Source of the DNA: Phycisphaerae bacterium | GTDB taxonomy: Bacteria; Planctomycetota; Phycisphaerae; UBA1845 | NCBI GenBank assembly: GCA_029260135.1 | Contig: JAJDDV010000053.1 | Span: forward strand, 1 to 64,000 | DNA length: 64,000 nucleotides | Reading direction: 5' to 3' | Shown: positions 1 to 64,000 of the stretch, one piece after another | Numbering within the stretch: the stretch's first letter is position 1 | Layout of the letters: each line of letters begins with the position of its first letter | The notes under the pieces: model-generated | Seen by the model: the letters and a program-made list of their open reading frames with translations, nothing else | The model's database searches: none | What the model was told of the DNA's origin: nothing | Position numbers and translations under genes: made by a program

Positions 1-111
1 TCACTTCTGTCTGGATCCAAGAGCATGGTCGAGTGAGCAATCCGTGCGATCTGACGTGCGTGCGCGTACTCTCGCCGCTGTACGCATCTCTCGGCCCGCA
101 TGTGTGACTGT

Positions 112-471
112 TCAGGCCGCGCGGCAATAGCGGTGATGAAGCCCGCCGACCTGCGGAATCGCGATGACCTTGCCTCTGTCCGGCGGCTCGACCTCCCTCT
201 CGATTGGCGAGTTGCGGTCCAGCGACAGGTGAGTTCGTGAGTGCAGGTAGTAATCGAAATACGATCGCAGAATTCGCCGCAAATGCCGCTCGTTCAGCAC
301 AATCAAGTGGTTCAAACATTCGCGGCGGATCGAACCGTTCAAGCGTTCGGCATATGGATTCTGCCAGGGAGACTGCGGAGCCGTCAGCACTTCTTCGATG
401 CCCATGTTGCGGACACGTTGCCGGAAGGTCTTTCCGTAGACTCCGTCACGATCGCGGCCGAAATTGACGCT
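112..471 (-). pseudogene. C-terminal remnant of an integrase-core (rve) transposase
   Basis: About 115 residues of a DDE transposase of the IS3/IS481 integrase-core type. What remains includes the stretch after the second acidic residue (PQSPWQNPYAERLNGSIRRE), which carries the final Glu of the DDE triad, and the usual C-terminal tail ending GGLHHRYCRAA. The N-terminal half with the HTH and the first Asp is absent. The reading frame stays open to 699, but the residues upstream of about 471 do not resemble a transposase and look like spacer DNA read through. No terminal inverted repeats are visible. It is a dead insertion-sequence fragment next to another truncated gene at 659, which suggests a rearrangement here. 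Confidence 0.75.
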
Positions 472-514
472 ATGATCCACCACGCCCGCAGCCGCACTCG
501 AACTGTTACCCTCG

Positions 515-542
515 GCTCCAGTCAGAAGCAAGCGACTGGAGC
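515..542. repeat. Short palindrome, 9-bp arms
   Basis: GCTCCAGTC and GACTGGAGC form a perfect 9-bp inverted repeat around a 10-nt loop, just upstream of the transposase remnant. It is probably one of the many REP-like hairpins in the spacers of this window. No second copy was found here. Confidence 0.55.
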
Positions 543-658
543 TTGGGTTTCCAGGACGGGGCGTTACACTCGTGCTCGGTAAGCTCAGCCGCGGAGCCTG
601 CGAGGACCAAATGCGAAATGTCGAGCCGGAGGGCTCAAGAACCCTGAACGCAAGGGTC

Positions 659-889
659 ATGAGCACGAACATTGCGAAGCCCGCTAAGGTCGCGATCATC
701 GGCGCCAGCGGAACCTACGGCCAGGGAATCCTCGCCCGGGCCGAGGAGATCGGTGTCAAAACGGTGGTGGTCACGCGGTCGCCGCACGAGTTCCAAGACG
801 TGAAGCCTTCGACTTCCGTGATCGAAACGCCGCTGGATGAAGAGGAGAAGCTGAGAGAGGCGTACTCGGAGAACGACATGGGATTCACA
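659..889 (+). pseudogene. Truncated NAD(P)-binding Rossmann protein, N-terminus only
   Basis: From the ATG at 659 the frame encodes a Rossmann start: VAIIGASGTYGQGILARA (GxxGxxG-type), then a beta-alpha unit and a stretch ending near DEEEKLREAYSEND. This is how NmrA-like or NAD(P)-dependent epimerase/reductase proteins begin. After about codon 75 the frame runs into spacer DNA containing repeats (stop at 1609), and the rest of the domain is missing. The upstream side is also scrambled by a transposase remnant, so the gene was probably cut by recombination. The exact subfamily cannot be told from so short a piece. Confidence 0.55.
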
Positions 890-1159
890 CGGCGGCGCTG
901 CGTTTTGCCATGCCAGCCGACGCAGGAGGCACGAACCGCTGGCCATCAGCCTTCGGCTGACAGATCACGCCCACCTCGATTCCCGCTTGCTAAGGGGGGA
1001 GGCAAAGCTGGCGGCGGTCCGGGACCGGCCACCGGCTACGATCTGGCGCCCTTCAGCCTGCAATGCGGAACGGACGTCAACCCGCGCTGTCTACAACAAC
1101 GCTCTGCCCGCTCCATGACTGTCGCGGCTCGGATTGACCGGGGCTACCGGTTGAAACTC
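890..1159. other. Spacer of decayed sequence with REP-like hairpins
   Basis: No credible gene. It holds the hairpin CAGCCTTCGGCTG near 948, a GCTTGCTAAGGGGGGAGGC segment (985-1003) related to the C-run/G-run palindromes at 26397 and 44571, and one copy of the GCTCC...GGTCGCGGC repeat at 1105. Confidence 0.5.
1105..1131. repeat. Dispersed repeat family A, copy 1
   Basis: Carries GCCCGCTCCATGACTGTCGC followed by GGCTC. The same 25 bases recur exactly at 2676-2700. Divergent relatives are at 2514 and 26075. Confidence 0.7.
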
Positions 1160-2353
1160 TCACACCACATTGCGCTCTCGAATCGGCCGGTTTCTTGCGA
1201 AGCGATCAAAACTCAGTCGAGACAAATCCAACGATCTATACTCTCCGAAGGTGATGAGTTCACTGATGGCACGGCCCACGGCCGGGCTTTGCTGCAAACC
1301 GTGACCGGAGAACCCGTTGGCGAGCGCGAGATTCTCGACATCCGGATGGAATCCGAGGATCGCGTTCTGATCGAACGTATTCACCGCGTAGTGACCAGCC
1401 CACGCATTGATGCACCGGCTCGAAGCAAAGGCCTCCGCGCGATGCGCCAGCATCGGCCACAGTCGCTGCTCGAACAGGTCGGTATCGACGGTGTCGTCCA
1501 GCGTGTCGGGATCTTCATCGGTCGGTGGCGCGATGCCGCAGACGTAGTGCTCGCCCTCCGGCCGGAAGTACAAGCCGGTGGGATCGATCACCATCGGGCA
1601 GTGCGGTAACGGCTCCCTGCACGCGATGACGAAGACCTGTCGCTTGCGTGGGCGTACGGGCAGATCCACGCCGACCATCGACGCGATCTCGGTGGCATGC
1701 GGACCGGCGGCGTTGACCAGCGCGTGGCACGCGACGCGCTGACCGCCGGCAAGACGAACGGAGTTGATCTTCGAGGCGGCTCGGTCAATCCCGATCACCT
1801 CATCATGCACGTACTTCGCACCCAGTTGCTCGGCCTTGCGGCGAAAACCGTGCAGCAGCGCGTGCGGATCGATCCAGCCTTCGCCGCTGAGCCCCAGCGA
1901 GCCGCCGGCCAGGTCGTCGACGTGGAGCCAGGGGAATCGGTGCGTCAGTTGCTTTAGCGATAGCAGTGCGACGTCGGCTCCGAGGTCTCGTTGCCGGCGG
2001 TGATTGGACTGTAGCGTGGACCAGCCCTTTTCGGTGGCCAGGAACAAATAGCCCGCTTCCACGAAGGAGACGTCCACGCCGTGGTCGTCGACGCCGAGGT
2101 GTTCGTCGACGTTTCTGAGGAACTCGGCGGAGAACATGGACATCCGGATGTTCTCCGCCGTCGAGAACTGTTGGCGAATGCCGCCGACGGAGAGCGTTGT
2201 GGAACAGGCGACGTAGCGCGGGTCCTTCTCGACGACGAGGACCCGCCCGGTGAAGTCGGATGACGCGGTCAGGAAGTAGGCGATGGAACTTCCGATCACG
2301 CCGCCGCCAACGATGACTACGTCGAAACTCTCACACATTTGCTGTGGGCTCAC
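1160..2353 (-). CDS. FAD-dependent oxidoreductase of the DAO family (FOXRED1/sarcosine-oxidase-beta type)
   Basis: A 397-residue soluble flavoprotein. Residues 10-22 hold the dinucleotide-binding motif VVIVGGGVIGSSIAY, followed by a Glu near residue 42 (VVEKD) expected to hold the FAD ribose. The signature ACSTTLSVGGIRQQF is typical of the sarcosine oxidase/dimethylglycine dehydrogenase/FOXRED1 branch. The C-terminal GFSGHGLQQSPAVGRAISEL (from residue 347) is the conserved second FAD-contacting loop. Such enzymes oxidise secondary or N-methylated amino acids and related amines; the substrate is not predictable here. It is transcribed away from the sugar-kinase fusion at 2762 and has no operon partner. 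The last codons lie in repeat-rich DNA, so the last few residues may be replaced sequence. Confidence 0.85.
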   Translation of the reverse strand: MSPQQMCESFDVVIVGGGVIGSSIAYFLTASSDFTGRVLVVEKDPRYVACSTTLSVGGIRQQFSTAENIRMSMFSAEFLRNVDEHLGVDDHGVDVSFVEAGYLFLATEKGWSTLQSNHRRQRDLGADVALLSLKQLTHRFPWLHVDDLAGGSLGLSGEGWIDPHALLHGFRRKAEQLGAKYVHDEVIGIDRAASKINSVRLAGGQRVACHALVNAAGPHATEIASMVGVDLPVRPRKRQVFVIACREPLPHCPMVIDPTGLYFRPEGEHYVCGIAPPTDEDPDTLDDTVDTDLFEQRLWPMLAHRAEAFASSRCINAWAGHYAVNTFDQNAILGFHPDVENLALANGFSGHGLQQSPAVGRAISELITFGEYRSLDLSRLSFDRFARNRPIRERNVV

Positions 2354-2513
2354 TCATTGCACCTCCGCCGCTTGCGCGATGGCATGGTATCCGAGATAGG
2401 GGTGGGCACGCGAGCCGGGCTGCGGGGCGATACATCAGCCGGTCCGTCCCCCGCCCTTCGCCGTTGGCGAAGGACGGGTCACCCTGCGTCGTCTATAGCG
2501 TGCGGCGATACGG

Positions 2514-2535
2514 CCGCTCCCTCGCGGTCGCGATA
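2514..2535. repeat. Dispersed repeat family A, divergent copy 2
   Basis: CCGCTCCCTCGCGGTCGCG; shares the CCGCTCC...GGTCGCG frame with the copies at 1105, 2675 and 26075. Confidence 0.55.
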
Positions 2536-2674
2536 GGGATCAGCTGTCGACTCGCAAACGTCAGCCAAGTCGCAGAGATGGTCGCGGCAGGTGAACCTCC
2601 CGCTTGCTGCGGGAGAACCACGTTCCCTACGCAGCTGGGGCGAGCGCGGTCGCCGGGTGCCCGCGTTGCTCGGC

Positions 2675-2701
2675 AGCCCGCTCCATGACTGTCGCGGCTC
2701 T
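2675..2701. repeat. Dispersed repeat family A, copy 3
   Basis: 25 bases identical to the copy at 1106-1130, about 1.6 kb away and in the same orientation. The two copies bracket the FAD oxidoreductase gene. Confidence 0.7.
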
Positions 2702-2761
2702 GATCTCGCCAGCGGCGGAAAAGCGTGTGCCGGAATCAAGCTCCGAGCCGATACAAGAGCG

Positions 2762-4357
2762 ATGTCTACGAATTTGCAGCGAAAAATCGTTGAGCTGCCG
2801 GAGCTGCTGACCGCAGCGAAGGAGGCTCGCGCCGAGGGCCGAACGGTCGTTCACTGTCACGGTTGCTTCGACATGGTGCATCCCGGTCACATTCGCTATT
2901 TGCAGTTCGCCCGGCAGCAGGGCGACGTGCTGATCGTGAGCTTGACCGGCGATTCGGACATGTCCAAAGCGGGGCTCCACCCGTACATCCCGCAGGACCT
3001 GCGGGCGGAGAACCTGGCTGCGTTGATGTTCGTCGACTACGTCTACATCGACCCCACGCCGACGGCCGAGTCGCTGCTGATGCAGTTGAGGCCTGACGTG
3101 TATGTGAAGGGGCGCGAGTATGAGAACTCGACCGACGCGGGATTCCTCGCAGAGAAGGGCGTCGTCGAGGGGTACGGCGGGCGGATCATTTTCTCGAGCG
3201 GCGAGATCGTGTTCAGCTCGACCGAGTTGATCGGTCGGATGCCGCAGGCGGATCAGACGATGCTCCACCGCCTGAAGCTGCTGACGGAGCGATACAACAT
3301 CACGCTCGACTCGGTGACGGCCACGCTGGAGCAGTTTCGCGATCTTCACGTGTTGGTGGTGGGCGACATCGTTCTGGACCGGTATGTGTTCTGCGATGCG
3401 CTGGGAGTGGCGAGTGAGTCGCCGGTGATGACGCTGGCGCAGCGTGATGAGCGCAGCTATGTCGGAGGTGCGGCCATTGTCGCGCGGCACGTGGCGGCGC
3501 TGGGTGCGCACGCGTTTCTGTTGAGCGCGGGCGGGTCGGACGACGGTTCGCAGATGGTCACGGAGGTGCTGAAGAAGGAAGGTGTGGATGCGCATCTGAT
3601 TCCGTCGCGGCCTTCGATCGTCGAGAAGACGCGGTTTCTGAACGAAGAGCACAAACTGTTCAAGGTGGATCGCGGAGGCGTGCTTCCGCTTGACTCGGTG
3701 GCGGAGCAGCGTGCGACACTGCTGCTGGAGCAGCAATCGAAGGTGGCGGATGCGGTGATCTTCTGCGACTTCGGGTACGGGATGATCACGGGCGGTCTGC
3801 TCGGGCGGGTCTTGCCGACGCTTCGCCACAACGTGGAAACGCTGTCGGCGGATGTGAGCGGCGGGCGAGCGGACTTACTTCACTTTCGCAACGTGGACCT
3901 TTTGTGTCCGACGGAAAGAGAGCTTCGCGCGACGCTGAACGATTATGATTCCGGCCTGTCATCGGCGGCGTGGGCGCTGCTCGAGCAGACGCAGGCGAGG
4001 CATCTCTTTGTCACGCTGGAAAAACGTGGAATGGTGGTGTTCGAGCGTCAGAGCCAGGAGCGTCGGTCGCCAAGCTGGTCGGGGCGACTCAAGAGCGAAC
4101 TGCTCCCGACGTTTGCGGATCATCCGATCGACCGGTTGGGCTGTGGTGACGCGCTGTTGGCATCGGCGACACTCTCGCTGGCCGCCGGGGCCGATTTGAT
4201 GCACGCGGCGTATCTCGGTAATGCGGCTGCGGCGATCGAGATCTCGATGCTGGGCAATCACCCGGTCGACAGCGAACGCATAGCGAACTGGGCGGGCGGT
4301 CGACATGAACTCGCTCGTTCTTCGGTGGCTGATCCTGGCGCGGCGATTCCCGTCTGA
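2762..4357 (+). CDS. Nucleotidyltransferase-PfkB sugar kinase fusion (HldE-like, reversed domain order)
   Basis: A 531-residue bifunctional protein. Residues 1-190 are an RfaE2-type nucleotidyltransferase with GCFDMVHPGH (residues 34-43, the HxGH nucleotide site), DVYVKG and the terminal SSTELI motif. Residues 195-520 are a PfkB/RfaE1-type sugar kinase whose C-terminal phosphoryl-transfer motif reads DRLGCGDALLA (about 455-465), where the family usually has DTxGAGD. In E. coli HldE the kinase comes first and the adenylyltransferase second; here the order is reversed. The natural role is phosphorylation of heptose-7-phosphate and activation to a nucleotide sugar for the outer membrane, but the sugar could differ. 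The ATG at 2762 was chosen because the family begins there; the open frame upstream encodes repeat DNA. The end overlaps the next gene. Confidence 0.85.
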   Translation: MSTNLQRKIVELPELLTAAKEARAEGRTVVHCHGCFDMVHPGHIRYLQFARQQGDVLIVSLTGDSDMSKAGLHPYIPQDLRAENLAALMFVDYVYIDPTPTAESLLMQLRPDVYVKGREYENSTDAGFLAEKGVVEGYGGRIIFSSGEIVFSSTELIGRMPQADQTMLHRLKLLTERYNITLDSVTATLEQFRDLHVLVVGDIVLDRYVFCDALGVASESPVMTLAQRDERSYVGGAAIVARHVAALGAHAFLLSAGGSDDGSQMVTEVLKKEGVDAHLIPSRPSIVEKTRFLNEEHKLFKVDRGGVLPLDSVAEQRATLLLEQQSKVADAVIFCDFGYGMITGGLLGRVLPTLRHNVETLSADVSGGRADLLHFRNVDLLCPTERELRATLNDYDSGLSSAAWALLEQTQARHLFVTLEKRGMVVFERQSQERRSPSWSGRLKSELLPTFADHPIDRLGCGDALLASATLSLAAGADLMHAAYLGNAAAAIEISMLGNHPVDSERIANWAGGRHELARSSVADPGAAIPV

Positions 4358-4931
4358 GCCCTTCGTTTCCTCCCGGTGGACACCCGTTGACGGGCGGATC
4401 TTGTCTGCGCGGCGAGGCTTTGCTACGGTGGTTGATGGCGGGCTGTTGCGCCTGACCGCGGTGATTCATCGCGGCGCGTGGACCGTATTGGAGCGAACCT
4501 TGATCGACCCGAACCTCGAGAGAGCCCTGATCCAGCGGATTCAGCGAATTCCGATCGTGGAGACGTTGAAGATTCACATCGACGCGTGTGATGAGGGGTA
4601 CTGCAAAGCGACGAGCCCCTACGATTCGCGGTTTGACGGTGTGTTCGAGTCGTTGCACGGCGGGATCCTGATGACGCTGGCGGACAGCATCGCGTGCTTT
4701 GCGATCATGACGAAAACGGGCCCTGAGGAACCGCTGACCACGACGGACATGAACATTCGTTTTCTGGCGCCGTGCCTGACGGATGTCACCATCGTGGCAC
4801 AAGTGGTCAAGTTCGGACGGACGCTGTGCCCGGTCACGGTCGATCTGTTCGATGCGAACGAAACGAAGGTCGCGTTCGCCCAGGTCACCTATATTCGCCT
4901 GAAGAAGATACCGAGCCGATCGCGGCAGTAG
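4305..4931 (+). CDS. PaaI-family hotdog thioesterase
   Basis: The hotdog domain occupies about residues 80-200, with the family helix motif HGGILMTLADSIACFA near 116 and the DMNIRFLAPC strand after it. Proteins of this group hydrolyse acyl-CoA thioesters, often aromatic ones; the substrate is unknown. If the ATG at 4305 is used, the gene overlaps the kinase by 53 nt and carries about 65 extra N-terminal residues with no recognisable domain. A TTG at 4500 (LIDPNLERAL...) gives a more usual 143-residue protein and may be the real start. Same strand and overlap suggest co-transcription with the kinase fusion. Confidence 0.75.
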   Translation: MNSLVLRWLILARRFPSEPFVSSRWTPVDGRILSARRGFATVVDGGLLRLTAVIHRGAWTVLERTLIDPNLERALIQRIQRIPIVETLKIHIDACDEGYCKATSPYDSRFDGVFESLHGGILMTLADSIACFAIMTKTGPEEPLTTTDMNIRFLAPCLTDVTIVAQVVKFGRTLCPVTVDLFDANETKVAFAQVTYIRLKKIPSRSRQ

Positions 4932-5075
4932 TAGCCGCGGTTCGCAGGGTCGCCGGCCCACGGTAACGGCCAGGTAATCACCTCTTGATTTCGCTTCTTG
5001 GTACGGTGCGCGCGGGGTATGCTGGCGTTGGTTCAGCGATGACATCAAATGCCGTTCAAGAGAAGGAGCCATCCT

Positions 5076-5612
5076 ATGATCTATCGATGGGTACTGGCGG
5101 TTTGTACTTGCGCGATCTTCGCACTCTCGGGTGCGGCAAGCAACGGGCGCGGCCAGGAGGCCTCGGTGAAGGATGAGCATGGGGTCTTCACGGGCGAGGT
5201 CAAGCTCGTGTTCTATGTGAGTGATGTACGGAAGAGCGCAGCGCTTTACCGGGACGTGCTGGGATTCACGTTTCATCACTATCACGACTACGAAAGCGGC
5301 AAAAGCGTGGTTGCGTGGACGCGCGAGGAGAAGCCGATCTACGCGGAGATGTCGTACGCCGGGCGCCGGTTCGGAATTCATCGCCCCACCAGTGCAGCCG
5401 ACGAGCGCTGTGTCGGCGGGGCGAAGGTCTACCTTCGCGTGAAGGATCTCGGCGCGCATCACCGGAGGGTCAAGGCGCGCGGCGCCGAGCCGAGCAAGAT
5501 GGTTGAGAGGCCGTGGATGAACATGTTCCGCGTGACCGATCCGGACGGGAACCGCATCTACTTCGCGTACACGGAAGACGCTGTCCACGGAAACCCGTGG
5601 TTTGGAAAGTAA
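5076..5612 (+). CDS. Exported VOC (glyoxalase/bleomycin-resistance fold) protein
   Basis: 178 residues. Residues 1-25 form a signal peptide (MIYRWVLAVCTCAIFALSGAASNG), followed by one vicinal-oxygen-chelate domain: FYVSDVRKSAALYRDVLGF, then VYLRVKDLGAHHRRVKARGA and the closing DPDGNRIYF strand. The strong ribosome site AGAAGGAG (5061-5068) fixes the ATG at 5076. VOC proteins are usually cytoplasmic metalloenzymes or binding proteins; a secreted one points to a periplasmic role that cannot be specified. Convergent with the M32 peptidase gene, 11 nt away. Confidence 0.8.
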   Translation: MIYRWVLAVCTCAIFALSGAASNGRGQEASVKDEHGVFTGEVKLVFYVSDVRKSAALYRDVLGFTFHHYHDYESGKSVVAWTREEKPIYAEMSYAGRRFGIHRPTSAADERCVGGAKVYLRVKDLGAHHRRVKARGAEPSKMVERPWMNMFRVTDPDGNRIYFAYTEDAVHGNPWFGK

Positions 5613-5623
5613 CGGCGGACCGC

Positions 5624-7120
5624 TCAGAGGTTGTAGATGTCCGAGAATTTCTCGGTGACGTAGTTGACGAACGGTTCGATGGTGAGCGGCTTTCCAGTAA
5701 CGCGCTCCACGAGCTCACCCGCGCGGAATCGCCGGCCGTGGGCGTGAATGTTGGTGCGCAACCAATCCAGCAAGGATCGCTGGTCGTTACGGGCGAGGCG
5801 ATCGAAGAGGTCCGGCAGGTCTATCTTGGCCTGGTCGAAGAACTGCGCGGCGTAGAGATTGCCGAGCGTGTAGGTCGGGAAGTAGCCCAGCGCGCCCATT
5901 GACCAGTGGATGTCTTGCAGGCAGCCGTCGCGATCGTCGGGCGGCGTGACGCCGATCGAGGAGGTCATTTTTCCGTTCCAGGCGGCAGGTACGTCGTCGA
6001 CACTGATGGCCGAGCTGATCAGCGCTCGTTCGATCTCGAACCGTACGATGATGTGCAGGTTGTAGGTGAGTTCGTCGGCTTCGATGCGGATGAGCGAAGG
6101 CTTCACTGCGTTGATGGCACCGTAGAACGCGTCGAGCGAGACATCCGCCAGCGCACCGGGGAAGCGTTTCTTCAGCGCGTCGAAGTGAAAGCTCCAGAAG
6201 GCTTTGCTTCGGCCGATCATGTTCTCCCACATGCGCGACTGGGATTCGTGAATTCCCAGCGAAACGGCGTCGCCCATCGGCGTGAAGGCGTGCTCAGAGC
6301 GAAGACCCTGTTCGTAAAGCGCGTGGCCAACCTCGTGCATCGTTCCGAAAAGCGAGGAGGAGAGGAGTTGCTCGCTGAATCGCGTGGTGATGCGTACGTC
6401 GCCGCTGCCGCCGATCGTCGTGCAGAACGGGTGAACGGAAACGTCCGTTCGTCCTCGGTCGAAGTCAAAGCCGAAGGCGGCGGCCATCTTTCGAGAGAGA
6501 AACGCCTGCTGCTCTGTTGGATAGTCTCGCGTCAAGATCGAAGGGTCGGGTTTGGCTGACGCACCTTCGATTCGTTTGAGGAGATCGACCGTGGCTACGC
6601 GTAGCTGATCGAAGAGCGTGGCAATGTCGGCCGACTTTGCGCCGGGCTCAAACTCGTCGAGCAGCGCGTCGTAGGGTTCGGTCTCGTATCCGATGTGATC
6701 GGCGACTTGCTTCTTGAGATCGACGAGCTTGGCCAGGTGCGGCGCGAACTCGTTGAAGGCGGATCGGGTGCGCGCGATCGCCCAGGCATCTTTGGCGAGG
6801 CTCGCGGATCGCGCGATCTCACGGACGAGGTCAGTCGGAACATTGGCGGCTCGGTCGAGGGCGCGACGTGTTTCGCGGAGGTTGGTCAGCGCGACGAAGT
6901 CGTCGGGCGCGGCCTGGGCATCGTCGAGTAGCGCGCGTGTTTCGTCGGCGACCAGACGCTCATGCACCAGTCCGGCGAGCACGGACATTTGCTCGGCGCG
7001 TGCCTGTATGCCGTGCTTTGGCATATAGGTTTCTTGATCCCAGTCGAGGAGCTGCTCGACGGCGCCGAGGCGCCCAATGTCCTTCACGCGGTCCATGAGT
7101 TTGAGGTAGGTGTTCGGCAT
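5624..7120 (-). CDS. Carboxypeptidase Taq family (M32) metallopeptidase
   Basis: 498 residues, the usual length for M32. The zinc site HEVGH is at about residues 262-266 in the family context MHEVGHALYEQG. Other family blocks are visible: LLDWDQETYMP near the N-terminus, RLEADELTYNLHI-like (RIEADELTYNLHIIVRFE), and DIHWSMGALGYFPTY near residue 410. The enzyme removes C-terminal residues in the cytoplasm with broad specificity; there is no signal peptide. GGAG 5 nt before the ATG supports the start. It stands alone, with a long gene-free stretch upstream. Confidence 0.93.
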   Translation of the reverse strand: MPNTYLKLMDRVKDIGRLGAVEQLLDWDQETYMPKHGIQARAEQMSVLAGLVHERLVADETRALLDDAQAAPDDFVALTNLRETRRALDRAANVPTDLVREIARSASLAKDAWAIARTRSAFNEFAPHLAKLVDLKKQVADHIGYETEPYDALLDEFEPGAKSADIATLFDQLRVATVDLLKRIEGASAKPDPSILTRDYPTEQQAFLSRKMAAAFGFDFDRGRTDVSVHPFCTTIGGSGDVRITTRFSEQLLSSSLFGTMHEVGHALYEQGLRSEHAFTPMGDAVSLGIHESQSRMWENMIGRSKAFWSFHFDALKKRFPGALADVSLDAFYGAINAVKPSLIRIEADELTYNLHIIVRFEIERALISSAISVDDVPAAWNGKMTSSIGVTPPDDRDGCLQDIHWSMGALGYFPTYTLGNLYAAQFFDQAKIDLPDLFDRLARNDQRSLLDWLRTNIHAHGRRFRAGELVERVTGKPLTIEPFVNYVTEKFSDIYNL

Positions 7121-8674
7121 GTGTCTCCAACCGCGTAAGCCACCGGTGACCAGGTGTCCACCGGGGACGATTGGCCGCTATCCGGCATCCATCGAGGCGG
7201 TAAGCGTAGTCGCCTCGCGCTTGTTCGTCCAATAATTTCGGTCCGGAGCGGCCTGGCACTGAAGGTTATCGGGTGTTCGCGTGCTTTCGGCCGGACACAA
7301 TCTTACAAGACGCCGGCAGAAAATGGTCCGACAAAACTTGACTCTGCAGGCGCTGGCATGTAGACTTGTTTACCGGACGAGTATTACTGGATTGATTCGG
7401 CGGTTCTTAGAGGATGAACGGGGCAACATAGCTAACGAGATTATATCGCAGGTTATACAGTAGAATATCCATAACATAACCGCACCGTCGCGAGCGATTG
7501 CTAGCGACCGATCGTTATCTGAATTTCGCCCTCTTTTCTCTTCATAGAATCACAACCCTTCATCGAGACCGCCCTCTCTCCAAAACTGAATAGTGTCCGT
7601 ACGTTGAGTTTGTGCTGCGCGATCCGCGTTTGATGCGCGGGAAACGCCCTTTGGTTCAACGTGCGCTAAGCGTTTGCGGCGCAAGATGTTGCGCGCCGCG
7701 CTTTCAGTGAGAGTCGGTCATGATTTGGACGCATCGCAACGGTCGCTGGTCGCACGAACTCGTGTTGTCCGGGCGACTAGCGCGCAAGGTTGGCACTCGG
7801 GGAGCCGGTGACTTCGGCCCTTCCACGCTGGGTCGGGTCGCTTACGGCTCCCCGGGGGCTGACCCTATACCTGCTTCGGCGGTTCGCCGGGCTCGTTCCG
7901 CTTTCGGGTGGGGCTTCACGACGGCGGTCGCCTCGCAGGCGCAGGATTCAACTCGGTCGAGCGCAGGCCGAGAAACTGATCGAAGTTCCGTACCCTCCTC
8001 CCTTCCTCCTTGGTTGCGTTTGGCGTCGCGAGCGTCGGCTCGACACCTACCTCCTCCGGGGTCGAGCCAATTACGCTCGTCGACGCCAACGCTTCCGAGG
8101 GTCTTCCCGGGAGCCTTGGACGGCGTACGACGAAATATCCAGATTTGGATGGGGCCGCCGCAACGGTCGCTCGTGGGTGAATGGAACACAGACGCAGGTG
8201 GACAGGTGGGGACCAACTACCAGCGATCTTGTGAAGAAGGTTTCGAGCGACCGTGCGGCCACCATCCGTATTTTGATTGAATGACCGTAGTGCGACAGGT
8301 TGCCCTGCCTGTCGAAGAATAAGTTCTTTCCAAAGCCGCGAATTCGAGCGGCCGGTGGACAAACCGGTCGCTCGCTTCGTATCTGGACTTCTGGCGCATC
8401 CCCCAACGTGCGACTTCCCTTCTTCACTTGACCGGCGCCTCGGAATCGGACATACTCTACCGTACCGATCAGACTGGCGGTTCGGGTGGCCTGTCTTGTT
8501 GCACTCCCGGATCGCCGGATGCGGTGACATCTTGGAGGGTGGCGTATGCAGGTCAAATCGGTCGGGAGGTTGAGGCGACGCGTCGGGCTCGGTGCCCCAT
8601 CTCTTCAGCGGTGGGGGGCGCAACTCATTGTTAGCTCAACGGGCAGGACCACGTCATTGAGTCTGGGGGCGTAG
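7121..8674. other. 1.55-kb gene-free region
   Basis: Open frames on both strands here overlap each other and lack domains or coding-like composition, so I call none. 7300-7560 is markedly AT-richer than the surroundings. 7700-8640 is GC-rich with many small hairpins (CGACAGG/CCTGTCG at 8293-8314, CCGGT/ACCGG near 8350) and one large one at 8016-8092. No tRNA, rRNA or known ncRNA consensus was recognised. It may hold an unannotated structured RNA, or the wreck of the protease gene whose tail survives at 8675. Confidence 0.5.
8016..8092. other. Large bulged hairpin, about 26 bp of stem in 77 nt
   Basis: Arms: GCGT (8016) with ACGC (8089); TGGCGTCGCGAGCG (8021-8034) with CGCTCG-T-CGACGCCA (8074-8088, one bulged T); GGCTCGAC (8037-8044) with GTCGAGCC (8061-8068). 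The apical loop is 16 nt (8045-8060, containing CCTCC). Either strand can fold. No T-run follows, so it is not an obvious terminator. Function unknown; it could be a structured RNA element or a foldback repeat. Confidence 0.6.
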
Positions 8675-9076
8675 CCGCCGTTTCACTCTACTGAGAGCAC
8701 CGTGGAAAACGCCCGTGCGATCGAGGTGCCCAACTCGACGGTTGCGGACACCGTCGAGAACGTCTTCATCCAGAGTCCGGAGACCGGAATGTGGAAGATT
8801 CGCGTCGATGCCGACGAGATTAATGATGACACCCACTTGTTGTTCGTCAACAACGATCCTTCGGAATGTTGCGATGGTGGAGGCTGCACGGTGTCAAGCC
8901 CGAGGGACGCAGACTTCGCCGTCGTTGTGGCTGGTGTAACCGATGTTCTTGGCGCATGTTGCGACGAAGAGCACGGAACCTGCACGAATACAACGCAAGC
9001 GAACTGCCAAGGAGCGATGGATACGTGGTCGTTTGATCGAACGTGTAGCAGTGTCCTATGTCTCGGAACGGAATAG
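8675..9076 (+). pseudogene. C-terminal remnant of a secreted (S8-like) protease with GACC cysteine segment
   Basis: The frame opens at 8675 after a stop and runs to 9076. DTVENVFIQSPETGMWKIRV...DADFAVVVAGV resembles the beta-sandwich tail that follows the catalytic domain in many secreted subtilisin-like proteases. It is followed by GACCDEEHGTCTNTTQANCQ...C, a cysteine-rich segment common in large secreted planctomycete proteins. The catalytic part is not present in any frame upstream, and the only start in frame is a GTG at 8702 without a ribosome site. I read it as the 3' end of a truncated gene. Protein family assignment rests on pattern only. Confidence 0.5.
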
Positions 9077-9174
9077 CAATGGGTTGCGTTGCCAGTGCGG
9101 TGTGCCATCCCCAAGAGGGTCATCGATTGCATGGCGCCGTCGGGCTTTTGGAGACCGTGAAGGAGAACCGGACC

Positions 9175-10605
9175 ATGAGACCATGTCGTCGAAAATGCAT
9201 ATCGACAAGTTGTTGGTGCGTCGTCGTGCTCGTGCTGTGCCCTATTCACACGGCATGTGGGCAGTGCGAGCTGGACAAGATAACCGCATCAAACGGAGGA
9301 ACGAACGATCAGTTCGGACGAAGCGTATTGGCGGATCATGATGTGGTCATCGCTGCAGAGGATTGGTCCCAACTCCATGCATTTCATCGAATCACACGTA
9401 CGCAGTTCGAGGAACACCTGATCCAACCGCCGCAGGGTGGACCGGCGTTGGTTCCTCGCGCTGCGCTCAGCGGAACGCGCCTTTTGGTTCCCGCGATTGG
9501 GCTGGCCTACGTCTACGAATGGGACGGAGCCGCGTGGACCTTGGCTCACGAGCTGACGACACAGGACGACTTCTTCGCACTCTCGTTTTCCTCCCCATCA
9601 CCGGCCATGAAGGACGATATCATAGTGCTCGGGGCTGCGAGGGCGGATGAAGCTTGTCCTGTCGATCCGAACTGTGACTCCGGCGCATCGTACGTGTTTC
9701 GCTGGGATGGCAGCTCCTGGGTCGAAGAGCAGCGACTTACATCCGCACACTCGGAGCAGGGCGACTTCTTCGGTGGTAATGCCGTTATCGACCGAAACCG
9801 AATCGTTGTGGGCGCACTTAGGGGCAATGCAAGAATCGGATCAGCCTACGTATTTGATTGGGGCGGCAACTCGTGGGAAGAGCAGGCGGAATTGACACCG
9901 TCGGACGGCATTCCTTTTGATGAATTTGCCGGTGCGTTAGCGCTCGACGGCGATACGACTTTCGTTGGCGCGGGCCAGTTTGACGGGTGTCCGGTGGGAG
10001 GCGACCCTTGTGATACCGGAGCCGTCTACATATACGAGAAGGTCGGGGCGACATGGGTGGAGACGCAGAAGCTCACAGCTTCGAACGCGCACACAGCGGA
10101 TATGTTCGGCGCATCCATCACATTGGAGGGTGACCTTCTACTCGTGGGTGCCCCTTTCAACGTTTCGGTCGCGTCACTGAATACCGGGGCGGCCTTCCTC
10201 TTCCAGCGAATCGGAGGCCTGTGGCAGGAGCAGGTGCGCCTGACCGGCTCGGACGTCATCCCGCACGATCGATTTGGTGGGTCCGTCGCTCTGTCCAACG
10301 GAATCGCCTATATTGGCGCCACGTTCGCAGATGGAGCGGCTCCGTCGTCCGGCGCCGTCTACATGTTCGGCGTGGACGGCGATTGCGACACCAATGGTCA
10401 GATCGACACGTGCGAGATTCTGGCTGACCCGTCGCTGGACACCAACGGAAATCTTCAGCTCGACATCTGCGACCATTCGATTCCCACCGTCTCAGCGTGG
10501 GGCTTGGCGGTATTGACGCTTCTCGTCATCGCGGCGGGGACGGTTGTGATGCGGCGGAGGGGATCAGGGCAACGGGGCTCGCGCGTCCGTGCAGGCCGCG
10601 GCTGA
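9175..10605 (+). CDS. Secreted FG-GAP-like beta-propeller protein with IPTL-CTERM sorting tail
   Basis: 476 residues from the ATG at 9175, which follows AAGGAGAA; in-frame starts upstream (9058) have no such site. Residues 1-29 are a signal peptide ending TACGQ. Then come about seven repeats of the form dDxFGxSval-gd-xxVGAp-gaaYvfxwdGssWxexxkLt, as in FG-GAP/integrin-type propellers. Two D-x-N-x-x-x-D-x-C calcium-type loops (DTNGQIDTCEI, DTNGNLQLDIC) follow, and then the sorting tail IPTVSAWG, a hydrophobic helix and MRRR. IPTL-CTERM tails are thought to be processed by a dedicated membrane peptidase on the way to the surface. Role unknown, probably extracellular binding. Confidence 0.88.
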   Translation: MRPCRRKCISTSCWCVVVLVLCPIHTACGQCELDKITASNGGTNDQFGRSVLADHDVVIAAEDWSQLHAFHRITRTQFEEHLIQPPQGGPALVPRAALSGTRLLVPAIGLAYVYEWDGAAWTLAHELTTQDDFFALSFSSPSPAMKDDIIVLGAARADEACPVDPNCDSGASYVFRWDGSSWVEEQRLTSAHSEQGDFFGGNAVIDRNRIVVGALRGNARIGSAYVFDWGGNSWEEQAELTPSDGIPFDEFAGALALDGDTTFVGAGQFDGCPVGGDPCDTGAVYIYEKVGATWVETQKLTASNAHTADMFGASITLEGDLLLVGAPFNVSVASLNTGAAFLFQRIGGLWQEQVRLTGSDVIPHDRFGGSVALSNGIAYIGATFADGAAPSSGAVYMFGVDGDCDTNGQIDTCEILADPSLDTNGNLQLDICDHSIPTVSAWGLAVLTLLVIAAGTVVMRRRGSGQRGSRVRAGRG

Positions 10606-10646
10606 GGTGGGTTCTTGCCGCCCGCGGCGCGGGCGTGCACGGGTGA

Positions 10647-12308
10647 TTACCGATAGCGAGCGGCGATGGGCATGCGCCGGCCGGTGCCGAAGGCGCGGGA
10701 GGTCACCTTCAAGCCAATGGGCGCTTGCTTGCGTTTGTATTCCGCGCGGTGGACGAGATCGGCGACGCGCTCGACCGTTGCTCGGTCGAAGCCCTCTTCC
10801 ACGATGGCATCGACGGCCAACTCGCGCTCGACATGTCGCTCCAGAATCGCATCCAGCATCTCGTACGGTGGGAGTGAGTCCTGGTCTTTTTGATCGGGGC
10901 GAAGCTCGGCCGAGGGGGGTTTGTCGATCGTGCGTTGCGGAATCAGCTCACGACCTTCGGATTCGTTGATATGACGGGCAAGCTGATAGACGACCGTCTT
11001 GGGGACGTCACTGAGGACGGCCAGTCCGCCGCACATGTCGCCGTAGAGTGTGCAGTATCCAACCGCCAGTTCGCTCTTATTGCCCGTCGTGATCAGCAGC
11101 GACCCGGATTTGTTGGAAAGGGCCATCAAAATGTTGCCCCGAATTCTCGCCTGGATGTTTTCTTCGGCGATGCCGCTATCGTCGCCGACGCACTGCGAGA
11201 GGATCGGCACAAGAGCCTCTTCGAAGGCCTGATGGACGCTTTCGATCTCAATGATGCGGAAATCGACACCGAGGTTTTCCGCCAGGCGCCGAGCGTCCTC
11301 GACACTGTGGTCGCTGCTGTAGCGGGAGGGCATGGCCACGCCATGGACGTGCTGCGCGCCGACGGCTTCGACGGCGAGTGCGGCCGTCAGCGCCGAGTCG
11401 ATGCCACCCGAGAGGCCGATGACGACACCGCTGAACCCGCACTTGGCCAGGTAATCTCGAATGCCCAGTACCAGCGCGCCGCGGATGCCTTCAATCGCTT
11501 CGGGGTAGGGCTCGACGCGAGCGCCGTCGAGATCGTCGAGGTCTACGACGAGCATGTCTTGTTCGAACGCGTTGGCCCGCGCCCGGACGTAGCCTTCGGC
11601 GTCGAGGAGAATGCTCGTGCCGTCGAAGATGAGGTCGTCGTTACCGCCGACCTGATTCACGTAGACCAGCGGCGTATGATGGTCTCGCGCCTGTGAGGCG
11701 AAGAGGTCTTCGCGATGTCGTTGGACCCCGGCGCGATAGGGCGAGGCCGAAAGATTCACGATCAGGTCGGCACCGGCATCGACGGTTTGCGCGATGGGAT
11801 CGACGTCGTAGACCTCCTTGGTTTCAAACTGTCGATCGTTCCAGAGATCCTCGCAAATGGTCAAGCCGATTCGCGTTGTGGCGTCACCCGTGGGCAGATC
11901 GAAGGTGGTCACCGATGCGCCGGGATTGAAGTATCGCGATTCGTCGAACACGTCGTACGTGGGCAGCAGCCGCTTGGCGTAGCTCGCGATGATGCGGCCT
12001 TGATGGCAGACGGCGGCGGCGTTGAAGTTTCCGGTTCCCGATCCGGTGGGATCGGGGCGGACATAACCGACCACGGCTGTGGTCTTGGTGCAGGCGGCGG
12101 CGACACGCTCGACGGCTTCGACGTTGCGCCGGATCAGGTCTTCCCGCAGCAGGAGGTCTTTGGGGGGATACCCCATCACGACTAGCTCGGGGAAGACCAC
12201 GAGTTCGGCATCGGCGGTTTGCGCCTGGTCAACGGATTCGAGAATTCGCGCCGCGTTGCCGTCGATGTCGCCGACCGTTGGGTTCAACTGGGCAAGGGCG
12301 ACTTTCAT
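10647..12308 (-). CDS. nadE: Glutamine-hydrolysing NAD+ synthase
   Basis: 553 residues in two domains. The N-terminal nitrilase-type glutaminase shows its triad: Glu41 (FPELVV), Lys112 (YAKRLLPTYDVFDE) and Cys152 (LTICEDLW). The C-terminal ammonia-dependent synthetase has the ATP-pyrophosphatase P-loop GLSGGIDSALTAAL at about 298-311 and TTGNKSELAVGYCTLYGDMCGG further on. It converts deamido-NAD, ATP and glutamine to NAD+ in the cytoplasm, the last step of NAD synthesis. It follows glmS by 10 nt on the same strand, so the two are probably one operon; both use glutamine as nitrogen donor. Confidence 0.96.
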   Translation of the reverse strand: MKVALAQLNPTVGDIDGNAARILESVDQAQTADAELVVFPELVVMGYPPKDLLLREDLIRRNVEAVERVAAACTKTTAVVGYVRPDPTGSGTGNFNAAAVCHQGRIIASYAKRLLPTYDVFDESRYFNPGASVTTFDLPTGDATTRIGLTICEDLWNDRQFETKEVYDVDPIAQTVDAGADLIVNLSASPYRAGVQRHREDLFASQARDHHTPLVYVNQVGGNDDLIFDGTSILLDAEGYVRARANAFEQDMLVVDLDDLDGARVEPYPEAIEGIRGALVLGIRDYLAKCGFSGVVIGLSGGIDSALTAALAVEAVGAQHVHGVAMPSRYSSDHSVEDARRLAENLGVDFRIIEIESVHQAFEEALVPILSQCVGDDSGIAEENIQARIRGNILMALSNKSGSLLITTGNKSELAVGYCTLYGDMCGGLAVLSDVPKTVVYQLARHINESEGRELIPQRTIDKPPSAELRPDQKDQDSLPPYEMLDAILERHVERELAVDAIVEEGFDRATVERVADLVHRAEYKRKQAPIGLKVTSRAFGTGRRMPIAARYR

Positions 12309-12318
12309 GGGAGCAAGT

Positions 12319-14142
12319 CTATTCCACGGTCACGCTCTTGGCGAGGTTGCGGGGCTTGTCGACGTTGCAGCCGCGAATGACCGCCGCGTGATAGGCGATG
12401 AGTTGCAGCGGGACCGACGTCAACAGCGGTTGAAGCGGCTCAACCGTGTCGGGAACGAAAATCACGTGCTCCGCGATCTTCTTGATTTCACGGTCACCCT
12501 CGGTGGCGATGGCGATGACGCTTCCGCCGCGAGCGCGCACCTCAGAGATGTTGTTCATGATCTTGTCGTACTGGCTGCCCGACGTCGCGATGACCACCAC
12601 GGGCATGCCCTCTGTAATCAACGCGATGGGACCGTGCTTCATCTCGGCCGCGGGGAGACCCTCGGCGTGAATATAGCTGATTTCCTTGAGCTTGAGCGCC
12701 CCTTCGAGCGCCACGGGGTAGTTGTATCCCCGGCCGAGGTAAAGCCAATTGTCCAAGCCGGCGTAGCGCTCGGCGACGGTCTTGGCGTCGTCGGCCTGCT
12801 CGAGCATGGATCTAATCTGCGCGGGAATCTCAGCCAGCGCGCTAATGAACTGCGCTGCTGCGGCCGTAGAGAGGTGCCTTCGTCTTCCGACATAGCAGGC
12901 GATCAGCGACAAGACCGCCACCTGCCCGGTGAACGCCTTCGTGCTGGCGACGCCGATCTCTGGACCGACGTGAAGGAAGACGCCCGCGTCGGTACCGCGA
13001 GCGAGCGTGGAGCCCACGGTGTTGACGACGCCGAGGGTGAGCGCGCCGCGCTGCTTGGCTTCGGTCAACGCGGCGATGGTGTCCGCCGTCTCGCCGCTCT
13101 GGGAGACGGCCATTACGATCGTGCCGTCGTCGATGATGGGGTTGCGATAGCGAAACTCGCTGGCGTATTCGGTTTCGGTGGGAATGCGCGCGAGTTCCTC
13201 GAAGAGGTATTCACCGACGAGTGCGGCGTGCCACGCGGTTCCGCACGCGGTCAAAATGATACGCTTGGCGCGAACGAGCTCTCTGGCGCAATCGACCAAA
13301 CCGCCGAGATGGACCATGCCCTCACGGACATCGATGCGCCCGCGGAGGCAGTTGGCGAGCGCGTCGGGCTGCTCGAAGATCTCCTTGTGCATGAAGTGTT
13401 CGTGGCCACCGAGCTCAATCTCTTCGAGCGACCACTCGATCTCTTCGACTTCCTTCGCGACGGGAATGGCATCGAGCGTGGTCAGGCGGAAATCATCGCG
13501 GGTGATTCGCGCGATCTGCCCGTCGCCCATGTACACGACTTGAGACGTGTGCGCGAGAATGGCCGCCGCATCCGACGCGAGGATGTGCTCGTGCTGACCG
13601 ACGCCGATGATCAGCGGGCTTCCTTGTCGAGCGGCGACGACGACATCGGGTTCGTCGGCACAGACCACCGCGATGCCGAACGTGCCGGAGACTTCGTGCA
13701 GCGCCTGGCGGACCGCCTTCTCGAGATCGCCGGCGTAGAAGTGCCCGACGAGTTGTGCGATGACTTCCGTGTCGGTCTCGCTCTTGAACTGCACGCCCTG
13801 TCGTTCGAGGTAGGTTCTCAGCGCCCGATCGTTTTCGATGATCCCATTGTGGATGACGGCGATTTTTCCCGACGCATCGAGATGCGGGTGGGCGTTGAGG
13901 TCGGTCGGGGCACCGTGGGTCGCCCAGCGGGTATGGCCGATTCCGGTCGCCTGCGGGAGGGCGAAGTCGAGCCGCTGCTCGAGAACGGAAATCCGCCCGG
14001 CGGACTTGGTGACTTCGACCTTGCCACCCTGGGCAAGTGCGATTCCGGCCGAGTCGTAACCGCGGTACTCCAGTCGGCGCAAACCCTCGATCAGAATCGG
14101 AAGCGCCGGTCTGGTTCCCACATATCCGATGATTCCGCACAT
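12319..14142 (-). CDS. glmS: Glutamine-fructose-6-phosphate aminotransferase (isomerising)
   Basis: 607 residues. The mature N-terminus CGIIGYVG provides the catalytic Cys; RRLEYRGYDSAG, GHTRWATHG and the HNGIIEN loop complete the class II glutaminase domain (1-240). Two SIS domains follow (TACGTAWHAALVGEYLFEE, SQSGETADT, GRGYNYPVALEGALKLKEISY), and the protein ends in the family tail KPRNLAKSVTVE. It makes glucosamine-6-phosphate for peptidoglycan and LPS. AAGGAGG lies 9 nt upstream of the ATG at 14142, so the longer frame reaching 14634 is not used. First gene of a glmS-nadE operon; no glmS ribozyme core was recognised in the leader. Confidence 0.96.
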   Translation of the reverse strand: MCGIIGYVGTRPALPILIEGLRRLEYRGYDSAGIALAQGGKVEVTKSAGRISVLEQRLDFALPQATGIGHTRWATHGAPTDLNAHPHLDASGKIAVIHNGIIENDRALRTYLERQGVQFKSETDTEVIAQLVGHFYAGDLEKAVRQALHEVSGTFGIAVVCADEPDVVVAARQGSPLIIGVGQHEHILASDAAAILAHTSQVVYMGDGQIARITRDDFRLTTLDAIPVAKEVEEIEWSLEEIELGGHEHFMHKEIFEQPDALANCLRGRIDVREGMVHLGGLVDCARELVRAKRIILTACGTAWHAALVGEYLFEELARIPTETEYASEFRYRNPIIDDGTIVMAVSQSGETADTIAALTEAKQRGALTLGVVNTVGSTLARGTDAGVFLHVGPEIGVASTKAFTGQVAVLSLIACYVGRRRHLSTAAAAQFISALAEIPAQIRSMLEQADDAKTVAERYAGLDNWLYLGRGYNYPVALEGALKLKEISYIHAEGLPAAEMKHGPIALITEGMPVVVIATSGSQYDKIMNNISEVRARGGSVIAIATEGDREIKKIAEHVIFVPDTVEPLQPLLTSVPLQLIAYHAAVIRGCNVDKPRNLAKSVTVE

Positions 14143-14385
14143 TGGTGCCCCGCCTCCTTGATCCGAGATCGTCGGGTCGCGACGAATCGGCCCGGATGCA
14201 CACTCGCCCCGGGCCCGCTCGACTCGTCGTCGTCCCCTGATTATCGGCACTTTTCGGCGATACACAAACGATTGCGCGCCGCGGTATTGGCCTCTTTCCG
14301 CTCGTTCGCGGATTCTGCGGGCCGGGAGAAGCGACGTCGCCGCGACCCTTCCCGAACGGACGGCGACGCGAGCCCGCCGTTGTCT

Positions 14386-14391
14386 TATAAT
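14386..14391 (+). promoter_or_regulatory. Possible -10 element for rarA
   Basis: TATAAT stands 20 nt before the GTG start of rarA in the divergent glmS-rarA spacer. No convincing -35 box is visible at 16-18 nt, so this is a weak call. Confidence 0.3.
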
Positions 14392-14411
14392 ACGCTGCTT
14401 GGAGTCTTCTG

Positions 14412-15752
14412 GTGGACCTTTTTGAAGAACAACGTCGTGAGAATCGGCGGAGGGCGCAGCCGTTGCCGGTTCGGATGCGGCCCCGCACGCTCGACGATTT
14501 CGTCGGACAGGAGAGCTTTCTAGGCGAGGGAAAGCTCCTGCGGCGGATACTCGAATCCGACCGCGTGACCAGTGCCTTGTTTTACGGCCCGCCCGGCTGT
14601 GGCAAAACGACCTTGGCGCGGATCCTCGCGGCATCGACCCACGCCCAGTTCGAACAGGTCAATGCGGTGGCGGCCGGCGTCAAGGCGATCCGCGAGATCC
14701 TCGCAGCCGCTCACGAGCGCCTGGCGGGCGGCGGACAGCGCACGATCCTCTTCATCGACGAGCTACATCGCTTCAACCGATCGCAGCAGGATGTGCTGCT
14801 TCGCGACGTGGAAGAGGGCGTCATCACGCTGATCGGCGCCACGACGCAGAACCCGTACTTTGCCATCAACGCGCCGCTGATCTCCCGAAGCCAGGTCTTC
14901 GCGTTCGAACCGCTCAGCAACGACGATGTCAAAACGCTGCTGAGGCGCGCCATCAACGATGTTCGTCACGGTCTGGGTTCACTCGACGTCACGCTGACGG
15001 ACGATGCGGCGGAGCACCTTGCCAACATGTCTGATGGTGATGCCCGACGCGCACTAACGGCCCTCGAGGTCGCCGTCCTGTCGCAGAAAGACCGGAAGGC
15101 GGAGTCGGACGGCGGAGTCGTGGTTGATCTTGCTGTGGCCGCGGATTCGATTCAGCGCAAGGCGCTCGAATACGACGGAACGGGCGACTCGCACTACGAC
15201 GCGATCAGTGCCTTGATCAAGTCCATCCGAGGAAGTGACCCGGATGCGGCCGTCTACTGGCTCGCCCGAATGCTCGAGGCCGGGGAGGACCCACGCTTCA
15301 TCGCCCGCCGCATCGTGATCGCTGCGGCCGAGGATATCGGCAATGCCGACCCACAGGGCTTGATCCTCGCTGAGGCGGCGGCCGCCGCGACCGATCGGGT
15401 CGGCTTACCGGAATGTCAGCTTCCGCTGGCTCAGGCGGCGATCTACCTCGCCTGTGCGCCGAAGTCGAACGCCTCGGCTACGGCGATCTGGAAAGCGTCA
15501 GAGGACGTTCGCGAGGGGCGGACCCTGCCGGTTCCCAAGCATCTCCGCTCGACCGGGTATCCGGGGGCAAAAATCCTGGGTGCGGGCGAGGGCTACCGGT
15601 ACCCTCATGACGATCCTGACGGTATAGTCGCCCAGGATTATCTTGGCGTGAATCGGATTTACTACGATCCGACCGACCGAGGGACCGAAGGTAAATTACG
15701 CGAGTACCTCAAGGGGGCTCGCGATCGAACGGCAGACGCGAAGAAGGCCTAA
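14412..15752 (+). CDS. rarA: Replication-associated recombination protein A (AAA+ ATPase)
   Basis: 446 residues from a GTG start that gives the family N-terminus MDLFEEQR...PLPVRMRPRTLDDFVGQ. Walker A GPPGCGKTT is at 59-67, Walker B ILFIDELHRFN at about 112-122, and sensor 1 GATTQNPYF follows. The C-terminal tetramerisation domain includes SALIKSIRGSDPDAAVYWLARM and the conserved end YRYPHDDPDG. RarA (MgsA) acts at stalled replication forks and single-strand gaps with SSB. The gene is divergent from glmS. Confidence 0.95.
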   Translation: MDLFEEQRRENRRRAQPLPVRMRPRTLDDFVGQESFLGEGKLLRRILESDRVTSALFYGPPGCGKTTLARILAASTHAQFEQVNAVAAGVKAIREILAAAHERLAGGGQRTILFIDELHRFNRSQQDVLLRDVEEGVITLIGATTQNPYFAINAPLISRSQVFAFEPLSNDDVKTLLRRAINDVRHGLGSLDVTLTDDAAEHLANMSDGDARRALTALEVAVLSQKDRKAESDGGVVVDLAVAADSIQRKALEYDGTGDSHYDAISALIKSIRGSDPDAAVYWLARMLEAGEDPRFIARRIVIAAAEDIGNADPQGLILAEAAAAATDRVGLPECQLPLAQAAIYLACAPKSNASATAIWKASEDVREGRTLPVPKHLRSTGYPGAKILGAGEGYRYPHDDPDGIVAQDYLGVNRIYYDPTDRGTEGKLREYLKGARDRTADAKKA

Positions 15753-15877
15753 TCGCTCGGTACGGGCTCGCGTTTAGACATTGGATGCGACCTGACAGGC
15801 CCCGTATTGAGCATCCGAGCACGAGCGCTCGATGTGTCGTGCCTTTGGCCTGACTGCGCTGTGTACGAGCCATCAAC

Positions 15878-16450
15878 TTGTCTGTGAAGAAAGAACTACG
15901 CCAGCGACTTCGGAACATTCTGGCCGAGATTCCGCAAGAGGAGGTCGAGACCAAGTCGCTACGTGCCTGCCATCGCCTCTTCGAACTCCCCGAGTACGTC
16001 TCCGCCGAAGTGATCATGGTGTTTCTTTCGCTTCCCGGGGAAATTGACACGTCCTCGGTGGTACTACGAGCCTGGCAAGACTGCAAACGCGTACTCGCCC
16101 CGAAGGTGAGCTGGAGCCAGCGACGCATGATGCCGGTCGAAATCAGATCGCTCACTGACGATCTGACCGTCTCTTCGATGGGCATTCGCGAGCCGATCTC
16201 GGGGATCCCGTTCCCCGCCACCATGATCGATCTGGTCCTGGTCCCCGGTCTTGGCTTCGATGAGTACGGCCACCGACTGGGCCGCGGCCGCGGCTTCTAC
16301 GATCGCTACCTCGCCCACCCGGAGTTTCGCGGCGTCGCCTGTGCCATGGCCTTTGAAGAACAGATGACCGCCTCCGTACCCGTGGGCCCGCTCGATCGAA
16401 ACGTCGATATGCTGATCACGGATGAAACAGCGCGCCGGTTCTCCACGTAG
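15878..16450 (+). CDS. 5-formyltetrahydrofolate cyclo-ligase
   Basis: About 190 residues. N-terminal KKELRQRLRNIL; the ATP/folate-binding loop GIREPISGIPF; and the family signature DLVLVPGLGFDEYGHRLGRGRGFYDRYL near residues 116-147. It converts 5-formyl-THF to 5,10-methenyl-THF using ATP, returning folate to the one-carbon pool. The start is a TTG at 15878 or a GTG at 15884; neither has a clear ribosome site. It is the counterpart of the formyl-THF deformylase gene at 43633, though the two are far apart. Confidence 0.93.
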   Translation: MSVKKELRQRLRNILAEIPQEEVETKSLRACHRLFELPEYVSAEVIMVFLSLPGEIDTSSVVLRAWQDCKRVLAPKVSWSQRRMMPVEIRSLTDDLTVSSMGIREPISGIPFPATMIDLVLVPGLGFDEYGHRLGRGRGFYDRYLAHPEFRGVACAMAFEEQMTASVPVGPLDRNVDMLITDETARRFST

Positions 16451-16539
16451 TCCGCATTTTCCGCCCACTTGGTGAGATTTCGATCTAACGGCCACCGGTC
16501 TCATGCGTATACTGTCCATAGAGACCTACGGGCCGAATC

Positions 16540-17700
16540 ATGATTCGCAAACGCCTCATCGCCATACTCCTTGCCGCCGCATTGGCCTCAGTGGTTCTTG
16601 GCGTCACGAGCTTCTGGAGACCCTTCTCCGGCGAACTGTCGCCGGGGCAGCGTCTGTGGAGCCAGGCGGTGGCTATCGACGGTAACGCCCGCTTCATCGG
16701 CGCCTGGGATTCTCGGCCGGCCTCGAGCGCCACGGGGAACGGCATTGCCGACGCCAAATTGTTTTGGCGTCGGCACCTCTTCGTCGCGCTGCCCCTCAAG
16801 TTCCAGGTCTACGCACGACAGAATCCCTCGGACACGCGATTCGGCGTACGGGAATGTCGGTTCGACGTCTCGCTCTTCCTTCTGGGCGGATTGCTGCTCG
16901 GGACCGCCTGGCTCATCGGTCCGGGTAGTCGCTACCTCGCCCACATACCCGGTGTTCTTCGGGAGATCCGCCGCCCCTCCGACGGCGAGTTCCTCTGGCC
17001 GACGTCGCGGCTGATCCGTCGGACCGTCGTCGCCATTTTCGGCGTGATTGGACTTGGCTCCCTCGCGCTCATGATCGTCGCTGCATCCAAGCCCCTGACC
17101 TGGATGACGCCGATGGGAAGCAGCGTTATCGAGGTGTCGGGTGCCGGCATGCGGGTCTCGATGGCAGGGGATCCGGAGGCCTCACCGGACTCCGGCTTTT
17201 CCACTCGACTGCCCGGCTTTCGTCTCGTCACGGACAGAACCTTTCAGCTTCCCGCGGGTCCATCAGGCGGGCCGGGACTTCCGCCGGGGGTACCCCCTTC
17301 AGCTCAGCCGACGGTTCCGGTGAAGATTCCGCCGGACATTCTCAAGCAACTCCAGGCCCAAAGGGCGAAGATCTTCGGCGGGGGAGGCGGGACGAGTACC
17401 CATGTGCTCCTGGTGGCTTCGTGGCTGCCGCTCGTTCTCGCACTGCCCTATCCGATCGTGGCTCTGATCCGTGGTCCCATCCGCAGGCACCGGTATGGCC
17501 TTAACAGGCGCTGCCTGTGTTGTGGTTACAATCTCACGGGCTTGATTGAACCGCGCTGTCCGGAGTGCGGCACGGCGTTCGACCCGGCGCTGCTGGTGCT
17601 GGATCTCGCTGCTTCCACACCGGCAACGCCTTTGCCCGAGCGACCCGACACGGAAGCAAGCCCTTCCGATCAGGTGGGTGTGACACGACACGCGACTTGA
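16540..17700 (+). CDS. Membrane protein with planctomycete C-terminal zinc ribbon
   Basis: 386 residues. Transmembrane segments are predicted near residues 5-25, 110-125, 160-182 and 290-310. The N-terminal half of the external part is unlike any family I recognise. The extension after the last helix carries CLCCGYNLTGLIEPRCPECG (about residues 326-345), a four-cysteine zinc ribbon seen in many short planctomycete membrane proteins and shared here with 46839, 47745 and 48170. No function is established for this tail. The N-terminus MIRKRLIAIL also resembles the MIRKTIIVV start of the array at 48 kb. The 3' end overlaps the convergent methyltransferase gene by 31 nt. Confidence 0.8.
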   Translation: MIRKRLIAILLAAALASVVLGVTSFWRPFSGELSPGQRLWSQAVAIDGNARFIGAWDSRPASSATGNGIADAKLFWRRHLFVALPLKFQVYARQNPSDTRFGVRECRFDVSLFLLGGLLLGTAWLIGPGSRYLAHIPGVLREIRRPSDGEFLWPTSRLIRRTVVAIFGVIGLGSLALMIVAASKPLTWMTPMGSSVIEVSGAGMRVSMAGDPEASPDSGFSTRLPGFRLVTDRTFQLPAGPSGGPGLPPGVPPSAQPTVPVKIPPDILKQLQAQRAKIFGGGGGTSTHVLLVASWLPLVLALPYPIVALIRGPIRRHRYGLNRRCLCCGYNLTGLIEPRCPECGTAFDPALLVLDLAASTPATPLPERPDTEASPSDQVGVTRHAT

Positions 17701-18482
17701 AGGTGCGATGCGCGCCCAACCGCGTCGGCGTCGCGACAAAGCTTCTTTTCGATTCGCGCCCACGCGCGACGCCCCTCGGACGTCTCCACCAGATGCCGGT
17801 AATGACGCATCGGCAACACCGTCTTGCCGACGAGGTCGAGAAGCTCGAAACCCGTCGACTCGATGAGCTTGCGAACATCCCCCGGCGCAAAGGTGACGAT
17901 CGGAAACTGCTCGTCCCGGTCCCTGGTCAGCCAGTGCGTCTTGCCGTCGCGCAGGTAACGCGACATGGCGGCGGGATCGCCACGCTGCAGGTAGTAATCC
18001 AGCCCGGCCCACCGATTGTCGAACGTGGCGACGAGCACGCCGCCGTCCTGTAAGATGCGCCGAATCTGCTTCATGGTCTTGGCTGGCGATTCCGTACAGC
18101 CGATCGGATCGCCCAACGCAATGGCAAGCGCAAAACGGTTCGCCTGAAGTGCGGAGAGGTCAGCCAGGTCGGCCTGGAGAAACGTGTGCTGCTCGACGGG
18201 AGCAATCTTTTCAATCTTCTTGCGGGCCTGGTCGACCATGCGATGCGACAGGTCCACGCACGTGACGGCGAAGCCGCTTCGGACGATTTTTGCCGCCCAT
18301 GTCCCCGTGCCGCAGCCCAGGTCGACGACCTCTGCCCCCGCGTCGCGAGGCAGGAAGGGCTTGAGGTAGTCCCAGGTCAGCGCATCGTGCCACTTCCAGA
18401 AGGCGTCGTCGTAGCTGTGGTCATACCGCGGGGCCACGCGATCGTGGTACTTCGCGGCGGCGGATCGTCGGGAGCGAGCCAT
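17670..18482 (-). CDS. Class I SAM-dependent methyltransferase
   Basis: About 270 residues. Motif I VVDLGCGTGTWAAKIVRSGF (near residues 45-65), the acidic residue after strand 2 (VTCVDLS), and ILQDGGVLVATFDNRW (motif IV/post region) define a class I methyltransferase. The substrate is unknown; this group includes UbiE-like and small-molecule enzymes. Nested starts exist at 18494, 18491 and 18482; none has a clear ribosome site, and 18482 (MARSRRSAAAKYHDRVAPRYD) gives the shortest plausible form. No operon partner. Confidence 0.85.
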   Translation of the reverse strand: MARSRRSAAAKYHDRVAPRYDHSYDDAFWKWHDALTWDYLKPFLPRDAGAEVVDLGCGTGTWAAKIVRSGFAVTCVDLSHRMVDQARKKIEKIAPVEQHTFLQADLADLSALQANRFALAIALGDPIGCTESPAKTMKQIRRILQDGGVLVATFDNRWAGLDYYLQRGDPAAMSRYLRDGKTHWLTRDRDEQFPIVTFAPGDVRKLIESTGFELLDLVGKTVLPMRHYRHLVETSEGRRAWARIEKKLCRDADAVGRASHLQVACRVTPT

Positions 18483-18711
18483 GATGTGCATCATCTTACG
18501 ACGATCGGACGATTCGTGCAGCGCTCCGACCACGACGAAGTCTCGCCCCCACCCCACCAAGGCGGAGCGGGTAGGGTCGATAACCTCCCCGACGCCCGGA
18601 CCGATTCAGGGATTCTTTGCGCGGTGCCTCGGGATGAGTTGACCTTTCGGACCGGTCTTGCAACGATGACACTTGGAAGACGCAGACACAAGACGTGGGG
18701 AGCCGCAGGAT

Positions 18712-19272
18712 ATGATTAACGCTATCGACCTCCGCAAGGGAAGAACGATCGTCCACGACGGCGAGCTGGCGATCGTCCACGATTGCCGGCACGTGGCCAA
18801 GGGCAACAAGGGAAGCTACATGCAGACCAAGCTCAAGAACTTCAAATCCGGCAAGATGTATGAGGTTCGGTTCAACGTGAACGAACGGATCGAGATTCCG
18901 TTTGTGGAGACGAAGGAATACGAATTCCTCTACCGCGACGGTCAGGATTTCGTCGTGATGGACCAGGAAAGCTACGATCAGTTCCCCATCGGCGAAGCGC
19001 TCGTCGGCGACGCCGCCCAATGGCTGACGCCGAACCTGAAAGTCTCCTGTCAAATCTACGAAGGGCAGATGATCTCGCTCGAACCACCGCTCACCGTCAC
19101 GCTTCAAGTCACCGAAGCGCCGCCCGTAGTGAAGGGCGCCACCGTTACGAACCAACCCAAGGATGTCTTGCTCGAAACGGGCGTGCGGATCCGTGTACCG
19201 GCGTTTATCGCCGAAGGTGAACGCGTCAACGTAGACACAAGGACGGGCGCATACATCGAACGAGCGAAGTGA
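18712..19272 (+). CDS. efp: Elongation factor P
   Basis: 186 residues, the standard three-domain length: an N-terminal KOW-like domain, then OB domains with VEFIxx-type DLRKGRTIVHDGELAIV, YRDGQDFVVMDQESYDQ and the C-terminal ATVTNQPKDVLLETGVRIRVPAFI...VDTRTGAYIER signature. EF-P relieves ribosome stalling on proline stretches. The loop that carries the modified residue in E. coli (K34) reads AKGNKGSYM, so a lysine is present at the tip; no EpmA/EpmB-type modification gene lies nearby. The ATG at 18712 matches the family N-terminus. Confidence 0.95.
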   Translation: MINAIDLRKGRTIVHDGELAIVHDCRHVAKGNKGSYMQTKLKNFKSGKMYEVRFNVNERIEIPFVETKEYEFLYRDGQDFVVMDQESYDQFPIGEALVGDAAQWLTPNLKVSCQIYEGQMISLEPPLTVTLQVTEAPPVVKGATVTNQPKDVLLETGVRIRVPAFIAEGERVNVDTRTGAYIERAK

Positions 19273-20023
19273 CCGGCGACCGCTGCACAACGTAGCGATT
19301 TCTTTCCTTTCTCTTCTGCAAGCGTGTCGTATCGCGCGCACACACCGGCGTCACCAGGTTGCGACGGGCTCGCGCGCGCGTGCGGCGACATCCCGAAATT
19401 CGTTCAACGGCTATGTTCAGCGGAACGAATGCAAGCGAAAAACCAAAAAAAGTGAAAAAATTTTTTGCTCTCTTGAATGCCCCTACGCAGCGTTGAATGC
19501 GATGCGTCTAAACACAAGAAGAGCATGCCTTCCGCTTGACGCGCGCCGAACTGCGCCTGTGAAACAACCTCACGCGCGCGCTGCTCTCACCGCCCCATCG
19601 CGTCGACCTCATCCGCGATCGATGTCGCAACGGGCCTTGAGGCCACGCGCCGCTTCGAGTGATGCCGTGTCGCGCTCGTCCACACCGCACCGAAGGCCTG
19701 CCCGACGACATGGGTGGTTTTTCCCGCGTTTTTTGCCACATTCAGGAAGTCGACACCGCGCCCACCTCGGATCACGATGCGATGACTTGACGTTCTTGGC
19801 AGAGCGCGCGACGCGTTTCATCGTCGCGCACGAATGACATCTTGCTGCACCATCGAAACGACGTCCCGCGCCGAAGTGCCAGCGCCGTGACGCTTGAACA
19901 CCACGCGTCGCGATACGTGCCAAGGCATGTCGCTCAGCGCAGCGACAACGCATCAAGTTCTCGGCGCAGCGCGGTTCGCCGTCGGCAAAGAGGGCTGAGA
20001 TGCGTTACGGTCGCAATTTTTTT
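19273..20023. other. 750-bp gene-free region
   Basis: No convincing gene. It is rich in CGCGCG tracts and has one AT block (AAAAAATTTTTT at about 19455-19466), which could be a bend or a weak bidirectional stop site. Open frames here are opposite-strand overlaps without domain features. I looked for tmRNA, RNase P, SRP and 6S landmarks and did not recognise any. Confidence 0.45.
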
Positions 20024-20051
20024 TTGACAGAGCGTCGTCATGGTGTAACAT
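20024..20051 (+). promoter_or_regulatory. Near-consensus sigma-70 promoter of the lysine-rich protein gene
   Basis: TTGACA (20024-20029) preceded by a run of nine T, a 16-nt spacer, then TAACAT (20046-20051). Start of transcription expected about 20058. This is the best promoter match in the window and sits just ahead of a full-length anti-Shine-Dalgarno match. Confidence 0.75.
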
Positions 20052-20076
20052 TTTCCTCAGAAAGGAGGTGATGTCC

Positions 20077-20325
20077 ATGGCGAAGAAACGCAAGGTTGCC
20101 AAGAAGAAGGCTGCCAAGAAGAAGGCTGGCAAGAAGAAAGCTGCCAAGAAGAAGGGCGGCAAGAAGAAGGCTGCCAAGAAAAAGGCTGGCAAGAAGAAGG
20201 CTGGCAAGAAGAAGGCAACGAAGAAGAAAGCTGCCAAGAAGAAGGCTGGCAAAAAGAAGGCAACAAAGAAGAAAGCTGCCAAGAAGAAAGCTGGCAAGAA
20301 GAAGCGGGCCAAGAAGCGCCGCTAG
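20077..20325 (+). CDS. Lysine/alanine-rich histone H1-like DNA-binding protein
   Basis: 82 residues, almost only Lys, Ala and Gly, built from a 5-residue repeat (KKKAA/KKKAG/KKKGG/KKKAT; 15-nt DNA units) after the leader MAKKRKVA and ending KKRAKKRR. Such proteins resemble the C-terminal tail of eukaryotic histone H1 and chlamydial Hc1/Hc2, and bind and compact DNA non-specifically. AAAGGAGGTGA (20061-20071) is a complete match to the 16S rRNA 3' end, so high expression is likely. Two ATGs (20071 and 20077) give MSMAKK or MAKK; spacing favours 20077. Its own promoter and terminator make it a monocistronic unit. Confidence 0.85.
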   Translation: MAKKRKVAKKKAAKKKAGKKKAAKKKGGKKKAAKKKAGKKKAGKKKATKKKAAKKKAGKKKATKKKAAKKKAGKKKRAKKRR

Positions 20326-20450
20326 AGAATGTAGGACATCACGTGCACGACCCGGTGGCGCCGGCATACAGGCCACCTTCGACCGGCTCTCGCCACGGCA
20401 GTCGGTTCGGTGCGCTGCAAGCGTTGACTGGGTACGGCCAAAGTCAGGAG

Positions 20451-20494
20451 GAAGGAAGGCGTCTCTCGCCACGGCGACGCCTTCCTCCTTTTTT
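20451..20494 (+). terminator. Rho-independent terminator of the lysine-rich protein gene
   Basis: AGGAAGGCGTC (20453-20463) pairs over 11 bp with GACGCCTTCCT (20476-20486) around a 12-nt loop, followed by TTTTTT (20489-20494). It lies 125 nt past the stop codon at 20325. Confidence 0.85.
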
Positions 20495-20542
20495 GCGCCG
20501 ACCCACCCCTCTGAATCGATCCAACTCCGCTCAACATGACCA

Positions 20543-21700
20543 CTACGGTACCGTGCTGGGGCGACTGCCCGGCTTGCACGTCCGGCAGGGTGTGCGCCCC
20601 GCCTGCCGTGCCGCCGCCACCGAGGCGAACGCAACAAGGTTATCCGGCTTGATCCGTTTGGCGTGACCACAGCCTCCGGTGTGGTAGATCGTCGAATGTC
20701 GACTCCCCACGAACCCGACGGAGCGACGATTCGAGGCCGAATCCGTCGCCGAGGAGGCCCAGCGACGCGGATCGGGGCGACCCGCCTTCACCCAGGCACT
20801 CCCGATCAGCCTGGCACCGAGCAGCGAGGCCGCCTCCAACCGCGATTCCAACGCGGTCACTTCGCGACGCGCCAGGTCGTCATAGTAGGCGTCCGACGAA
20901 GCCGCAAAGCCCGAGGTATCTGCAACGCCCAACTCTATCGTCAACGCCTCGTCGACCTTCGACCAACGCGCGACCAGCTGGTAGCTATCGAGCAAGACCG
21001 CAAAGATCTCTGCCAACGGATCGTCGGCGATTTCGAACCGCTCGGGCGCCACACGAACCTCGTACGACAGGCGACTTCGCAACCGCGACGGAAGTCCTTC
21101 ATGGAAACGATGCCGCACCGTTCGATCGCATCTGCCGGCTCCGTTTGAAGAATCCGCAGCCCATCGGATGTTCCCTGAATGTGATCCGCTACGATCGAAC
21201 GTGGTGTTGAAGGGAAGCGCAGCCTCCGTCGAAAGTTCGAGGATCATCCGTGCCTCGGCGATGATGATCGCCGCCTCGCCGTCGCGCATGGCGCCGGCCA
21301 ACTGGGCGCATCGATCGACCAGCGCCCATGGTAGCCAGCCTCCTTCCGTCACGCCGTGTTGCCGGTAGCGCGCGGCGGCGCGGGAGCGATCGCGCGGAAA
21401 CGCCAACGCGGCTGCGCGACGAGCCTCCGCATCACCCGCCTGCGCCGCAACGTCGAGAAAGACACATCGGGATTCCGCTTTGACCGCGCGCATGAACGTC
21501 GGAGACCCGGCCGGAGTTCCGTCAGGCGATCGAGTGACGGGAGAGTCCATCTGGACCTTGAAGAACGCGCCGAGCTGGGGCGGGAGAACAGGAATGGCGG
21601 TCGCGGTCACGATGGCGTAGGCCGTCTCCGGTCGATCGCCATCCGGTGGAACCACGCCAACGCCGTGAAGGACGATTGCCAGCGCTAGCCCGATGGACAT
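20543..21700 (-). CDS. Secreted protein with phospholipase C/S1-P1-nuclease-like body and Ada-type zinc tail
   Basis: About 385 residues from the ATG at 21700. The first 17 residues are hydrophobic (signal-like). The body has the layout of zinc-dependent phospholipase C/S1-P1 nucleases: AYAIVTATAIPVLPPQLGAFF, a GGWLPWALVDR segment, and PFNTTFDRSGSHSGNIRW in the place of the usual PLHTT...GxHxRWE. Several expected zinc ligands look replaced (for example His to Asn in PFNTT), so catalysis is doubtful. The last 50 residues, FVGSRHSTIYH...CGHAKRIKPDN...TPCRTCKP, match the Ada-like Cys4/His zinc motif often attached to nucleases. Family assignment of the body is tentative; the tail is clear. Confidence 0.6.
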   Translation of the reverse strand: MSIGLALAIVLHGVGVVPPDGDRPETAYAIVTATAIPVLPPQLGAFFKVQMDSPVTRSPDGTPAGSPTFMRAVKAESRCVFLDVAAQAGDAEARRAAALAFPRDRSRAAARYRQHGVTEGGWLPWALVDRCAQLAGAMRDGEAAIIIAEARMILELSTEAALPFNTTFDRSGSHSGNIRWAADSSNGAGRCDRTVRHRFHEGLPSRLRSRLSYEVRVAPERFEIADDPLAEIFAVLLDSYQLVARWSKVDEALTIELGVADTSGFAASSDAYYDDLARREVTALESRLEAASLLGARLIGSAWVKAGRPDPRRWASSATDSASNRRSVGFVGSRHSTIYHTGGCGHAKRIKPDNLVAFASVAAARQAGRTPCRTCKPGSRPSTVP

Positions 21701-22003
21701 TGCGGTTACCCTCGCAGACGGATGCGGCGCCCGGACGAACGTGAAGGCTCTACCGTCCACGGCCCGAATCCGGCTTCGATCTTACGCCCCGCGGTTCCTT
21801 GGTCAAACGCTGCGAGCCCCGCCCGGCTTCCACCGCCAACAGAACTGCCTGCGAGCCCCTCCGCCCTGGAATCGCAACCAGGAGACCGGCCACAACTCGC
21901 CCGATGACAACTCGATCGCCCATTGCCGTTGTCCGATAAGGTGCATAGAATAAGATGTGGCGGTGTGGAGGATACGCTCCGCAGCGCGGGGGCACTACGA
22001 AAC

Positions 22004-23362
22004 ATGAACGATTGGTTCGAAGCCGAACAGCGAATCGAACGTGCGCAGCAGCTTTCCGAGTCGTTCCGTTGGGAAGAAGCGCTCGCGGAGATCGACGTTG
22101 CGCTCTCCATCAACCCCAACAACGCCGTTTGGCACGCCCACCGCGGAACCATCCTGGAAGAACTCGCCCGCTGGGATGACGCCGTTCTCGCCTACCAGAG
22201 CTCGCTCGAACTTGAACCGCAAGACGCGGAAGTGGCCGCCGCACTCGGCGTCGCATTCTGTCGCCTCGGTCGCTTCAGCCAGGCGCTGGAGATCTTCGAG
22301 AAGCTTTCACAGGATCACGCCGATCTCGAGCCGGCCTACTGCCACCGCATCGGGATCTACACCGAACTCGGCCAGCACGACAAGGCCGAGGAAATGTTCT
22401 ACCTCGCCCAGGAACTCGACGATTCCTGCCCGCGATGCTTCTTCCACCTGGGTGATTCACTGGCCGTGCGCGGTCAGCACGATCGTGCCATCTACTGCTG
22501 GGAGCGCGTCCTCGAATTTGACCCCGGTTCCATTGGCCTGAACCGCCGAATCGCGCAGTCACACCGAAGCCAAGGCAAGCTCCAAAAAGCCAGAGAGTAT
22601 TACCTTCGCGAGTTACGCGACGATCCGGGTAACACCGATCTGCTCTTCGAACTCGGCGAGCTCGCGCTCGAATCCGGCGAGCCCGCCGCTGCAGCAGCCA
22701 AGTTCGGGCAAGTGTTGGAGCTCGAGACCGGGCATATCGAGGCGAGATTCATGCTCGGCAAGATCTGGTTGATGCACGGCCAGGCCGGACAGGCACTCGC
22801 CTGCTTTGACGCCGTGCGATCGCTTTCTGACGACAAGCCCGACCTTCCCGAGTTCGACCTCAAAGTGGGCGAGGCCCTCTTCAGACTGGCCCGCTATCTC
22901 GAAGCACGGGAGCAGCTGGAGATCGCCGCCGAACTGGCCCCAGACAATGGTGCCATTCCCAACCTCCTGGGCGATTGCTGCCTCGCGATGAACAAGACCG
23001 ACGCAGCCGCCGATGCCTATCGCCGCGTGCTCGCACTCGACGCCGACAACGCCGCCGCACACCACAAACTGGCCGTCTGCCTGCTCAGGCTGGCCCGCCC
23101 CGCGCCCGCGCTGGACCACTGCCTCCACGCGCTCCGCATCAAGCCCGCGCACTCCGCCGTGATGCACACGGCTGTCCTGGCCCACCTGCAACTCGCGCAG
23201 TGGCGCGACGCCCGATCCCTGCTCCGCCGGGCACTGAAAATCGACGCCCACAACGCCGACCTTCAAAGACTCTTCCGCCGACTCTGGCGCTACCGACTGC
23301 GTCACTACTTTCACTCGATCCTGTCACTGCTCAACCGCGCACGCGGACAATCCACCACGTAG
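22004..23362 (+). CDS. TPR-repeat protein
   Basis: 452 residues made of about eleven 34-residue tetratricopeptide repeats (e.g. AVWHAHRGTILEELARWDDAVLAYQ, NAAAHHKLAVCLLRLARPAPALDH), ending in a basic helix RRLWRYRLRHYFHSILSLLNR. No signal peptide or membrane segment, so it is a cytoplasmic protein-interaction scaffold. The ATG at 22004 (MNDWFEAEQRIERAQ) begins the first repeat; the longer frame from 21923 overlaps the upstream spacer. No partner gene is linked; it is convergent with the anti-sigma gene. Confidence 0.88.
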   Translation: MNDWFEAEQRIERAQQLSESFRWEEALAEIDVALSINPNNAVWHAHRGTILEELARWDDAVLAYQSSLELEPQDAEVAAALGVAFCRLGRFSQALEIFEKLSQDHADLEPAYCHRIGIYTELGQHDKAEEMFYLAQELDDSCPRCFFHLGDSLAVRGQHDRAIYCWERVLEFDPGSIGLNRRIAQSHRSQGKLQKAREYYLRELRDDPGNTDLLFELGELALESGEPAAAAAKFGQVLELETGHIEARFMLGKIWLMHGQAGQALACFDAVRSLSDDKPDLPEFDLKVGEALFRLARYLEAREQLEIAAELAPDNGAIPNLLGDCCLAMNKTDAAADAYRRVLALDADNAAAHHKLAVCLLRLARPAPALDHCLHALRIKPAHSAVMHTAVLAHLQLAQWRDARSLLRRALKIDAHNADLQRLFRRLWRYRLRHYFHSILSLLNRARGQSTT

Positions 23363-23390
23363 GCTCGACGGCCAGACCGTCGAACCACTA

Positions 23391-26222
23391 CTACACCGCC
23401 GCGCGCTTCTTACGCCTGTGCCAGACACGCGTTGCGACCGCCGCCAGAACCGCCACCATCACCAGCCAGGGCGCCATCACAATCAACCCGTACGCAATGA
23501 ACCCCAGCGAGCTGTACAATCCCGCCAACCCGTCGCGAAGGCGCTTACGAATCGTCTCGCCCGCCCGCTCCGGCCCGGGACCGATGGCCGACTTCTCCGC
23601 AAGCGTCAACGAGACGACACCCATCGCATCCGGATGCGCGCGAGATAGATCACCCAGGCCAGCCCCTTCAATCTGCCGCATCAGCACCCGACCCAGCGAG
23701 CCAAACCGAGCGATCACCTTGTCCAGGTCGCCGGCTTTGATCCCCAGTCGAAACCCGCCCGACCAGCTCTCGTCCGATCGCTGATGACTAGACGACTCCA
23801 GCACCTGCACGTCATACTCTGCCACCAGCTTGCTCAACTGATCCCGTGCAGGATCGAACGCCGCCACCTCCACGAGCATTCGCCCGCTCGGCACCTCGCG
23901 CGGACGCTCCGACAATCTCAGCGAGAGCTGACACAACGTCTCCGCCGCCCCGCCGACGATTCGCCCGGCCTCTCCCGAGACGTTCTTCGCCGTCGTCCGC
24001 CCGAGCAATGCCAACGCTTCCGCCAACTCGCCGAATCGTCCGGCCGGAACGCGCACGTTGATCGCGGCTGCACTCGACCCGTCGTCCTGACGCGTCGTCT
24101 GGTTCGACACAATCGAACCACCCGCCGCTTCCAGTGTCGACGTCAACCGCTCAATCGATGCCCCAAGCTCATCCACCTCGATACTCATCGATCCGCTCGG
24201 CAGCTCGCGCGTCCGCTCGTACAAGCTCAGCGCCACGTTGCACGGAACACTGGCCGCCCACGCCGACGACGCCTCGCCGAACTGCTGATCGCTGACCTGA
24301 CGATTCTCCACCCTCCCGAGCGACTCGACCGCGCCCAGCAACTCCGCGAACCTCGACAGATTCACCTGAAGCTGATAACTCCCCACCAGCGACCCGCTCG
24401 TATGCTTGGCCGTGCTGCCCGAGGTGAGCCGACCGTCGAACTGCTCGAGAACATCGCCCAGCACCGCCGCAGCCTCACCCAACACCGCCACCTCGACCGA
24501 CAGCGTCGCCGACGGCACGGTTCGGGACGGCTCGTGTAGCGTCAGGTGGATCGTCGACTGCGCCACCCGATCCGCCATTACGCGAAGCTCGCCCATGAGC
24601 TGCTCGATCTGCGAACGCACGCGCGTCATCTCGCGCTCGACCTCCAGCAGCGACGAAATCTTGTCGACGAACGATTTATTGGAGATCAGCTCCTGCAGGC
24701 GCTTCTCCGTAATCTCGAGGCCGGTGATTCGAGCTTCCAGATCGACATAGGCCGCGGTGACGTCGGCCGCCTTGACATTCTCCGACTCCACCCGGCCAAG
24801 GCCCTTCAATGCGGCGAAGAGCGCCTCGAACCGCTCCGGCGCCACGCGAATGACGAACGACCCCGCCAGCGCTCCGCCCGCCTGCTCATGCGTCGACGCA
24901 TCAGCCATGGCTGCGTCGTGCTGCTTGACTACACTCTCCACCCGCGCGACGGCCTCGTTGTACGACGCAACCTCGGCCGTCAGATGTCCGGTCTTGATGA
25001 TCTTGGTCGCGGAACGCGCTTGTGGCTGCGCGGATGCGGGAGCGCTCGAAGAGTCTTCCTGCGCGGTCGTCGAGTAGCCTCCTAGCCCACTACCACCACC
25101 AAAGATGGTCTGACCCACCTGCTGTTCGTCGAGTGTCTTCGTCTTTTTCTTCGACGCGCTGCGTACAGATCCTCTCCGGCTTCGTGCGGAGGGATCCTTC
25201 TTCAGTCTGTCTATTAGCGTCGCAATTGCATCGGCGGGGACGCGGCCAACTGTGATCATTCGGGCATCGCCAGCCGTCCCATCCGCGTCCACGGCTCCGT
25301 CTGTATTGGCGTCGACGAATTGCCCTCCCGACGAATCGTCGCCGGAGTTAGAGGCAAAAGCGTACCGTATATCTGGCGGCGTCAGATCCACGGCAGACCC
25401 GGCGTTGACCGAATCTAATGACATAGGCGTGTAGACACTTCCAGCCTTCGCAACCGACTCTTCCGTTCCGGCCGCCCCGTGCCACGAGTACGCGCCGACG
25501 TAAGCGGGAGGGGTAATTCCTTTGCCTACCTTTCGGCCGCTACTGTCTGCGTACTGGCGCGGATGCACAGGTATCCCCCACCCATCCGCGTCATACTCGC
25601 CGCTTCTTGGCATACTCGACGCAGGGACGTTGGCCGGGAGCTCTGCGGCCGTCCGCGCGCGGCTCAGGCCGCTCACCGCGTGAATATTCCGTTCCGCACC
25701 AAGTCGAAACGCAATCCCTAGCACGGCTGCGATCCCCACGCTCGCAGCCGCAAACGTCCACAGCCACCCGTGCTTCCCCGGCGTTACCGCTACGGATCCG
25801 CCGTTCAGACCGGCCGTCGCAATCGCGGTCCACATCGTTTCGATCTCCTGGGCTCCGGGTTTCTCGTTCGCGGCGTCCACAACGAGCGCACGCGTCCGGC
25901 GAAGCTCCGCCAGATCCGCCGAGCAGCGCTCGCACGTCGCCAGATGCGCGTCCAGATCGGACCAGTCCTGCTCGGTCCCTGCGGTGGACCCCGTGGGCGG
26001 AGAAGAAGGTGCATCAAGATGCACCCTGCGCGACTCGGTCCCCGCAGGCGGAAGGGTCGACTCCTCCTGCGCTACCGCTCCCTTACGGTCGCGGCTCGGA
26101 TCAGGCGCACGCTTCGCGCTGCCCGCGTCCGCCGGTCGTCCCCCGCCTCCGAAGGAGGCGGGCCACCCAGCCTCTTCATGAAGCCGCCGGTCAATCAGTT
26201 CTTTTGCTTGATGACAGTCCAT
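23391..26222 (-). CDS. Membrane anti-sigma factor with zinc finger and tandem DUF4349-type domains
   Basis: 943 residues. The N-terminus has a split zf-HC2 anti-sigma zinc finger: MDCHQAKELIDRRLHEE and, about 75 residues later, LDAHLATCERCSADL. The insert between them is repeat-derived (see 25975-26175). A transmembrane helix lies near 165-185 (WLWTFAAASVGIAAVLGIAF), then a low-complexity region, then from about residue 410 four successive domains of the DUF4349 type (KIIKTGHLTAEVASYNEAVARVE...GSFVIRVAPERFEALFAAL), the first including a coiled coil (LEARITGLEITEKRLQEL...). A C-terminal helix (APWLVMVAVLAAVATRVW) ends in a basic tail. Immediately downstream of an ECF sigma gene, so it likely holds that sigma factor at the inner membrane and senses the periplasm. 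Confidence 0.82.
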   Translation of the reverse strand: MDCHQAKELIDRRLHEEAGWPASFGGGGRPADAGSAKRAPDPSRDRKGAVAQEESTLPPAGTESRRVHLDAPSSPPTGSTAGTEQDWSDLDAHLATCERCSADLAELRRTRALVVDAANEKPGAQEIETMWTAIATAGLNGGSVAVTPGKHGWLWTFAAASVGIAAVLGIAFRLGAERNIHAVSGLSRARTAAELPANVPASSMPRSGEYDADGWGIPVHPRQYADSSGRKVGKGITPPAYVGAYSWHGAAGTEESVAKAGSVYTPMSLDSVNAGSAVDLTPPDIRYAFASNSGDDSSGGQFVDANTDGAVDADGTAGDARMITVGRVPADAIATLIDRLKKDPSARSRRGSVRSASKKKTKTLDEQQVGQTIFGGGSGLGGYSTTAQEDSSSAPASAQPQARSATKIIKTGHLTAEVASYNEAVARVESVVKQHDAAMADASTHEQAGGALAGSFVIRVAPERFEALFAALKGLGRVESENVKAADVTAAYVDLEARITGLEITEKRLQELISNKSFVDKISSLLEVEREMTRVRSQIEQLMGELRVMADRVAQSTIHLTLHEPSRTVPSATLSVEVAVLGEAAAVLGDVLEQFDGRLTSGSTAKHTSGSLVGSYQLQVNLSRFAELLGAVESLGRVENRQVSDQQFGEASSAWAASVPCNVALSLYERTRELPSGSMSIEVDELGASIERLTSTLEAAGGSIVSNQTTRQDDGSSAAAINVRVPAGRFGELAEALALLGRTTAKNVSGEAGRIVGGAAETLCQLSLRLSERPREVPSGRMLVEVAAFDPARDQLSKLVAEYDVQVLESSSHQRSDESWSGGFRLGIKAGDLDKVIARFGSLGRVLMRQIEGAGLGDLSRAHPDAMGVVSLTLAEKSAIGPGPERAGETIRKRLRDGLAGLYSSLGFIAYGLIVMAPWLVMVAVLAAVATRVWHRRKKRAAV
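25975..26175. repeat. Repeat mosaic inserted in frame in the anti-sigma gene
   Basis: About 200 nt made of spacer-type modules: GGTGCATCAAGATGCACC (26008-26025; a relative is at 30227-30243), a family A repeat at 26075-26100, and the hairpin CCCGCCTCCGAAGGAGGCGGG (arms CCGCCTCC/GGAGGCGG) at about 26143-26163. Translated, it gives a proline/serine/arginine-rich segment without similarity to the zf-HC2 family. Confidence 0.75.
26075..26100. repeat. Dispersed repeat family A, copy 4
   Basis: CCGCTCCCTTACGGTCGCGG followed by CTCGGA; same frame of bases as the copies at 1105, 2514 and 2675, but inside a coding region. Confidence 0.65.
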
Positions 26223-26523
26223 GACACATCATCCACTACAGCCCTCACGCCAACCCGTAGGGTGCCACTGGCGGCTCGTCCGCCAGTGTCTTCCCTCGTC
26301 GGACAACGGGTGCTATGCCCAAGCCGAGGGCGCGGGCATGCCATTCCGCACGGCTAGCGGGCTAACTCGTAGGGTCCGCTGTGCGGCCACCGCCGCTCCC
26401 CCCCTTACCAAGGGGGGCTCCAGGGGGGTTCTGCAACACTGCGTGCCACGGATGACGGGTGCCATGGCCAAGCGAAGCGCCGGGTGCCATGGTCCACGCT
26501 TGCGTGGCCATGCCCCTGGCACC
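26223..26523. repeat. Spacer between sigma and anti-sigma genes, packed with palindromes
   Basis: 300 nt without a gene but with at least four different palindromes: CACTGGCGG/CCGCCAGTG (26263-26285), AGGGTCCGCTGTGCGGCC (26370-26388; related to 44635), CCCCCTTACCAAGGGGGG (26400-26418; related to 44571), and GCCATGG...CCACGC/GCGTGG...CATGGC-type sequence (26480-26515). Such a spacer inside a presumed operon could attenuate or stabilise the transcript. Confidence 0.65.
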
Positions 26524-27105
26524 TCACGACGGCTCAACCTCCCTGCACCGATCACCCTCACCGACATACGCCCCAAGCCGATCTCGAAGCCCCCGCCGAG
26601 CACGAAACAACGTCACCTTCACGCGTGACTCGCCCCAGCCCAGAACCTCGCCCGCCTCACGAATGGAAAACCCCGACAGCTCACACAACACAATCGCGTC
26701 GCGTTGCGATCCCGGAAGATCAGCCACCGCCGTTCGAACCGCCTCGCGAACCTCCCCTCCTTCGACCGAGCCCGACTCATCCTCCGCCGCCGCCACGATC
26801 CGAATCACACCCGGCTCGTCGCCGCGGGCTCGATCCCGCACCGCCCGCCGCGCCCGTTCGATCGCCACCGACCGCGTCACCGCAAACAACCAGGTCGACA
26901 GCGAACTCCGCCCCTGGAAACCGCGAATGGATCGCATCACGCGCAGAAACACGTCCTGCACGATCTCCGCGGCTTCCTCGCGCGAGTGCGTGCGCAACCA
27001 CGCATACCGCCAAACACGATCGACGTAGCGCCGGTACAGCACCTCGAGCGCCACCCGGTCGCCCTTCGCCGCTCGCTTCGCCAAATGCGCTTCACCGTCG
27101 GCCAT
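26524..27105 (-). CDS. ECF (sigma-70 family) RNA polymerase sigma factor
   Basis: 193 residues. Region 2: ALEVLYRRYVDRVWRYAWLRTHSREEAAEIVQDVFLRV...SLSTWLFAVTRSVAIERARR (residues 18-87). Region 4: LPGSQRDAIVLCELSGFSIREAGEVLGWGESRVKVTLFRARRGLRDRL (about 128-176) with the helix-turn-helix. AGGAG 7 nt before the ATG supports the start. It is followed on the same strand, after a repeat-filled 300-nt spacer, by a membrane zf-HC2 anti-sigma factor, the usual arrangement for envelope-stress ECF pairs. Confidence 0.93.
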   Translation of the reverse strand: MADGEAHLAKRAAKGDRVALEVLYRRYVDRVWRYAWLRTHSREEAAEIVQDVFLRVMRSIRGFQGRSSLSTWLFAVTRSVAIERARRAVRDRARGDEPGVIRIVAAAEDESGSVEGGEVREAVRTAVADLPGSQRDAIVLCELSGFSIREAGEVLGWGESRVKVTLFRARRGLRDRLGAYVGEGDRCREVEPS

Positions 27106-27262
27106 CGAGATCTCCTGCCCACTTAGACGACGCCCAAGCCCGCCGGTTACACTGGAAATCCACTGAATTGTAGCCGCGCCGACCCGCCACAGGCCTCAAT
27201 CGCCACCCCACACCCCCACTTGCAGACAAGAATCCTGCACCGAACCACCGATACACCGGATA

Positions 27263-29659
27263 ATGGCCGAACTCACCGTCGACAAACACCGCCAGCAGAT
27301 GATGCACTGGCTGCAATCCGCGCGTCCGTACGAATTCCTCACCATGGCCGGCCCCTACCTCGATGTCTGCCGCGAAGATCACCAGGTGCGCCTCCTCGCC
27401 GTTCAGGAATACCTCAAGCTAGGCCTCGTCCAGCCCGCCCGCGAGCTGCTCGAAACCGACGCGCTCGACCCGGCCGCTGCCACAGAACTCGCCCCCATAC
27501 GATCCTCACTCGCGAAGCTGACGAAGACCGACCTGCCGTGGCCGCAGCACACCGATCAATTCGAGGCCAACCTGACCGTACTGACCGATCGAGGCATCGA
27601 CGTCACTCCGATCCGTAGCGCCTGGGAAAACGGAACCAACGAGTTCCAACGCTTCCGCGATAACGCCGGTCTCGATCAGATCCGCCGTCGAAGACCCTCG
27701 GGCGGATGGATGTGGATCCCCCGCCTCGGCGATCACCGCACCGTGGATTACGCCAGAGAATTGCCGGAGGGAATCGGCGAGCACATGCCCGGCCCCTACC
27801 TTTTCGAAGGCCTCGACGTCGGCTGGTACTTCCAGCGCGTCTACGAATCAACGCACAACACCTTCCTGGGATACAGTTGCGCACTGTACGTCGTCGAGCA
27901 CGACCCATCCGCCCTGGCCATGGTCTTCCACCTGCACGACTGGCGCGAATTGTTGAGCGATCCCCGCGTGTACTGGGTCTTCGGTGAGGCCTGCGTCGAA
28001 AGACTCCGCGAGATCCTCGCCGCCGATCCCGATCTTCCCATTCCCCGGCAGGCCTTCCGAGCCGGCGGAACCGTGGAGGACGCCGAGAGCAACGTCATCC
28101 CCACCATCGAGAACGTCGGCGAGCAACGGCTCGACGATATGGAGCGCACGCTGCAAGAACTGGAACACCGCTACGCCACGCGCGATGTTGCCTATTGGGC
28201 CAGGAGGTTCGACGATGCACTCAACCAAGGCGGCCAGCCGCTCCGCATCCTCGCCGCCGTCAGCACACACACCACCTTCCTGCAATATTCAATGCGCGAC
28301 GCCAAACGCGCCTTCGAATCACTAGGCCACCAATGCACCGTGCTGACCGAGAAGTCGCCCCATCACCACATCGCCATGGCCACCTATCACCGGGCCATCC
28401 GCGACCTCGATCCCGACATCTTCTTCAACATCGATCACATACGCGCGGAGTTCGCCGACATCATCCCGAAGAACCTGCCGGTGCTCACGTGGGACCAGGA
28501 CCAGCTCCCTTCGGTGTTCACCAAGGACAACATCCAGCAAATCGGCCCACTCGACTTCGTCGCCGGCGCGGCGAAAGCGCTTTGCGTACGAGCCGGCGGC
28601 AACGAGGGGCAATTCCTTTACGCACGCGTGCCGACCTGCCCCGAGCAGTTCGGCGGCGACCCACTCACCGAAGAAGAGCAAGAGCGGTTCACGTGCGACG
28701 TCTCCTACGTGTCCCACGCCTCTCAAACACCACGTGCCTTCCACGACGAAGAACGCGAAACGCTGAATGACCCACCGATGCAGCACCTCCTCGACACGAT
28801 GTACGAGTTCGCCATGCCGCGCTTGACGCGCCACAGCGTCATGACCGGACCGCTCGCGAAAACCATCCTGAGCGAAGCTGCGCAGCGATGCGACATGACC
28901 ATCGACGACCCTGAGGTGCGAAACCGTCTGACCGGCTGGTACCTCTGGCGGCTCGGCGATCGAATCTTCAGACAGGAAGCCCTGGAATGGGCAGCCGCGT
29001 GGGCCAGGAGCACTGGCCGCTCATTGCGCATCTACGGCAACGGATGGGACAAGCACCCCACGCTTGCCCCCTTCGCCGCCGGCCCCGCAGAAAACGGTCG
29101 CGATCTGCTCTGCGTCTACCGCGCGTCGAAGATCAACCTCCAGCTCATGCCGGCCGGATTCATTCACCAAAGAGCGCTCGACGGATTGACCGCGGGCGGG
29201 TTTTTCCTCTCGCGCAAAACGCCGGACGACGTTTTGGGCCGGACGCTGCGTCAACTCCTCGCGCGGATGACCGCCCTCGGGGTAGCGAGCACAACCGAAC
29301 TACTGGATCATCCGGACCCAGCGCTCCAGAGACTCCTCCACCGCTACTGGGGCGACTGGCTTCACACCGTCGAGCGTGACAAGCCGGATTTCTTCAACTA
29401 CCTGCGATTCCTCTGCGAGGAACCCTACCCCGACGAGGTCTTCGAAGACTTCGAGCAAATCCTGTTCGACTCGCCCGAGTCCTTCGCCGAGAAAGCCGAC
29501 GCCTTCCTTTCGGACGACACCCGCCGAACATCCGTCGCAAGCGCGATGCGCGGCGTCGTGATCGACCGCTTCAGCTATCCACCGACCATCCGGCGATTCC
29601 TCAGTGCCATGACAGCCTACCTCCACGACAAGGCCCGGCGCAACGATGACGCCCAATAG
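27263..29659 (+). CDS. Large CgeB-like glycosyltransferase
   Basis: 798 residues, no signal peptide. The middle and C-terminal parts resemble CgeB/GT1-type glycosyltransferases: RILAAVSTHTTFLQYSMRDAKRAFESLGHQ begins a GT-B N-lobe (about residue 325), DIFFNIDHIRAEF and PVLTWDQDQLPSVF follow, and RSLRIYGNGWDKHPTLAPFAAGP...LCVYRASKINLQLMPAGFIHQRALDGLTAGGFFLSRKTPDD is the CgeB signature with the nucleotide-sugar site. The first 320 residues are unassigned, partly TPR-like at the very start. Acceptor and sugar are unknown; neighbours give no hint. Confidence 0.75.
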   Translation: MAELTVDKHRQQMMHWLQSARPYEFLTMAGPYLDVCREDHQVRLLAVQEYLKLGLVQPARELLETDALDPAAATELAPIRSSLAKLTKTDLPWPQHTDQFEANLTVLTDRGIDVTPIRSAWENGTNEFQRFRDNAGLDQIRRRRPSGGWMWIPRLGDHRTVDYARELPEGIGEHMPGPYLFEGLDVGWYFQRVYESTHNTFLGYSCALYVVEHDPSALAMVFHLHDWRELLSDPRVYWVFGEACVERLREILAADPDLPIPRQAFRAGGTVEDAESNVIPTIENVGEQRLDDMERTLQELEHRYATRDVAYWARRFDDALNQGGQPLRILAAVSTHTTFLQYSMRDAKRAFESLGHQCTVLTEKSPHHHIAMATYHRAIRDLDPDIFFNIDHIRAEFADIIPKNLPVLTWDQDQLPSVFTKDNIQQIGPLDFVAGAAKALCVRAGGNEGQFLYARVPTCPEQFGGDPLTEEEQERFTCDVSYVSHASQTPRAFHDEERETLNDPPMQHLLDTMYEFAMPRLTRHSVMTGPLAKTILSEAAQRCDMTIDDPEVRNRLTGWYLWRLGDRIFRQEALEWAAAWARSTGRSLRIYGNGWDKHPTLAPFAAGPAENGRDLLCVYRASKINLQLMPAGFIHQRALDGLTAGGFFLSRKTPDDVLGRTLRQLLARMTALGVASTTELLDHPDPALQRLLHRYWGDWLHTVERDKPDFFNYLRFLCEEPYPDEVFEDFEQILFDSPESFAEKADAFLSDDTRRTSVASAMRGVVIDRFSYPPTIRRFLSAMTAYLHDKARRNDDAQ

Positions 29660-29831
29660 ACGGCTGGAAATCCCGTACTTCGTCTCGTGAACCCTGACAG
29701 GGGCGCTCTCATAGACGGGCCACCCAGCCCTCCTCTTGCTCAGTGAGTATGCCGTGGCTCGAAGGCAAGCTGCCGGGTATGATTCTCACCATGGACCTAA
29801 CCTCGGAAGCGTTCCTCAGGGGCCAACAACC

Positions 29832-30215
29832 ATGTTGAATAACGTCATTCGCAACGCGATACTTGCGGAGGTGCATCGAGCGATTCACGAGGCTGCGTCG
29901 TCATGCGTCGCTGCCCTTGAAAACCCGAATATCACCTATCCTCCAAACGAAGAACTCACCCCCGCCGAAAGGTCTGCGTTGGCAGCCCTGTTTCTCTCCG
30001 CCGAAGCCAGGTCAGGGATGCAGAAACTGCTGGCCGACACAGCGAGCTACCCACTCTTCCACCTTTTTGCTCTCATGGACGGTGTTGGAGATCCCGTGGA
30101 CTTCCCAGGCGAATGGACCGGCTTGTCGTTGTCGGTCAAAGAAGACGACGAGCCGATGCTTCATGACGACTTCTGCGAGTCGTACTGGGATTTTGCCGAG
30201 TCGCGGACGCAATGA
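29832..30215 (+). CDS. Small hypothetical protein, acidic C-terminus
   Basis: 127 residues from the ATG at 29832 (MLNNVIRNAILAEVHRAIHEA). Helical N-terminal half and a C-terminal half ending in a run of acidic residues (KEDDEPMLHDDFCESYWDF). No signal peptide, no transmembrane segment, no family recognised. An in-frame start at 29736 would add 32 residues that look like spacer. It may be a transferred accessory gene, since it lies between repeat-rich spacers. Confidence 0.55.
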   Translation: MLNNVIRNAILAEVHRAIHEAASSCVAALENPNITYPPNEELTPAERSALAALFLSAEARSGMQKLLADTASYPLFHLFALMDGVGDPVDFPGEWTGLSLSVKEDDEPMLHDDFCESYWDFAESRTQ

Positions 30216-30520
30216 GAGAGGTAGGGTGCATCTGGATGCACCTCCTGCAGCCTGAAAGGCTGCGAGATCGTAGCCGGTGGCAAGGCCGCCAAAGGCGATC
30301 GCCGCCACCGGATCAAGCCACCCCCCCAAACACCACGACCCTGTAAGGGTCGAAGACACTTGACGTTGGGTGCTATGGCAAGGTGAAGCGCGGCCATGCG
30401 TAGGTCCCCTCCCGTTGGGAGAGGTCGGGAAGGCCCCGCGTGCCACTGACCACTTGCCCACCAGTGTTTGCCAACGAGCACCGGCGAGCGGCCCGATTCG
30501 CTGCCCCCCCCACTCTCGCG
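30216..30520. other. Spacer with palindromic repeats
   Basis: No gene. It has GGGTGCATCTGGATGCACC (30225-30243), GCAGCCTGAAAGGCTGC (30248-30264) and CACTGACCACTTGCCCACCAGTG-like sequence (30435-30465), all resembling modules elsewhere in the window. Confidence 0.55.
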
Positions 30521-31663
30521 CTACTCCTCACCAGTACGAAGATACCGAACGACGTACTCCAGCGCAGGCCGCACATGTCGAACATTTGGCTCCGTCGCCA
30601 ACTGCGCTTCGAGAAAACTCGCCGTCTCGAAATCACCGGGTTCACATACGTCTGCAAAGGTCCACGCCACGCGCAACCGATTGGCAAAGTCGGATTCACT
30701 CAACAGCATATCCTTCAAGTCCTCACGTAGCCGATCTCGAACCGCCGGCTCATCCCGCGCCCGCGATCCCAGCGCACTGATGATCTTGCGGCGGATCAAG
30801 AGTTCTCCAGGGGAGTCGCCAAGGTAGGCGTAATAATCTCGGGATAAGTCCTCGACCGCTCGGTCCCCCATCGCTTCCGCGAAGTCACGAACCGGCTCCC
30901 ACTTCGCTGCCGCAGGATCAGACCGGTAGGCGTGGTAGGCCTCGACACTCGGAGCGAACCGTGGTTCCTTCGCCACCCGGGAAGGATCCGCCTGCTGTTG
31001 CCGGTATGCAACCTCCGCACGAAGGAACGGGTCGCCCCCGTGCTCCTGCGCCAACGAGGCGCATAGCTCCGTGAACTCCTCGATCGGGAGACGAGTCCTC
31101 AGGTGTCCCAGTGCAGCCCCCAGCTCTTTGCGACTCGCAGACCGGTGCGCAACGGTCCTGAGCGCATCGGTCGGCATCGTCTCACCGATCTCCGCGTCGC
31201 TCGGACCGTCCGCCTCCGCTACCGCCTCATCGATCGGACCAAGCCATCGATCGAACGAGCCGTCCGAGAGCACAACGACCTCAGGCGGTTCCCCCTTTCG
31301 AGGAGGCTCGATGACAACAACTTGAGGAAACCGCTTGACCTTGAAATCCCGATAGCTTGAGGAGCGCGCACCGACAGCGAAATCGATCTTGTGCTTTTCA
31401 ACGTAGGGCTCAACCGTCTCCGCACCCTGCGGCGTGAGGCCGATCACCACGGTGTCCTCCCGTTTGTTCGCCTTGTTCAAACGAGCCACGAGCGTATCCA
31501 CATCCTCCTTCTGAAACGTAACGAAGAAGTACAGTACACTCGTCCGGTCCTCCGGAAGACGCAGACTCAGGTGATTGAGCCAGGTCTCGGCGCGAAGCTC
31601 GACCGGGTCAGCCAACGCGGTCACACACGGGAGCAGGAGGAACGCGAACAACCAGAAGCCCAC
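30521..31663 (-). CDS. Exported protein with N-terminal thioredoxin-like domain
   Basis: About 380 residues from a GTG at 31663, preceded by GGAGGG 7 nt upstream; the ATG at 31795 would prepend 44 residues of spacer-like sequence. A signal peptide (VGFWLFAFLLLPCVTALA) leads into a thioredoxin-like fold: LRAETWLNHLS, TSVLYFFVTFQKEDVDTLVARLNK, DTVVIGLTP and KRFPQVVVIEP. There is no CxxC, so it is not a thiol oxidoreductase. The C-terminal 200 residues are helical and unassigned. Located in the periplasm; its neighbour at 31891 is a small cysteine-rich secreted protein on the same strand upstream. Confidence 0.65.
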   Translation of the reverse strand: MGFWLFAFLLLPCVTALADPVELRAETWLNHLSLRLPEDRTSVLYFFVTFQKEDVDTLVARLNKANKREDTVVIGLTPQGAETVEPYVEKHKIDFAVGARSSSYRDFKVKRFPQVVVIEPPRKGEPPEVVVLSDGSFDRWLGPIDEAVAEADGPSDAEIGETMPTDALRTVAHRSASRKELGAALGHLRTRLPIEEFTELCASLAQEHGGDPFLRAEVAYRQQQADPSRVAKEPRFAPSVEAYHAYRSDPAAAKWEPVRDFAEAMGDRAVEDLSRDYYAYLGDSPGELLIRRKIISALGSRARDEPAVRDRLREDLKDMLLSESDFANRLRVAWTFADVCEPGDFETASFLEAQLATEPNVRHVRPALEYVVRYLRTGEE

Positions 31664-31890
31664 GGTCGACGCCCTCCAAGAATGACAACGCTCACTGTGC
31701 TCTGTTTCGTCGCCGTACGCGGCGCACTTGCGCCCCAAGGCAGGATGCCGACGCCTCGCTCTCCAACTCCCGCTACGGCACAAGTGCATGGACATGACAG
31801 GCTCACCTCAGATTCACCACCCTTAGGCATGACAGCCGAAGAAAATGACCTCCCTGTGAACCATGGTAAAGATCGCGTTCGCTGCGCCGA

Positions 31891-32163
31891 CTACTCCATC
31901 GGATAGTCGGCATCGCAAAGGCTTTGACAGCGTGTCCGTCCAGGACCCGCCGGAAAGGTGTTGCAGCAACCCGTGCACGCTGCGCCATCCGAACAGCAGC
32001 ACGAACATTGGTCCGTCGAACCCGGAGCGGCACAGCTGCTATTGCAGCAGTCCCCAGCGGTACTGCCCTCTTGCGCGAACACTGGCTCAGACGGAGTCAA
32101 TGCCGTCGGAACTCCAACAACAATGATCAAGACGGTAACCGCGAGGGAACTTGCTTTTCGCAT
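31891..32163 (-). CDS. Small secreted cysteine-rich protein
   Basis: 90 residues. The signal peptide MRKASSLAVTVLIIVVGV...VFAQ is followed by a mature domain of about 55 residues with 12 cysteines (CC, C, C, CCC, C, CC, C, C). The ATG at 32163 is chosen because GGGAG lies 7 nt upstream; another ATG at 32169 is 2 codons earlier. The cysteine pattern suggests a disulfide-bonded or metal-binding peptide. I recognise no family. It ends about 230 nt before the GTG of the thioredoxin-fold protein on the same strand. Confidence 0.65.
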   Translation of the reverse strand: MRKASSLAVTVLIIVVGVPTALTPSEPVFAQEGSTAGDCCNSSCAAPGSTDQCSCCCSDGAACTGCCNTFPAGPGRTRCQSLCDADYPME

Positions 32164-32269
32164 GGCCATTCTCCCAAGAGCCCATAACCCAAGCACACCT
32201 GTTTAGAATCTACATCACACGAAGGTGGAAGTCAAATACTAAATCCAATAATCCCGACTATCCCTTGGA

Positions 32270-32325
32270 CCTGAAAAAGACCTGAAAAAGGTGTCAGACC
32301 TGAAAAAGGTGTCAGGATGATTTTT
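32270..32325. repeat. RAYT-1 associated repeats, left end (direct copies)
   Basis: Two full and one partial tandem units of ACCTGAAAAAGGTGTCAG, the last extended by GATGATTTTT. The unit AAAAGGTGTCAGGATGA recurs inverted on the other side of the transposase gene (33032) and alone at 34550. Confidence 0.85.
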
Positions 32326-33001
32326 GCGAACGCTTGCGGGGTCTCCCTCGCAGGCGCAAGGTGGTATCCAGTCCGAGGCGCTGAGCGATGCGGAACCGCC
32401 ATGCCTCCTGCCCGAACGGAACGCCCCGCGCCGCTGACAGGCGTACAGTGAGCAGTTCCTCCTCATCGATCACAGCGTTTGTCTGCGCGAGCCAGTTCCG
32501 CGGTCGATCTACCGGCCACGTTGACAGACAAGTAAGCAGCGCAGATCGGCGATTACGCCGGACCCACAAGCTTCCCCAGCGCCAGTCCTCCGCTCGCCGC
32601 ACGAGCTTCGCCCGTCGAGGGTTGGCCTCCACATAACGGCAGACGGTCAGGAAGTGCGAATCGTCCTGCACAGGAAAGCTCCTGAATCGACCTTGATAGA
32701 GCGGTCCCTCGCCGGCCGTGTGGGTGTGGGCGTGCCACCGGTGCGTGTGCGTGACCGTCACCCATTGCATCCAGGTCGATAGATGGGTGCGTTGGCCAGC
32801 CAGAACAACGATGTGCCAGTGATTGGGCATCAGACACCACGCGAGCAGAGACGGCGCATCCGGACGTTCCAGCGACGCAGCCAATACCCGCTCGAACGCG
32901 AGGTAGTCAGCAGCCTTCTCGAAGAGCGGCAGTCGCATCACCCGCCGGTTCAAGACGTGGTAGACAAGCCCGGCCTGCGTGACCCGTGGTGATCGTCCCA
33001 T
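32312..33001 (-). CDS. REP-associated tyrosine transposase (RAYT, Y1/IS200-like) 1
   Basis: 229 residues. It has the HUH motif in the RAYT form LMPNHWHIVVL (residues 56-66), the N-terminal YHVLNRRVMRLPLFEKAADY, and the catalytic-Tyr helix region DDSHFLTVCRYVEANPRRAKLVRRAEDWRWGS. RAYTs are single-strand transposase relatives that cut and rejoin short hairpin repeats (REPs). The coding end overlaps the left repeat cluster, and inverted copies lie 30-100 nt beyond the start codon, so gene and repeats form one unit. Not closely related to the second RAYT at 48763, which uses MPEHLHLIV. Confidence 0.92.
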   Translation of the reverse strand: MGRSPRVTQAGLVYHVLNRRVMRLPLFEKAADYLAFERVLAASLERPDAPSLLAWCLMPNHWHIVVLAGQRTHLSTWMQWVTVTHTHRWHAHTHTAGEGPLYQGRFRSFPVQDDSHFLTVCRYVEANPRRAKLVRRAEDWRWGSLWVRRNRRSALLTCLSTWPVDRPRNWLAQTNAVIDEEELLTVRLSAARGVPFGQEAWRFRIAQRLGLDTTLRLRGRPRKRSQKSS

Positions 33002-33031
33002 GCCGAAAACCTACCGGAAACGCCTCCAGCG

Positions 33032-33105
33032 TCAAGAAATTCATCCTGACACCTTTTCTGCTCCTGCTCTTGACACCTTTTCTGCTCTTGACACCTTTTC
33101 TGCTC
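33032..33105. repeat. RAYT-1 associated repeats, right end (inverted copies)
   Basis: ATTCATCCTGACACCTTTTC followed by two further CTTGACACCTTTTCTGCT units: inverted relative to the left cluster at 32270, so the transposase gene is flanked by inverted arrays. Confidence 0.85.
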
Positions 33106-33144
33106 TGGCACCCGGCGGGCGGCGGCGTTGTGTTATGCCATGCG

Positions 33145-34326
33145 TCAGAAAAGCCACCCGAAGATTCTGTGGAAGAGCCGCCCCGTGAACTTGGACACGC
33201 GACTTGCCAGTTCCTCGTCGAAGACGTAGTAGTCGCCGCCAGCCTGGTTTCCAATCTCGGCGGCCCGGTTGTAGATCACCAACAATTGCCTGTAGTCCCG
33301 TGCTACTTCGAACGCCGCCTCTCGTCCCAAGTGCGAATCGATTATGGAGAACATATCCGACCCCAAGACGTATGCCGGCCCGTGTGTTCCCGCCATCCAG
33401 GTCTGCATGACTTCCTTGTCCGTGATCTTGCCTTCGAGGTTCAACCTGAGGTCGCGCTCGGCCTCGGCATAGATCTTGGGGAGTCGCGCCAGATGTCGCT
33501 GCCAGTCTCGCGCCAAGGCGCGTTGCGTCGGATTCCGGCTCTCTCTGAGCGCGTGCAATCGTGTCCGGAATTGATCGATATAGTGAACCGGCATTCCTTC
33601 GTTGGTCAGTCGTCCGACAAGGTCCAGTCGGTTTTCGATGCGAGCACCACCAGGCATGTGCTTTTTCTGGCAGTAGCGGATCCCTGTATGGTGCATCTCA
33701 TGCGCAAAGGTGCGTACAACGTCATGAACATCAATCACGTCATCTGAGCGTCTGGGGAGTTGAAGAAGATCGAACCCGTTCGCATCCCCAACCGCATACG
33801 CGTTCGAAGCGCCAAAGATCACGATGAAGAGGTTGCTTCGGACAACAGCCTCCTCAGGTAAGTACTCCTTCGCCAGCTCTAAAGATGCCTCGATCAAGGA
33901 AGCCGCTCTTAGCCTTCCCAGATCCGTTGGGATTCGCTCCGGATCGTTGAGCACGGATTGCCAGAAAGCCCGTCTTCTCCCGAAGATTGTGAGATTCCCA
34001 CTTTCGTCTCTTGTCGCGTTGTCTGTCGGAATCCTGTCAAGGGCCTCCATGATGAATCGATAAAACTCGCTGTTGTCCCACTTCATGAAGCGACGCCAGT
34101 GCCGGATGATGGACATGCAACCAGGAGTGGGCGCTACCTCGCGCATGAAATGGTCCTTGATCTCCGAGTCGTCCGCCCCGCGCCTGATGACCTCCAACCA
34201 GCCGACCGTCTTCTCCGGCATGGATAGATCAACTAAGACACGATCCCCAGTCTGGGAGCCATACCTGCACGAAGATGAACCCAGGACAATGAGAACCCCC
34301 AGAAGGCTCATTCTCAGACACTTCAT
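33145..34326 (-). CDS. Putative lipoprotein zinc metalloprotease (HExxH)
   Basis: 393 residues from the ATG at 34326, which has AAAGGAG 9 nt upstream. The N-terminus MKCLRMSLLGVLIVLGSSSC is a lipoprotein-type signal with the lipid-modified Cys at 20. The putative catalytic motif FAHEMHHTGIRYC sits mid-protein (about residue 205-217), with likely zinc-ligand Glu/His residues downstream (ENRLDLVGRLTNEGMPVHYIDQF is the probable third-ligand helix). This resembles DUF2268-type or related membrane-anchored gluzincins. Substrate unknown. The frame can be extended to 34533 but only through spacer. Confidence 0.65.
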   Translation of the reverse strand: MKCLRMSLLGVLIVLGSSSCRYGSQTGDRVLVDLSMPEKTVGWLEVIRRGADDSEIKDHFMREVAPTPGCMSIIRHWRRFMKWDNSEFYRFIMEALDRIPTDNATRDESGNLTIFGRRRAFWQSVLNDPERIPTDLGRLRAASLIEASLELAKEYLPEEAVVRSNLFIVIFGASNAYAVGDANGFDLLQLPRRSDDVIDVHDVVRTFAHEMHHTGIRYCQKKHMPGGARIENRLDLVGRLTNEGMPVHYIDQFRTRLHALRESRNPTQRALARDWQRHLARLPKIYAEAERDLRLNLEGKITDKEVMQTWMAGTHGPAYVLGSDMFSIIDSHLGREAAFEVARDYRQLLVIYNRAAEIGNQAGGDYYVFDEELASRVSKFTGRLFHRIFGWLF

Positions 34327-34549
34327 TTCGTTTCTCCTTTGGCCTGAACGCCCCGCTTGCCGCGATTCCCCATTAACCATCTTCGTGGGCGCGATCCTAC
34401 TCGGGCGGCGGCTCCGCCTCAACCGAGAGCCGAAGTCTTCGACGATCTTACCGTGCTGATCGACGCGGCCGGTGGCCGCGTGCGGGCACACGGATAAGAC
34501 GCCGCGTGGCCGGGTAGCCCAACAAGACTGCAATCAACAGCAAAGGCCA

Positions 34550-34576
34550 GAAAAAGGTGTCAGGATGATTTTCTTG
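34550..34576. repeat. Solitary RAYT-1 repeat
   Basis: AGAAAAAGGTGTCAGGATGA followed by TTTTC: the same unit as at the left end of RAYT-1, 1.5 kb away with no transposase, as expected for a mobilised REP. Confidence 0.85.
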
Positions 34577-34607
34577 GCCTCCCGCGTTGTCCTCCACAAC
34601 GGACATG

Positions 34608-34811
34608 TTAGGTCGTGTTCGCCTCGATGCCAGAACCGAAGACGTCGACCACAGGGTACGCCCGCAGCCACTCGGCCGGCATCTTGAAGACGGGGGCCGC
34701 AGAGGTGTCCGGGAGAAGGGCCGCGTTGTGATCAGCCGGATCGCCGCCCCGCGGCTCGCCGACGTACTTCGCAAATCCGCATTCCCTGCCGCTACCGCCA
34801 GTGACCGGCCA
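34608..34811 (-). pseudogene. Possible C-terminal gene fragment
   Basis: About 67 codons open between stops on the reverse strand, ending PVFKMPAEWLRAYPVVDVFGSGIEANTT. Strong G/C preference at third codon positions and an ordered-looking protein suggest the 3' end of a lost gene. The RAYT-1 repeat begins about 30 nt past the stop. No family recognised. Confidence 0.3.
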
Positions 34812-35212
34812 TCAACCCGCCGGACAGCAGGGACCAGGGAGATGGGTTTCAGGTGTTCGGAGACATGGGTAACACCTCAGGCCGGCTGCGGAACCAGAAT
34901 CAGGCACGATCACCCAGGCTCGCCGCCCGGCCGACACCCCTGCCGGGCAGGTTCCCCTGCCGCGACTGCAAGGGAGCGGCCGTCGCTCCACGATCATCCC
35001 ATCCCGCCCCTGCCCCGGCATCTTGAGGAATCCCGTCCTCCCCCTTCGTCGCACAGTGGCTCCGTCGCTTCGTCGCTTCCTCCCCCCACAATCCCGACGA
35101 CCGTCGCCCACGCCCCAGATCCGCCGGTTTTGGGGCTTGACGCCGCGGGCTCAGCAGGTAGAGTGTGTTGCTCGGCGCTGATTACAACGAGCCGAAGAAG
35201 AGCGTTAACGTT

Positions 35213-35653
35213 ATGCCACAAAAGAACTTACGATCTTTCCTGGCGAGATCGGGCGACGTCAAACAAGACTGGTTTCACGTCGACGCAGCCGACCAGATTC
35301 TCGGAAGGCTCGCCACCCGTATCGCCACCGTGCTGATGGGCAAGAACAAGCCCACCTACACGCCGCACGTGGACACCGGCGATTTCGTCGTTGTCACCAA
35401 CGCCCATCTGGTGCGGGTCACCGGGGCCAAGGCCGACCGCATGGTCTACCCGCGATACTCGTATCATCCTGGCGGCTACAAAGAGATACCTTATAAGCGC
35501 GTCATGGAACGCCATCCCGACCGGATCATTCGTGAAGCGGTTCGCCGGATGCTGCCCAAGAACGCCCTCGGACGAGCGATGCTCAAGAAACTCAAGGTGT
35601 ATGCGGCAGACTCGCATCCACATTCGGCGCAGCAGCCCGCGCCGCTGACCTGA
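35213..35653 (+). CDS. rplM: 50S ribosomal protein L13
   Basis: 146 residues. [46 protein letters not shown] is the L13 core and [20 protein letters not shown] the conserved C-terminal signature. The ATG at 35213 gives the family start [11 protein letters not shown]. First gene of the usual rplM-rpsI pair, 28 nt before rpsI. Confidence 0.97.
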
Positions 35654-35681
35654 GACGTGTCCCACGCGGAGGAATGACCAG

Positions 35682-36176
35682 ATGACGGACGAGCCGACGT
35701 CGAACCCGGAGCCGACCACCGAGACCCCGGAAGTTGCTCCAGAACCGGCGCCAACCCCGGTTACGCCCAAGAAGCCCGGCGACCCGAAGAACCCCTACAT
35801 CTGGGGAACGGGACGTCGAAAGCGCGCCGTCGCACGCGTGCGCATTCGCCCCGGCGAGGGCAAGTTCATGGTCAACAAACGCGAGTTCGACCAGTACTTC
35901 CTCATCGACAAGGACCGTCTGGCCGTTAAGACTCCACTCAACGTGACCGACACCGCCAAGGACTTCGACGTCTTCGTCAACGTCTTCGGCGGCGGAATCA
36001 GCGGGCAAGCCGGCGCGGTCGTCCTCGGCCTCGCCCGAGCCCTGGTGAAATCAAACCCGGACTTCCAGCCCAAGCTGCGCGAACACCAGCTCCTTCGCCG
36101 CGACCCCAGAAAGGTCGAGCGGAAGAAGTACGGTCAGCGTGGTGCAAGGCGGCGCTTCCAGTTCTCGAAGCGTTAG
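35682..36176 (+). CDS. rpsI: 30S ribosomal protein S9
   Basis: 164 residues. The S9 core begins at about residue 42 ([25 protein letters not shown]) and ends with the conserved tail [16 protein letters not shown] that reaches the ribosomal P site. Residues 1-40 are a Pro/Thr/Glu-rich extension ([20 protein letters not shown]...) absent from E. coli S9; a GGAGGA box before the ATG at 35682 supports it being translated. Operon with rplM. Confidence 0.96.
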
Positions 36177-36299
36177 GCAGCGAGAAGACCGGCACCCAAG
36201 GTATTTCAAAACCTCGATACGGATAGCTACTCGGCAAAGAGGTGTGCGTGCGCGTACGTCCCGGGTCGCAGTGCCGCCTCGAACGCGGCGGCACACGCT

Positions 36300-36668
36300 C
36301 TACGCCTCGTCGCGGATGAACTCAACGCCGAGAAGGAACTCGCCTTCGACTTCCGTGCAATGTCGTACACGAACGCGCCCGTGAAGGCTCATCTCCGGCT
36401 CGTGCAGCGCAATCCCCATCTCCAGACCCTCCGGGAGCGGATCGTCACAACGAAGACCGACACCGTGGATACTGAGGTTGAGTGACGTAGCCAACGTGTA
36501 GAACTCGCGGCCGCATTCGTCCGGAACCCAAAGTTCAGCGGTCCCCGGGAAAGGCCAACGCGGCGACTTTCGCCGGTCCCCCGTCCGTCCGTGACGACGG
36601 GTATCCCGCGATGCCAGCAAGTCGGCAACGGCTTCTTCGGTCAACGGACAGATTTCGGCACTGTTCAT
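36300..36668 (-). CDS. PilZ-domain protein
   Basis: 122 residues, one domain: RRKSPRWPFPG (the RxxxR loop), SLNLSIHGVGLRC (the D/NxSxxG motif) and the closing GRVRVRHCTEVEGEFLLGVEF. PilZ domains bind cyclic di-GMP. Residues 1-30 are an unassigned helix. No diguanylate cyclase or motility gene is nearby, so the output is unknown. GGGGGG precedes the ATG. Confidence 0.8.
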   Translation of the reverse strand: MNSAEICPLTEEAVADLLASRDTRRHGRTGDRRKSPRWPFPGTAELWVPDECGREFYTLATSLNLSIHGVGLRCDDPLPEGLEMGIALHEPEMSLHGRVRVRHCTEVEGEFLLGVEFIRDEA

Positions 36669-37000
36669 GGCATCGCCCCCCGGTTGGAGACCGTCTTGTG
36701 GCGGCGGCGCATCAGATCGGTGCTCACCGCCGGCCCCGGGATAAACCCGTTCCCCTCTGTTTATGTACGATATGTGCGGGATCGGAGTGTAAGAGTCTGC
36801 AAGCCCGGCGAGATACGCGCCCAGGAGCCCGATAAGGGACGTCCGCTAAGAACGCGCGCGCTGCGACCCGAACGACGCCGCGCCGCCGTGGCGTGTACCG
36901 CTCGAGTGCAGCGGGGAACGTTGCGTGTTTCCCGCGTACGGGTCGGGCAAAGCGCTGGACTTGAAGAGGGCCTGCTCGTCTGGCCGGTGACGGCTTTCGC
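36669..37000. other. 330-bp spacer, nothing recognised
   Basis: A plus-strand open frame crosses this stretch but is out of keeping with any protein family and overlaps the ends of both flanking genes. No repeat or terminator stands out. Confidence 0.4.
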
Positions 37001-39466
37001 CTATCCCCAGAGCCTCATCGCATCGTTGAACGTGACGTAGAGGAAGACCCCGATAATCAGGAACAAGCCGACCATCTGCGTCGCCACCTGAACGCGCAAA
37101 CTGACGGGGCTACCTTTGATCTTCTCGATGATGAGGAAGACCATCAATCCACCGTCGACGATCGGAAGTGGAAGAAAGTTGATCACCGCCAGATTGGCCG
37201 AGATGATCCCCATGAAGAAGATGAACTGAACGAACCCGGCCCGCGCCACCTTCCCGCCCACATCGAAGATCCCAAGCGGTCCCGAAATGCTCTCGACCCC
37301 GACACTGCGTGAAAAGAAGATGCGCTCGATCGTCGTATAGACATTGACCATGAAGTAATACGTCTTGTGGAGGCCGATCTGAAGCGCCTCGAGCGCGTTC
37401 TCGCCTTTCAGAATCGTCAGCTCGTCTTTGACGCGAACGTTCGGCATGAACGCAATCCGCCCCAACCAGGGATCCAGCCTCTCCTCCGGTATCGTCAACG
37501 TTTTCGTGGCAATATCAGAAAGAGGTGTCGCGCGATACTCGACGGCCACGTCGCGGCGACCGGCCAGCTCGTCCAGAATCGCGAGCAAGCCCTTGCGATA
37601 TCCAACGGCCACTTCCTCCTTTCCGCGACTCGTATCAAGTAGGAACGTGCGGCGACCGTCGACACTGAGGATGCGGGCCTCCGGACCGGCACCCAGAAGC
37701 GTCCGAGGGGAGTGAGGGACCGGAAACTGAGCGGTGCGCGGTTGGTTTTCGTGATCCACATACGTCACGGCTGCGGTTGTCCCCGCGTGCGAGCGAAACG
37801 CGTTGATCAACTCCCTCCAGCTCGACACCGGCTGGTTCCCGACCGCCGTGATCAGCGCGCCCGCCTTCATCCCCGACTGTGCCGCGGGACTGGGCTTCCC
37901 ATGAATCGTCGCCACCACGTCACTCACACGCAGCGTGTCGTCGGCGATGAGATCGAAAGACGCATCGACCGACCCCGTCGCCTCCGGCCGAACCGAAACG
38001 TCGACGAAACGGCCGTCCTTCTTGTGAACGCCGAGCGACAGCGGACTTCGCACGTTGGTCGCTACCGCGCGACGGACCTGCACCGCCGACGGGTTCTCGA
38101 CCCCGCCGCACGCCACGATCACGTCACCCACTTGGAGCCCCGCGCTCGCCGCGATCCCCCCACGCCGGACCGCCGTCACCACCGCCTCATCCCCCGCCGA
38201 CTCGAACGACGATTGGATCGTCCCAGCCCCACGGCGGTTCTGCTTCGGCCTCACGAACCCGTCCTGCACGCGCCCGTCGAGCTTGCGAACCGTGAAATGT
38301 ATGTCACGGTCGGGACACTCTCGGATCGCCCGAACCACCGTCGCCCCCGTCGGGTATCGAATGTCGTCCCAACTCAAAACCGTGTCTCCCGCCTCCAGAC
38401 CCGCGGCGGCGGCGCGGCCTCGAGGGTCGGCGACGCTGATCCTCACCAAAGGTGACAACCCCAAGACACTGATGGCATCGCTCCCCTCCGCGTCCGGCTG
38501 CAGTTGAAGAATGGGAGGGATGTTGACGCGAACGCGCTGGGGGGTCGCATCTGGGTTGGCGGCGTCTTTTCGTTCGACGACGACTTCGCCGCTGGCGTAG
38601 GCGAGCATCTCGATCGCTTCATTGGCTTTGTCGTCGGTGATCGGGACGCCGTCGATTTCGACGATGACGTCACCGACGTGCGGACTGTCGGGCCGCGAGG
38701 TATCGATCTCGGGGCCGATGCGGACGATTTCCCTTGTGACGCCCCCGGCGATGCCGACCATGAGCCTTCTGGCCTCGCGCGTGTTGTCGGGGATGAGGTA
38801 CTCGGGGTTGAGCGAGAAGGTCTTTTCTTCTCCGTCGCGTTCGATCAGGAACTTCATCGGTTCGTGGACGTCGGCCAGCATGACGGCAAAGAAGACCTCG
38901 CGAAACTCTCGGATCGTGCTACCGTTCATTTTCTTGATGATGTCGCCCGGTTGAATGCCGGCTCGGTCGGCGGGGCTGTCGGGTTCGACATAAGCGATTC
39001 GCGTGCTGGTGGCTTCCATCCCGATAAGAAAGACGACCATGAAAAGCAAGCCGGCGAAGAGCACATTCATGATGACGCCGGCGGAGACGATGGCCATTCG
39101 ATGCCGGACGGGCTTGTTGACGAACGATCTCGGATCATCCTTGAACATCAGCTCCTTTGACTTGTCGTCGAAGTCCTCCTGGCCGAGCATCTTTACGTAA
39201 CCGCCGATCGGGAGGATGTTGAAGGAGTAGCGTGTTTCCCCGCGTGTGAAGCCGAAGATTTCTCTTCCGAAGCCGACGGCGAAGCGTTCGACGCGCACGT
39301 CGGCCCACTTGGCGACGAGGAAGTGTCCGAGCTCATGAACGAAAACGATCAGGGAGAAGCCCAGCAGCATGACGATGTAGGGCCAGAGGCTGTCGAGCGC
39401 TTTAAGCGGTCCCGCAAGGGCCAGCAACGTGTCACTCAGATTCGTCAGGGCTAGCAGGCAGTGCAT
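37001..39466 (-). CDS. rseP: RseP-type site-2 metalloprotease with about five PDZ-like domains
   Basis: 821 residues from the ATG at 39466 (a second ATG at 39490 adds 8). Membrane helix 1 carries VFVHELGHFLVAKW (HExxH at about 44-48), helix 2 has the family GVIMNVLFAGLL, and the C-terminal NFLPLPIVDGGLMVF supplies the third zinc ligand. Between them are about 500 residues, where E. coli RseP (about 450 residues in total) has two PDZ domains; here I count five PDZ-like units (starting near YVEPDSPADRAGI, IVRIGPEIDTSRPDS, LVRISVADPRGRAAAAGL, AVVTAVRRGGIAASAGL and VVATIHGKPSPAAQSGM). It cleaves anti-sigma factors or other membrane substrates. It overlaps the end of dxr by 16 nt. Confidence 0.9.
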   Translation of the reverse strand: MHCLLALTNLSDTLLALAGPLKALDSLWPYIVMLLGFSLIVFVHELGHFLVAKWADVRVERFAVGFGREIFGFTRGETRYSFNILPIGGYVKMLGQEDFDDKSKELMFKDDPRSFVNKPVRHRMAIVSAGVIMNVLFAGLLFMVVFLIGMEATSTRIAYVEPDSPADRAGIQPGDIIKKMNGSTIREFREVFFAVMLADVHEPMKFLIERDGEEKTFSLNPEYLIPDNTREARRLMVGIAGGVTREIVRIGPEIDTSRPDSPHVGDVIVEIDGVPITDDKANEAIEMLAYASGEVVVERKDAANPDATPQRVRVNIPPILQLQPDAEGSDAISVLGLSPLVRISVADPRGRAAAAGLEAGDTVLSWDDIRYPTGATVVRAIRECPDRDIHFTVRKLDGRVQDGFVRPKQNRRGAGTIQSSFESAGDEAVVTAVRRGGIAASAGLQVGDVIVACGGVENPSAVQVRRAVATNVRSPLSLGVHKKDGRFVDVSVRPEATGSVDASFDLIADDTLRVSDVVATIHGKPSPAAQSGMKAGALITAVGNQPVSSWRELINAFRSHAGTTAAVTYVDHENQPRTAQFPVPHSPRTLLGAGPEARILSVDGRRTFLLDTSRGKEEVAVGYRKGLLAILDELAGRRDVAVEYRATPLSDIATKTLTIPEERLDPWLGRIAFMPNVRVKDELTILKGENALEALQIGLHKTYYFMVNVYTTIERIFFSRSVGVESISGPLGIFDVGGKVARAGFVQFIFFMGIISANLAVINFLPLPIVDGGLMVFLIIEKIKGSPVSLRVQVATQMVGLFLIIGVFLYVTFNDAMRLWG

Positions 39467-40608
39467 CGCGTTACCTCTTCTCGCGCCCATCGATCGACCT
39501 GAAGCAGGTCGTCGAGCGAGGGCGTGGGTTTGAATTCATGTAGAGCCAGGGCTCGCTTAGTTTGGTCGGCAATATCGCGGTATCGCACGAGCCCCTTTCG
39601 GAACAAGTCGACGGCGGCTTCGTTTGCGGCGTTGAGAACGGCCCCGGCGGTACCGCCACGTTGGGCGACGTCGTGACCAAGCTGTATGGCGGGAAAGCGC
39701 TCGGGATCAGGCGGGTGAAAGTTGAGTCGTTTGATGGCGGTGAGATCGAGGCGCTCCGAGCCGCAGGGCAATCGCCTCGGATAGGTCAGAGCGTACTGAA
39801 TCGGGGTGCGCATGTCGGGCGAACCCAGCTGCGCGATCATCGAACCGTCGCGAAACTCAACGAGCGAATGAACGATGGACTCGGGATGAACGATGACGTC
39901 GATTCGGTCGTGGGTCAGGTCAAAGAGCCATCGGGCTTCGACAATTTCGAGGGCCTTGTTCATCATGGTGGCGGAGTCGATGGTGATTTTCGGACCCATA
40001 TCCCACGTCGGATGATTGAGTGCGTCCTCAAGCGTTGCATCTTCGATGGACTCGTCGCTCCAGGTTCGGAAGGGCCCACCCGAGGCGGTGAGGAAGATCC
40101 GTTCGACATCGGCGGATTCGCCGGCGTGCAGGGCCTGAAAGATGGCGGAGTGCTCGCTGTCGACGGGTATCACGGTGGCGCCGCTTCTTTCAGCGAGCGG
40201 CATGAGCAGCGATCCGGCGGTTACGAGGACCTCTTTGTTGGCCAGCGCTATTCGGCGTCCCAGCTCGGCGGCTCGGAGGGTCGCCCGCAATCCACCGGTT
40301 CCGACGACTGCGCTCACGACACAATCGCAGTGAACGGTGTCGATGAGGTCAAGCAAAGCGGATTCACCGGCCAGCACGGTCGGTTTGCCGTCGAGTTGCG
40401 CCTGGAGCTGCGGCGCGCGATCGGCGTGAGCAATCGCGACGGTCTCGGGGCGAAATCGGTTGGCCTGTTGGGCCAGTTCGGCTGCACGAAGCCCGGCGGC
40501 TGCCAGGCCTACGACATCCCACTCGTCGGACATCGCCTCCAGTACATCGAGCGTGTTTCGCCCGATGGAGCCGGTCGATCCGAGAATGATAACCCTCTTT
40601 TTTGCCAC
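39451..40608 (-). CDS. dxr: 1-deoxy-D-xylulose 5-phosphate reductoisomerase
   Basis: 385 residues from a GTG giving VAKKRVIILGSTGSIGRNTLDVLEAM (NADPH site). Family blocks: ALANKEVLVTAG, PVDSEHSAIFQAL (metal-binding Asp and Glu), FLTASGGPFR, HPTWDMGPKITIDSATMMNKALE and HPESIVHSLVEF. It makes MEP, the first committed step of non-mevalonate isoprenoid synthesis. The ATG at 40836 would add 76 unrelated residues. dxr followed by rseP is a common bacterial arrangement. Confidence 0.97.
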   Translation of the reverse strand: MAKKRVIILGSTGSIGRNTLDVLEAMSDEWDVVGLAAAGLRAAELAQQANRFRPETVAIAHADRAPQLQAQLDGKPTVLAGESALLDLIDTVHCDCVVSAVVGTGGLRATLRAAELGRRIALANKEVLVTAGSLLMPLAERSGATVIPVDSEHSAIFQALHAGESADVERIFLTASGGPFRTWSDESIEDATLEDALNHPTWDMGPKITIDSATMMNKALEIVEARWLFDLTHDRIDVIVHPESIVHSLVEFRDGSMIAQLGSPDMRTPIQYALTYPRRLPCGSERLDLTAIKRLNFHPPDPERFPAIQLGHDVAQRGGTAGAVLNAANEAAVDLFRKGLVRYRDIADQTKRALALHEFKPTPSLDDLLQVDRWAREEVTRCTAC

Positions 40609-41046
40609 TGAGCGTTTGATCCTGACTTTCGATCCGGTGCCCCGCGCTACCGGGTCGCTATGATAGTGTGTCCTGCGATCCCGACAAGGGAGCGGTGCAT
40701 GCGCACGGTCGGCGCGTGACGGGTATCGACAAGACGTTGCGGGGCAGATGGGCTTCGTGGCACCGCGCAGGCTGAAGCCTGCGGCAGTGATTGATTTCGC
40801 TGCATCGCGCGGGCTCCCGACAGGTCGGGATGGCATTCCGCCCGCGGCTCGGGGTGAGAATCGACCGTTCGCGCGATCGCGGGGCAGATCAGGCGAACGC
40901 CCCCGGACGAGACTTCCACGCTTCCTGCAGGGAACTTGTGACGTGTATCGACACGCGGAGCGAATTGCCGGTAGGTTGCGGCGGACCTATAATGTGATTG
41001 TCGGCGGCCATGATCCTCGGCGGGGCGGTATTTTGGGGGTTTGCGG
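40609..41046. other. Spacer between dxr and the NUDIX gene
   Basis: No gene recognised. It holds a perfect palindrome at 40766-40783 and some smaller hairpins. Divergent promoters for dxr and the NUDIX-purU run should lie here, but no clear boxes were found. Confidence 0.45.
40766..40783. repeat. Palindrome family with GGCT-GA-AGCC core
   Basis: CGCAGGCT-GA-AGCCTGCG, perfect 8-bp arms. Relatives with the same centre: CGGGCT-GA-AGCCCG at 44709-44722 and GCGGGCT-TC-AGCCCGC at 47170-47185. Confidence 0.65.
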
Positions 41047-41562
41047 ATGCACGAGCGGTTGCTCACCACGCGTCTGTTCAGCGTCGAGCAAAGAACGTAT
41101 TCGGCCGGCGAAAAGGAGCCGATACGTCGAGATGTCGTGGTGCATCCCGGTGCCGTGGTCGTTCTGGCGATCCTGGATGATCATCGCGTTGTCATGATCC
41201 GCAATTATCGGTATCCGGTCGAGGAGGAGCTTTTGGAGCTTCCCGCGGGAACGATGGAACCGGATGAGGCGCCGATCGAAACGGCGCGACGTGAGCTGGA
41301 GGAGGAAACGGGGTATCGCGCCGGTCGCATGCAGCCTTTCGTGACGTTCTTTACGTCACCGGGGATCTGCACCGAACGGATGCACGCGTTTGTCGCAAGC
41401 GACCTGACGGAGGTCGGACAGAACCTCCAGGAGGACGAGCGTATCGTCGTGGAAGTGGTCGGGCTGGAGGAAGTCCGGCGCATGCTGCTCGCCGGCAGAC
41501 TTCGCGACGGGAAGACGATCGCGGTGCTGAGCAGTTATCTTCTTGCGGCTTCCACCGGTTGA
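41047..41562 (+). CDS. NUDIX hydrolase (ADP-ribose pyrophosphatase-like)
   Basis: 171 residues. The Nudix box GTMEPDEAPIETARRELEEETGYRAG fits Gx5Ex7REUxEExGU at about residues 66-91, followed by FFTSPGICTERMHAFVASDL, typical of the ADP-ribose/nucleoside-sugar pyrophosphatase branch. It would clear ADP-ribose or related nucleotides in the cytoplasm. The ATG at 41047 was chosen over the TTG at 41041. First gene of a same-strand run to 44502. Confidence 0.9.
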   Translation: MHERLLTTRLFSVEQRTYSAGEKEPIRRDVVVHPGAVVVLAILDDHRVVMIRNYRYPVEEELLELPAGTMEPDEAPIETARRELEEETGYRAGRMQPFVTFFTSPGICTERMHAFVASDLTEVGQNLQEDERIVVEVVGLEEVRRMLLAGRLRDGKTIAVLSSYLLAASTG

Positions 41563-41646
41563 AGACCACCGGTTGAAAACCGGTGCCACATGCGAGGTGG
41601 TGCCACACGCGCTACCGAGACAGGCGAAGCGACAGGCTGATTGAGT

Positions 41647-42549
41647 ATGGGCTGGCAAGACAGAGAATATGCCAAAGGCGGTGGATCGTATCGACCCGCG
41701 TGGTCCGCGCAGCGACCGGGGTCGTATGGCGGTCGCAGCATCGTCACGACGCTGATCGTCATCAACGTGGTGATCTACTTGCTGGGGATCTTCAGCCCAA
41801 CCCTGGGCCGTTACCTCTTCGGTCTTGGCGCGATGCAGACCGAAGCGGTCATGGGCGGACAGGTGTGGCGGCTGATCACCGCGCAATACTTGCACGGCGG
41901 AACCGGTCACATCTTGATCAACATGCTGGTCTTGCACTTCCTGGGTCGTCCGCTGGAGCGCATGTGGTCGACGCGTAAGTTCTTCGCGGTGTATACGGTC
42001 TGCGGTTTGTTCGGCAACGTGTTCTATACCGTCTTGGGTACGCAAGGCTGGCTTGACCCACGCTGGCCTGCTGTCGGCGCTTCGGGATCGATCTACGGGC
42101 TGCTGGGCATCGTGGCTGTCCTGTTCCCGACCGCGACGGTCTACCTCTACTTCCTGTTTCCCATTCGAATTCGCACCGCCGCACTGATCTTCGGCGGTAT
42201 CGCGGCGCTGCGTGTCATGGAGCGCGGGGAGAACTACGGCGGCGAGGCCTGCCACCTGGCGGGACTGGTTTTCGGCGTGTGGTGGGCGATGAAGGGCGAC
42301 AGGTGGTGGTCGAAAACGGAATGGCGCATTCCGAAACGTGGTCGCCGGACACGTCCCGCAAAGGCAAAGGGCTTCGAGGCGAAGGTCGAAGAACGCCGCG
42401 CGGACGCGGAAACGATAGACCGAATACTCAAGAAAGTTTATGAGGGCGGTATTCATCGCCTCAGCGAACGGGAGAAGCGGTCATTACAGGACGCAACGGA
42501 GCGTCAGCGCCAACGCGAGGCAGACGCGGGCCGGGTCGATCGGCTATGA
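41647..42549 (+). CDS. Rhomboid-family intramembrane serine protease with DUF6576-like tail
   Basis: 300 residues. Six transmembrane segments between residues 32 and 230; WRLITAQYLHGGTGHILINML is the family loop, the nucleophile is Ser146 in VGASGSIYG, and the His of the dyad is in GGEACHLAGLVFG. The cytoplasmic tail (from about 235) is basic and ends with IDRILKKVYEGGIHRLSEREKRSLQDATERQ, a motif also present at the end of the neighbouring site-2 protease. It cuts membrane proteins inside the bilayer; substrates unknown. 6 nt separate it from the next gene. Confidence 0.92.
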   Translation: MGWQDREYAKGGGSYRPAWSAQRPGSYGGRSIVTTLIVINVVIYLLGIFSPTLGRYLFGLGAMQTEAVMGGQVWRLITAQYLHGGTGHILINMLVLHFLGRPLERMWSTRKFFAVYTVCGLFGNVFYTVLGTQGWLDPRWPAVGASGSIYGLLGIVAVLFPTATVYLYFLFPIRIRTAALIFGGIAALRVMERGENYGGEACHLAGLVFGVWWAMKGDRWWSKTEWRIPKRGRRTRPAKAKGFEAKVEERRADAETIDRILKKVYEGGIHRLSEREKRSLQDATERQRQREADAGRVDRL

Positions 42550-42555
42550 TAGGGC

Positions 42556-43632
42556 ATGTTCGGAACCGAGAAGCCGCTGGACAATCCTCTCAATTGGTCG
42601 TTTAGGGTCGGGCGACTCTTTGCGATCGACGTCCGCGTTCACATCGTCTTCATCATCTGCGCTATCGTTCTGGTGTGGATGGAGCTTCCGTCGAAGGAGT
42701 CCGGTCTTCCGGTAAGCTGGGGGCAGGTCCTCATTCACGCGCTGGGCACGTACGCCATCTTGTTCTTCGTCGTTCTGGTTCACGAATTCGGACATTGCTT
42801 CGGCGCAAGGTATACCGGTGGCGAGGCGGACGAGATTCTGCTGTGGCCGCTGGGCGGTCTGGCGTACGTGAATCCGCCGCACAACCCGACGGCACACATG
42901 ATTACGACCGTGGCCGGTCCGATGGTCAACGTGATCTTGTGCATGATCTGCACCCTCGTACTCGTCTTGTGGACGGGGAGTCTTGGCGCGGTCCCGTGGA
43001 ATCCGCTTCATCCGACGACGCCGATCGACCCGGCCATCTTCCCGACGACGGGTCAATGGTGGGTGATGCAGTTCTTCGGGATCAGCTACTTCCTCTTGTT
43101 GATCAACCTGCTTCCGATTTTCCCGTTCGACGGCGGTCGCGTGGTTCAGGCATGGCTTTGGCCTCGGAAGGGTTATAAGGCGTCGATGATGATCGCGACG
43201 ACGACCGGTATGGTCGGTGCGTTGCTCGTGGGTCTTGTCGCGCTGTTCATGGAAGAGAGTTGGCTTTTGCTGATGATCGCGGTGTTCGGGTATATTACGT
43301 GCTATCAGTCCCGCCGCACGCTTCGCCATGAGGCGGAGTTCGGCGCGGGCGAGTTCGGGTATGACTTCTCGCAGGGGTATACGTCGCTGAACGGCGACGA
43401 GGCTAAGGCCGAACGCCGTCCGGGCTTCTTCGAGCGGCGGCGTGCGCGCAAAGAGGCTGTTCGGGCCGCACGAGAAACTCAGGCGCGCGAAGAACATGAA
43501 CGGGCCGTCGAACAAATCCTCCAAAAGATTTCTCAGACGGGCATGGCCTCGTTGACCGCCCGGGAACGGCGCATCCTGGAAGATGAGACCGAGCGCCAGC
43601 GGACACAATCAGACGACACGTCTTCACACTGA
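42556..43632 (+). CDS. Site-2 protease (M50, SpoIVFB-like) with DUF6576-like tail
   Basis: 358 residues, no PDZ. Zinc motif VLVHEFGHCFGARY (HEFGH at 76-80), third ligand in INLLPIFPFDGGRVVQAWL (about 191-208), five to six membrane segments. After the membrane part comes a basic helix (RRPGFFERRRARKEAVRAARE) and the tail VEQILQKISQTGMASLTARERRILEDETERQ, alike in spacing and sequence to the tail of the rhomboid just upstream. No CBS domain. Two intramembrane proteases with the same tail, 6 nt apart, probably act together or share an adaptor. Confidence 0.92.
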   Translation: MFGTEKPLDNPLNWSFRVGRLFAIDVRVHIVFIICAIVLVWMELPSKESGLPVSWGQVLIHALGTYAILFFVVLVHEFGHCFGARYTGGEADEILLWPLGGLAYVNPPHNPTAHMITTVAGPMVNVILCMICTLVLVLWTGSLGAVPWNPLHPTTPIDPAIFPTTGQWWVMQFFGISYFLLLINLLPIFPFDGGRVVQAWLWPRKGYKASMMIATTTGMVGALLVGLVALFMEESWLLLMIAVFGYITCYQSRRTLRHEAEFGAGEFGYDFSQGYTSLNGDEAKAERRPGFFERRRARKEAVRAARETQAREEHERAVEQILQKISQTGMASLTARERRILEDETERQRTQSDDTSSH

Positions 43633-44502
43633 ATGCGGACCTTCATGACACGCGAAACGGCGAGACTACTGATCACGTGTCCGGACCGCGAAGGGATCAT
43701 CGCGGCCGTGGCGGGTTTCGTCGCGCGGTATCGGGGGAACATCCTCGAGGCCGACCAGCATTCCGATCCGCACGAGGGCGAGTTCTATATGCGGGTGGAG
43801 GTCGAACTCGACGGGTTCTCTCTCGGCCGCGAGACGTTCGCCGCGGCGTGGGAGGAGATCTCCGAGCCGTTCGACATGCGGTGGCGCGTCTACTGGGGCA
43901 ATGAGGTCAAGCGCATGGCGATCCTCGTCAGCAAGGAAAGCCATTGCCTCAACGATCTACTGTGGCGGTGGAGAACGGGCGAGCTTCCGGTCGAAATCGC
44001 CTTCGTGGCCGGCAACCACGCGGACCACGCCGAGCAGGTCGAGGCGTGCGGGATTTCGTATCAGCATCTCCCGGTTACGCCGGAAACGCGCGAGCAGCAG
44101 GAGGCGCGACTCCTTTCACTCTTGCGCGACGAATCCGTCGACGTGATCGTCCTTGCACGCTACATGCAGATTCTCTCGGCGAATGTCGTCGATGCGTATC
44201 GCGAGCGGATCATCAACATCCACCACAGCTTCCTGCCGGCGTTTGCCGGACCTCGCCCCTATCATCAGGCGTGGGAGCGCGGCGTGAAGATCATCGGGGC
44301 GACCAGCCATTACGTTACCGAAGCGCTGGATCAGGGCCCGATCATCGCGCAGGCGACGACGCACGTCGGTCATCGCGACACGGTGGACGATCTGGTTCGC
44401 AAGGGTCGCGATCTCGAGCGGGTGGTCCTGGCCACGGCGGTACGGCAACACATCGAGGACAAGATCCTCGTCAGCGGGAACAAGACGGTGGTGTTTGACT
44501 AG
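43633..44502 (+). CDS. purU: Formyltetrahydrofolate deformylase
   Basis: 289 residues: an N-terminal ACT domain (RLLITCPDREGIIAAVAGFVARYRGNILEADQH) and a C-terminal formyltransferase-fold hydrolase with VIVLARYMQILS, the NIHHSFLPAFAGPRPYHQA loop (catalytic Asn/His) and GATSHYVTEALDQGPIIAQ (catalytic Asp). It hydrolyses 10-formyl-THF to THF and formate, supplying formate for purine synthesis and balancing one-carbon folates. The ATG abuts the stop of the site-2 protease gene, so it is co-transcribed with it. Confidence 0.96.
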   Translation: MRTFMTRETARLLITCPDREGIIAAVAGFVARYRGNILEADQHSDPHEGEFYMRVEVELDGFSLGRETFAAAWEEISEPFDMRWRVYWGNEVKRMAILVSKESHCLNDLLWRWRTGELPVEIAFVAGNHADHAEQVEACGISYQHLPVTPETREQQEARLLSLLRDESVDVIVLARYMQILSANVVDAYRERIINIHHSFLPAFAGPRPYHQAWERGVKIIGATSHYVTEALDQGPIIAQATTHVGHRDTVDDLVRKGRDLERVVLATAVRQHIEDKILVSGNKTVVFD

Positions 44503-44742
44503 ATTGCGGGTCGGCACGGGCGTGAATCGTGACACCGTGATGGCACTCAGAGGCCGGCATGGAACTACCCCCCTCGATCCCCCCTTGGCAAGGGGGGAGG
44601 CTGGTAGATCGCACACCCGACCCCTCGCATCACATGGTCCGCACAGCGGACCCTACACATTGCCTTTGAGGTGAATCAAAATACACCTGACCCCTCTGAG
44701 TAATCGCACGGGCTGAAGCCCGCGGCTCGCATACGATCACAC
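44503..44742. repeat. Spacer with several palindromes
   Basis: Contains CCCCCCTTGGCAAGGGGGG (44579-44597; related to 26400), GGTCCGCACAGCGGACC (44637-44653; related to 26370) and CGGGCTGAAGCCCG (44709-44722; related to 40766 and 47170). It separates the convergent purU and rtcB genes and may also serve to stop transcription from both sides. Confidence 0.6.
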
Positions 44743-46206
44743 CTATCCCTTAATCACCCCCAACGGACGGAGCTTCGCGACGCGGCGGCTGATGCCGGCG
44801 TTGTGCAGAACGTCGACGACCTGGAGGACGTCTTTGTAGGCGTCGGGTTGTTCCTCTTCGAGTCCGGTTCGACCACGGGCTTTGGCGATCACGCCCCGAT
44901 CGAGAAGTTCCTGGTGGATCGAACGGCCTTTGCTCGCGCGGATGGCGGCGCCGCGCGACATGCGTCTTCCCGCGCCGTGGCAGCAGCTCCCGAACGTATG
45001 CTCCATGGCGCCGGGTTGGCCGACGAGGACGTAACTCGAGCGGCCCATGTCGCCCGGAACGAGCACGGGTTGTCCGATGCCCTTGTAGCGATCCGGTAGC
45101 TCCGCATGGCCCGGCGGAAAGGCGCGCGTCGCCCCTTTGCGGTGGATGCACAGCGAAGCGGACTTACCGTCGACGTCGTAGTCTTCCATCTTGGCGATGT
45201 TGTGGGCAACGTCGTAGACGAGCGTCATACCGAGTCGTTCGGCCGGCTGCTCGAAGACGTCGGCGAAGGCCTGGCGGGCGAGCTGCGTCATGATCTGGCG
45301 ATTGCACCAGGCGAAGTTGGCGGCGGCGGCCATCGCGCCGAGGTAGTGCTTTCCCTCCTTGGACTCGATCGGCGCGCAAACGAGCTGCCGATCGGGCAGG
45401 TCGATGCCGTATTTGCGCGGCGTGTCTTTGAGCGCCTTGAGCGCGTCGTCGCAGACTTGATAGCCCAGCCCGCGTGAGCCGGAATGGATCATGACGGTAA
45501 CGTAGCCCTCTTCGAGACCCATGGCCTGGGCGGCGCGGGCATCATCGATCTTCTCGACGACCTGCACTTCCATGAAGTGGTTGCCGCTACCGAGCGTTCC
45601 ACATTGGGAGGCGCCGCGCTCGAGCGCACGTTCCGAGACAAGGTCGGGGCGGGCGGTGTGGATCTTTCCCTTGGCTTCGGTGACGTCGACGTCGCTATCC
45701 CACCCGTGACCTTTGTTCACCACGTAGGGCGAACCCTCGGTCATCAAGCGCCGCAGTTCCTTCTTGTCGAACTTGACCTTTCCGCCGCGGCCGACGCCGC
45801 AGGGGACGGTATTGAAGAGGGTGTCGACGAGGCGACGCATGCGCGGCTTGGCGTCATTCAGCGTGATGTTGGTGCGCAGCAATCGCACACCGCAGTTGAT
45901 GTCGTATCCGACGCCGCCGGGGCTGATGACGCCACCCTTGCTCGGATCGGTAGCTGCGACGCCTCCGATGCAAAAGCCATAGCCCCAGTGGATGTCGGGC
46001 ATGGCCAATGAGTATTTCACGATGCCGGGAAGGGTAGCCACGTTGGCGACTTGCTCCGGCGAGCGGTCTTGCGTGATGGCCTGGATGAGCTTGTCGTCGG
46101 CGTAGATGAGGCCGTCGACGTTCATGCCTTGCTTGTAGGACTTTGGGATTCGCCAGCGCGTGGCGTCGAGGCGTTCGATCGGTCCGGTGTAGTTTTTCTT
46201 TTCCAT
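44743..46206 (-). CDS. rtcB: RNA-splicing ligase RtcB
   Basis: 487 residues. Metal and GMP site residues are in family blocks: MPDIHWGYGFCIGGVAATD, ISPGGVGYDINCGVRLLRTN (the metal Cys), CGTLGSGNHFMEVQVV, MIHSGSRGLGYQV, and the guanylylated His in CCHGAGRRMSRG near residue 405. It joins 2',3'-cyclic phosphate and 5'-OH RNA ends with GTP, in RNA repair or tRNA healing. 2 nt downstream of the archease gene, its activating partner. Confidence 0.97.
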   Translation of the reverse strand: MEKKNYTGPIERLDATRWRIPKSYKQGMNVDGLIYADDKLIQAITQDRSPEQVANVATLPGIVKYSLAMPDIHWGYGFCIGGVAATDPSKGGVISPGGVGYDINCGVRLLRTNITLNDAKPRMRRLVDTLFNTVPCGVGRGGKVKFDKKELRRLMTEGSPYVVNKGHGWDSDVDVTEAKGKIHTARPDLVSERALERGASQCGTLGSGNHFMEVQVVEKIDDARAAQAMGLEEGYVTVMIHSGSRGLGYQVCDDALKALKDTPRKYGIDLPDRQLVCAPIESKEGKHYLGAMAAAANFAWCNRQIMTQLARQAFADVFEQPAERLGMTLVYDVAHNIAKMEDYDVDGKSASLCIHRKGATRAFPPGHAELPDRYKGIGQPVLVPGDMGRSSYVLVGQPGAMEHTFGSCCHGAGRRMSRGAAIRASKGRSIHQELLDRGVIAKARGRTGLEEEQPDAYKDVLQVVDVLHNAGISRRVAKLRPLGVIKG

Positions 46207-46208
46207 GA

Positions 46209-46628
46209 TCAGATGTCCACGATGACAGTGGCTTCGACACCGCCGGGGATCGGGCGGATGTTGAGCTCGTGATAGGTTATCGCTTTGACCTCGCGACGGA
46301 AGTCGGTTTTGTCGGGATTCAGGTTGGCTGTTTGCGCGGACGCGATCAACGCGTGTTCGTCGAACTGAGTGACGTCTATAGCGGTGGCGATGCGCCCTTC
46401 GCTTTCGACGAGGTGGAGCAGCTCGGCGAGGAACTCGCGCAAGATGCCGGCGGCGTCGGTTCCGGTGAGGTTGAACGTGGCCGGGTCGGCGGGTTCACCG
46501 GGGACGAGTTCGCCGATGGCGGCGTAGAGCGCGCGGCCGGCAGGTTCGATCAGCGCGGGAAGTGTAGCGGCGCGGATGCGGAGGCCCATGTCCGCGGTGT
46601 GGTCGAAGTGTTCGAAGGACGGGTCCAT
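46209..46628 (-). CDS. Archease (RtcB activator)
   Basis: 139 residues from the ATG at 46628: FEHFDHTADMGLRIRAATLPALIEPAGRALYAAIG is the archease N-terminal block (HTADxGL with metal-binding Asp), and AITYHELNIRPIPGGVEATVIVDI the C-terminal one. An in-frame ATG at 46649 would add MTILITL; the longer frame to 47042 is spacer. Archease speeds RtcB guanylylation and lets it turn over; the tight archease-rtcB operon matches that. Confidence 0.94.
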   Translation of the reverse strand: MDPSFEHFDHTADMGLRIRAATLPALIEPAGRALYAAIGELVPGEPADPATFNLTGTDAAGILREFLAELLHLVESEGRIATAIDVTQFDEHALIASAQTANLNPDKTDFRREVKAITYHELNIRPIPGGVEATVIVDI

Positions 46629-46838
46629 GAGCGTTATTAGAATTGTCATGGGTTGTCGATGCAATGGGTGCGGGTCGCGGCACGCCCCGGCGGGGCTATA
46701 ATCCTTGGTAGATCGTGTCCGGTATGGACCGGCGCTCTTCGGCTTCGGACGGATCGCGAAGAAACGGCTTTCTTGGTGCTGATTCATTGGCGGCGATGAT
46801 GGGGCCGATCGACCTAATGCAACTCGAGTGAGCATGAC

Positions 46839-47114
46839 ATGCGAAGACTCAACCAAATCGTGACAATCGTGCTGGGTGTCGCGGCGCTGCTTGCGTGGGT
46901 CAAGTTTGTCCACATACATTACATCGACGGATGGGGTGGTCGGTCGGTCGATCTTGGGTCTGCGGCGGCTCTTTCGGCCATGGCGTGCGTGGGATGGGTC
47001 TTGGTGACGAGGGCACGGGCGAAGGGGGATGGCGAAACGCATTGCCGTAAGTGTAAGTACATACTCAAGGGGATTTCGGAACCGCGATGCCCGGAATGCG
47101 GCGAGCGAATCTGA
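46839..47114 (+). CDS. Short membrane protein with zinc-ribbon tail
   Basis: 91 residues. Two transmembrane segments (about 6-23 and 43-60) and the tail CRKCKYILKGISEPRCPECGERI, a four-cysteine zinc ribbon of the planctomycete type. It is the most reduced form of the family seen at 16540, 47745 and 48170. Function unknown. A GGCTTCAGCC palindrome lies just past its 3' end. Confidence 0.75.
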   Translation: MRRLNQIVTIVLGVAALLAWVKFVHIHYIDGWGGRSVDLGSAAALSAMACVGWVLVTRARAKGDGETHCRKCKYILKGISEPRCPECGERI

Positions 47115-47275
47115 ACGGTGGACAGCGTCGGTCGTGTGTCGAGTGTGGACCCTCTGTCACAAGCGAGCCGCGGGCTTCAGCCCGCGCGAACGGGCGGCGT
47201 CGTGGGCGCGACAGGCTGGTTCTGTTAAGCGCTGTTGGCATACGGATGACAGTGTCCGCGTAGGAGTACAAGAGA

Positions 47276-47584
47276 ATGCTGAAAGTGATCATCTGGATTG
47301 TGTTTTCGATCATCTCGTTGTTCCTGAGCCTGGGGTGCAATACGGACCCCGGCCAGCAAGTCTGTGGTGGGATTACGGGATTGCCCTGCAGCGAGGGGCA
47401 GTTCTGCAAGCTCGAGGTCGGGCAGTGCTGCTGCGATTTTCAGGGCGTCTGCACAGCCATCCCGGACACGTGCATCGAGCTGTTCGATCCGGTCTGTGGC
47501 TGCGACGGGCAGACGTACAGCAACGAATGCTTCGCCTGGGCGGCCGGTGTGAGCGTGGATGCGACCGGGCCGTGCGAGCCGTAG
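47276..47584 (+). CDS. Lipoprotein with Kazal-type protease-inhibitor domain
   Basis: 102 residues. The N-terminal helix ends in a lipobox-like SLGC (Cys21). A cysteine-rich segment (CGGITGLPCSEGQFCKLEVGQCCCDFQGVC) follows, then one Kazal domain: FDPVCGCDGQTYSNECFAWAAGVSVDATGPC, with the signature C-x-C-DGxTYxNxCxAxxAG. Kazal domains inhibit serine proteases by a substrate-like loop; the P1 position would lie just before DPVCG. Bacterial Kazal proteins are known but uncommon; a surface role against own or foreign proteases is plausible. Confidence 0.85.
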   Translation: MLKVIIWIVFSIISLFLSLGCNTDPGQQVCGGITGLPCSEGQFCKLEVGQCCCDFQGVCTAIPDTCIELFDPVCGCDGQTYSNECFAWAAGVSVDATGPCEP

Positions 47585-47607
47585 ACCGGGCTTCGCCTGA
47601 ATGGTGG

Positions 47608-47656
47608 GTGGCCCAGCTCGTTAGCGAAGCGCTGAGCTGGGGGAGTGATTCGTCAT
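47608..47656. repeat. REP of RAYT-2, copy 1
   Basis: Hairpin CCCAGCTC...GAGCTGGG (47612-47619 with 47634-47641), 14-nt loop GTTAGCGAAGCGCT, then the flank GGGAGTGATTCGTCAT. A half copy (ACCCAGCTCGTTTC) sits at 47697-47710. Confidence 0.88.
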
Positions 47657-47744
47657 GCTGAAAGCGCCGCAGACCGCCGCCGACATGGACGGGTGACCCA
47701 GCTCGTTTCACGGCGACGCCGGCCGGGAAGTCGGGAGAGACGGA

Positions 47745-48173
47745 ATGAAGGAACAGTCATCATCGCGAGTTGGTCCGTTCGCGCGGTCGTGGCCTGAACT
47801 CGCTCGGGTTGACGCATCCGACCGCAGAAAGTTGTACCGAGCGGCGTTTCGTCCAGTACTGCGGAGCTGGCGGTATTGGGGCATCGCGCTCGCGTTGCAG
47901 GCGGTCGCGCAGGTCGCTTTTCGAATGGCCGGTGCGGAACTCGCCTATTGGCTGCCGGATTATGCCAGGGAGATTCGGTTCCTGGCACCCGCCGTGGGCG
48001 CGGGCATCGCGGGTGGCGTAACGGTGTGGTTGGTCCAACAGCGCATCAAACACAACCTGCGTCTACTACTCAACAAGCGAGGCCTGCCGACCTGCGTTCC
48101 GTGTGGCTATGACCTCACCGGCAACGTCTCCGGCGCGTGTCCGGAATGCGGAACGACGATCGAGCAGCCATGA
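47745..48173 (+). CDS. Membrane protein with zinc-ribbon tail, array member 1
   Basis: 142 residues: a soluble N-terminal 40 residues, two transmembrane segments (about 45-65 and 75-100), and the tail CVPCGYDLTGNVSGACPECGTTIEQP. First complete gene of the tandem array; its stop overlaps the next start as ATGA (48170-48173). No function known for the family. Confidence 0.75.
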   Translation: MKEQSSSRVGPFARSWPELARVDASDRRKLYRAAFRPVLRSWRYWGIALALQAVAQVAFRMAGAELAYWLPDYAREIRFLAPAVGAGIAGGVTVWLVQQRIKHNLRLLLNKRGLPTCVPCGYDLTGNVSGACPECGTTIEQP

Positions 48174-48631
48174 TCCGCAAGACGATCATCGTCGTGTTCT
48201 TGCTCGCATGGGCGGGGACGTGTCTGGCATGGCTCTTTCGGCCGGACAGTCTGGCGCTGGTACCCATGCAGAAGACTCAGGCCGGTCGACTGGAGAGTCA
48301 TTGTGTGGTGTTCCTGGACTCGGGCGGACTCGTCATCGACTACGGCCCCTACACGTGGCGAACGCCTCCGAGGAAGTACTTCTCTCAAGTTGTCGCGGGG
48401 TTCAGCTTCGCGCATCATACAACGGCTACCCAGGAATACAGATCGTTTAGGACTCCCTACTGGGCGCTGTTTGTGCTCTTCATCGCCTACCCTGCTACCG
48501 CCTTCATCCGTGGCCCGTTGCGGCGGTATCGACGTCGCCGAAAGGGCCTCTGCGTCAAATGCGCGTATGATCTGACAGGTAACGTGAGCGGAGTTTGTTC
48601 GGAGTGTGGGGCGAAGATTGAGAAACCATGA
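48170..48631 (+). CDS. Membrane protein with zinc-ribbon tail, array member 2
   Basis: 153 residues from the overlapping ATG: signal/anchor MIRKTIIVVFLLAWAGTCLAW, an extracytoplasmic stretch, a second helix (WALFVLFIAYPATAFI), a basic RRYRRRRKGLC linker and the zinc ribbon CVKCAYDLTGNVSGVCSECGAKIEKP. The stop again overlaps an ATG (48628-48631) that begins a copy cut short by a REP. The N-terminal sequence MIRKTII recurs at 48628, 51113 and 51254, marking duplicates. Confidence 0.78.
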   Translation: MIRKTIIVVFLLAWAGTCLAWLFRPDSLALVPMQKTQAGRLESHCVVFLDSGGLVIDYGPYTWRTPPRKYFSQVVAGFSFAHHTTATQEYRSFRTPYWALFVLFIAYPATAFIRGPLRRYRRRRKGLCVKCAYDLTGNVSGVCSECGAKIEKP

Positions 48632-48684
48632 TCCGCAAGACGATCATCGTGCCCGGGTGGCCCAGCTCGTTAGCGAAGCGCTGA
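48628..48684 (+). pseudogene. Array member 3, truncated by a REP after codon 8
   Basis: MIRKTIIV matches member 2 exactly, then the frame enters the REP at about 48655 and stops (…PGWPSSLAKR). The rest of the gene is missing. Confidence 0.75.
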
Positions 48685-48704
48685 GCTGGGGGAGTGATTC
48701 GTCA
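48657..48704. repeat. REP of RAYT-2, copy 2
   Basis: Same hairpin and flank as copy 1 (GTGGCCCAGCTCG...GGGAGTGATTCGTCAT), lying within the truncated array member and 60 nt upstream of the transposase gene. Confidence 0.88.
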
Positions 48705-48762
48705 TATTTAGAGCGTCGCGTGGCGCCGTGGACACGCAGTAGCGATTCCCTACGATACGCTC

Positions 48763-49344
48763 ATGCCCTCGCGACTGCGCCGTTATGACGTACCGGGACA
48801 CTCACACTTCTGGACGGTCTCATGCTACCGTCGTCTCACGTTCTTCTGGCACGACGACATGAAGCGCGTCGTTGTCGATGGACTTCGTCGTCTACAGGAG
48901 CGCTACGGTCTCTGCATCATCGCGTACGTCGTCATGCCGGAGCATCTGCACCTTATCGTGTATCCGCACGCAAAGGGCGATGATCGCCCCATTCCCATTT
49001 CACACGTATGGGAATCGTTCAAGAAGTACATCGGGTACCACGGCAAAGCGTGCCTGCGGCGTCTCTGGCGAGAGCGTGGAGAGCTCTGGTCACCGCCTTT
49101 GAATGCATGGGCACGCGGCGGGCCGGAGAAGCGGATCATCATGGAAACGCGGGGCTACGACTTCAACATCGATCGGGAGACGACGCTTCTCGAAAAGATC
49201 GACTATAGTCACAAGAACCCGATCACGCGCGGGCTGGTCGATCGGGCGGACGATTGGCGCTGGAGCAGCTATCGTTACTATGAGCTTGATGACTCGTCGG
49301 TGTTGAGGATGGACTGGGATGGCGGCTGGCCAATCGTATGGTGA
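48763..49344 (+). CDS. REP-associated tyrosine transposase (RAYT) 2
   Basis: 193 residues. HUH motif in VMPEHLHLIVYP (residues 57-68), N-terminal YDVPGHSHFWTVSCYRRLTFF, and the tail block LLEKIDYSHKNPITRGLVDRADDWRWSSYRYY with the candidate catalytic Tyr. It differs from RAYT-1 in HUH context and length. REP copies lie on both sides: copy 2 upstream in direct and copies 3 and 4 downstream in inverted orientation, so it is the likely source of the REP family spread over 47.6-51.2 kb. Confidence 0.92.
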   Translation: MPSRLRRYDVPGHSHFWTVSCYRRLTFFWHDDMKRVVVDGLRRLQERYGLCIIAYVVMPEHLHLIVYPHAKGDDRPIPISHVWESFKKYIGYHGKACLRRLWRERGELWSPPLNAWARGGPEKRIIMETRGYDFNIDRETTLLEKIDYSHKNPITRGLVDRADDWRWSSYRYYELDDSSVLRMDWDGGWPIVW

Positions 49345-49432
49345 TGCGGCGGGATCAATCATTCCCCCAGCTCACCGCTTCGCTAACGAGCTGGGCCACC
49401 CGGCCAATCGTATGGTGATGCGGCGGGATCAG
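49329..49432. repeat. 73-nt tandem duplication spanning the RAYT-2 end and a REP
   Basis: CCAATCGTATGGTGATGCGG plus CGGGATCA occurs at about 49330 (covering the RAYT stop codon) and again at about 49403, with REP copy 3 between. The unit was duplicated together with the REP or by its insertion. Confidence 0.8.
49358..49400. repeat. REP of RAYT-2, copy 3 (inverted)
   Basis: ATTCCCCCAGCTCACCGCTTCG...CGAGCTGGGCCACC, opposite in orientation to copies 1 and 2. One base change in the loop. Confidence 0.87.
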
Positions 49433-49492
49433 CCGTCGTCGCGTTGCGGATATGCGCGCGTGTCGCACCGAATGGAATACGCGTCGCCAACA

Positions 49493-49535
49493 ATCATTCC
49501 CCCAGCTCAGCGCTCCGCTAACGAGCTGGGCCACC
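49493..49535. repeat. REP of RAYT-2, copy 4 (inverted)
   Basis: ATTCCCCCAGCTCAGCGCTC...ACGAGCTGGGCCACC. Lies 30 nt before the end of the convergent PQQ-propeller gene. Confidence 0.87.
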
Positions 49536-49565
49536 CATCCGATGGCGCTTGCACTGCACCCGTGG

Positions 49566-50921
49566 TCACTTCGGAGTCTTCCGTATTGTGTCCGACTCCA
49601 GCTCGGCGCGCAGACAGTACAGAAACCGCTCACCCCGAAGAAACAGATCGCTACCCACGATCGCCGGCGAGGCCGAGAACGAGTCATCGAGACGATTCAT
49701 CGAGAGCACCTCGAGCCGAGGCCCTTGCTTCACCACAGCCGTGAGTCCGTTGCGATCCACGATGTAGATCCGCCCAGCCGCGCCCGCGAGTGATGCGTAC
49801 ACATTGCCGATGCCGCCAAGGCGCTGGGGGCCGAACAGGACCTCGCCGCTGCGAGCATCGACGCACGTCAGATGGCCCTGGTAATGCCGCAGAAAACAAA
49901 GCACGCTGTCGTACAGCACCGGTGACGGAACGTAGGGCGTGTGCCGACTCCGCGTCCAAACAACCGCATCCGTCCCGGTAATGTCACCTCGGGAACCGGC
50001 CAGCCGAATCGCGAGCATGGCCTGCGTGTCGTAGCTGTTGGCTACATAAACCACCCCGTTTGCAGCGACAGGCGTCGCAACGACATTGCCCGACAGCCCC
50101 CCGCACTCCCAGATGACCTTTCCGCTTTCCAGATCGTAGCCGCGGACACGATTCGTAGCGCTCACGATGACCTGCGGCTCTCCGTCAACCTCGACGATCA
50201 GCGGCGACGACCACGACGTAGGTTCATTTCGGTCTACGCGCCATTTCGTTGCCCCACTCCGCTTGTCCAACGCGGCGAGAAACGAGTCGTCTTCGTGGTC
50301 CCAGTTGAGCACAATCGTATCGCCATAGAGGGCGGGAGAGCTACCTTCGCCGTGACCGTGCTTCGTGTGCATGTCGCCGAGATCGACCTGCCACATCAAT
50401 TCGCCGGTCATGGAAAGCCCATACAGGCCGCGGGACCCGAACGATGCGATGACATGTTCGCCGTCGGTCACCGGTGAGGCCGGCGCCCAGCTACCCGTCT
50501 CATGCATCCCCTCATGGGGGCGATCCGTCAGCATCTTCCGTTCCCAGACCGTCGCTCCGTTGCCTCTATCCAGCGCGAGAACGATAAACTCGATCTTGTG
50601 GGTGGGACCTACGTTGTCGTGGGCTCCGGGACGGTGAGAATGTGTCACGGCTATGGCATCACCGAGCGGCCTTGCCGTGGTCAGGAACACGCGATCGCCC
50701 CAGATGACAGGGGTGGCATGTCCCACGCCGGCGATCGGAACCTTCCATCGCACGTTCTTGGTTTCGTTCCAACGCAGAGGCGGGTCTCCGCGAGGGGCAA
50801 CGCCGGTTCCCAGTGGGCCCCGCCACTGCCCCCAATGGTCGAGGGGGTCAAGCCCGCTCTGTGCAACGGAACTGGTGGCCGACAGAAAGAAGATCGTGAT
50901 ACCAAGCAAGAATCGAATCAT
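49566..50921 (-). CDS. Secreted PQQ-like beta-propeller protein
   Basis: 451 residues. Signal peptide MIRFLLGITIFFLSATSSVAQ, then the opening WGQWRGPLGTGVAP common in planctomycete PQQ-repeat proteins, and about seven blades with GSSPALYGDTIVLN, LDKRSGATKWRV, GYDLESGKVIWECGG and VDARSGEVLFGP motifs. The fold is that of quinoprotein dehydrogenases and BamB, but it lacks a dehydrogenase disulfide/Ca site I could recognise, so it is more likely a structural or binding protein. GGAGGTGC 10 nt upstream fixes the start at 50921. Confidence 0.88.
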   Translation of the reverse strand: MIRFLLGITIFFLSATSSVAQSGLDPLDHWGQWRGPLGTGVAPRGDPPLRWNETKNVRWKVPIAGVGHATPVIWGDRVFLTTARPLGDAIAVTHSHRPGAHDNVGPTHKIEFIVLALDRGNGATVWERKMLTDRPHEGMHETGSWAPASPVTDGEHVIASFGSRGLYGLSMTGELMWQVDLGDMHTKHGHGEGSSPALYGDTIVLNWDHEDDSFLAALDKRSGATKWRVDRNEPTSWSSPLIVEVDGEPQVIVSATNRVRGYDLESGKVIWECGGLSGNVVATPVAANGVVYVANSYDTQAMLAIRLAGSRGDITGTDAVVWTRSRHTPYVPSPVLYDSVLCFLRHYQGHLTCVDARSGEVLFGPQRLGGIGNVYASLAGAAGRIYIVDRNGLTAVVKQGPRLEVLSMNRLDDSFSASPAIVGSDLFLRGERFLYCLRAELESDTIRKTPK

Positions 50922-51028
50922 CGTAAAGCACCTCCGGCACGGGTATAATACCCTGAGTTGTGCGCTGCGACAGGGTGGAAGTGCAACTTCCGTGTCACGT
51001 TCGACAGACGCTGAAGGAGCCCGCCGGG

Positions 51029-51073
51029 GTGGCCCAGCTCGTTAGCGAAGCGCTGAGCTGGGGGAGCGATTCG
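51029..51073. repeat. REP of RAYT-2, copy 5
   Basis: GTGGCCCAGCTCGTTAGCGA...GGGGGAGCGATTCG; direct orientation, with GCGATT in place of GTGATT in the flank, shared with copy 6. Confidence 0.87.
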
Positions 51074-51112
51074 GCAGTTCGATATGGCGCTCGATGCGGA
51101 TGGAGTGACGGT

Positions 51113-51257
51113 GTGATCCGCAAGACGATCATCGTGGTGTTGACGGTGGCGGCGACGGGTGGCCCAGCTCGTTAGCGAAGCGCTGAGCTGGGGGAGCGAT
51201 TCGCCGCGCCGAAAGGGCGTCTGCCCTGAGTGCGGGGCGAAGACCGAGAAACCATGA
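51113..51257 (+). pseudogene. Array member interrupted by REP: start and tail on either side
   Basis: GTG at 51113 begins VIRKTIIVVLTVAAT, then a REP (51159-51203) stops the frame. Right after the REP, 51204-51257 encodes RRKGVCPECGAKTEKP and a stop, i.e. the end of the same kind of gene with most of the body and half of the ribbon lost. Compare RRKGLC...CSECGAKIEKP of member 2. Confidence 0.75.
51159..51203. repeat. REP of RAYT-2, copy 6
   Basis: Identical to copy 5 over the hairpin and GCGATTCG flank; only about 85 nt separate the two. It splits an array gene. Confidence 0.87.
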
Positions 51258-51421
51258 TCCGCAAGACGATCATCGCGGTGTTGACGGCGATGGGAGCGTC
51301 CGTGCCGGGATCAGCTTCTGGATACCGCCGTTCGGCCAGCGGATATGCGGAAGGAGCATGTCGAGCTTTCGAATGTTGGCTTGGTGTGTGGTGGTATCCG
51401 GGTGGTCACGTCGCCAAGTAG
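51254..51421 (+). pseudogene. Array member, truncated after the N-terminal segment
   Basis: MIRKTIIAVLTAMGASVPG starts at an ATGA overlap (51254-51257) with the preceding tail. The remaining 36 residues do not match the family and there is no zinc ribbon. It runs antisense into the hypothetical gene 51270-51767. Confidence 0.6.
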
Positions 51422-51767
51422 CGACTCGGAAATTGACATTGTCTCGGACCGCCTGCATCATCGATTCCCACCAGAACGGCAGCGTGGCGATCGCCCGATC
51501 GCGGGCCGTCCTGTCGCCCTGGGCTGCCCGGAGCAGCGTGGTGCGGCATTCGTCGTCGAGGCGATCGAGCGACTCCAGAACGGTCCGCGGTTCCCCGTCA
51601 GCGACCTGGTCTGCACGTGCGATCATCCGTTCAATCGTACGTCCATCGATTGTCGAAAGTAAGTAAAATCGAGTAAGGAAGTTGGATAGGCAAATGACGT
51701 AGTCTTGTACGGTGGATGAGGCGTGGTCTGCCCGTACGGGTGAACCTGTGAATTTGTGGGTCGACAC
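51270..51767 (-). CDS. Hypothetical protein
   Basis: Up to 165 residues; the part from IERMIARADQVADGEPRTVLESLDRLDDECRTTLLRAAQGD on looks like a real helical protein, ending LDMLLPHIRWPNGG. The N-terminal 40 residues may not be translated, and other starts are possible. No family recognised. It overlaps a degraded array gene on the other strand and is divergent from the acetyltransferase gene. Confidence 0.45.
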   Translation of the reverse strand: MSTHKFTGSPVRADHASSTVQDYVICLSNFLTRFYLLSTIDGRTIERMIARADQVADGEPRTVLESLDRLDDECRTTLLRAAQGDRTARDRAIATLPFWWESMMQAVRDNVNFRVATWRRDHPDTTTHQANIRKLDMLLPHIRWPNGGIQKLIPARTLPSPSTPR

Positions 51768-51773
51768 GGCGTC

Positions 51774-52628
51774 ATGGCGAATTCGAAACCGCTGCTCTCT
51801 GCCGATCTTCTCGAGCGCGTGCTCGCCAAGCTGGGGTTGACCGATCGACCCGCGCTAGACCTGGCCGGCCTCAACGCGGTTTACGCCGCGTGGAGCACAA
51901 GCGTACCGTTCGACAACATCCAAAAGCGGATCTGGTTTGCGGGTGACCGATCGAAGCCGGTCACGGGCAGCGATCCTGTTGCGTTCTTCGAGAACTGGCT
52001 GCGCGATGGAACGGGCGGAACGTGCTGGCCGACGAGCGGCGCGACGGCCACGCTGCTCGACACGCTGGGCTTCGACACCCGCCGCATCGCGGGGGCGATG
52101 ATCGAGACGAGCGAAGTCGGTCAGCCGGCGGGACACGGCTCGGTCATCGTCACGATAGACGACGCGCAGTTCCTGGTCGACGCGAGCATGTCGGCGTTTG
52201 AGGTCTTGCCGCTGGTCGCCGGCGAACAGACTGCGGCAGGGGCGGGGATTCACGCCATCGCAGCGAACCCGGTCGATGGCGGTTTCGAGGTCGGGTGGTA
52301 TCCGGGACACCTGCGCGATCGGCTGGCGCGGTTTCGCACCGATGCCGCGTATGACCCGGTGGATCACGCCTTCTTCCTGGAGGGTTATGCCAAGTCTATT
52401 GCGAGCGGACCATTCAACGACGCACTCTACATTTGCCGGCGCTATCGCGAGTCGATCATCACGGTACGGAGTGGACAGAAGTTCGTCACCGCCGTCGACG
52501 GCCGTGTGAGCGTCAGCGCGTTGAGCGACGGCGACCGAAAGGGGCTGCTCGTCGCCGAGCTGGGATACGGCGAGGACATTGTGGCTCGGATACCGGCGGA
52601 TGCGCCGGAAGGCCCTGCGGACGCATGA
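51774..52628 (+). CDS. Arylamine N-acetyltransferase-like protein
   Basis: 284 residues from the ATG at 51774. The NAT catalytic triad can be read as Cys84 (DGTGGTCWPTSGA), His121 (GHGSVIV) and Asp136 (FLVDAS); spacings of 37 and 15 match those of known NATs (38 and 15). The usual RGGxCxExN around the cysteine is altered to GTGGTCWPTSG. NATs transfer acetyl groups from acetyl-CoA to arylamines or act in amide synthesis on secondary metabolites. Substrate uncertain; it stands alone. Confidence 0.75.
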   Translation: MANSKPLLSADLLERVLAKLGLTDRPALDLAGLNAVYAAWSTSVPFDNIQKRIWFAGDRSKPVTGSDPVAFFENWLRDGTGGTCWPTSGATATLLDTLGFDTRRIAGAMIETSEVGQPAGHGSVIVTIDDAQFLVDASMSAFEVLPLVAGEQTAAGAGIHAIAANPVDGGFEVGWYPGHLRDRLARFRTDAAYDPVDHAFFLEGYAKSIASGPFNDALYICRRYRESIITVRSGQKFVTAVDGRVSVSALSDGDRKGLLVAELGYGEDIVARIPADAPEGPADA

Positions 52629-52705
52629 GTTCTTGGGCGGGTGCTGGGGAGTCGCTTATCGGAAGTGGCTGACGCGTGAGGGATCAACGACGATCGAGCG
52701 CTGCG

Positions 52706-52897
52706 TCAGGAGCCTCCCCCGGCTCCTGGGAGCTTGTTCAGCGATGCGAAGATGAGGTCCCTCATCGAGGTCCCCAGTCCGGAGATCGCCGCGAACGCGG
52801 CCATGGCGATCAGGCCGAGCAGCACGGCATACTCGACGGCGGAGGGACCGTCTTCCGACTTCAGAAAGTCGGTGACGCGTGAAACCAGTGTCTTCAT
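52706..52897 (-). CDS. Flp-type IVb pilin
   Basis: 63 residues: MKTLVSRVTDFLKSEDGPSAVEYAVLLGLIAMAAFAAISGLGTSM. The leader is followed by the Flp signature G/xPSAVEYAVLLGLIA, with prepilin cleavage expected before the hydrophobic segment and the conserved Glu five residues on. GGGAGGG before the ATG at 52897 sets the start, so the longer frame to 53185 is not used. Flp pilins form Tad pili for adhesion; no Tad assembly ATPase or secretin is in the window, but a TadG-like gene is next on the same strand. Confidence 0.9.
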   Translation of the reverse strand: MKTLVSRVTDFLKSEDGPSAVEYAVLLGLIAMAAFAAISGLGTSMRDLIFASLNKLPGAGGGS

Positions 52898-53114
52898 GAC
52901 ATTCCCTCCCCGTTGTGGGCAACTCGACGTGTGCGACATCAAGCCCATCCTATAAGTTCCTCCGCGTACACACCCGCCTTGAGCGTACGATACGGCTGTT
53001 GCCCCGACAACCTGCCCGTTGCTCGCCGGCGCCGATAACACGGCATGTCCATGTTGGAGGTCCGAAAACACGATGCCCCTTTCACCTGTCGAGCGTCCCG
53101 AAAACCAAAGGGCT

Positions 53115-54326
53115 TCATCGGGCCAGAACCAACCGCCCCACCAACCCGCCGGAACTCGGCGCCTCCGGATCGATCTGCACATCACTGCCGACGTAAGAGA
53201 CCGGCTGAATATATAGACCTCGCTGGTGCGGGGGACCGTTCAACTTGATGTCCATCACGCGCCCGAAGCGCATCTGGACGATGGTGTACTCGGCGTTCGC
53301 CCCGCTGAGTATGACATTGTCGTGCAGGAAGAACCCGACGACGGAACCAACGATGTGCTCGATCGCATGGGTCAGACCGCCGTCGAGCCCCGGGCTTCCG
53401 GTGATGGTGTAGCTGATCGGCAGGCCGGCGCCGTCGTAAAAGGTCAGATCGGCCGTCCCGATTTCGGTGATGAAGTCGGACGACGGCGTGCCGTTGGTAA
53501 TCTGGTCGCGCAGCTCGGTGAGACCCTGATTTCCGGATCCGATGTTCAGCACACCGAAGTTGCCATCGCCTTCGGAGTAGCCGGCGCCGGAGAGTGGATA
53601 CGGGTAGAGGCGGATCTCGCGAATGCCGTCGCCGTCACCCGTGTCGACACCGCCGTTTTCATTCCAACCGTAGTTGTCCCCCCCGTTCGCGAGCTCCGTC
53701 GCGAAGGCGTCTTCGTGGATGGTCATCGGCAGCGTGCCGGTCGGCCCCGTACCGGGAAGAAAGCCGCTGAATCGATCGTCGAACGTCGCCGTTGCGCGTG
53801 CGCCGGTCATGCCGGAGGAGAATCCAAGAACCTGTGCGAACAAGAACGGCACCGCAGGGTTCGTACCCTCGTCGCCACCGTCGCGACGAACGAGCACTTG
53901 AACGGCATTGGACGCCGGTGCGAAAGGCGTCGTATCGAGCAAGGCCGTCGCCGAATGGAGATCAAGCCAACCCGTTTGGATGTCCCCGGGATGGACGTTG
54001 GTCGTTGTCGTTCCGTACGAGGGGTTGGGGGCGGCGTACGAAGTCGCACGTTGGCTCGCCGTGTTGACGACATCGTCGAACGCCGTGCCCGTGAGGTCCG
54101 TACCCATACGAACGGTCATCATTTCATCGGAGGTGTACGCCGAAGCCGCCGCCAACGCGGCTGCATCGGCCGTGCGCTGGAGATCAGCGCGGACGTTGTA
54201 CATCCCGCCAACGTCGACGACAAACGCCCCGAATCCGATGAGAACAACCATGCAGACACAGACTTGAACCGCAACGGCAGCGCGCGCACACGACGCGCGC
54301 AACCTCAAAAACGGAGCACCGGACAT
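53115..54326 (-). CDS. TadG-like pilus-associated secreted protein
   Basis: 403 residues from the ATG at 54326, preceded by GGAGGAGGAAG. An N-terminal anchor helix (VAVQVCVCMVVLIGFGAFVVDVG) and the Tad signature MYNVRADLQRTADAAALAAASAY (about 40-65) are followed by an extracellular domain of about 300 residues rich in Gly/Thr/Asp that I cannot assign. TadG-like proteins anchor in the membrane and contribute to Tad pilus assembly or surface attachment. Upstream of the Flp pilin on the same strand, 217 nt apart. Confidence 0.82.
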   Translation of the reverse strand: MSGAPFLRLRASCARAAVAVQVCVCMVVLIGFGAFVVDVGGMYNVRADLQRTADAAALAAASAYTSDEMMTVRMGTDLTGTAFDDVVNTASQRATSYAAPNPSYGTTTTNVHPGDIQTGWLDLHSATALLDTTPFAPASNAVQVLVRRDGGDEGTNPAVPFLFAQVLGFSSGMTGARATATFDDRFSGFLPGTGPTGTLPMTIHEDAFATELANGGDNYGWNENGGVDTGDGDGIREIRLYPYPLSGAGYSEGDGNFGVLNIGSGNQGLTELRDQITNGTPSSDFITEIGTADLTFYDGAGLPISYTITGSPGLDGGLTHAIEHIVGSVVGFFLHDNVILSGANAEYTIVQMRFGRVMDIKLNGPPHQRGLYIQPVSYVGSDVQIDPEAPSSGGLVGRLVLAR

Positions 54327-54539
54327 GACTTCCTCCTCCTCTCGGGGCAACTCGCACATCGCCGGGAAACGCTTCGCGGACTCTGTGTGTCCGGTAATTC
54401 CCGACGCCATCTCTGCGGGCGCAACGACCGCTCTCCAAGCGGATAATCGTACGATACGGCGGCCGGTGTGGGCGCGAATTTGGGTATTTTTGCGAGCTAT
54501 CGGTCGTAACGGCGTGAATCGATCCTCGTTCGCCGTTCG

Positions 54540-56150
54540 TCAAGGTGATGTGAATCCGGCGACGCGCCGGCGGATGAACGACCACTCATCACCAGTGAAC
54601 ACCGTTCGCGTGAAGACCGCTACGGCGACGAGCAACACGACAGCGGGAAGTGCAACCACAGGGCCCAGTCCGATCAGGAAACAAACGCCCGTCAGAACGA
54701 GACTACTTCGATCGACGCCGAGGTGCTGCCGGCGGACGGCGACAAGACAGACGATCATGGCGGCAGTGACGGCTGACACACTCGCCCACGCGGCGGCGGG
54801 AAGTGGCCCCATACCCGGCCAGAGGGTCGACTCACCCGGCGGGCGAATCAGCACGTAGGAGACGACGAAGTTCACAACGGTACCCACGCACCAGGCAAGA
54901 CAGACCAGTCGCGGCTTCTCGAGAAGGTTGAGCCGGACGGCCACCAGTCCCGTGACGCCGACGAGCAGAAACGACAGGACAAGCGGATGATAAGCGGACG
55001 CACCCTGAGCGAACGACGCAGGGAACAACCGCAGGACGACCGGGCGCGCGACAAGCAGCAGCACCGCGCCCACGAGGAAGAGAAGGAGCGATCCCTTCGT
55101 CAAAAGCGTCAGACGGGGAATGGCGGCGTTCCGGCCATCGTGCTCCCACATCCTCGTGACGTTGGCAGCCACAACGGCGGTGAGCAGAACGGCACCGAGC
55201 TGCATGACCTGCGTGATCGTTCGCACGGCGTGAAACGCGCCGACGGTGTCCGCGTCAGTGCGCTTCAGCAAATACCAGACCGGGAAGTAGGCCATGACAT
55301 GCCAGGACACTGCAGTTCCAGCCGCCCAGAGACTGTACGAGATCAAACGACCGGCCGGTTGCACGGTCGACGGCTGGATCGGTGCGCCCGCCGTGCCTTT
55401 GTGCGTGATCTCACCGACGTGCAACGCGGCGGCGGCGGCGTCCTTCCGTCTGAAAACGTGCGTTAGCCAACCGGGCGCAAAGAGCAGCACTCCGGCTCCG
55501 CAAGCCAGAGCGTACGCGAGGATCATCGAGGAGGCGTTTGTGAAGCCGATCCAAGCGCCGCCGACCGCCAGGATCGTGAACAGCAGCGAGCCGACCACAT
55601 CGGTCAGCCCGTACGCGCGGAACATGTGCAGGCCCTTGAAGAAGCCGGACAACGCCTGAAAGACCGCCAACGCGACGACACAGCACGCCGTCGCACGAAG
55701 GAGCACGAGCGAAGTATCGCGGTCGACCGGTATGGCGCCGGTTGCCGTAATCGTCTGCGCCGCCGAAAAGAGCAGCGCCCCGCACGGTCTCGCGAAGACC
55801 CACAGTGAGATTCCGGTGGGCACGACGACCGCCGCAAGCAGCACGGCCGCTCTCACCGTGAATCGTCGGAGGGTACCCGCCGCTTCGTGCAGCGGTGCGT
55901 ATCGGGTGATGCCCTCATAAAGCCCGGCGGAGCAGAGTGGGAGCAAGATGTTGATCGTAAGAACGGCCAACCCAAACAGTCCGAACTGCGCCTGAGGAAT
56001 CAGCCACGCCAGCGCCACGTTCCGCACCAGTCCGATCATGCGCGACAGCGCAGACGCAACAGCGCTCGCACCCACAGCGGTGATGATCGGGTCGGCGTGA
56101 AACAAACGACTTTTCAGAGAGTATCTCAACGAACGACAACGCGTGGCCAA
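54540..56150 (-). CDS. Polysaccharide flippase (MOP/MurJ-like multi-helix transporter)
   Basis: About 530 residues with 13-14 transmembrane segments. The opening GASAVASALSRMIGLVRNVALAWLIP...FGLFGLAVLTINILLPLCSAGLYEGITRYAP is typical of Wzx/RfbX and MurJ-type lipid-linked oligosaccharide flippases. Start uncertain: the frame stays open to 56435 but that overlaps the divergent gene at 56409; a TTG at 56150 (LATRCRSLRYSLKSRLF) or an ATG at 56039 is more plausible. It would flip lipid-linked sugars across the inner membrane. No cluster of glycosyltransferases accompanies it. Confidence 0.8.
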   Translation of the reverse strand: MATRCRSLRYSLKSRLFHADPIITAVGASAVASALSRMIGLVRNVALAWLIPQAQFGLFGLAVLTINILLPLCSAGLYEGITRYAPLHEAAGTLRRFTVRAAVLLAAVVVPTGISLWVFARPCGALLFSAAQTITATGAIPVDRDTSLVLLRATACCVVALAVFQALSGFFKGLHMFRAYGLTDVVGSLLFTILAVGGAWIGFTNASSMILAYALACGAGVLLFAPGWLTHVFRRKDAAAAALHVGEITHKGTAGAPIQPSTVQPAGRLISYSLWAAGTAVSWHVMAYFPVWYLLKRTDADTVGAFHAVRTITQVMQLGAVLLTAVVAANVTRMWEHDGRNAAIPRLTLLTKGSLLLFLVGAVLLLVARPVVLRLFPASFAQGASAYHPLVLSFLLVGVTGLVAVRLNLLEKPRLVCLAWCVGTVVNFVVSYVLIRPPGESTLWPGMGPLPAAAWASVSAVTAAMIVCLVAVRRQHLGVDRSSLVLTGVCFLIGLGPVVALPAVVLLVAVAVFTRTVFTGDEWSFIRRRVAGFTSP

Positions 56151-56408
56151 GGCCCCAGCATGAGGAGTCCAGCGCCCCACTTCGGTGCGCAAGACCTGCC
56201 TAGCATAAGAATCGGCCACCAAAAGGCCAGGCACGGCACACGCACGCCGCTGAAGGCCTGGAATAATCCGAGGGCCCTTCTTGTTTCGTAAGGCACAGGG
56301 TCGGTTTCCAACAAATACGAGCGAAGGCGCGCCTGATTCTCGGCCGCCCGTCCACGGCTTGACCTGGCGCGGACGAGTGACGGGGGAGCGTCTGCGCTCA
56401 GTCCGTGC

Positions 56409-59072
56409 TTGATCATGCAACACTCTACCGTGCAAACACTTGTCGCTACAAGCGGGACCCGTGCGGTCGCCAAGCCGGCGCCGGCCGTGCGGACGTCTGC
56501 CCGGCTGGTCTACCTTCTGTCATTCGTATCGGGCGCCACCGCACTGATCTACGAAATCACCTGGGCGAAGATGTTGGCATTGACCTTCGGCAGCACCACG
56601 CTCTCAGCCGCGGCCGTCATCGCGGGCTTCATGGGAGGGATGGGGATCGGCGCTTGGCTCTATCCATGGATCGGCCGCCGCACGCATCGTCCGCTCCTGG
56701 TCTACGGCGCGCTGGAGCTTGGCATCGCGACTTCGACCGCCCTACTTACCACGACGTTCTACGCACTTCCCGCGCTTTTTGCAGCGGCGTCAGACGCCAT
56801 CGGATCAGGCTCGTCGCTCGTCGCCCTGCGCTTTGTCGTGATCTTCCTCCTCCTTCTTGTTCCCGCCATGCTGATGGGGGCGACCTTTCCCGCGTTGTGC
56901 GCGGTCCTCATCCGAACGCGGCAAAGCGTGGACCACCATCTGGGCATGATCTACGGCGTGAACACCATCGGTGCGGCGGCAGGCGTTCTTCTTGCGGGCC
57001 TGATGCTGATCGAGCGCATCGGACTCAAAGCGAGCGTGGGCGTGGCTAACGCGCTCAACCTCGCGGTGGCCATCAGCGCACTGCTTCTTCTTCGTACTTC
57101 GTTGGGAAGCGCAGGGAAGAGAGAAACAAAGTCCTCCGAAACGGCCATTCCGACGCAACTCCCCCGGTGGATTACGGGAACCGTACTGTTGGGTTCCGGA
57201 TTCGCGACGCTGGGCTACGAGATCGTCTGGTTCCGCGCCTCGCGCTACCTGTTCGGCAACAGCACCTACGCGCTGACGACCGTGCTCTTCGTCTTCCTGG
57301 CTGGACTTGGCGTGGGATCGATGCTGCTTCGCCGCACGACGCGGCGCGCATCCGCGGAGCGAGACTTGATGCTCTGCCAATGTGCCATCGCTGTGCTGTC
57401 GGTGGTGGCGATGGGCGTACTCATGCTCGTCCTTCGATCCGAGTCGATGCGCGAGCACGTCAGCATCTTCTCTCAAACGGTCAAAGGCCGGCCCTGGTGG
57501 TGGCGGTTGACCCTTCAAGCCGGTGTCGCCACGGCCGTGATGTTTCCGGCTGCGCTATTCATGGGGCTCTCTTTTCCGCTCGCCAGTCGGCTCTTTTTGG
57601 GTGACGTGCGCAAACTCGGCGAGCGCGTCGGCGGCGCCTACCTGCTGGCGAATCTGGGGAGCATTCTCGGATCCGTGCTCGGCGCCGTGCTGCTTCTGCC
57701 AGTCTTTGGCACACTTGGCGGAACGAAAGTCCTCGCCCTTACCAGCGTTTCGATGGCGGCTCTCATAGCTTGGACGATGCGGCAACAGATGCAAAGAGTG
57801 CGACTCCCGCTCGCAGCGGCGATGGGAATCGTGATCGTCGCCGTGATCGTCTATCCCCACTCACTTCGTCTCGACGGCGATCTTGCCTCGCACGAGGCAG
57901 ACTACGCCATCGACTACGTCGAGGAGGGCGACCTGGCCACGGTGCAGGTGCTCACCAGCAAGGACCGACCCGACAAGAAGGCGATGGCGATCGACGGATA
58001 TCCGATCGGTCTCAGCGCCGCGTTCGTGGGAGACACCGTCCATCGCAAGCAGCTTCTGCTCGCACACCTGCCCATGGTGTTGGATACACGCATTCGACAC
58101 ACGCTCAACGTAGGGCTTGGGTCGGCATCGACACTGCACGCGCTCGCTTCTTATCCGCAACTCGAGACGCTCGACTGCGTGGAGATCAACGAAGCCGTCG
58201 TACGAGCGTCACGGTTCTTTGAAGAGGCATCCGTGCTGGAGGATCCCCGGACACGAATCACAATCGACGATGCCGTTCACTATCTTCTGCGGAGCCGTCA
58301 ATCCTACGACCTGATCGTCTCCGATGGAAAGCAGCAGATCTCCTTCTCCGGAAACGCCGTCCTGCTCTGTCGCGAGTTCTACCGCTATTCGCTGTCGCGA
58401 ATGTCGGGCCACGGGCTCTTCGTGCAGTGGATACCGACAGCCATTCTCTCGAGTGACTTCCAAATCCACCTGCGAACCGCTTGCGACGTCTTCCCCCATG
58501 TCAACGTCTTCTACTTCGCGCCGGGATTCCCGACGGCATCCGGTTCCGCGATCATGGTGGGCTCACGCGAACCCCTGTCCGGTCGGCCGAGAATGACCGA
58601 AGAACGATACCGTGCATCTCGCGCGGGTACCGACTTGACAGGCTACATCATCGATCATCCCGAGGCCTTACTTGCACACTGGATCGGAAGCAAAGCCGAA
58701 TTCCAGCAAGTCCTGGGTGAGGGTCCACTGAACACCTGGGACCATCTCCTCCTCGAGTACTCGGCCTACAAAGGGACCATGAAGGAATGGTACCTCGCTC
58801 GGTTTGACAATCTACGCGTACTACTGGAAGCGGCGAACCTCGCCGGCGCCAGCGCCGCCAACTCCGTCGACCTGCACGGAAGTCCATTCTGGTCGTCGAC
58901 CCGGTTGATTCACCACGCCTTCCTCGAGTCCTTTCGAGGCAAGCTGGACAACGCTCGGCTATTGGCGGAAAGGGCGACCACCACCAATCCAGACGATCGT
59001 GACGCCCGTGCCGTCGCCGGGTACTTCCAGCAATTGGAGGCGGCCGTCCAGAAGCGATCGCCCATTCCGTAG
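56409..59072 (+). CDS. Multi-helix membrane protein fused to a spermidine-synthase-like domain
   Basis: 887 residues. Residues 30-500 contain about 13 helices (e.g. VYLLSFVSGATALIYEITWAKML, LVALRFVVIFLLLLVPAMLMG); the N-terminal lobe is repeated after residue 250 (GSGFATLGYEIVWFRASRY), an internal duplication. Residues 540-760 are a spermidine/spermine-synthase-type Rossmann domain: HTLNVGLGSASTLHALASYPQLETLDCVEINEAVV and YDLIVSDGKQQISFSGNAVLLCREFY. The last 130 residues are helical, TPR-like. Fusions of this kind are widespread in environmental bacteria but their substrate is not known. Divergent from the flippase gene. Confidence 0.85.
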   Translation: MIMQHSTVQTLVATSGTRAVAKPAPAVRTSARLVYLLSFVSGATALIYEITWAKMLALTFGSTTLSAAAVIAGFMGGMGIGAWLYPWIGRRTHRPLLVYGALELGIATSTALLTTTFYALPALFAAASDAIGSGSSLVALRFVVIFLLLLVPAMLMGATFPALCAVLIRTRQSVDHHLGMIYGVNTIGAAAGVLLAGLMLIERIGLKASVGVANALNLAVAISALLLLRTSLGSAGKRETKSSETAIPTQLPRWITGTVLLGSGFATLGYEIVWFRASRYLFGNSTYALTTVLFVFLAGLGVGSMLLRRTTRRASAERDLMLCQCAIAVLSVVAMGVLMLVLRSESMREHVSIFSQTVKGRPWWWRLTLQAGVATAVMFPAALFMGLSFPLASRLFLGDVRKLGERVGGAYLLANLGSILGSVLGAVLLLPVFGTLGGTKVLALTSVSMAALIAWTMRQQMQRVRLPLAAAMGIVIVAVIVYPHSLRLDGDLASHEADYAIDYVEEGDLATVQVLTSKDRPDKKAMAIDGYPIGLSAAFVGDTVHRKQLLLAHLPMVLDTRIRHTLNVGLGSASTLHALASYPQLETLDCVEINEAVVRASRFFEEASVLEDPRTRITIDDAVHYLLRSRQSYDLIVSDGKQQISFSGNAVLLCREFYRYSLSRMSGHGLFVQWIPTAILSSDFQIHLRTACDVFPHVNVFYFAPGFPTASGSAIMVGSREPLSGRPRMTEERYRASRAGTDLTGYIIDHPEALLAHWIGSKAEFQQVLGEGPLNTWDHLLLEYSAYKGTMKEWYLARFDNLRVLLEAANLAGASAANSVDLHGSPFWSSTRLIHHAFLESFRGKLDNARLLAERATTTNPDDRDARAVAGYFQQLEAAVQKRSPIP

Positions 59073-59116
59073 ATCACTGACCTCGCACACACCCGCTCCA
59101 GTGCGTGAGAGGGGGA

Positions 59117-60262
59117 CTACGGAACGGCCACTCTCTCCCGCTGAATGGAGACCCCTCGCACATCGAGCTGAGCGAACATATGGTCAACCACACCCCCGTC
59201 CTGCGCCACCAGTTCGAGCGGCAAGACTCCAGGCTTCCTGAACTCGCCGAACGCGAGCAAACGTGCCAGAATCGTCGCGGGGAATCCGGTCGTCCTCGCC
59301 ATCGACGACGTCCCCGTTGAGCGGTCATACTCGTCGTACAGCCTGAAGGAATAGCGCACATCTTGGTCACCTTCCCGCCCCTCCACGTCGACGCGCATCA
59401 CCGTGAACTCCTCCTCGCCCGGTTGAAACGCCCAATTCGAAAAGAGCAGCTTCGACGATAGATCCAAGGGGCGGATCATCGTACCGTCGACGTCGATCTC
59501 CTCCTTGCTGAAGAACCCTGTCTCGCGCAACACCCGCATCAACTCAAAGTGCCCCGGATACCGAAGCGTCTTCTCCACCATGACGGGAATGTCGAGCGTT
59601 TCGATCAGGCTTCGCAGACCGTCCGTCAGCACCGCTTCGAGCGTACCGATACCGTCGAACTCCAGCAGTTCCGGCTCGGTCAGGGGAGACTTGACGACAA
59701 TCTTACCGCGCTCGACCATGCGGACCGGCCGCGTGTACTCCTCGATCACGTCGGAGGGTGCAAACGGCGCCTTGTACTCGAACGGCCAGTGTCTGGCCTT
59801 GGGCATCCCCCCGACGTAAATCGCCGCGCGATCCGTCCGGTCGAGTTTCTGGTGGATGTGGCCCACCATCAGGTTGGAGAGGCCCGGAGCCACGCCGCAA
59901 TCGACCAGCGCCGTGACGCCCCGATCCACCGCACGGCCATGGAGTTGGCATGCGTCTTCCGGCATGAAGGAGATGTCGCAATACGGCTTCCCTGCATCGA
60001 TCACGGCTCGAAGCGTCTGAAATCCCAGCCGACTCGGAAGCGCGCCGACGACAACGTCGTAACTCCCCACGAGCTGGGTGATACGTTGTTCGTCGGCGAG
60101 ATCGACCTGTTGGACCGTCACGCGATCGACATCCGAGAGCGGCTCGAGGTTCTCTGCGGAAACATCCGTGGCCGTCACCGACAGCGCAGAATCAGATGCA
60201 AGGTCGCGAACGATCGTCGCGCCAACTCGACCACAACCCAATACGATTGCCTTCTTCGTCAT
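59117..60262 (-). CDS. Saccharopine dehydrogenase-family (lysine 6-dehydrogenase-like) protein
   Basis: 381 residues. Rossmann start KAIVLGCGRVGATIVRDLASD (GxGxxG at about 9-14), ATDVS after strand 2, DVVVGALPSRLGFQTLRAVIDAGKPYCDISFMPED and the catalytic-lobe GVTALVDCGVAPGLSNLMVGHI. This is the layout of lysine 6-dehydrogenase/saccharopine reductase relatives acting on amino-acid substrates with NAD(P). Its ATG overlaps the stop of the EamA transporter gene as ATGA (60259-60262), so the pair is one operon and the transporter may move a related compound. Confidence 0.88.
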   Translation of the reverse strand: MTKKAIVLGCGRVGATIVRDLASDSALSVTATDVSAENLEPLSDVDRVTVQQVDLADEQRITQLVGSYDVVVGALPSRLGFQTLRAVIDAGKPYCDISFMPEDACQLHGRAVDRGVTALVDCGVAPGLSNLMVGHIHQKLDRTDRAAIYVGGMPKARHWPFEYKAPFAPSDVIEEYTRPVRMVERGKIVVKSPLTEPELLEFDGIGTLEAVLTDGLRSLIETLDIPVMVEKTLRYPGHFELMRVLRETGFFSKEEIDVDGTMIRPLDLSSKLLFSNWAFQPGEEEFTVMRVDVEGREGDQDVRYSFRLYDEYDRSTGTSSMARTTGFPATILARLLAFGEFRKPGVLPLELVAQDGGVVDHMFAQLDVRGVSIQRERVAVP

Positions 60263-61377
60263 GCCTTATTCCCCTCGTGCGTATCTCCGCACCGATCATC
60301 GCGATCCGGCGCCCCCGCAAGAACCGCCGGTCGCGCCAGCTCGGCCCTCATGATTCTCCGCCCCTCCTTCCGCGCCGCCGCAACAAAAAGCACCAGCGCG
60401 AAGAGGATGACGCCTCCCCCAAGCATGGTGGCGACCGGTACAGCCTCCGCGACCGCAAGATACGTCCACCCAGGATTGAGGATCGGCTCCGTCAACGTCA
60501 ACAACCCCGCATGATACGCCGGTACCCGTGCCAGCGCAAGGGAGTAGAGATAATACGGAAGCCCGAACTGCACAACGCCCAGCAACCCCAACAGCAACCA
60601 CTCGCGAAGGGTCATGCCCCGGTCGCCGACCAGCAGGACAACCGGAAGAAGCAACAACGCCGAACCCAGCATATTGAACACGGTCACGGCGGCGGAATCG
60701 GCGTCACGCATCAGGCGGATCATGATCGTCAGGAGCGCGAAAAACAAACCGCTGCCCAACGCGATCAGCAAACCGACAAGATCACCCGACAGGTTGCCAC
60801 CGAAAATCACCGCAATCCCCACCATCGCGAGCGCAAGAATCCAACGGTCGCTGTTTCGAGGCCTCTCGCCCAGCAGCCGCGGAGACAAGCCGAAAACCCA
60901 GAACGTTGACGTGTACTGCAGGATGATCACGTTCGCCGACTCGGTACGCGTGTTGGCCACGACGAACATGCCCGTCATCAGCGTGAAGAACACCACACAT
61001 CCCAGCGCCGCCGGACGGAATCTCAAGAACAGGCGCGGACCGTCCTGCCGCCGGAGCGAGCGGAACTTGCCGCGAGAAAGTGGAAGCAGACACAAGCCCG
61101 CAAAGAGTGAGCGGTAGAAAGCGATGGTTACGCCGTGCGGGCCTTGACCATCGGCGTAGATGAGCTTGATCAGTGCGCCGCTGAGACTCCACCCCACCGC
61201 CGCCGCCAGAAGCAGGATCACACCCGCGAAGGAGCCGTGCGGAGGCCCGTCGGTGGACACGGGCGCCGTTCTACCGCTATCCTGACCGCTTCGAGAGGGG
61301 CTCGCCGGAAGCGCCGACGAATCCGCACGCGAGGATGCGGCTGGTCGGCTTGCGTCTTGTTCGTTGGAAGGAGTCAT
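60259..61377 (-). CDS. EamA/DMT-family transporter
   Basis: 372 residues, ten transmembrane helices in two EamA repeats (GVILLLAAAVGWSLSGALIKLIY..., then LVGLLIALGSGLFFALLTIMIRLM...). A 45-residue Ser/Pro/Arg-rich N-terminal extension precedes helix 1. DMT exporters often move amino acids or metabolites; its coupling to the saccharopine dehydrogenase-like gene suggests an amino acid or derivative. First gene of the pair; the divergent M14 gene starts 30 nt away. Confidence 0.88.
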   Translation of the reverse strand: MTPSNEQDASRPAASSRADSSALPASPSRSGQDSGRTAPVSTDGPPHGSFAGVILLLAAAVGWSLSGALIKLIYADGQGPHGVTIAFYRSLFAGLCLLPLSRGKFRSLRRQDGPRLFLRFRPAALGCVVFFTLMTGMFVVANTRTESANVIILQYTSTFWVFGLSPRLLGERPRNSDRWILALAMVGIAVIFGGNLSGDLVGLLIALGSGLFFALLTIMIRLMRDADSAAVTVFNMLGSALLLLPVVLLVGDRGMTLREWLLLGLLGVVQFGLPYYLYSLALARVPAYHAGLLTLTEPILNPGWTYLAVAEAVPVATMLGGGVILFALVLFVAAARKEGRRIMRAELARPAVLAGAPDRDDRCGDTHEGNKA

Positions 61378-61407
61378 GCGTTGCTACAGTTACTTCAACG
61401 AGGCTGG

Positions 61408-64000
61408 ATGGAACGCGTCGTCCGCGTTTCAAATGTCACGGCCTTGATCATCATCTTCCTGGCCGGCTGTGTCAGTGCGCCGGTCACGGCGCAATCCGCC
61501 AACACGCCGGACGATCCCCCGCCCTCGCGGCGATACGTCGATCCGGCCACGTTGGATCCCTCGATACCCACGCCGGCATCGGTCATCGGCCACGCGATCG
61601 GCGACGGAGCGGTCCAATACGACCCGATGGTGCGATACCTGCGTGCCCTGGCCGACGCATCACCGCTCGTTACGCTGACACCCTATGCGGTGTCGCATGA
61701 GGGACGCAAGCTCTTCCATCTTACCATCACCAGTAAAGCGAATCATGAACGGCTCGATCGGATCAAGGCCCGGAACGCCAAGCTGGCGGATCCACGCACG
61801 CTCTCGTCGTCGTCCGATGCGCAAGGGATCATCGAGGACCTGCCGGGCATCGCGTGGATGGCCTATTCGATCCACGGCGACGAACTCTCCAGTACCGACG
61901 CCGCCCTCCAACTGGCCTATCAGCTCGCCGCGGGAACGGACGAAGCGACAACGGCGCTGCGCGACGAACTCGTCATCCACATCGACCCCTTGATGAACCC
62001 CGACGGTCGACAGCGATACCTCGGACAACTGCAGCACCTCGTGGGCAAGGTACCCAACCACGACTATCAGGCCATGCAGCACTCAGGACTCTGGTCGGCC
62101 GGTCGCGGGAATCACTACCTGTTCGACCTGAACCGAGACTGGGTCCCACAGGTTCACCCCGAGACACGCGGCCGAGCAACGAAGATCCTCGAGTGGAACC
62201 CGCATCTGGTCGTAGATTCACACGAAATGGGTCCGCTCGACACGTACCTGTTCGATCCGCCGAGAGATCCGATCAACCCCTACATTTCGACCTCGTCGCT
62301 CGACTGGCGCCGCCGCGTCTCCGCAGACCAGGCCAAGGCGTTTGACCAACACGGCTGGAGCTACTACACGCGCGAGTGGTACGAAGAATGGTATCCGGGG
62401 TACACGAACGCGTGGACGGGGTTGCTCGGCGCGATCGGGATTCTCTATGAACAAGCCGGCGTCAATGGCGCCGCCATCAAGCAAGCCGCCGGAAACACGT
62501 TGACCTACCAGGAGGCTGTCCACCATCAGCTCGTGAGCAGCCTGGCCAATCTGACCACCCTGCGATTGAACCGCCGTGAGATCCTCAGCGACTATCTGAA
62601 CGACCGCCGGTGGGCCTTGTCTCCCGAACAATCAGGCACGGAGGTTCTGCTCGTACCGCCCCCTACCGACGAGGCCGGACTGGAGCGATTCCTCGATCTG
62701 CTGAATCGCCACGGGCTGGAGTTCAAACAGAGTGTCAACTCGATCAAGGCCGATGACGTCGTCGATGTCTGGGGAAAACCGTCACCGGTCCAGATTCTAC
62801 CGGCGGGAACGGTCGTGGTTCGCGCGGCCCAGCCGCAGCGCCGACTCGCGCAGGCACTGCTCGATTTCGACCCCCGCATGACGGAAGCGTCCCTTCAAAA
62901 AGAACGGGAGGATCTGGAGAATCGCCGCGGATCACGGATGTACGACGTGACCGCGTGGAACGTCTGCATGGCGTATGGACTGGAGGGATACTGGGCCAAG
63001 GGCGTCACCGATATCCCACGAAATGGTTCGCGTGCGGAGAAAGTACTCCCGCCGCAAGCGCAACCGACCTACGGATTCCTGATCGACGGCGCCAGCAGTG
63101 ACACACCACTGGCCACGATTCGATTGCTCACCCGCGAATGCAAGGTGCGCGTGGCACGAGAACCCTTCGCCATCGGCGGGCATGATTACCTGCCCGGGAC
63201 CCTGCTGTTGCGAAGGCATGAGAACCCGGAATCGCTGAATGAACGCGTCGCCGAGGCGACCGGTGATCTCACACTGGACGTACGACCGGTCTCGACCGCG
63301 CTGAGTGAAGAAGGCCCCGATTTGGGCGGTCGGCGCTTCGGCTTACTGCACACGCCGCGGGTCGCCATCGCTTCCCAATGGCCGATGTCGAGTACCTCGT
63401 TTGGAAGCAACTGGTATCTCCTTGACGCGCGCGCCGGGTTGCGTGTTTCCCCGATCAATATTCAGCGCCTCGCAAGGATGGACCTTCGGAAATACAACGT
63501 CCTCGTCCTGCCCGCCGCGCGGGGTACGTCGGGACTGCCCGCCGTCTTGAACGAATCGGTCTGCAAGAAACTCAAGAAATGGGTCGACGCGGGAGGCACG
63601 CTGATCGCCATGGGCGGTTCGGCGGCCTACCTGGCCAACCCAGACCGAGGTCTCTCCGCCGTGCGCCTCAAGCGCGACGTGCTGAGTGAGTTGCCCGTCT
63701 ACGCTGAGGAACTGAAACGCGAGCGGCTCGCCTGGGAGGTGAAGGTCGACCTCGACGAGGTGTGGGGTAAGCCCAAGACTCCGCAGGAAGAATCCGATCC
63801 TGACCCAGCCGCCGAGGATACCGAAGCTCGGAAGAAATCCGACAAAGCCAAGGACCTCAATGAGCTTCGACGGGAGGATGACTGGCTGCGGATGTTCAGA
63901 CCTCGAGGAGCCATTGTCGCGGCGGAACTCCGCCCGGACCATTGGATCTGCGCAGGAATCGTCTCAGAAGCAAAAAACGGGAAAAGGCTGCCGGTACTCC
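61408..64000 (+). CDS. M14 zinc carboxypeptidase lipoprotein (3' end beyond window)
   Basis: At least 864 codons with no stop before the window ends. The N-terminus MERVVRVSNVTALIIIFLAGC is a lipoprotein signal with lipobox LAGC (Cys21). The M14 domain has zinc ligands His156 and Glu159 (YSIHGDELSS) and His272 (VVDSHEMG), with MNPDGRQRY and LNRDW substrate-pocket motifs between. A C-terminal glutamine-amidotransferase/DUF4159-like segment follows (LRKYNVLVLPAARGT...KKWVDAGGTLIAMGGSAAYL, about 690-755), as in long planctomycete and Bacteroidetes M14 proteins. It probably trims peptides at the cell surface. Divergent from the EamA gene, 30 nt between starts. Confidence 0.9.
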   Translation, partial: MERVVRVSNVTALIIIFLAGCVSAPVTAQSANTPDDPPPSRRYVDPATLDPSIPTPASVIGHAIGDGAVQYDPMVRYLRALADASPLVTLTPYAVSHEGRKLFHLTITSKANHERLDRIKARNAKLADPRTLSSSSDAQGIIEDLPGIAWMAYSIHGDELSSTDAALQLAYQLAAGTDEATTALRDELVIHIDPLMNPDGRQRYLGQLQHLVGKVPNHDYQAMQHSGLWSAGRGNHYLFDLNRDWVPQVHPETRGRATKILEWNPHLVVDSHEMGPLDTYLFDPPRDPINPYISTSSLDWRRRVSADQAKAFDQHGWSYYTREWYEEWYPGYTNAWTGLLGAIGILYEQAGVNGAAIKQAAGNTLTYQEAVHHQLVSSLANLTTLRLNRREILSDYLNDRRWALSPEQSGTEVLLVPPPTDEAGLERFLDLLNRHGLEFKQSVNSIKADDVVDVWGKPSPVQILPAGTVVVRAAQPQRRLAQALLDFDPRMTEASLQKEREDLENRRGSRMYDVTAWNVCMAYGLEGYWAKGVTDIPRNGSRAEKVLPPQAQPTYGFLIDGASSDTPLATIRLLTRECKVRVAREPFAIGGHDYLPGTLLLRRHENPESLNERVAEATGDLTLDVRPVSTALSEEGPDLGGRRFGLLHTPRVAIASQWPMSSTSFGSNWYLLDARAGLRVSPINIQRLARMDLRKYNVLVLPAARGTSGLPAVLNESVCKKLKKWVDAGGTLIAMGGSAAYLANPDRGLSAVRLKRDVLSELPVYAEELKRERLAWEVKVDLDEVWGKPKTPQEESDPDPAAEDTEARKKSDKAKDLNELRREDDWLRMFRPRGAIVAAELRPDHWICAGIVSEAKNGKRLPVL

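Follow-up and report, generated by a model that had tools for sequence, protein, structure and literature searches.

The putative zinc-binding N-terminus of an anti-sigma-type membrane protein from a Phycisphaerae bacterium is interrupted by a linker whose DNA is a mosaic of three repeat families dispersed through the source genome. The insert probably represents REP-type elements, moved by RAYT transposases, that entered the loop joining helices 1 and 2 and stayed close to neutral, the binding of zinc and of the sigma factor being presumably kept. The gene lies in a stretch of 64,000 nucleotides, which we call the window; it belongs to a 108-kb contig of a draft genome of 224 contigs.

The putative zinc-binding domain and its variable loop

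The inferred product of the gene is 943 residues long and exhibits five stretches of similarity to DUF4349 (Pfam, E 6.9e-74). Its translation, MDCHQAKELIDRR...QDWSDLDAHLATCERC, is as given in a preliminary description of this DNA. The protein begins with an M-x-C-x-x-A helix, followed at a distance by H-x3-C-x2-C, and a gene for an ECF sigma factor is located directly upstream on the same strand. A ligand in helix 1, the subsequent H-x3-C-x2-C and the neighboring ECF sigma gene are all features of the ZAS type. The relevant features are as follows.

23391..26222, minus strand: open reading frame for the anti-sigma-type membrane protein of 943 residues, with a zinc-binding N-terminus and DUF4349 stretches
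26524..27105, minus strand: ECF sigma factor gene (Pfam Sigma70_r2, E 8e-15; Sigma70_r4_2, E 1.6e-11)
26169..26222, minus strand: helix 1, residues 1-18, with Cys3, the presumed first zinc ligand (C3 and A6 invariant in eight orthologues; helix predicted at residues 3-17)
25968..26168, minus strand: inserted linker, residues 19-85 (short or absent in five of the seven other orthologues; predicted pLDDT 43-51 at residues 21-80; codon log-odds -0.07)
25923..25946, minus strand: H93-x3-C97-x2-C100 (invariant in eight orthologues)

Relatives in seven other genomes of the family (G002, G003, G006, G012, G042, G056 and G060) keep the zinc-binding start, and we aligned them with the window protein to give a set of eight, leaving out partial matches without an N-terminus (G007, G014 and G017). 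M1, C3, A6, L90, H93, L94, C97 and C100 are invariant in this alignment. All eight proteins thus retain C3, H93, C97 and C100, which, by analogy with known ZAS proteins, we take to be the zinc ligands. A profile built from the eight N-termini matches 3hug_B (E 0.0013) and RsiW (E 0.0064). The preliminary description had named the domain zf-HC2; the window protein scores below the Pfam cut-off (15.9 versus 22.2 bits), whereas two of the seven other orthologues, those of G006 (23.8 bits) and G056 (32.2 bits), pass it. Among the other relatives, one in G050 (L154) has lost the zinc ligands and one in G029, a member of another family (L005), has no zinc-binding domain, so the DUF4349 part can exist without the zinc-binding start.

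The linker is bounded by helix 1 and the conserved residues D86-W87. The same description held that about 75 extra residues split the zinc-binding motif and formed a new disordered linker. The split is confirmed by comparison with the five short-linker orthologues, but the net excess over them is about 59-65 residues. Nor is the linker new: an old variable loop has been lengthened, with a few of residues 19-85 presumably ancestral, given that orthologues retain a short linker. Its disorder is a prediction (pLDDT 43-51).

Two orthologues depart from the short form. The linker DNA of G012 consists of repeats dispersed through the G012 genome (44 matches, including itself) that are unlike those of the window gene, and a second G012 insert, just before the membrane segment (L002, query bases 315-411 from the ATG), likewise matches dispersed G012 repeats. 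In the moderately longer linker of G002 no repeats were found, its best foreign match reaching an E value of 0.11, so that a repeat origin for it has no support; the loop can evidently lengthen without repeats. Orthologues with an equally long linker of unrelated DNA would, according to the preliminary description, have overturned its reading; of the seven others, five are short, G012 carries different repeats and G002 is moderately longer. To judge from the aligned orthologues, the loop can vary widely in both length and sequence, and in two genera repeats seem to have arrived there independently.

An AlphaFold2 model of the window N-terminal domain, based on an alignment of five rows, predicts helices with high confidence at residues 3-17, 88-96 and 98-119, that is, on both sides of the linker. 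The same helices are predicted in the insert-free orthologue of G006, at residues 3-15, 23-31 and 33-54. Closure of the zinc site across the linker, a matter that the preliminary description had proposed to settle by structure prediction, is plausible. We grade it so because pTM is 0.41 for both models and because Foldseek returned no significant solved structure from the PDB for either.

A mosaic of dispersed repeats

Three modules, each of 36-49 nucleotides, make up the mosaic. They are listed here with further copies in the window (strand is given where one was assigned).

26138..26178: module C, the CCGCCTCC hairpin with a flank reaching the end of helix 1 (7 genome matches; DNA fold z -2.0); hairpin CCCGCCTCCGAAGGAGGCGGG at 26142-26162
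26070..26118: module A, a RAYT-associated repeat read as SRDRKGA (24 genome matches; 30 pattern copies versus 0 in the control; flanks AlaRS-resident RAYTs); core at 26075-26097
25997..26032: module B, the GTGCATC/GATGCAC palindrome (24 genome matches); palindrome GGTGCATCAAGATGCACC at 26008-26025
1108..1130, plus strand: family A copy (match to the A pattern)
2678..2700, plus strand: family A copy (match to the A pattern)
34957-34979, strand not given: weak family A-like copy (sequence match)
30225..30242: module B copy (sequence match)

When the 196-nucleotide stretch 25985-26180 was compared with its own genome, 56 matches were obtained, including itself, of which, by query range, 24 fell within A, 24 within B and 7 within C. 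This bears out the earlier claim that the insert is built of three repeat modules found elsewhere. Together with the short linkers of five of the seven other orthologues, the module copies also support the claim that palindromic elements were inserted after helix 1 with the frame kept. No second copy of the whole mosaic was found in the genome, nor did any other match span more than one module in a single alignment. Thus, the mosaic as a whole is unique. However, C lies close to B or to A in contigs C82, C140 and C176, and hence mosaics form elsewhere too.

A degenerate A pattern has 30 copies in the source genome and is present in 63 of the 114 genomes of the order; the reversed control has none in any of them. 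Within the window, B gives five matches (both strands of the palindrome counted) versus a shuffle mean of 0.19, and C has no second copy. GTAG/CTAC stands at the stem edge in 17 of the 20 B copies listed, although the B copy in the anti-sigma gene is without this tag, and the consensus of 56 family A copies has no conserved GTAG or CGTC tag. Folding is weak for A (z -0.84) and better for B and C (z about -2).

The repeats avoid genes. By a codon-usage rule, 3 of 77 distinct copies (55 A, 20 B and 2 C, taken from the best-matching loci) are genic, as compared with 325 of 600 random window positions. The rule requires 40 codons on each side and therefore misses the anti-sigma copy itself; copy counts rest on sequence searches and the stretches retrieved. 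Families A and B are thus short palindromes with many dispersed, mostly intergenic copies, as is characteristic of REPs. Two of the three genic copies flank a RAYT in alanyl-tRNA synthetase (AlaRS) and the other lies in valyl-tRNA synthetase (ValRS). Such segments had been described at the outset as rarely reported in planctomycetes, but within this clade they are no rarity: family A is in frame in both synthetases of the very same genome.

The insert also differs from its surroundings in codon usage. Its mean codon log-odds is -0.07, as against 0.18 for the flanking domain and 0.25 for the DUF4349 part (the training set includes the anti-sigma open reading frame). Its codon usage is unlike that of the host, as expected of DNA not shaped as coding sequence. 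We considered whether the repeats are specially stop-free, single copies being open in four to six of the six frames, but when the whole insert was shuffled with its dinucleotides preserved, 356 of 1000 shuffles were open in a given frame. The openness of the insert is therefore not unusual, and we claim no special adaptation.

RAYT domains within essential enzymes

The source genome contains 11 matches to Y1_Tnp (PF01797). On contig C127 (L270:1144-5343), a RAYT is located between inverted family A copies in a single open frame with AlaRS. The order is tRNA-synt_2c positions 1-263, SRDRKGA, the RAYT, PLPYGRGS, and tRNA-synt_2c from 264 onward, and this is the only AlaRS found in the genome, which is 94.8% complete. 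On contig C124 (L271:1177-3519), the purine biosynthesis protein PurH carries an in-frame RAYT of another type, which does not reach Pfam Y1_Tnp at E 1e-5 and was identified by a Y1_Tnp search of the genome, and on contig C152 (L086:794-3022) ValRS carries a lone in-frame family A segment, again SRDRKGA. One copy of module B adjoins a further RAYT. The window has Y1_Tnp matches at 32624-32971 (minus strand) and 48802-48975 (plus strand), the second below the family cut-off; no copies of A, B or C were found around them at the thresholds used.

We then surveyed Y1_Tnp/RAYT matches in long open frames by Pfam scan in 51 genomes (among the matches listed) and then in the 114 genomes of the order. 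The survey yielded at least 32 proteins with an in-frame RAYT (33 domains in all), mostly essential enzymes, from at least 30 of the 114 genomes; the count is a lower bound, since of the matches in open frames of about 300-470 residues it covers a minority. The hosts were as follows.

AlaRS: at least 12 genomes, 13 domains
PurH: at least 9, including the source genome (eight in other genomes)
ValRS: at least 4 (G018, G024, G026 and G048)
LeuRS: at least 2
MmeI-type methyltransferase: at least 2
N6/N4-type methyltransferase: at least 2
MutS: at least 1, with the RAYT fused ahead of domain I

Some of the 32 proteins miss Y1_Tnp at E 1e-5, the RAYT domain having been identified in these by the Y1_Tnp/RAYT genome search, and the frames of four AlaRS, one PurH and one MmeI-type protein run off their contigs. 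Three candidates were dropped: L273 and L299, which had Y1_Tnp only and no host domain, and L266, whose frame, read by eye, is a probable antisense overlap. Two of the retained proteins have unusual architectures. A single AlaRS frame of 1686 residues (L286:2780-7837, G036:C11) holds a pair of RAYT domains, each of them accompanied by inverted copies of family A; the MutS protein (L262:864-5087, G062:C20) carries, in addition to the RAYT, a long run of tandem peptide repeats, likewise ahead of domain I.

The PurH inserts end just before the stretch FIKHTNACG in eight of nine cases, the ninth being cut by a contig end. Despite this common end point, their Y-motifs divide them into two types of RAYT. 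In six AlaRS-embedded RAYTs (158 gap-free codons), pooled differences at codon positions 1, 2 and 3 were 0.288, 0.238 and 0.612, and in the AlaRS host part 0.161, 0.112 and 0.459. Coding constraint thus extends across the transposase part of the frame. An HxH motif is kept in 32 of the 33 RAYT domains and a Y-x-x(x)-Q/N motif in 31, and we take these two to be the catalytic motifs. The tyrosine of K-S-Y-A-T-R had been a candidate, but it is absent from the PurH-type domains and the later motif was used instead. HUH and a tyrosine are named for RAYTs in an excerpt of PMC3733652.

An inverted pair of A copies within 330 nucleotides accompanied all 13 AlaRS domains, one of the four in ValRS, none of the 16 in other hosts and none of 29 other RAYT loci, whereas random positions in the same loci had any A copy at all in 14 of 336 cases. 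Among the REP families, the association with a RAYT holds for family A only. Counting against a simple pairing, no close RAYT relative was detected, at the search threshold, in the A-rich genomes G005 and G043. Pfam found no intein or Hint domain in the RAYT-bearing proteins (E 1e-5), and nothing points to splicing. We put at about even the chance that some REP/RAYT elements of this order live translated. On this reading the transposase, having no frame of its own, would be an unspliced internal domain of AlaRS, PurH, ValRS or LeuRS, its expression and retention guaranteed, while its satellites would spread and sometimes become protein segments, as in the anti-sigma factor.

Origin of the insert and its relation to known systems

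How might the mosaic have arisen? We propose that small dispersed palindromic elements of the REP type entered the zinc-binding domain in the loop that joins helices 1 and 2 and that the insert would have been retained because its summed length was in frame and the loop is tolerant of length. Movement would have occurred in trans, through RAYT (HUH, Y1-type) transposases acting on single-stranded hairpins, and the likely transposase for family A would be the RAYT in frame inside the AlaRS of the source genome. The mosaic may have accreted stepwise. The insert would be close to neutral, and the domain, as modeled, could still bind zinc and its sigma factor across the disordered linker. Counting against this account are the pairing with a RAYT, which is seen for A only, and the loop of G002, which lengthened without repeats. 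It is also conceivable, though rather unlikely, that a mosaic already present in a spacer was recombined or copied into the gene, in place of the transposition of single elements. A, B and C do lie near one another in other spacers, but no other site aligns with more than one module of the anti-sigma mosaic at once.

A different possibility is that the insert has been co-opted, its hairpins near the 5' end of the mRNA lowering translation of the anti-sigma factor relative to the sigma factor, or the longer tether altering the holding or release of the sigma factor. Two stable hairpins are indeed located within the first 230 nucleotides of the gene, and repeats occupy the same loop in the second genus. 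The codon usage of the insert, which is not host-like, and the very different loop lengths and sequences tolerated among orthologues nevertheless make co-option unlikely. It is highly improbable that the insert is untranslated, with the true start downstream and the repeats in the leader. REPs at annotated 5' ends are often probably not translated, according to the excerpted text of PMC3733652, and no strong Shine-Dalgarno sequence precedes ATG1. However, the first 110 codons contain just one other in-frame start codon, GTG67, which itself falls within the insert, and a start there would discard the M-x-C-x-x-A helix, which is conserved in the eight orthologues and is encoded ahead of the insert without a change of frame; a start beyond the insert, which the preliminary description had said would overturn its reading, was thus not found. 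Finally, the modules are repeats in a draft assembly, and such repeats can be mis-joined. An artefact of this kind is extremely improbable, in that the modules are below ordinary read length, the mosaic occurs nowhere else, both flanks belong to one gene and one frame inside the 108-kb contig, and G012 has a comparable insert.

The repeat-coded protein segment is in itself already known. An excerpt of PMC3733652 describes REPs inside genes of several species, with clusters encoding 43-82 residues, different REPs at about one site in recB of two Xanthomonas species, intragenic targets that include tRNA synthetases, and REPs in Planctomycetes. Like the intragenic REPs of the GTAG/CGTC families in that excerpt, the modules described here are short palindromes, scattered in many copies, that are read in frame as part of conserved proteins. 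Unlike them, the anti-sigma insert combines three unrelated families and lies between zinc ligands, and the family A consensus is without the GTAG/CGTC tag. Rickettsia palindromic elements are, by description, similar in being palindromic insertions in frame in otherwise conserved proteins; they differ in belonging to another phylum, and for family A we propose a RAYT as partner. What makes the anti-sigma case unusual is that it lies between zinc ligands, is composed of three families and has a counterpart in a second genus.

More surprising among our findings is the RAYT in frame within essential enzymes. With its inverted flanking repeats and their dispersal through the genome, it resembles the REPtron (a RAYT with flanking REPs) of the PMC3733652 excerpt. 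It departs from the REPtron in that the family A RAYT lacks a separate reading frame, being an internal in-frame segment of AlaRS. Inteins are in-frame elements with a DNA-acting enzyme in conserved essential proteins, recurrent at one site. The embedded RAYTs share with inteins an in-frame DNA-acting enzyme, essential host proteins and a recurrent site, but not, as noted above, the intein/Hint domain. A literature search of partial coverage found no report of a RAYT in frame inside AlaRS, PurH, ValRS or LeuRS, which is weak evidence of novelty.

Repeat-coded segments are usually found without their source. In the present case we identified orthologues that lack the insert, an independent insertion of other repeats at the corresponding loop of G012, and a likely transposase. 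Annotators should be aware that long internal segments occur in the AlaRS, PurH and ValRS proteins of this clade; since these segments are found again in further genomes, assembly errors are an unlikely cause. Should the embedded RAYTs prove active, in-frame residence in an essential enzyme would be a selfish element's escape from loss without splicing.

Follow-up and report, generated by a model that had tools for sequence, protein, structure and literature searches.

How did several copies of one gene family come to break off at nearly the same codon, two of them precisely where a REP hairpin begins? An earlier note on this DNA had proposed that a tandem family of zinc-ribbon membrane genes was expanding by duplication while REPs inserted again and again at one preferred position and converted its members to fragments. 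The question is thus which came first, the broken genes or the REPs. We analyzed the locus in its window, a stretch of 64,000 nucleotides on contig C173 of the 5.35 Mb host draft genome, and compared it with genomes of the same family of Phycisphaerae.

Layout of the locus

The features of the locus, with strands in brackets, are the following:

47276-47584: Kazal-domain gene
47606-47655 (+): REP, about 20 bp past the stop of the Kazal-domain gene
47745-48173 (+): gene A, membrane protein with a C-terminal double CxxC zinc ribbon
48170-48631 (+): gene B, intact cassette, MIRKTIIVV...CAYDLTGNVSGVCSECGAKIEKP
48628-48651 (+): head stub C, 8 codons, ATG start, ATGA overlap with the stop of gene B
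48652-48699 (+): REP C, left flank of a REP-RAYT-REP unit, starting 20 bp past the stop of gene B
48763-49344 (+): RAYT (REP-associated tyrosine transposase), above the NF047646 cutoff
49352-49404, approximate (-): REP on the right side of the RAYT unit, enclosed by the copies of a perfect 29-bp direct repeat
49490-49540, approximate (-): REP, about 25 bp past the stop of the PQQ-like gene
49566-50921 (-): PQQ-like gene
51024-51071, approximate (+): REP upstream of head D
51078-51116 (+): end of a short CDS, FDMALDADGVTV and stop, GTGA overlap with head D
51113-51153 (+): head stub D, GTG start and hence VIRKTII, VIRKTIIVVLTVA
51154-51201 (+): REP D, between head D and tail D
51202-51257 (+): tail remnant D, RRKGVCPECGAKTEKP and stop, without one zinc knuckle (45 bp) relative to gene B
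51254-51301 (+): head stub E, ATG start, MIRKTIIAVLTAMGAS, ending in non-REP sequence

As described in the earlier note, genes A and B are joined by an ATGA overlap, and the same overlap recurs between tail D and head E. The three additional MIRKTII starts that had been reported were found again as heads at 48628, 51113, and 51254, with the correction that the one at 51113 is a GTG and reads VIRKTII; none of heads C, D, and E reaches a tail in frame. The assignment of both intact genes to one zinc-ribbon family applies to gene B, but for gene A it has to be restricted to the tail, as its N-terminus is unrelated to the MIRK heads and the zinc ribbon is its sole tie to the family. Within the window, B is therefore the intact cassette, and the other cassettes are remnants, possibly also including the short CDS end at 51078-51116, whose sequence could be that of a decayed zinc-ribbon tail (compare YDLTGNVSGV). 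No known RNA families were found in the locus.

Two of the heads indeed run into a REP, and both do so at a clean consensus REP end: codon 8 is the last that remains of head C (to 48651), and head D extends to codon 13-14 (51153). However, these junctions lie about 17 nt apart and so occupy different sites. The third stub, E (51254), enters non-REP sequence after about codon 16. The lost tail does resume past the second REP, with RRKGVCPECGAKTEKP at 51202, but it is not the complete remainder of the gene. Compared with gene B, a 45-bp segment with one CxxC knuckle is gone, and between head D and tail D there is no body, which comprises at least about 100 codons in intact cassettes. Simple insertion of a 48-nt element is therefore insufficient to explain D, and deletions are needed in addition.

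The REP family and its RAYT

The REP pattern matched 51 copies in the genome and the reversed control pattern none, which together with compensatory changes on both stem arms shows that the pattern is not due to chance. The element derived from 50 copies reads GCCGG-GTGG-stem-loop-GGGGGA-nTGATT and spans about 48 nt, and the information in the flanks of these copies stops at about -6 and +6. A palindrome that can form a hairpin, with a conserved GTGG foot and many dispersed copies, is what characterizes REP families. Most copies are single, and the close pairs are mainly direct repeats 70-320 bp apart, so that the family is not organized in inverted doublets that would act as replicating units. 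In this respect, they differ from REPINs (Bertels and Rainey, 2011; PMC3116915), which are likewise RAYT-linked and mostly extragenic but form close inverted doublets. The REP family is absent from 49 of the 51 family genomes.

None of the 51 REPs lies inside a CDS called with a simple codon-usage gene caller, in agreement with the description of REPs as normally intergenic in the earlier note, although REPs inside genes have previously been described (PMC3733652). The nearest CDS end is a 3' end for 38 REPs and a 5' end for 13 (p=0.0006), a preference of the kind known from REP families, of which it should be said that only about a quarter of the REPs are at 60 bp or less and that the caller misses some genes. 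At the locus, REPs are found about 10-25 bp past the stops of the Kazal-domain gene, gene B, the RAYT, and the PQQ-like gene, and REP D follows about 37 bp past the stop at 51116. Elsewhere in the genome, three REPs (G000:C214 2231 and 4055, and G000:C121 1381) sit within coding sequence assigned by eye, from YD-type repeats, to the rhs/YD-repeat type, and shortly downstream of them follow orphan rhs C-terminal modules whose ends differ. The common position of the two C214 copies is probably due to duplication.

The RAYT scored 84.7 bits against the NF047646 profile (cutoff 80) and carries the HLH motif of the HUH type. It is bordered by a REP on each side, as is expected of a cognate RAYT; the same arrangement was seen in G018:C183, and the relative of the RAYT in G018 (65%) is likewise REP-flanked. 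The REP at head C is thus the flank of a REP-RAYT-REP unit and not a solo REP. Cleavage has been demonstrated for other RAYTs (PMC8266576). The system resembles known REP/RAYT systems (TnpA-REP, REPtron; Nunvar 2010, PMC2817692; Di Nocera 2013, PMC3733652; PMC8266576) in the palindrome of about 48 nt with a tetranucleotide at one foot, the compensatory stem changes, the REP-flanked RAYT, the preference for gene 3' ends, and occasional copies in coding DNA. It differs in its foot, which is GTGG instead of the usual GTAG, and in being a Phycisphaerae family of about 50 copies in this genome. A second RAYT-like gene at 32576-32989 (-) reached 64 bits, under the family cutoff.

A perfect 29-bp direct repeat, TGATCCCGCCGCATCACCATACGATTGGC, exactly encloses the minus-strand REP 3' of the RAYT (49327-49432), and a perfect repeat of 46 bp encloses the REP at G000:C25:9235. 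These repeats may be traces of the duplication of a REP plus spacer. Target duplication as a general rule was rejected, as direct repeats abut just two of the tested REPs.

The cassette family and its REP-free stubs

A search of the 51 family genomes with the head pattern gave matches in 26. Among the 72 heads that were read, 42 have a tail in the same frame, and about 60, in 20 genomes, are genuine heads by sequence. The sister-genus array G018:C300 contains an orthologue of gene B (G018:C300:2470, 70%) and further ATGA/GTGA-coupled cassettes, all of them REP-free, and tandem arrays with MIRK heads, CxxC...CxEC tails, and ATGA/GTGA coupling were found both there and in G060. Head D agrees at 85% over 41 nt with that of G018:C300:3710, an intact gene. 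The G018:C300 array and the roughly 60 heads bear out the proposed duplication of a tandem family, and judged by its sequence the locus belongs to a tandemly duplicating family of ATGA-coupled cassettes.

Mean column identity across 36 compact cassettes reaches 0.59 for the head and 0.55 for the tail but is as low as 0.17 for the middle. The structural model of gene B (pLDDT 78, pTM 0.51) predicts two helices of transmembrane length, at 2-23 and 97-124, with strands at 44-96 between them, and the zinc ribbon. A Foldseek search with this model returned no solved structure at E <= 0.001, and the cassette proteins gave nothing above cutoff with Pfam and NCBIfam. In other bacterial arrays of tandem small-membrane-protein paralogues, adjacent copies likewise duplicate, diversify, and decay; the arrays described here are distinguished by their stop-start coupling and by a middle that varies while the head and the zinc-ribbon tail stay constant. 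We found no paper on tandem zinc-ribbon arrays of Phycisphaerae. Such arrays are little studied, and the combination of constant ends with variable middles is the part of the locus that deserves specialist attention.

Orthologues of C and D were not found; in G018, the closest relative compared and a member of another genus of this family, the B orthologue is followed by a different gene, and a single scan of genome contigs yielded one close locus, the same contig. Head stubs that break off at about codons 9-18 were found without any REP in G018:C391, G031:C29, G031:C44, G060 (530404 and 1269093), G021:C306, G069:C346, and G025:C172, and no REP-like hairpin or palindrome was detected at the breaks in these six genomes. 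Five of the six lack the REP family altogether; G018 has four copies of it, none of them at its stub, and the order at G018:C391 (stub, unrelated gene, decayed tail plus next head) matches the layout in the window without the REP. A further case comes from a pair of congeners: csrA is stop-start coupled to an intact MIRK cassette in G060 (1085) and to a 12-codon stub in G031 (C29, 3844), with 79.6% nucleotide identity of csrA plus head up to codon 12, after which the remainder is gone in G031, where there is no REP. Similarly, G031:C22 and C44 are 94% identical through the head to about codon 11 and then differ. This recurrence of REP-free stubs implies that loss at codons 9-18 is normal for the cassette family and needs no REP. 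The impression of breaks at the same codon is in part an ascertainment effect, as head conservation ends near codon 16 and later breaks would not be recognizable.

Order of events at the stubs

We consider it rather likely that turnover of the cassettes left tail-head remnants and that REPs settled in these remnants later, the order being inferred from position. The locus would then represent part of a cassette array of the Phycisphaerae type that has become worn. The predicted product of every cassette is a small membrane protein in which the head (MIRKAIIVVLTL, the first transmembrane helix) and the tail of transmembrane helix and zinc ribbon are constant and the middle varies greatly, and neighboring cassettes are translationally coupled via ATGA/GTGA. 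Duplication would add cassettes, and deletion or replacement of bodies would remove them, leaving tail-head junctions behind. REPs spread by the RAYT would subsequently have settled in these remnants at their usual site near gene 3' ends, and direct REPs may also have recombined, with the loss of some bodies. As the stop codon of one gene overlaps the head of the next, a REP positioned shortly after the stop lands at codon 8-15 of that head, so that the usual placement of REPs would account for the codon pattern. A coupled gene array can thus mimic repeated attack by a mobile element at one codon, since with overlapping start and stop codons an element that lands just past one gene inevitably lands in the head of the next.

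What speaks against turnover as the first step is that REPs adjoin two of the three stubs at clean boundaries, and that at least three other REPs (C214 twice, C121) are located in rhs-type sequence, showing that REPs can enter formerly coding DNA. The same observations would fit a course of events in which the REP-RAYT unit and a solo REP hit C and D while these were still intact, with their bodies being deleted afterward by REP-REP recombination or decay; the position of tail D directly after its REP and the presence of nearly identical direct REPs close by are also in line with it. We nevertheless regard this course as fairly unlikely, because stubs of equal length exist in relatives without REPs, stub E has none either, and tail D lost its 45-bp knuckle segment through a deletion separate from the REP. 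Based on these sequence comparisons, including the G060/G031 pair and the loss of the body in D, the REPs probably did not cause the damage, contrary to the suggestion that they had converted genes to fragments. Even less can be said for the MIRKTII head as a preferred target at which the family was struck repeatedly. Two REPs of the genome do lie in heads, not more than 17 nt from the same position; the junctions differ, however, the left flank is uninformative beyond -6 among 50 REPs, the genome's intact heads, B and C189, are REP-free, and no other REP was found to adjoin a head, so that we give this idea hardly any credence.

The stubs could also have been kept for a function, be it that of a short, hydrophobic coupled peptide or that of a joint for recombination. 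Retention of the ATGA coupling would agree with this, as would the greater similarity of synonymous head sites within genomes than between them (0.715 versus 0.622, with a difference as large in 1 of 500 shuffles). This similarity hints at exchange among heads, but the figure still includes codon-usage differences between genomes, and the ragged ends of the stubs, followed by differing codons, look like decay; a function of the stubs is accordingly very improbable in our estimate. A further reading, which is unlikely but deserves somewhat more weight, is that the tail-head junction is a working recombination joint at which bodies are swapped between arrays at the head end. Membrane proteins would then keep their constant ends while their extracytoplasmic middles are exchanged, and the stubs and the cut at nearly a single codon would be by-products. 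If the junction is such an exchange point, the arrays of Phycisphaerae would provide a new example of membrane proteins that vary by means of cassettes.

At stub D, the REP has one open frame, which continues in frame into the tail (51159-51257, VAQLVSEALSWGSDSPRRKGVCPECGAKTEKP and stop), with a GTG start and ATGA coupling to head E, which is probably a chance occurrence.
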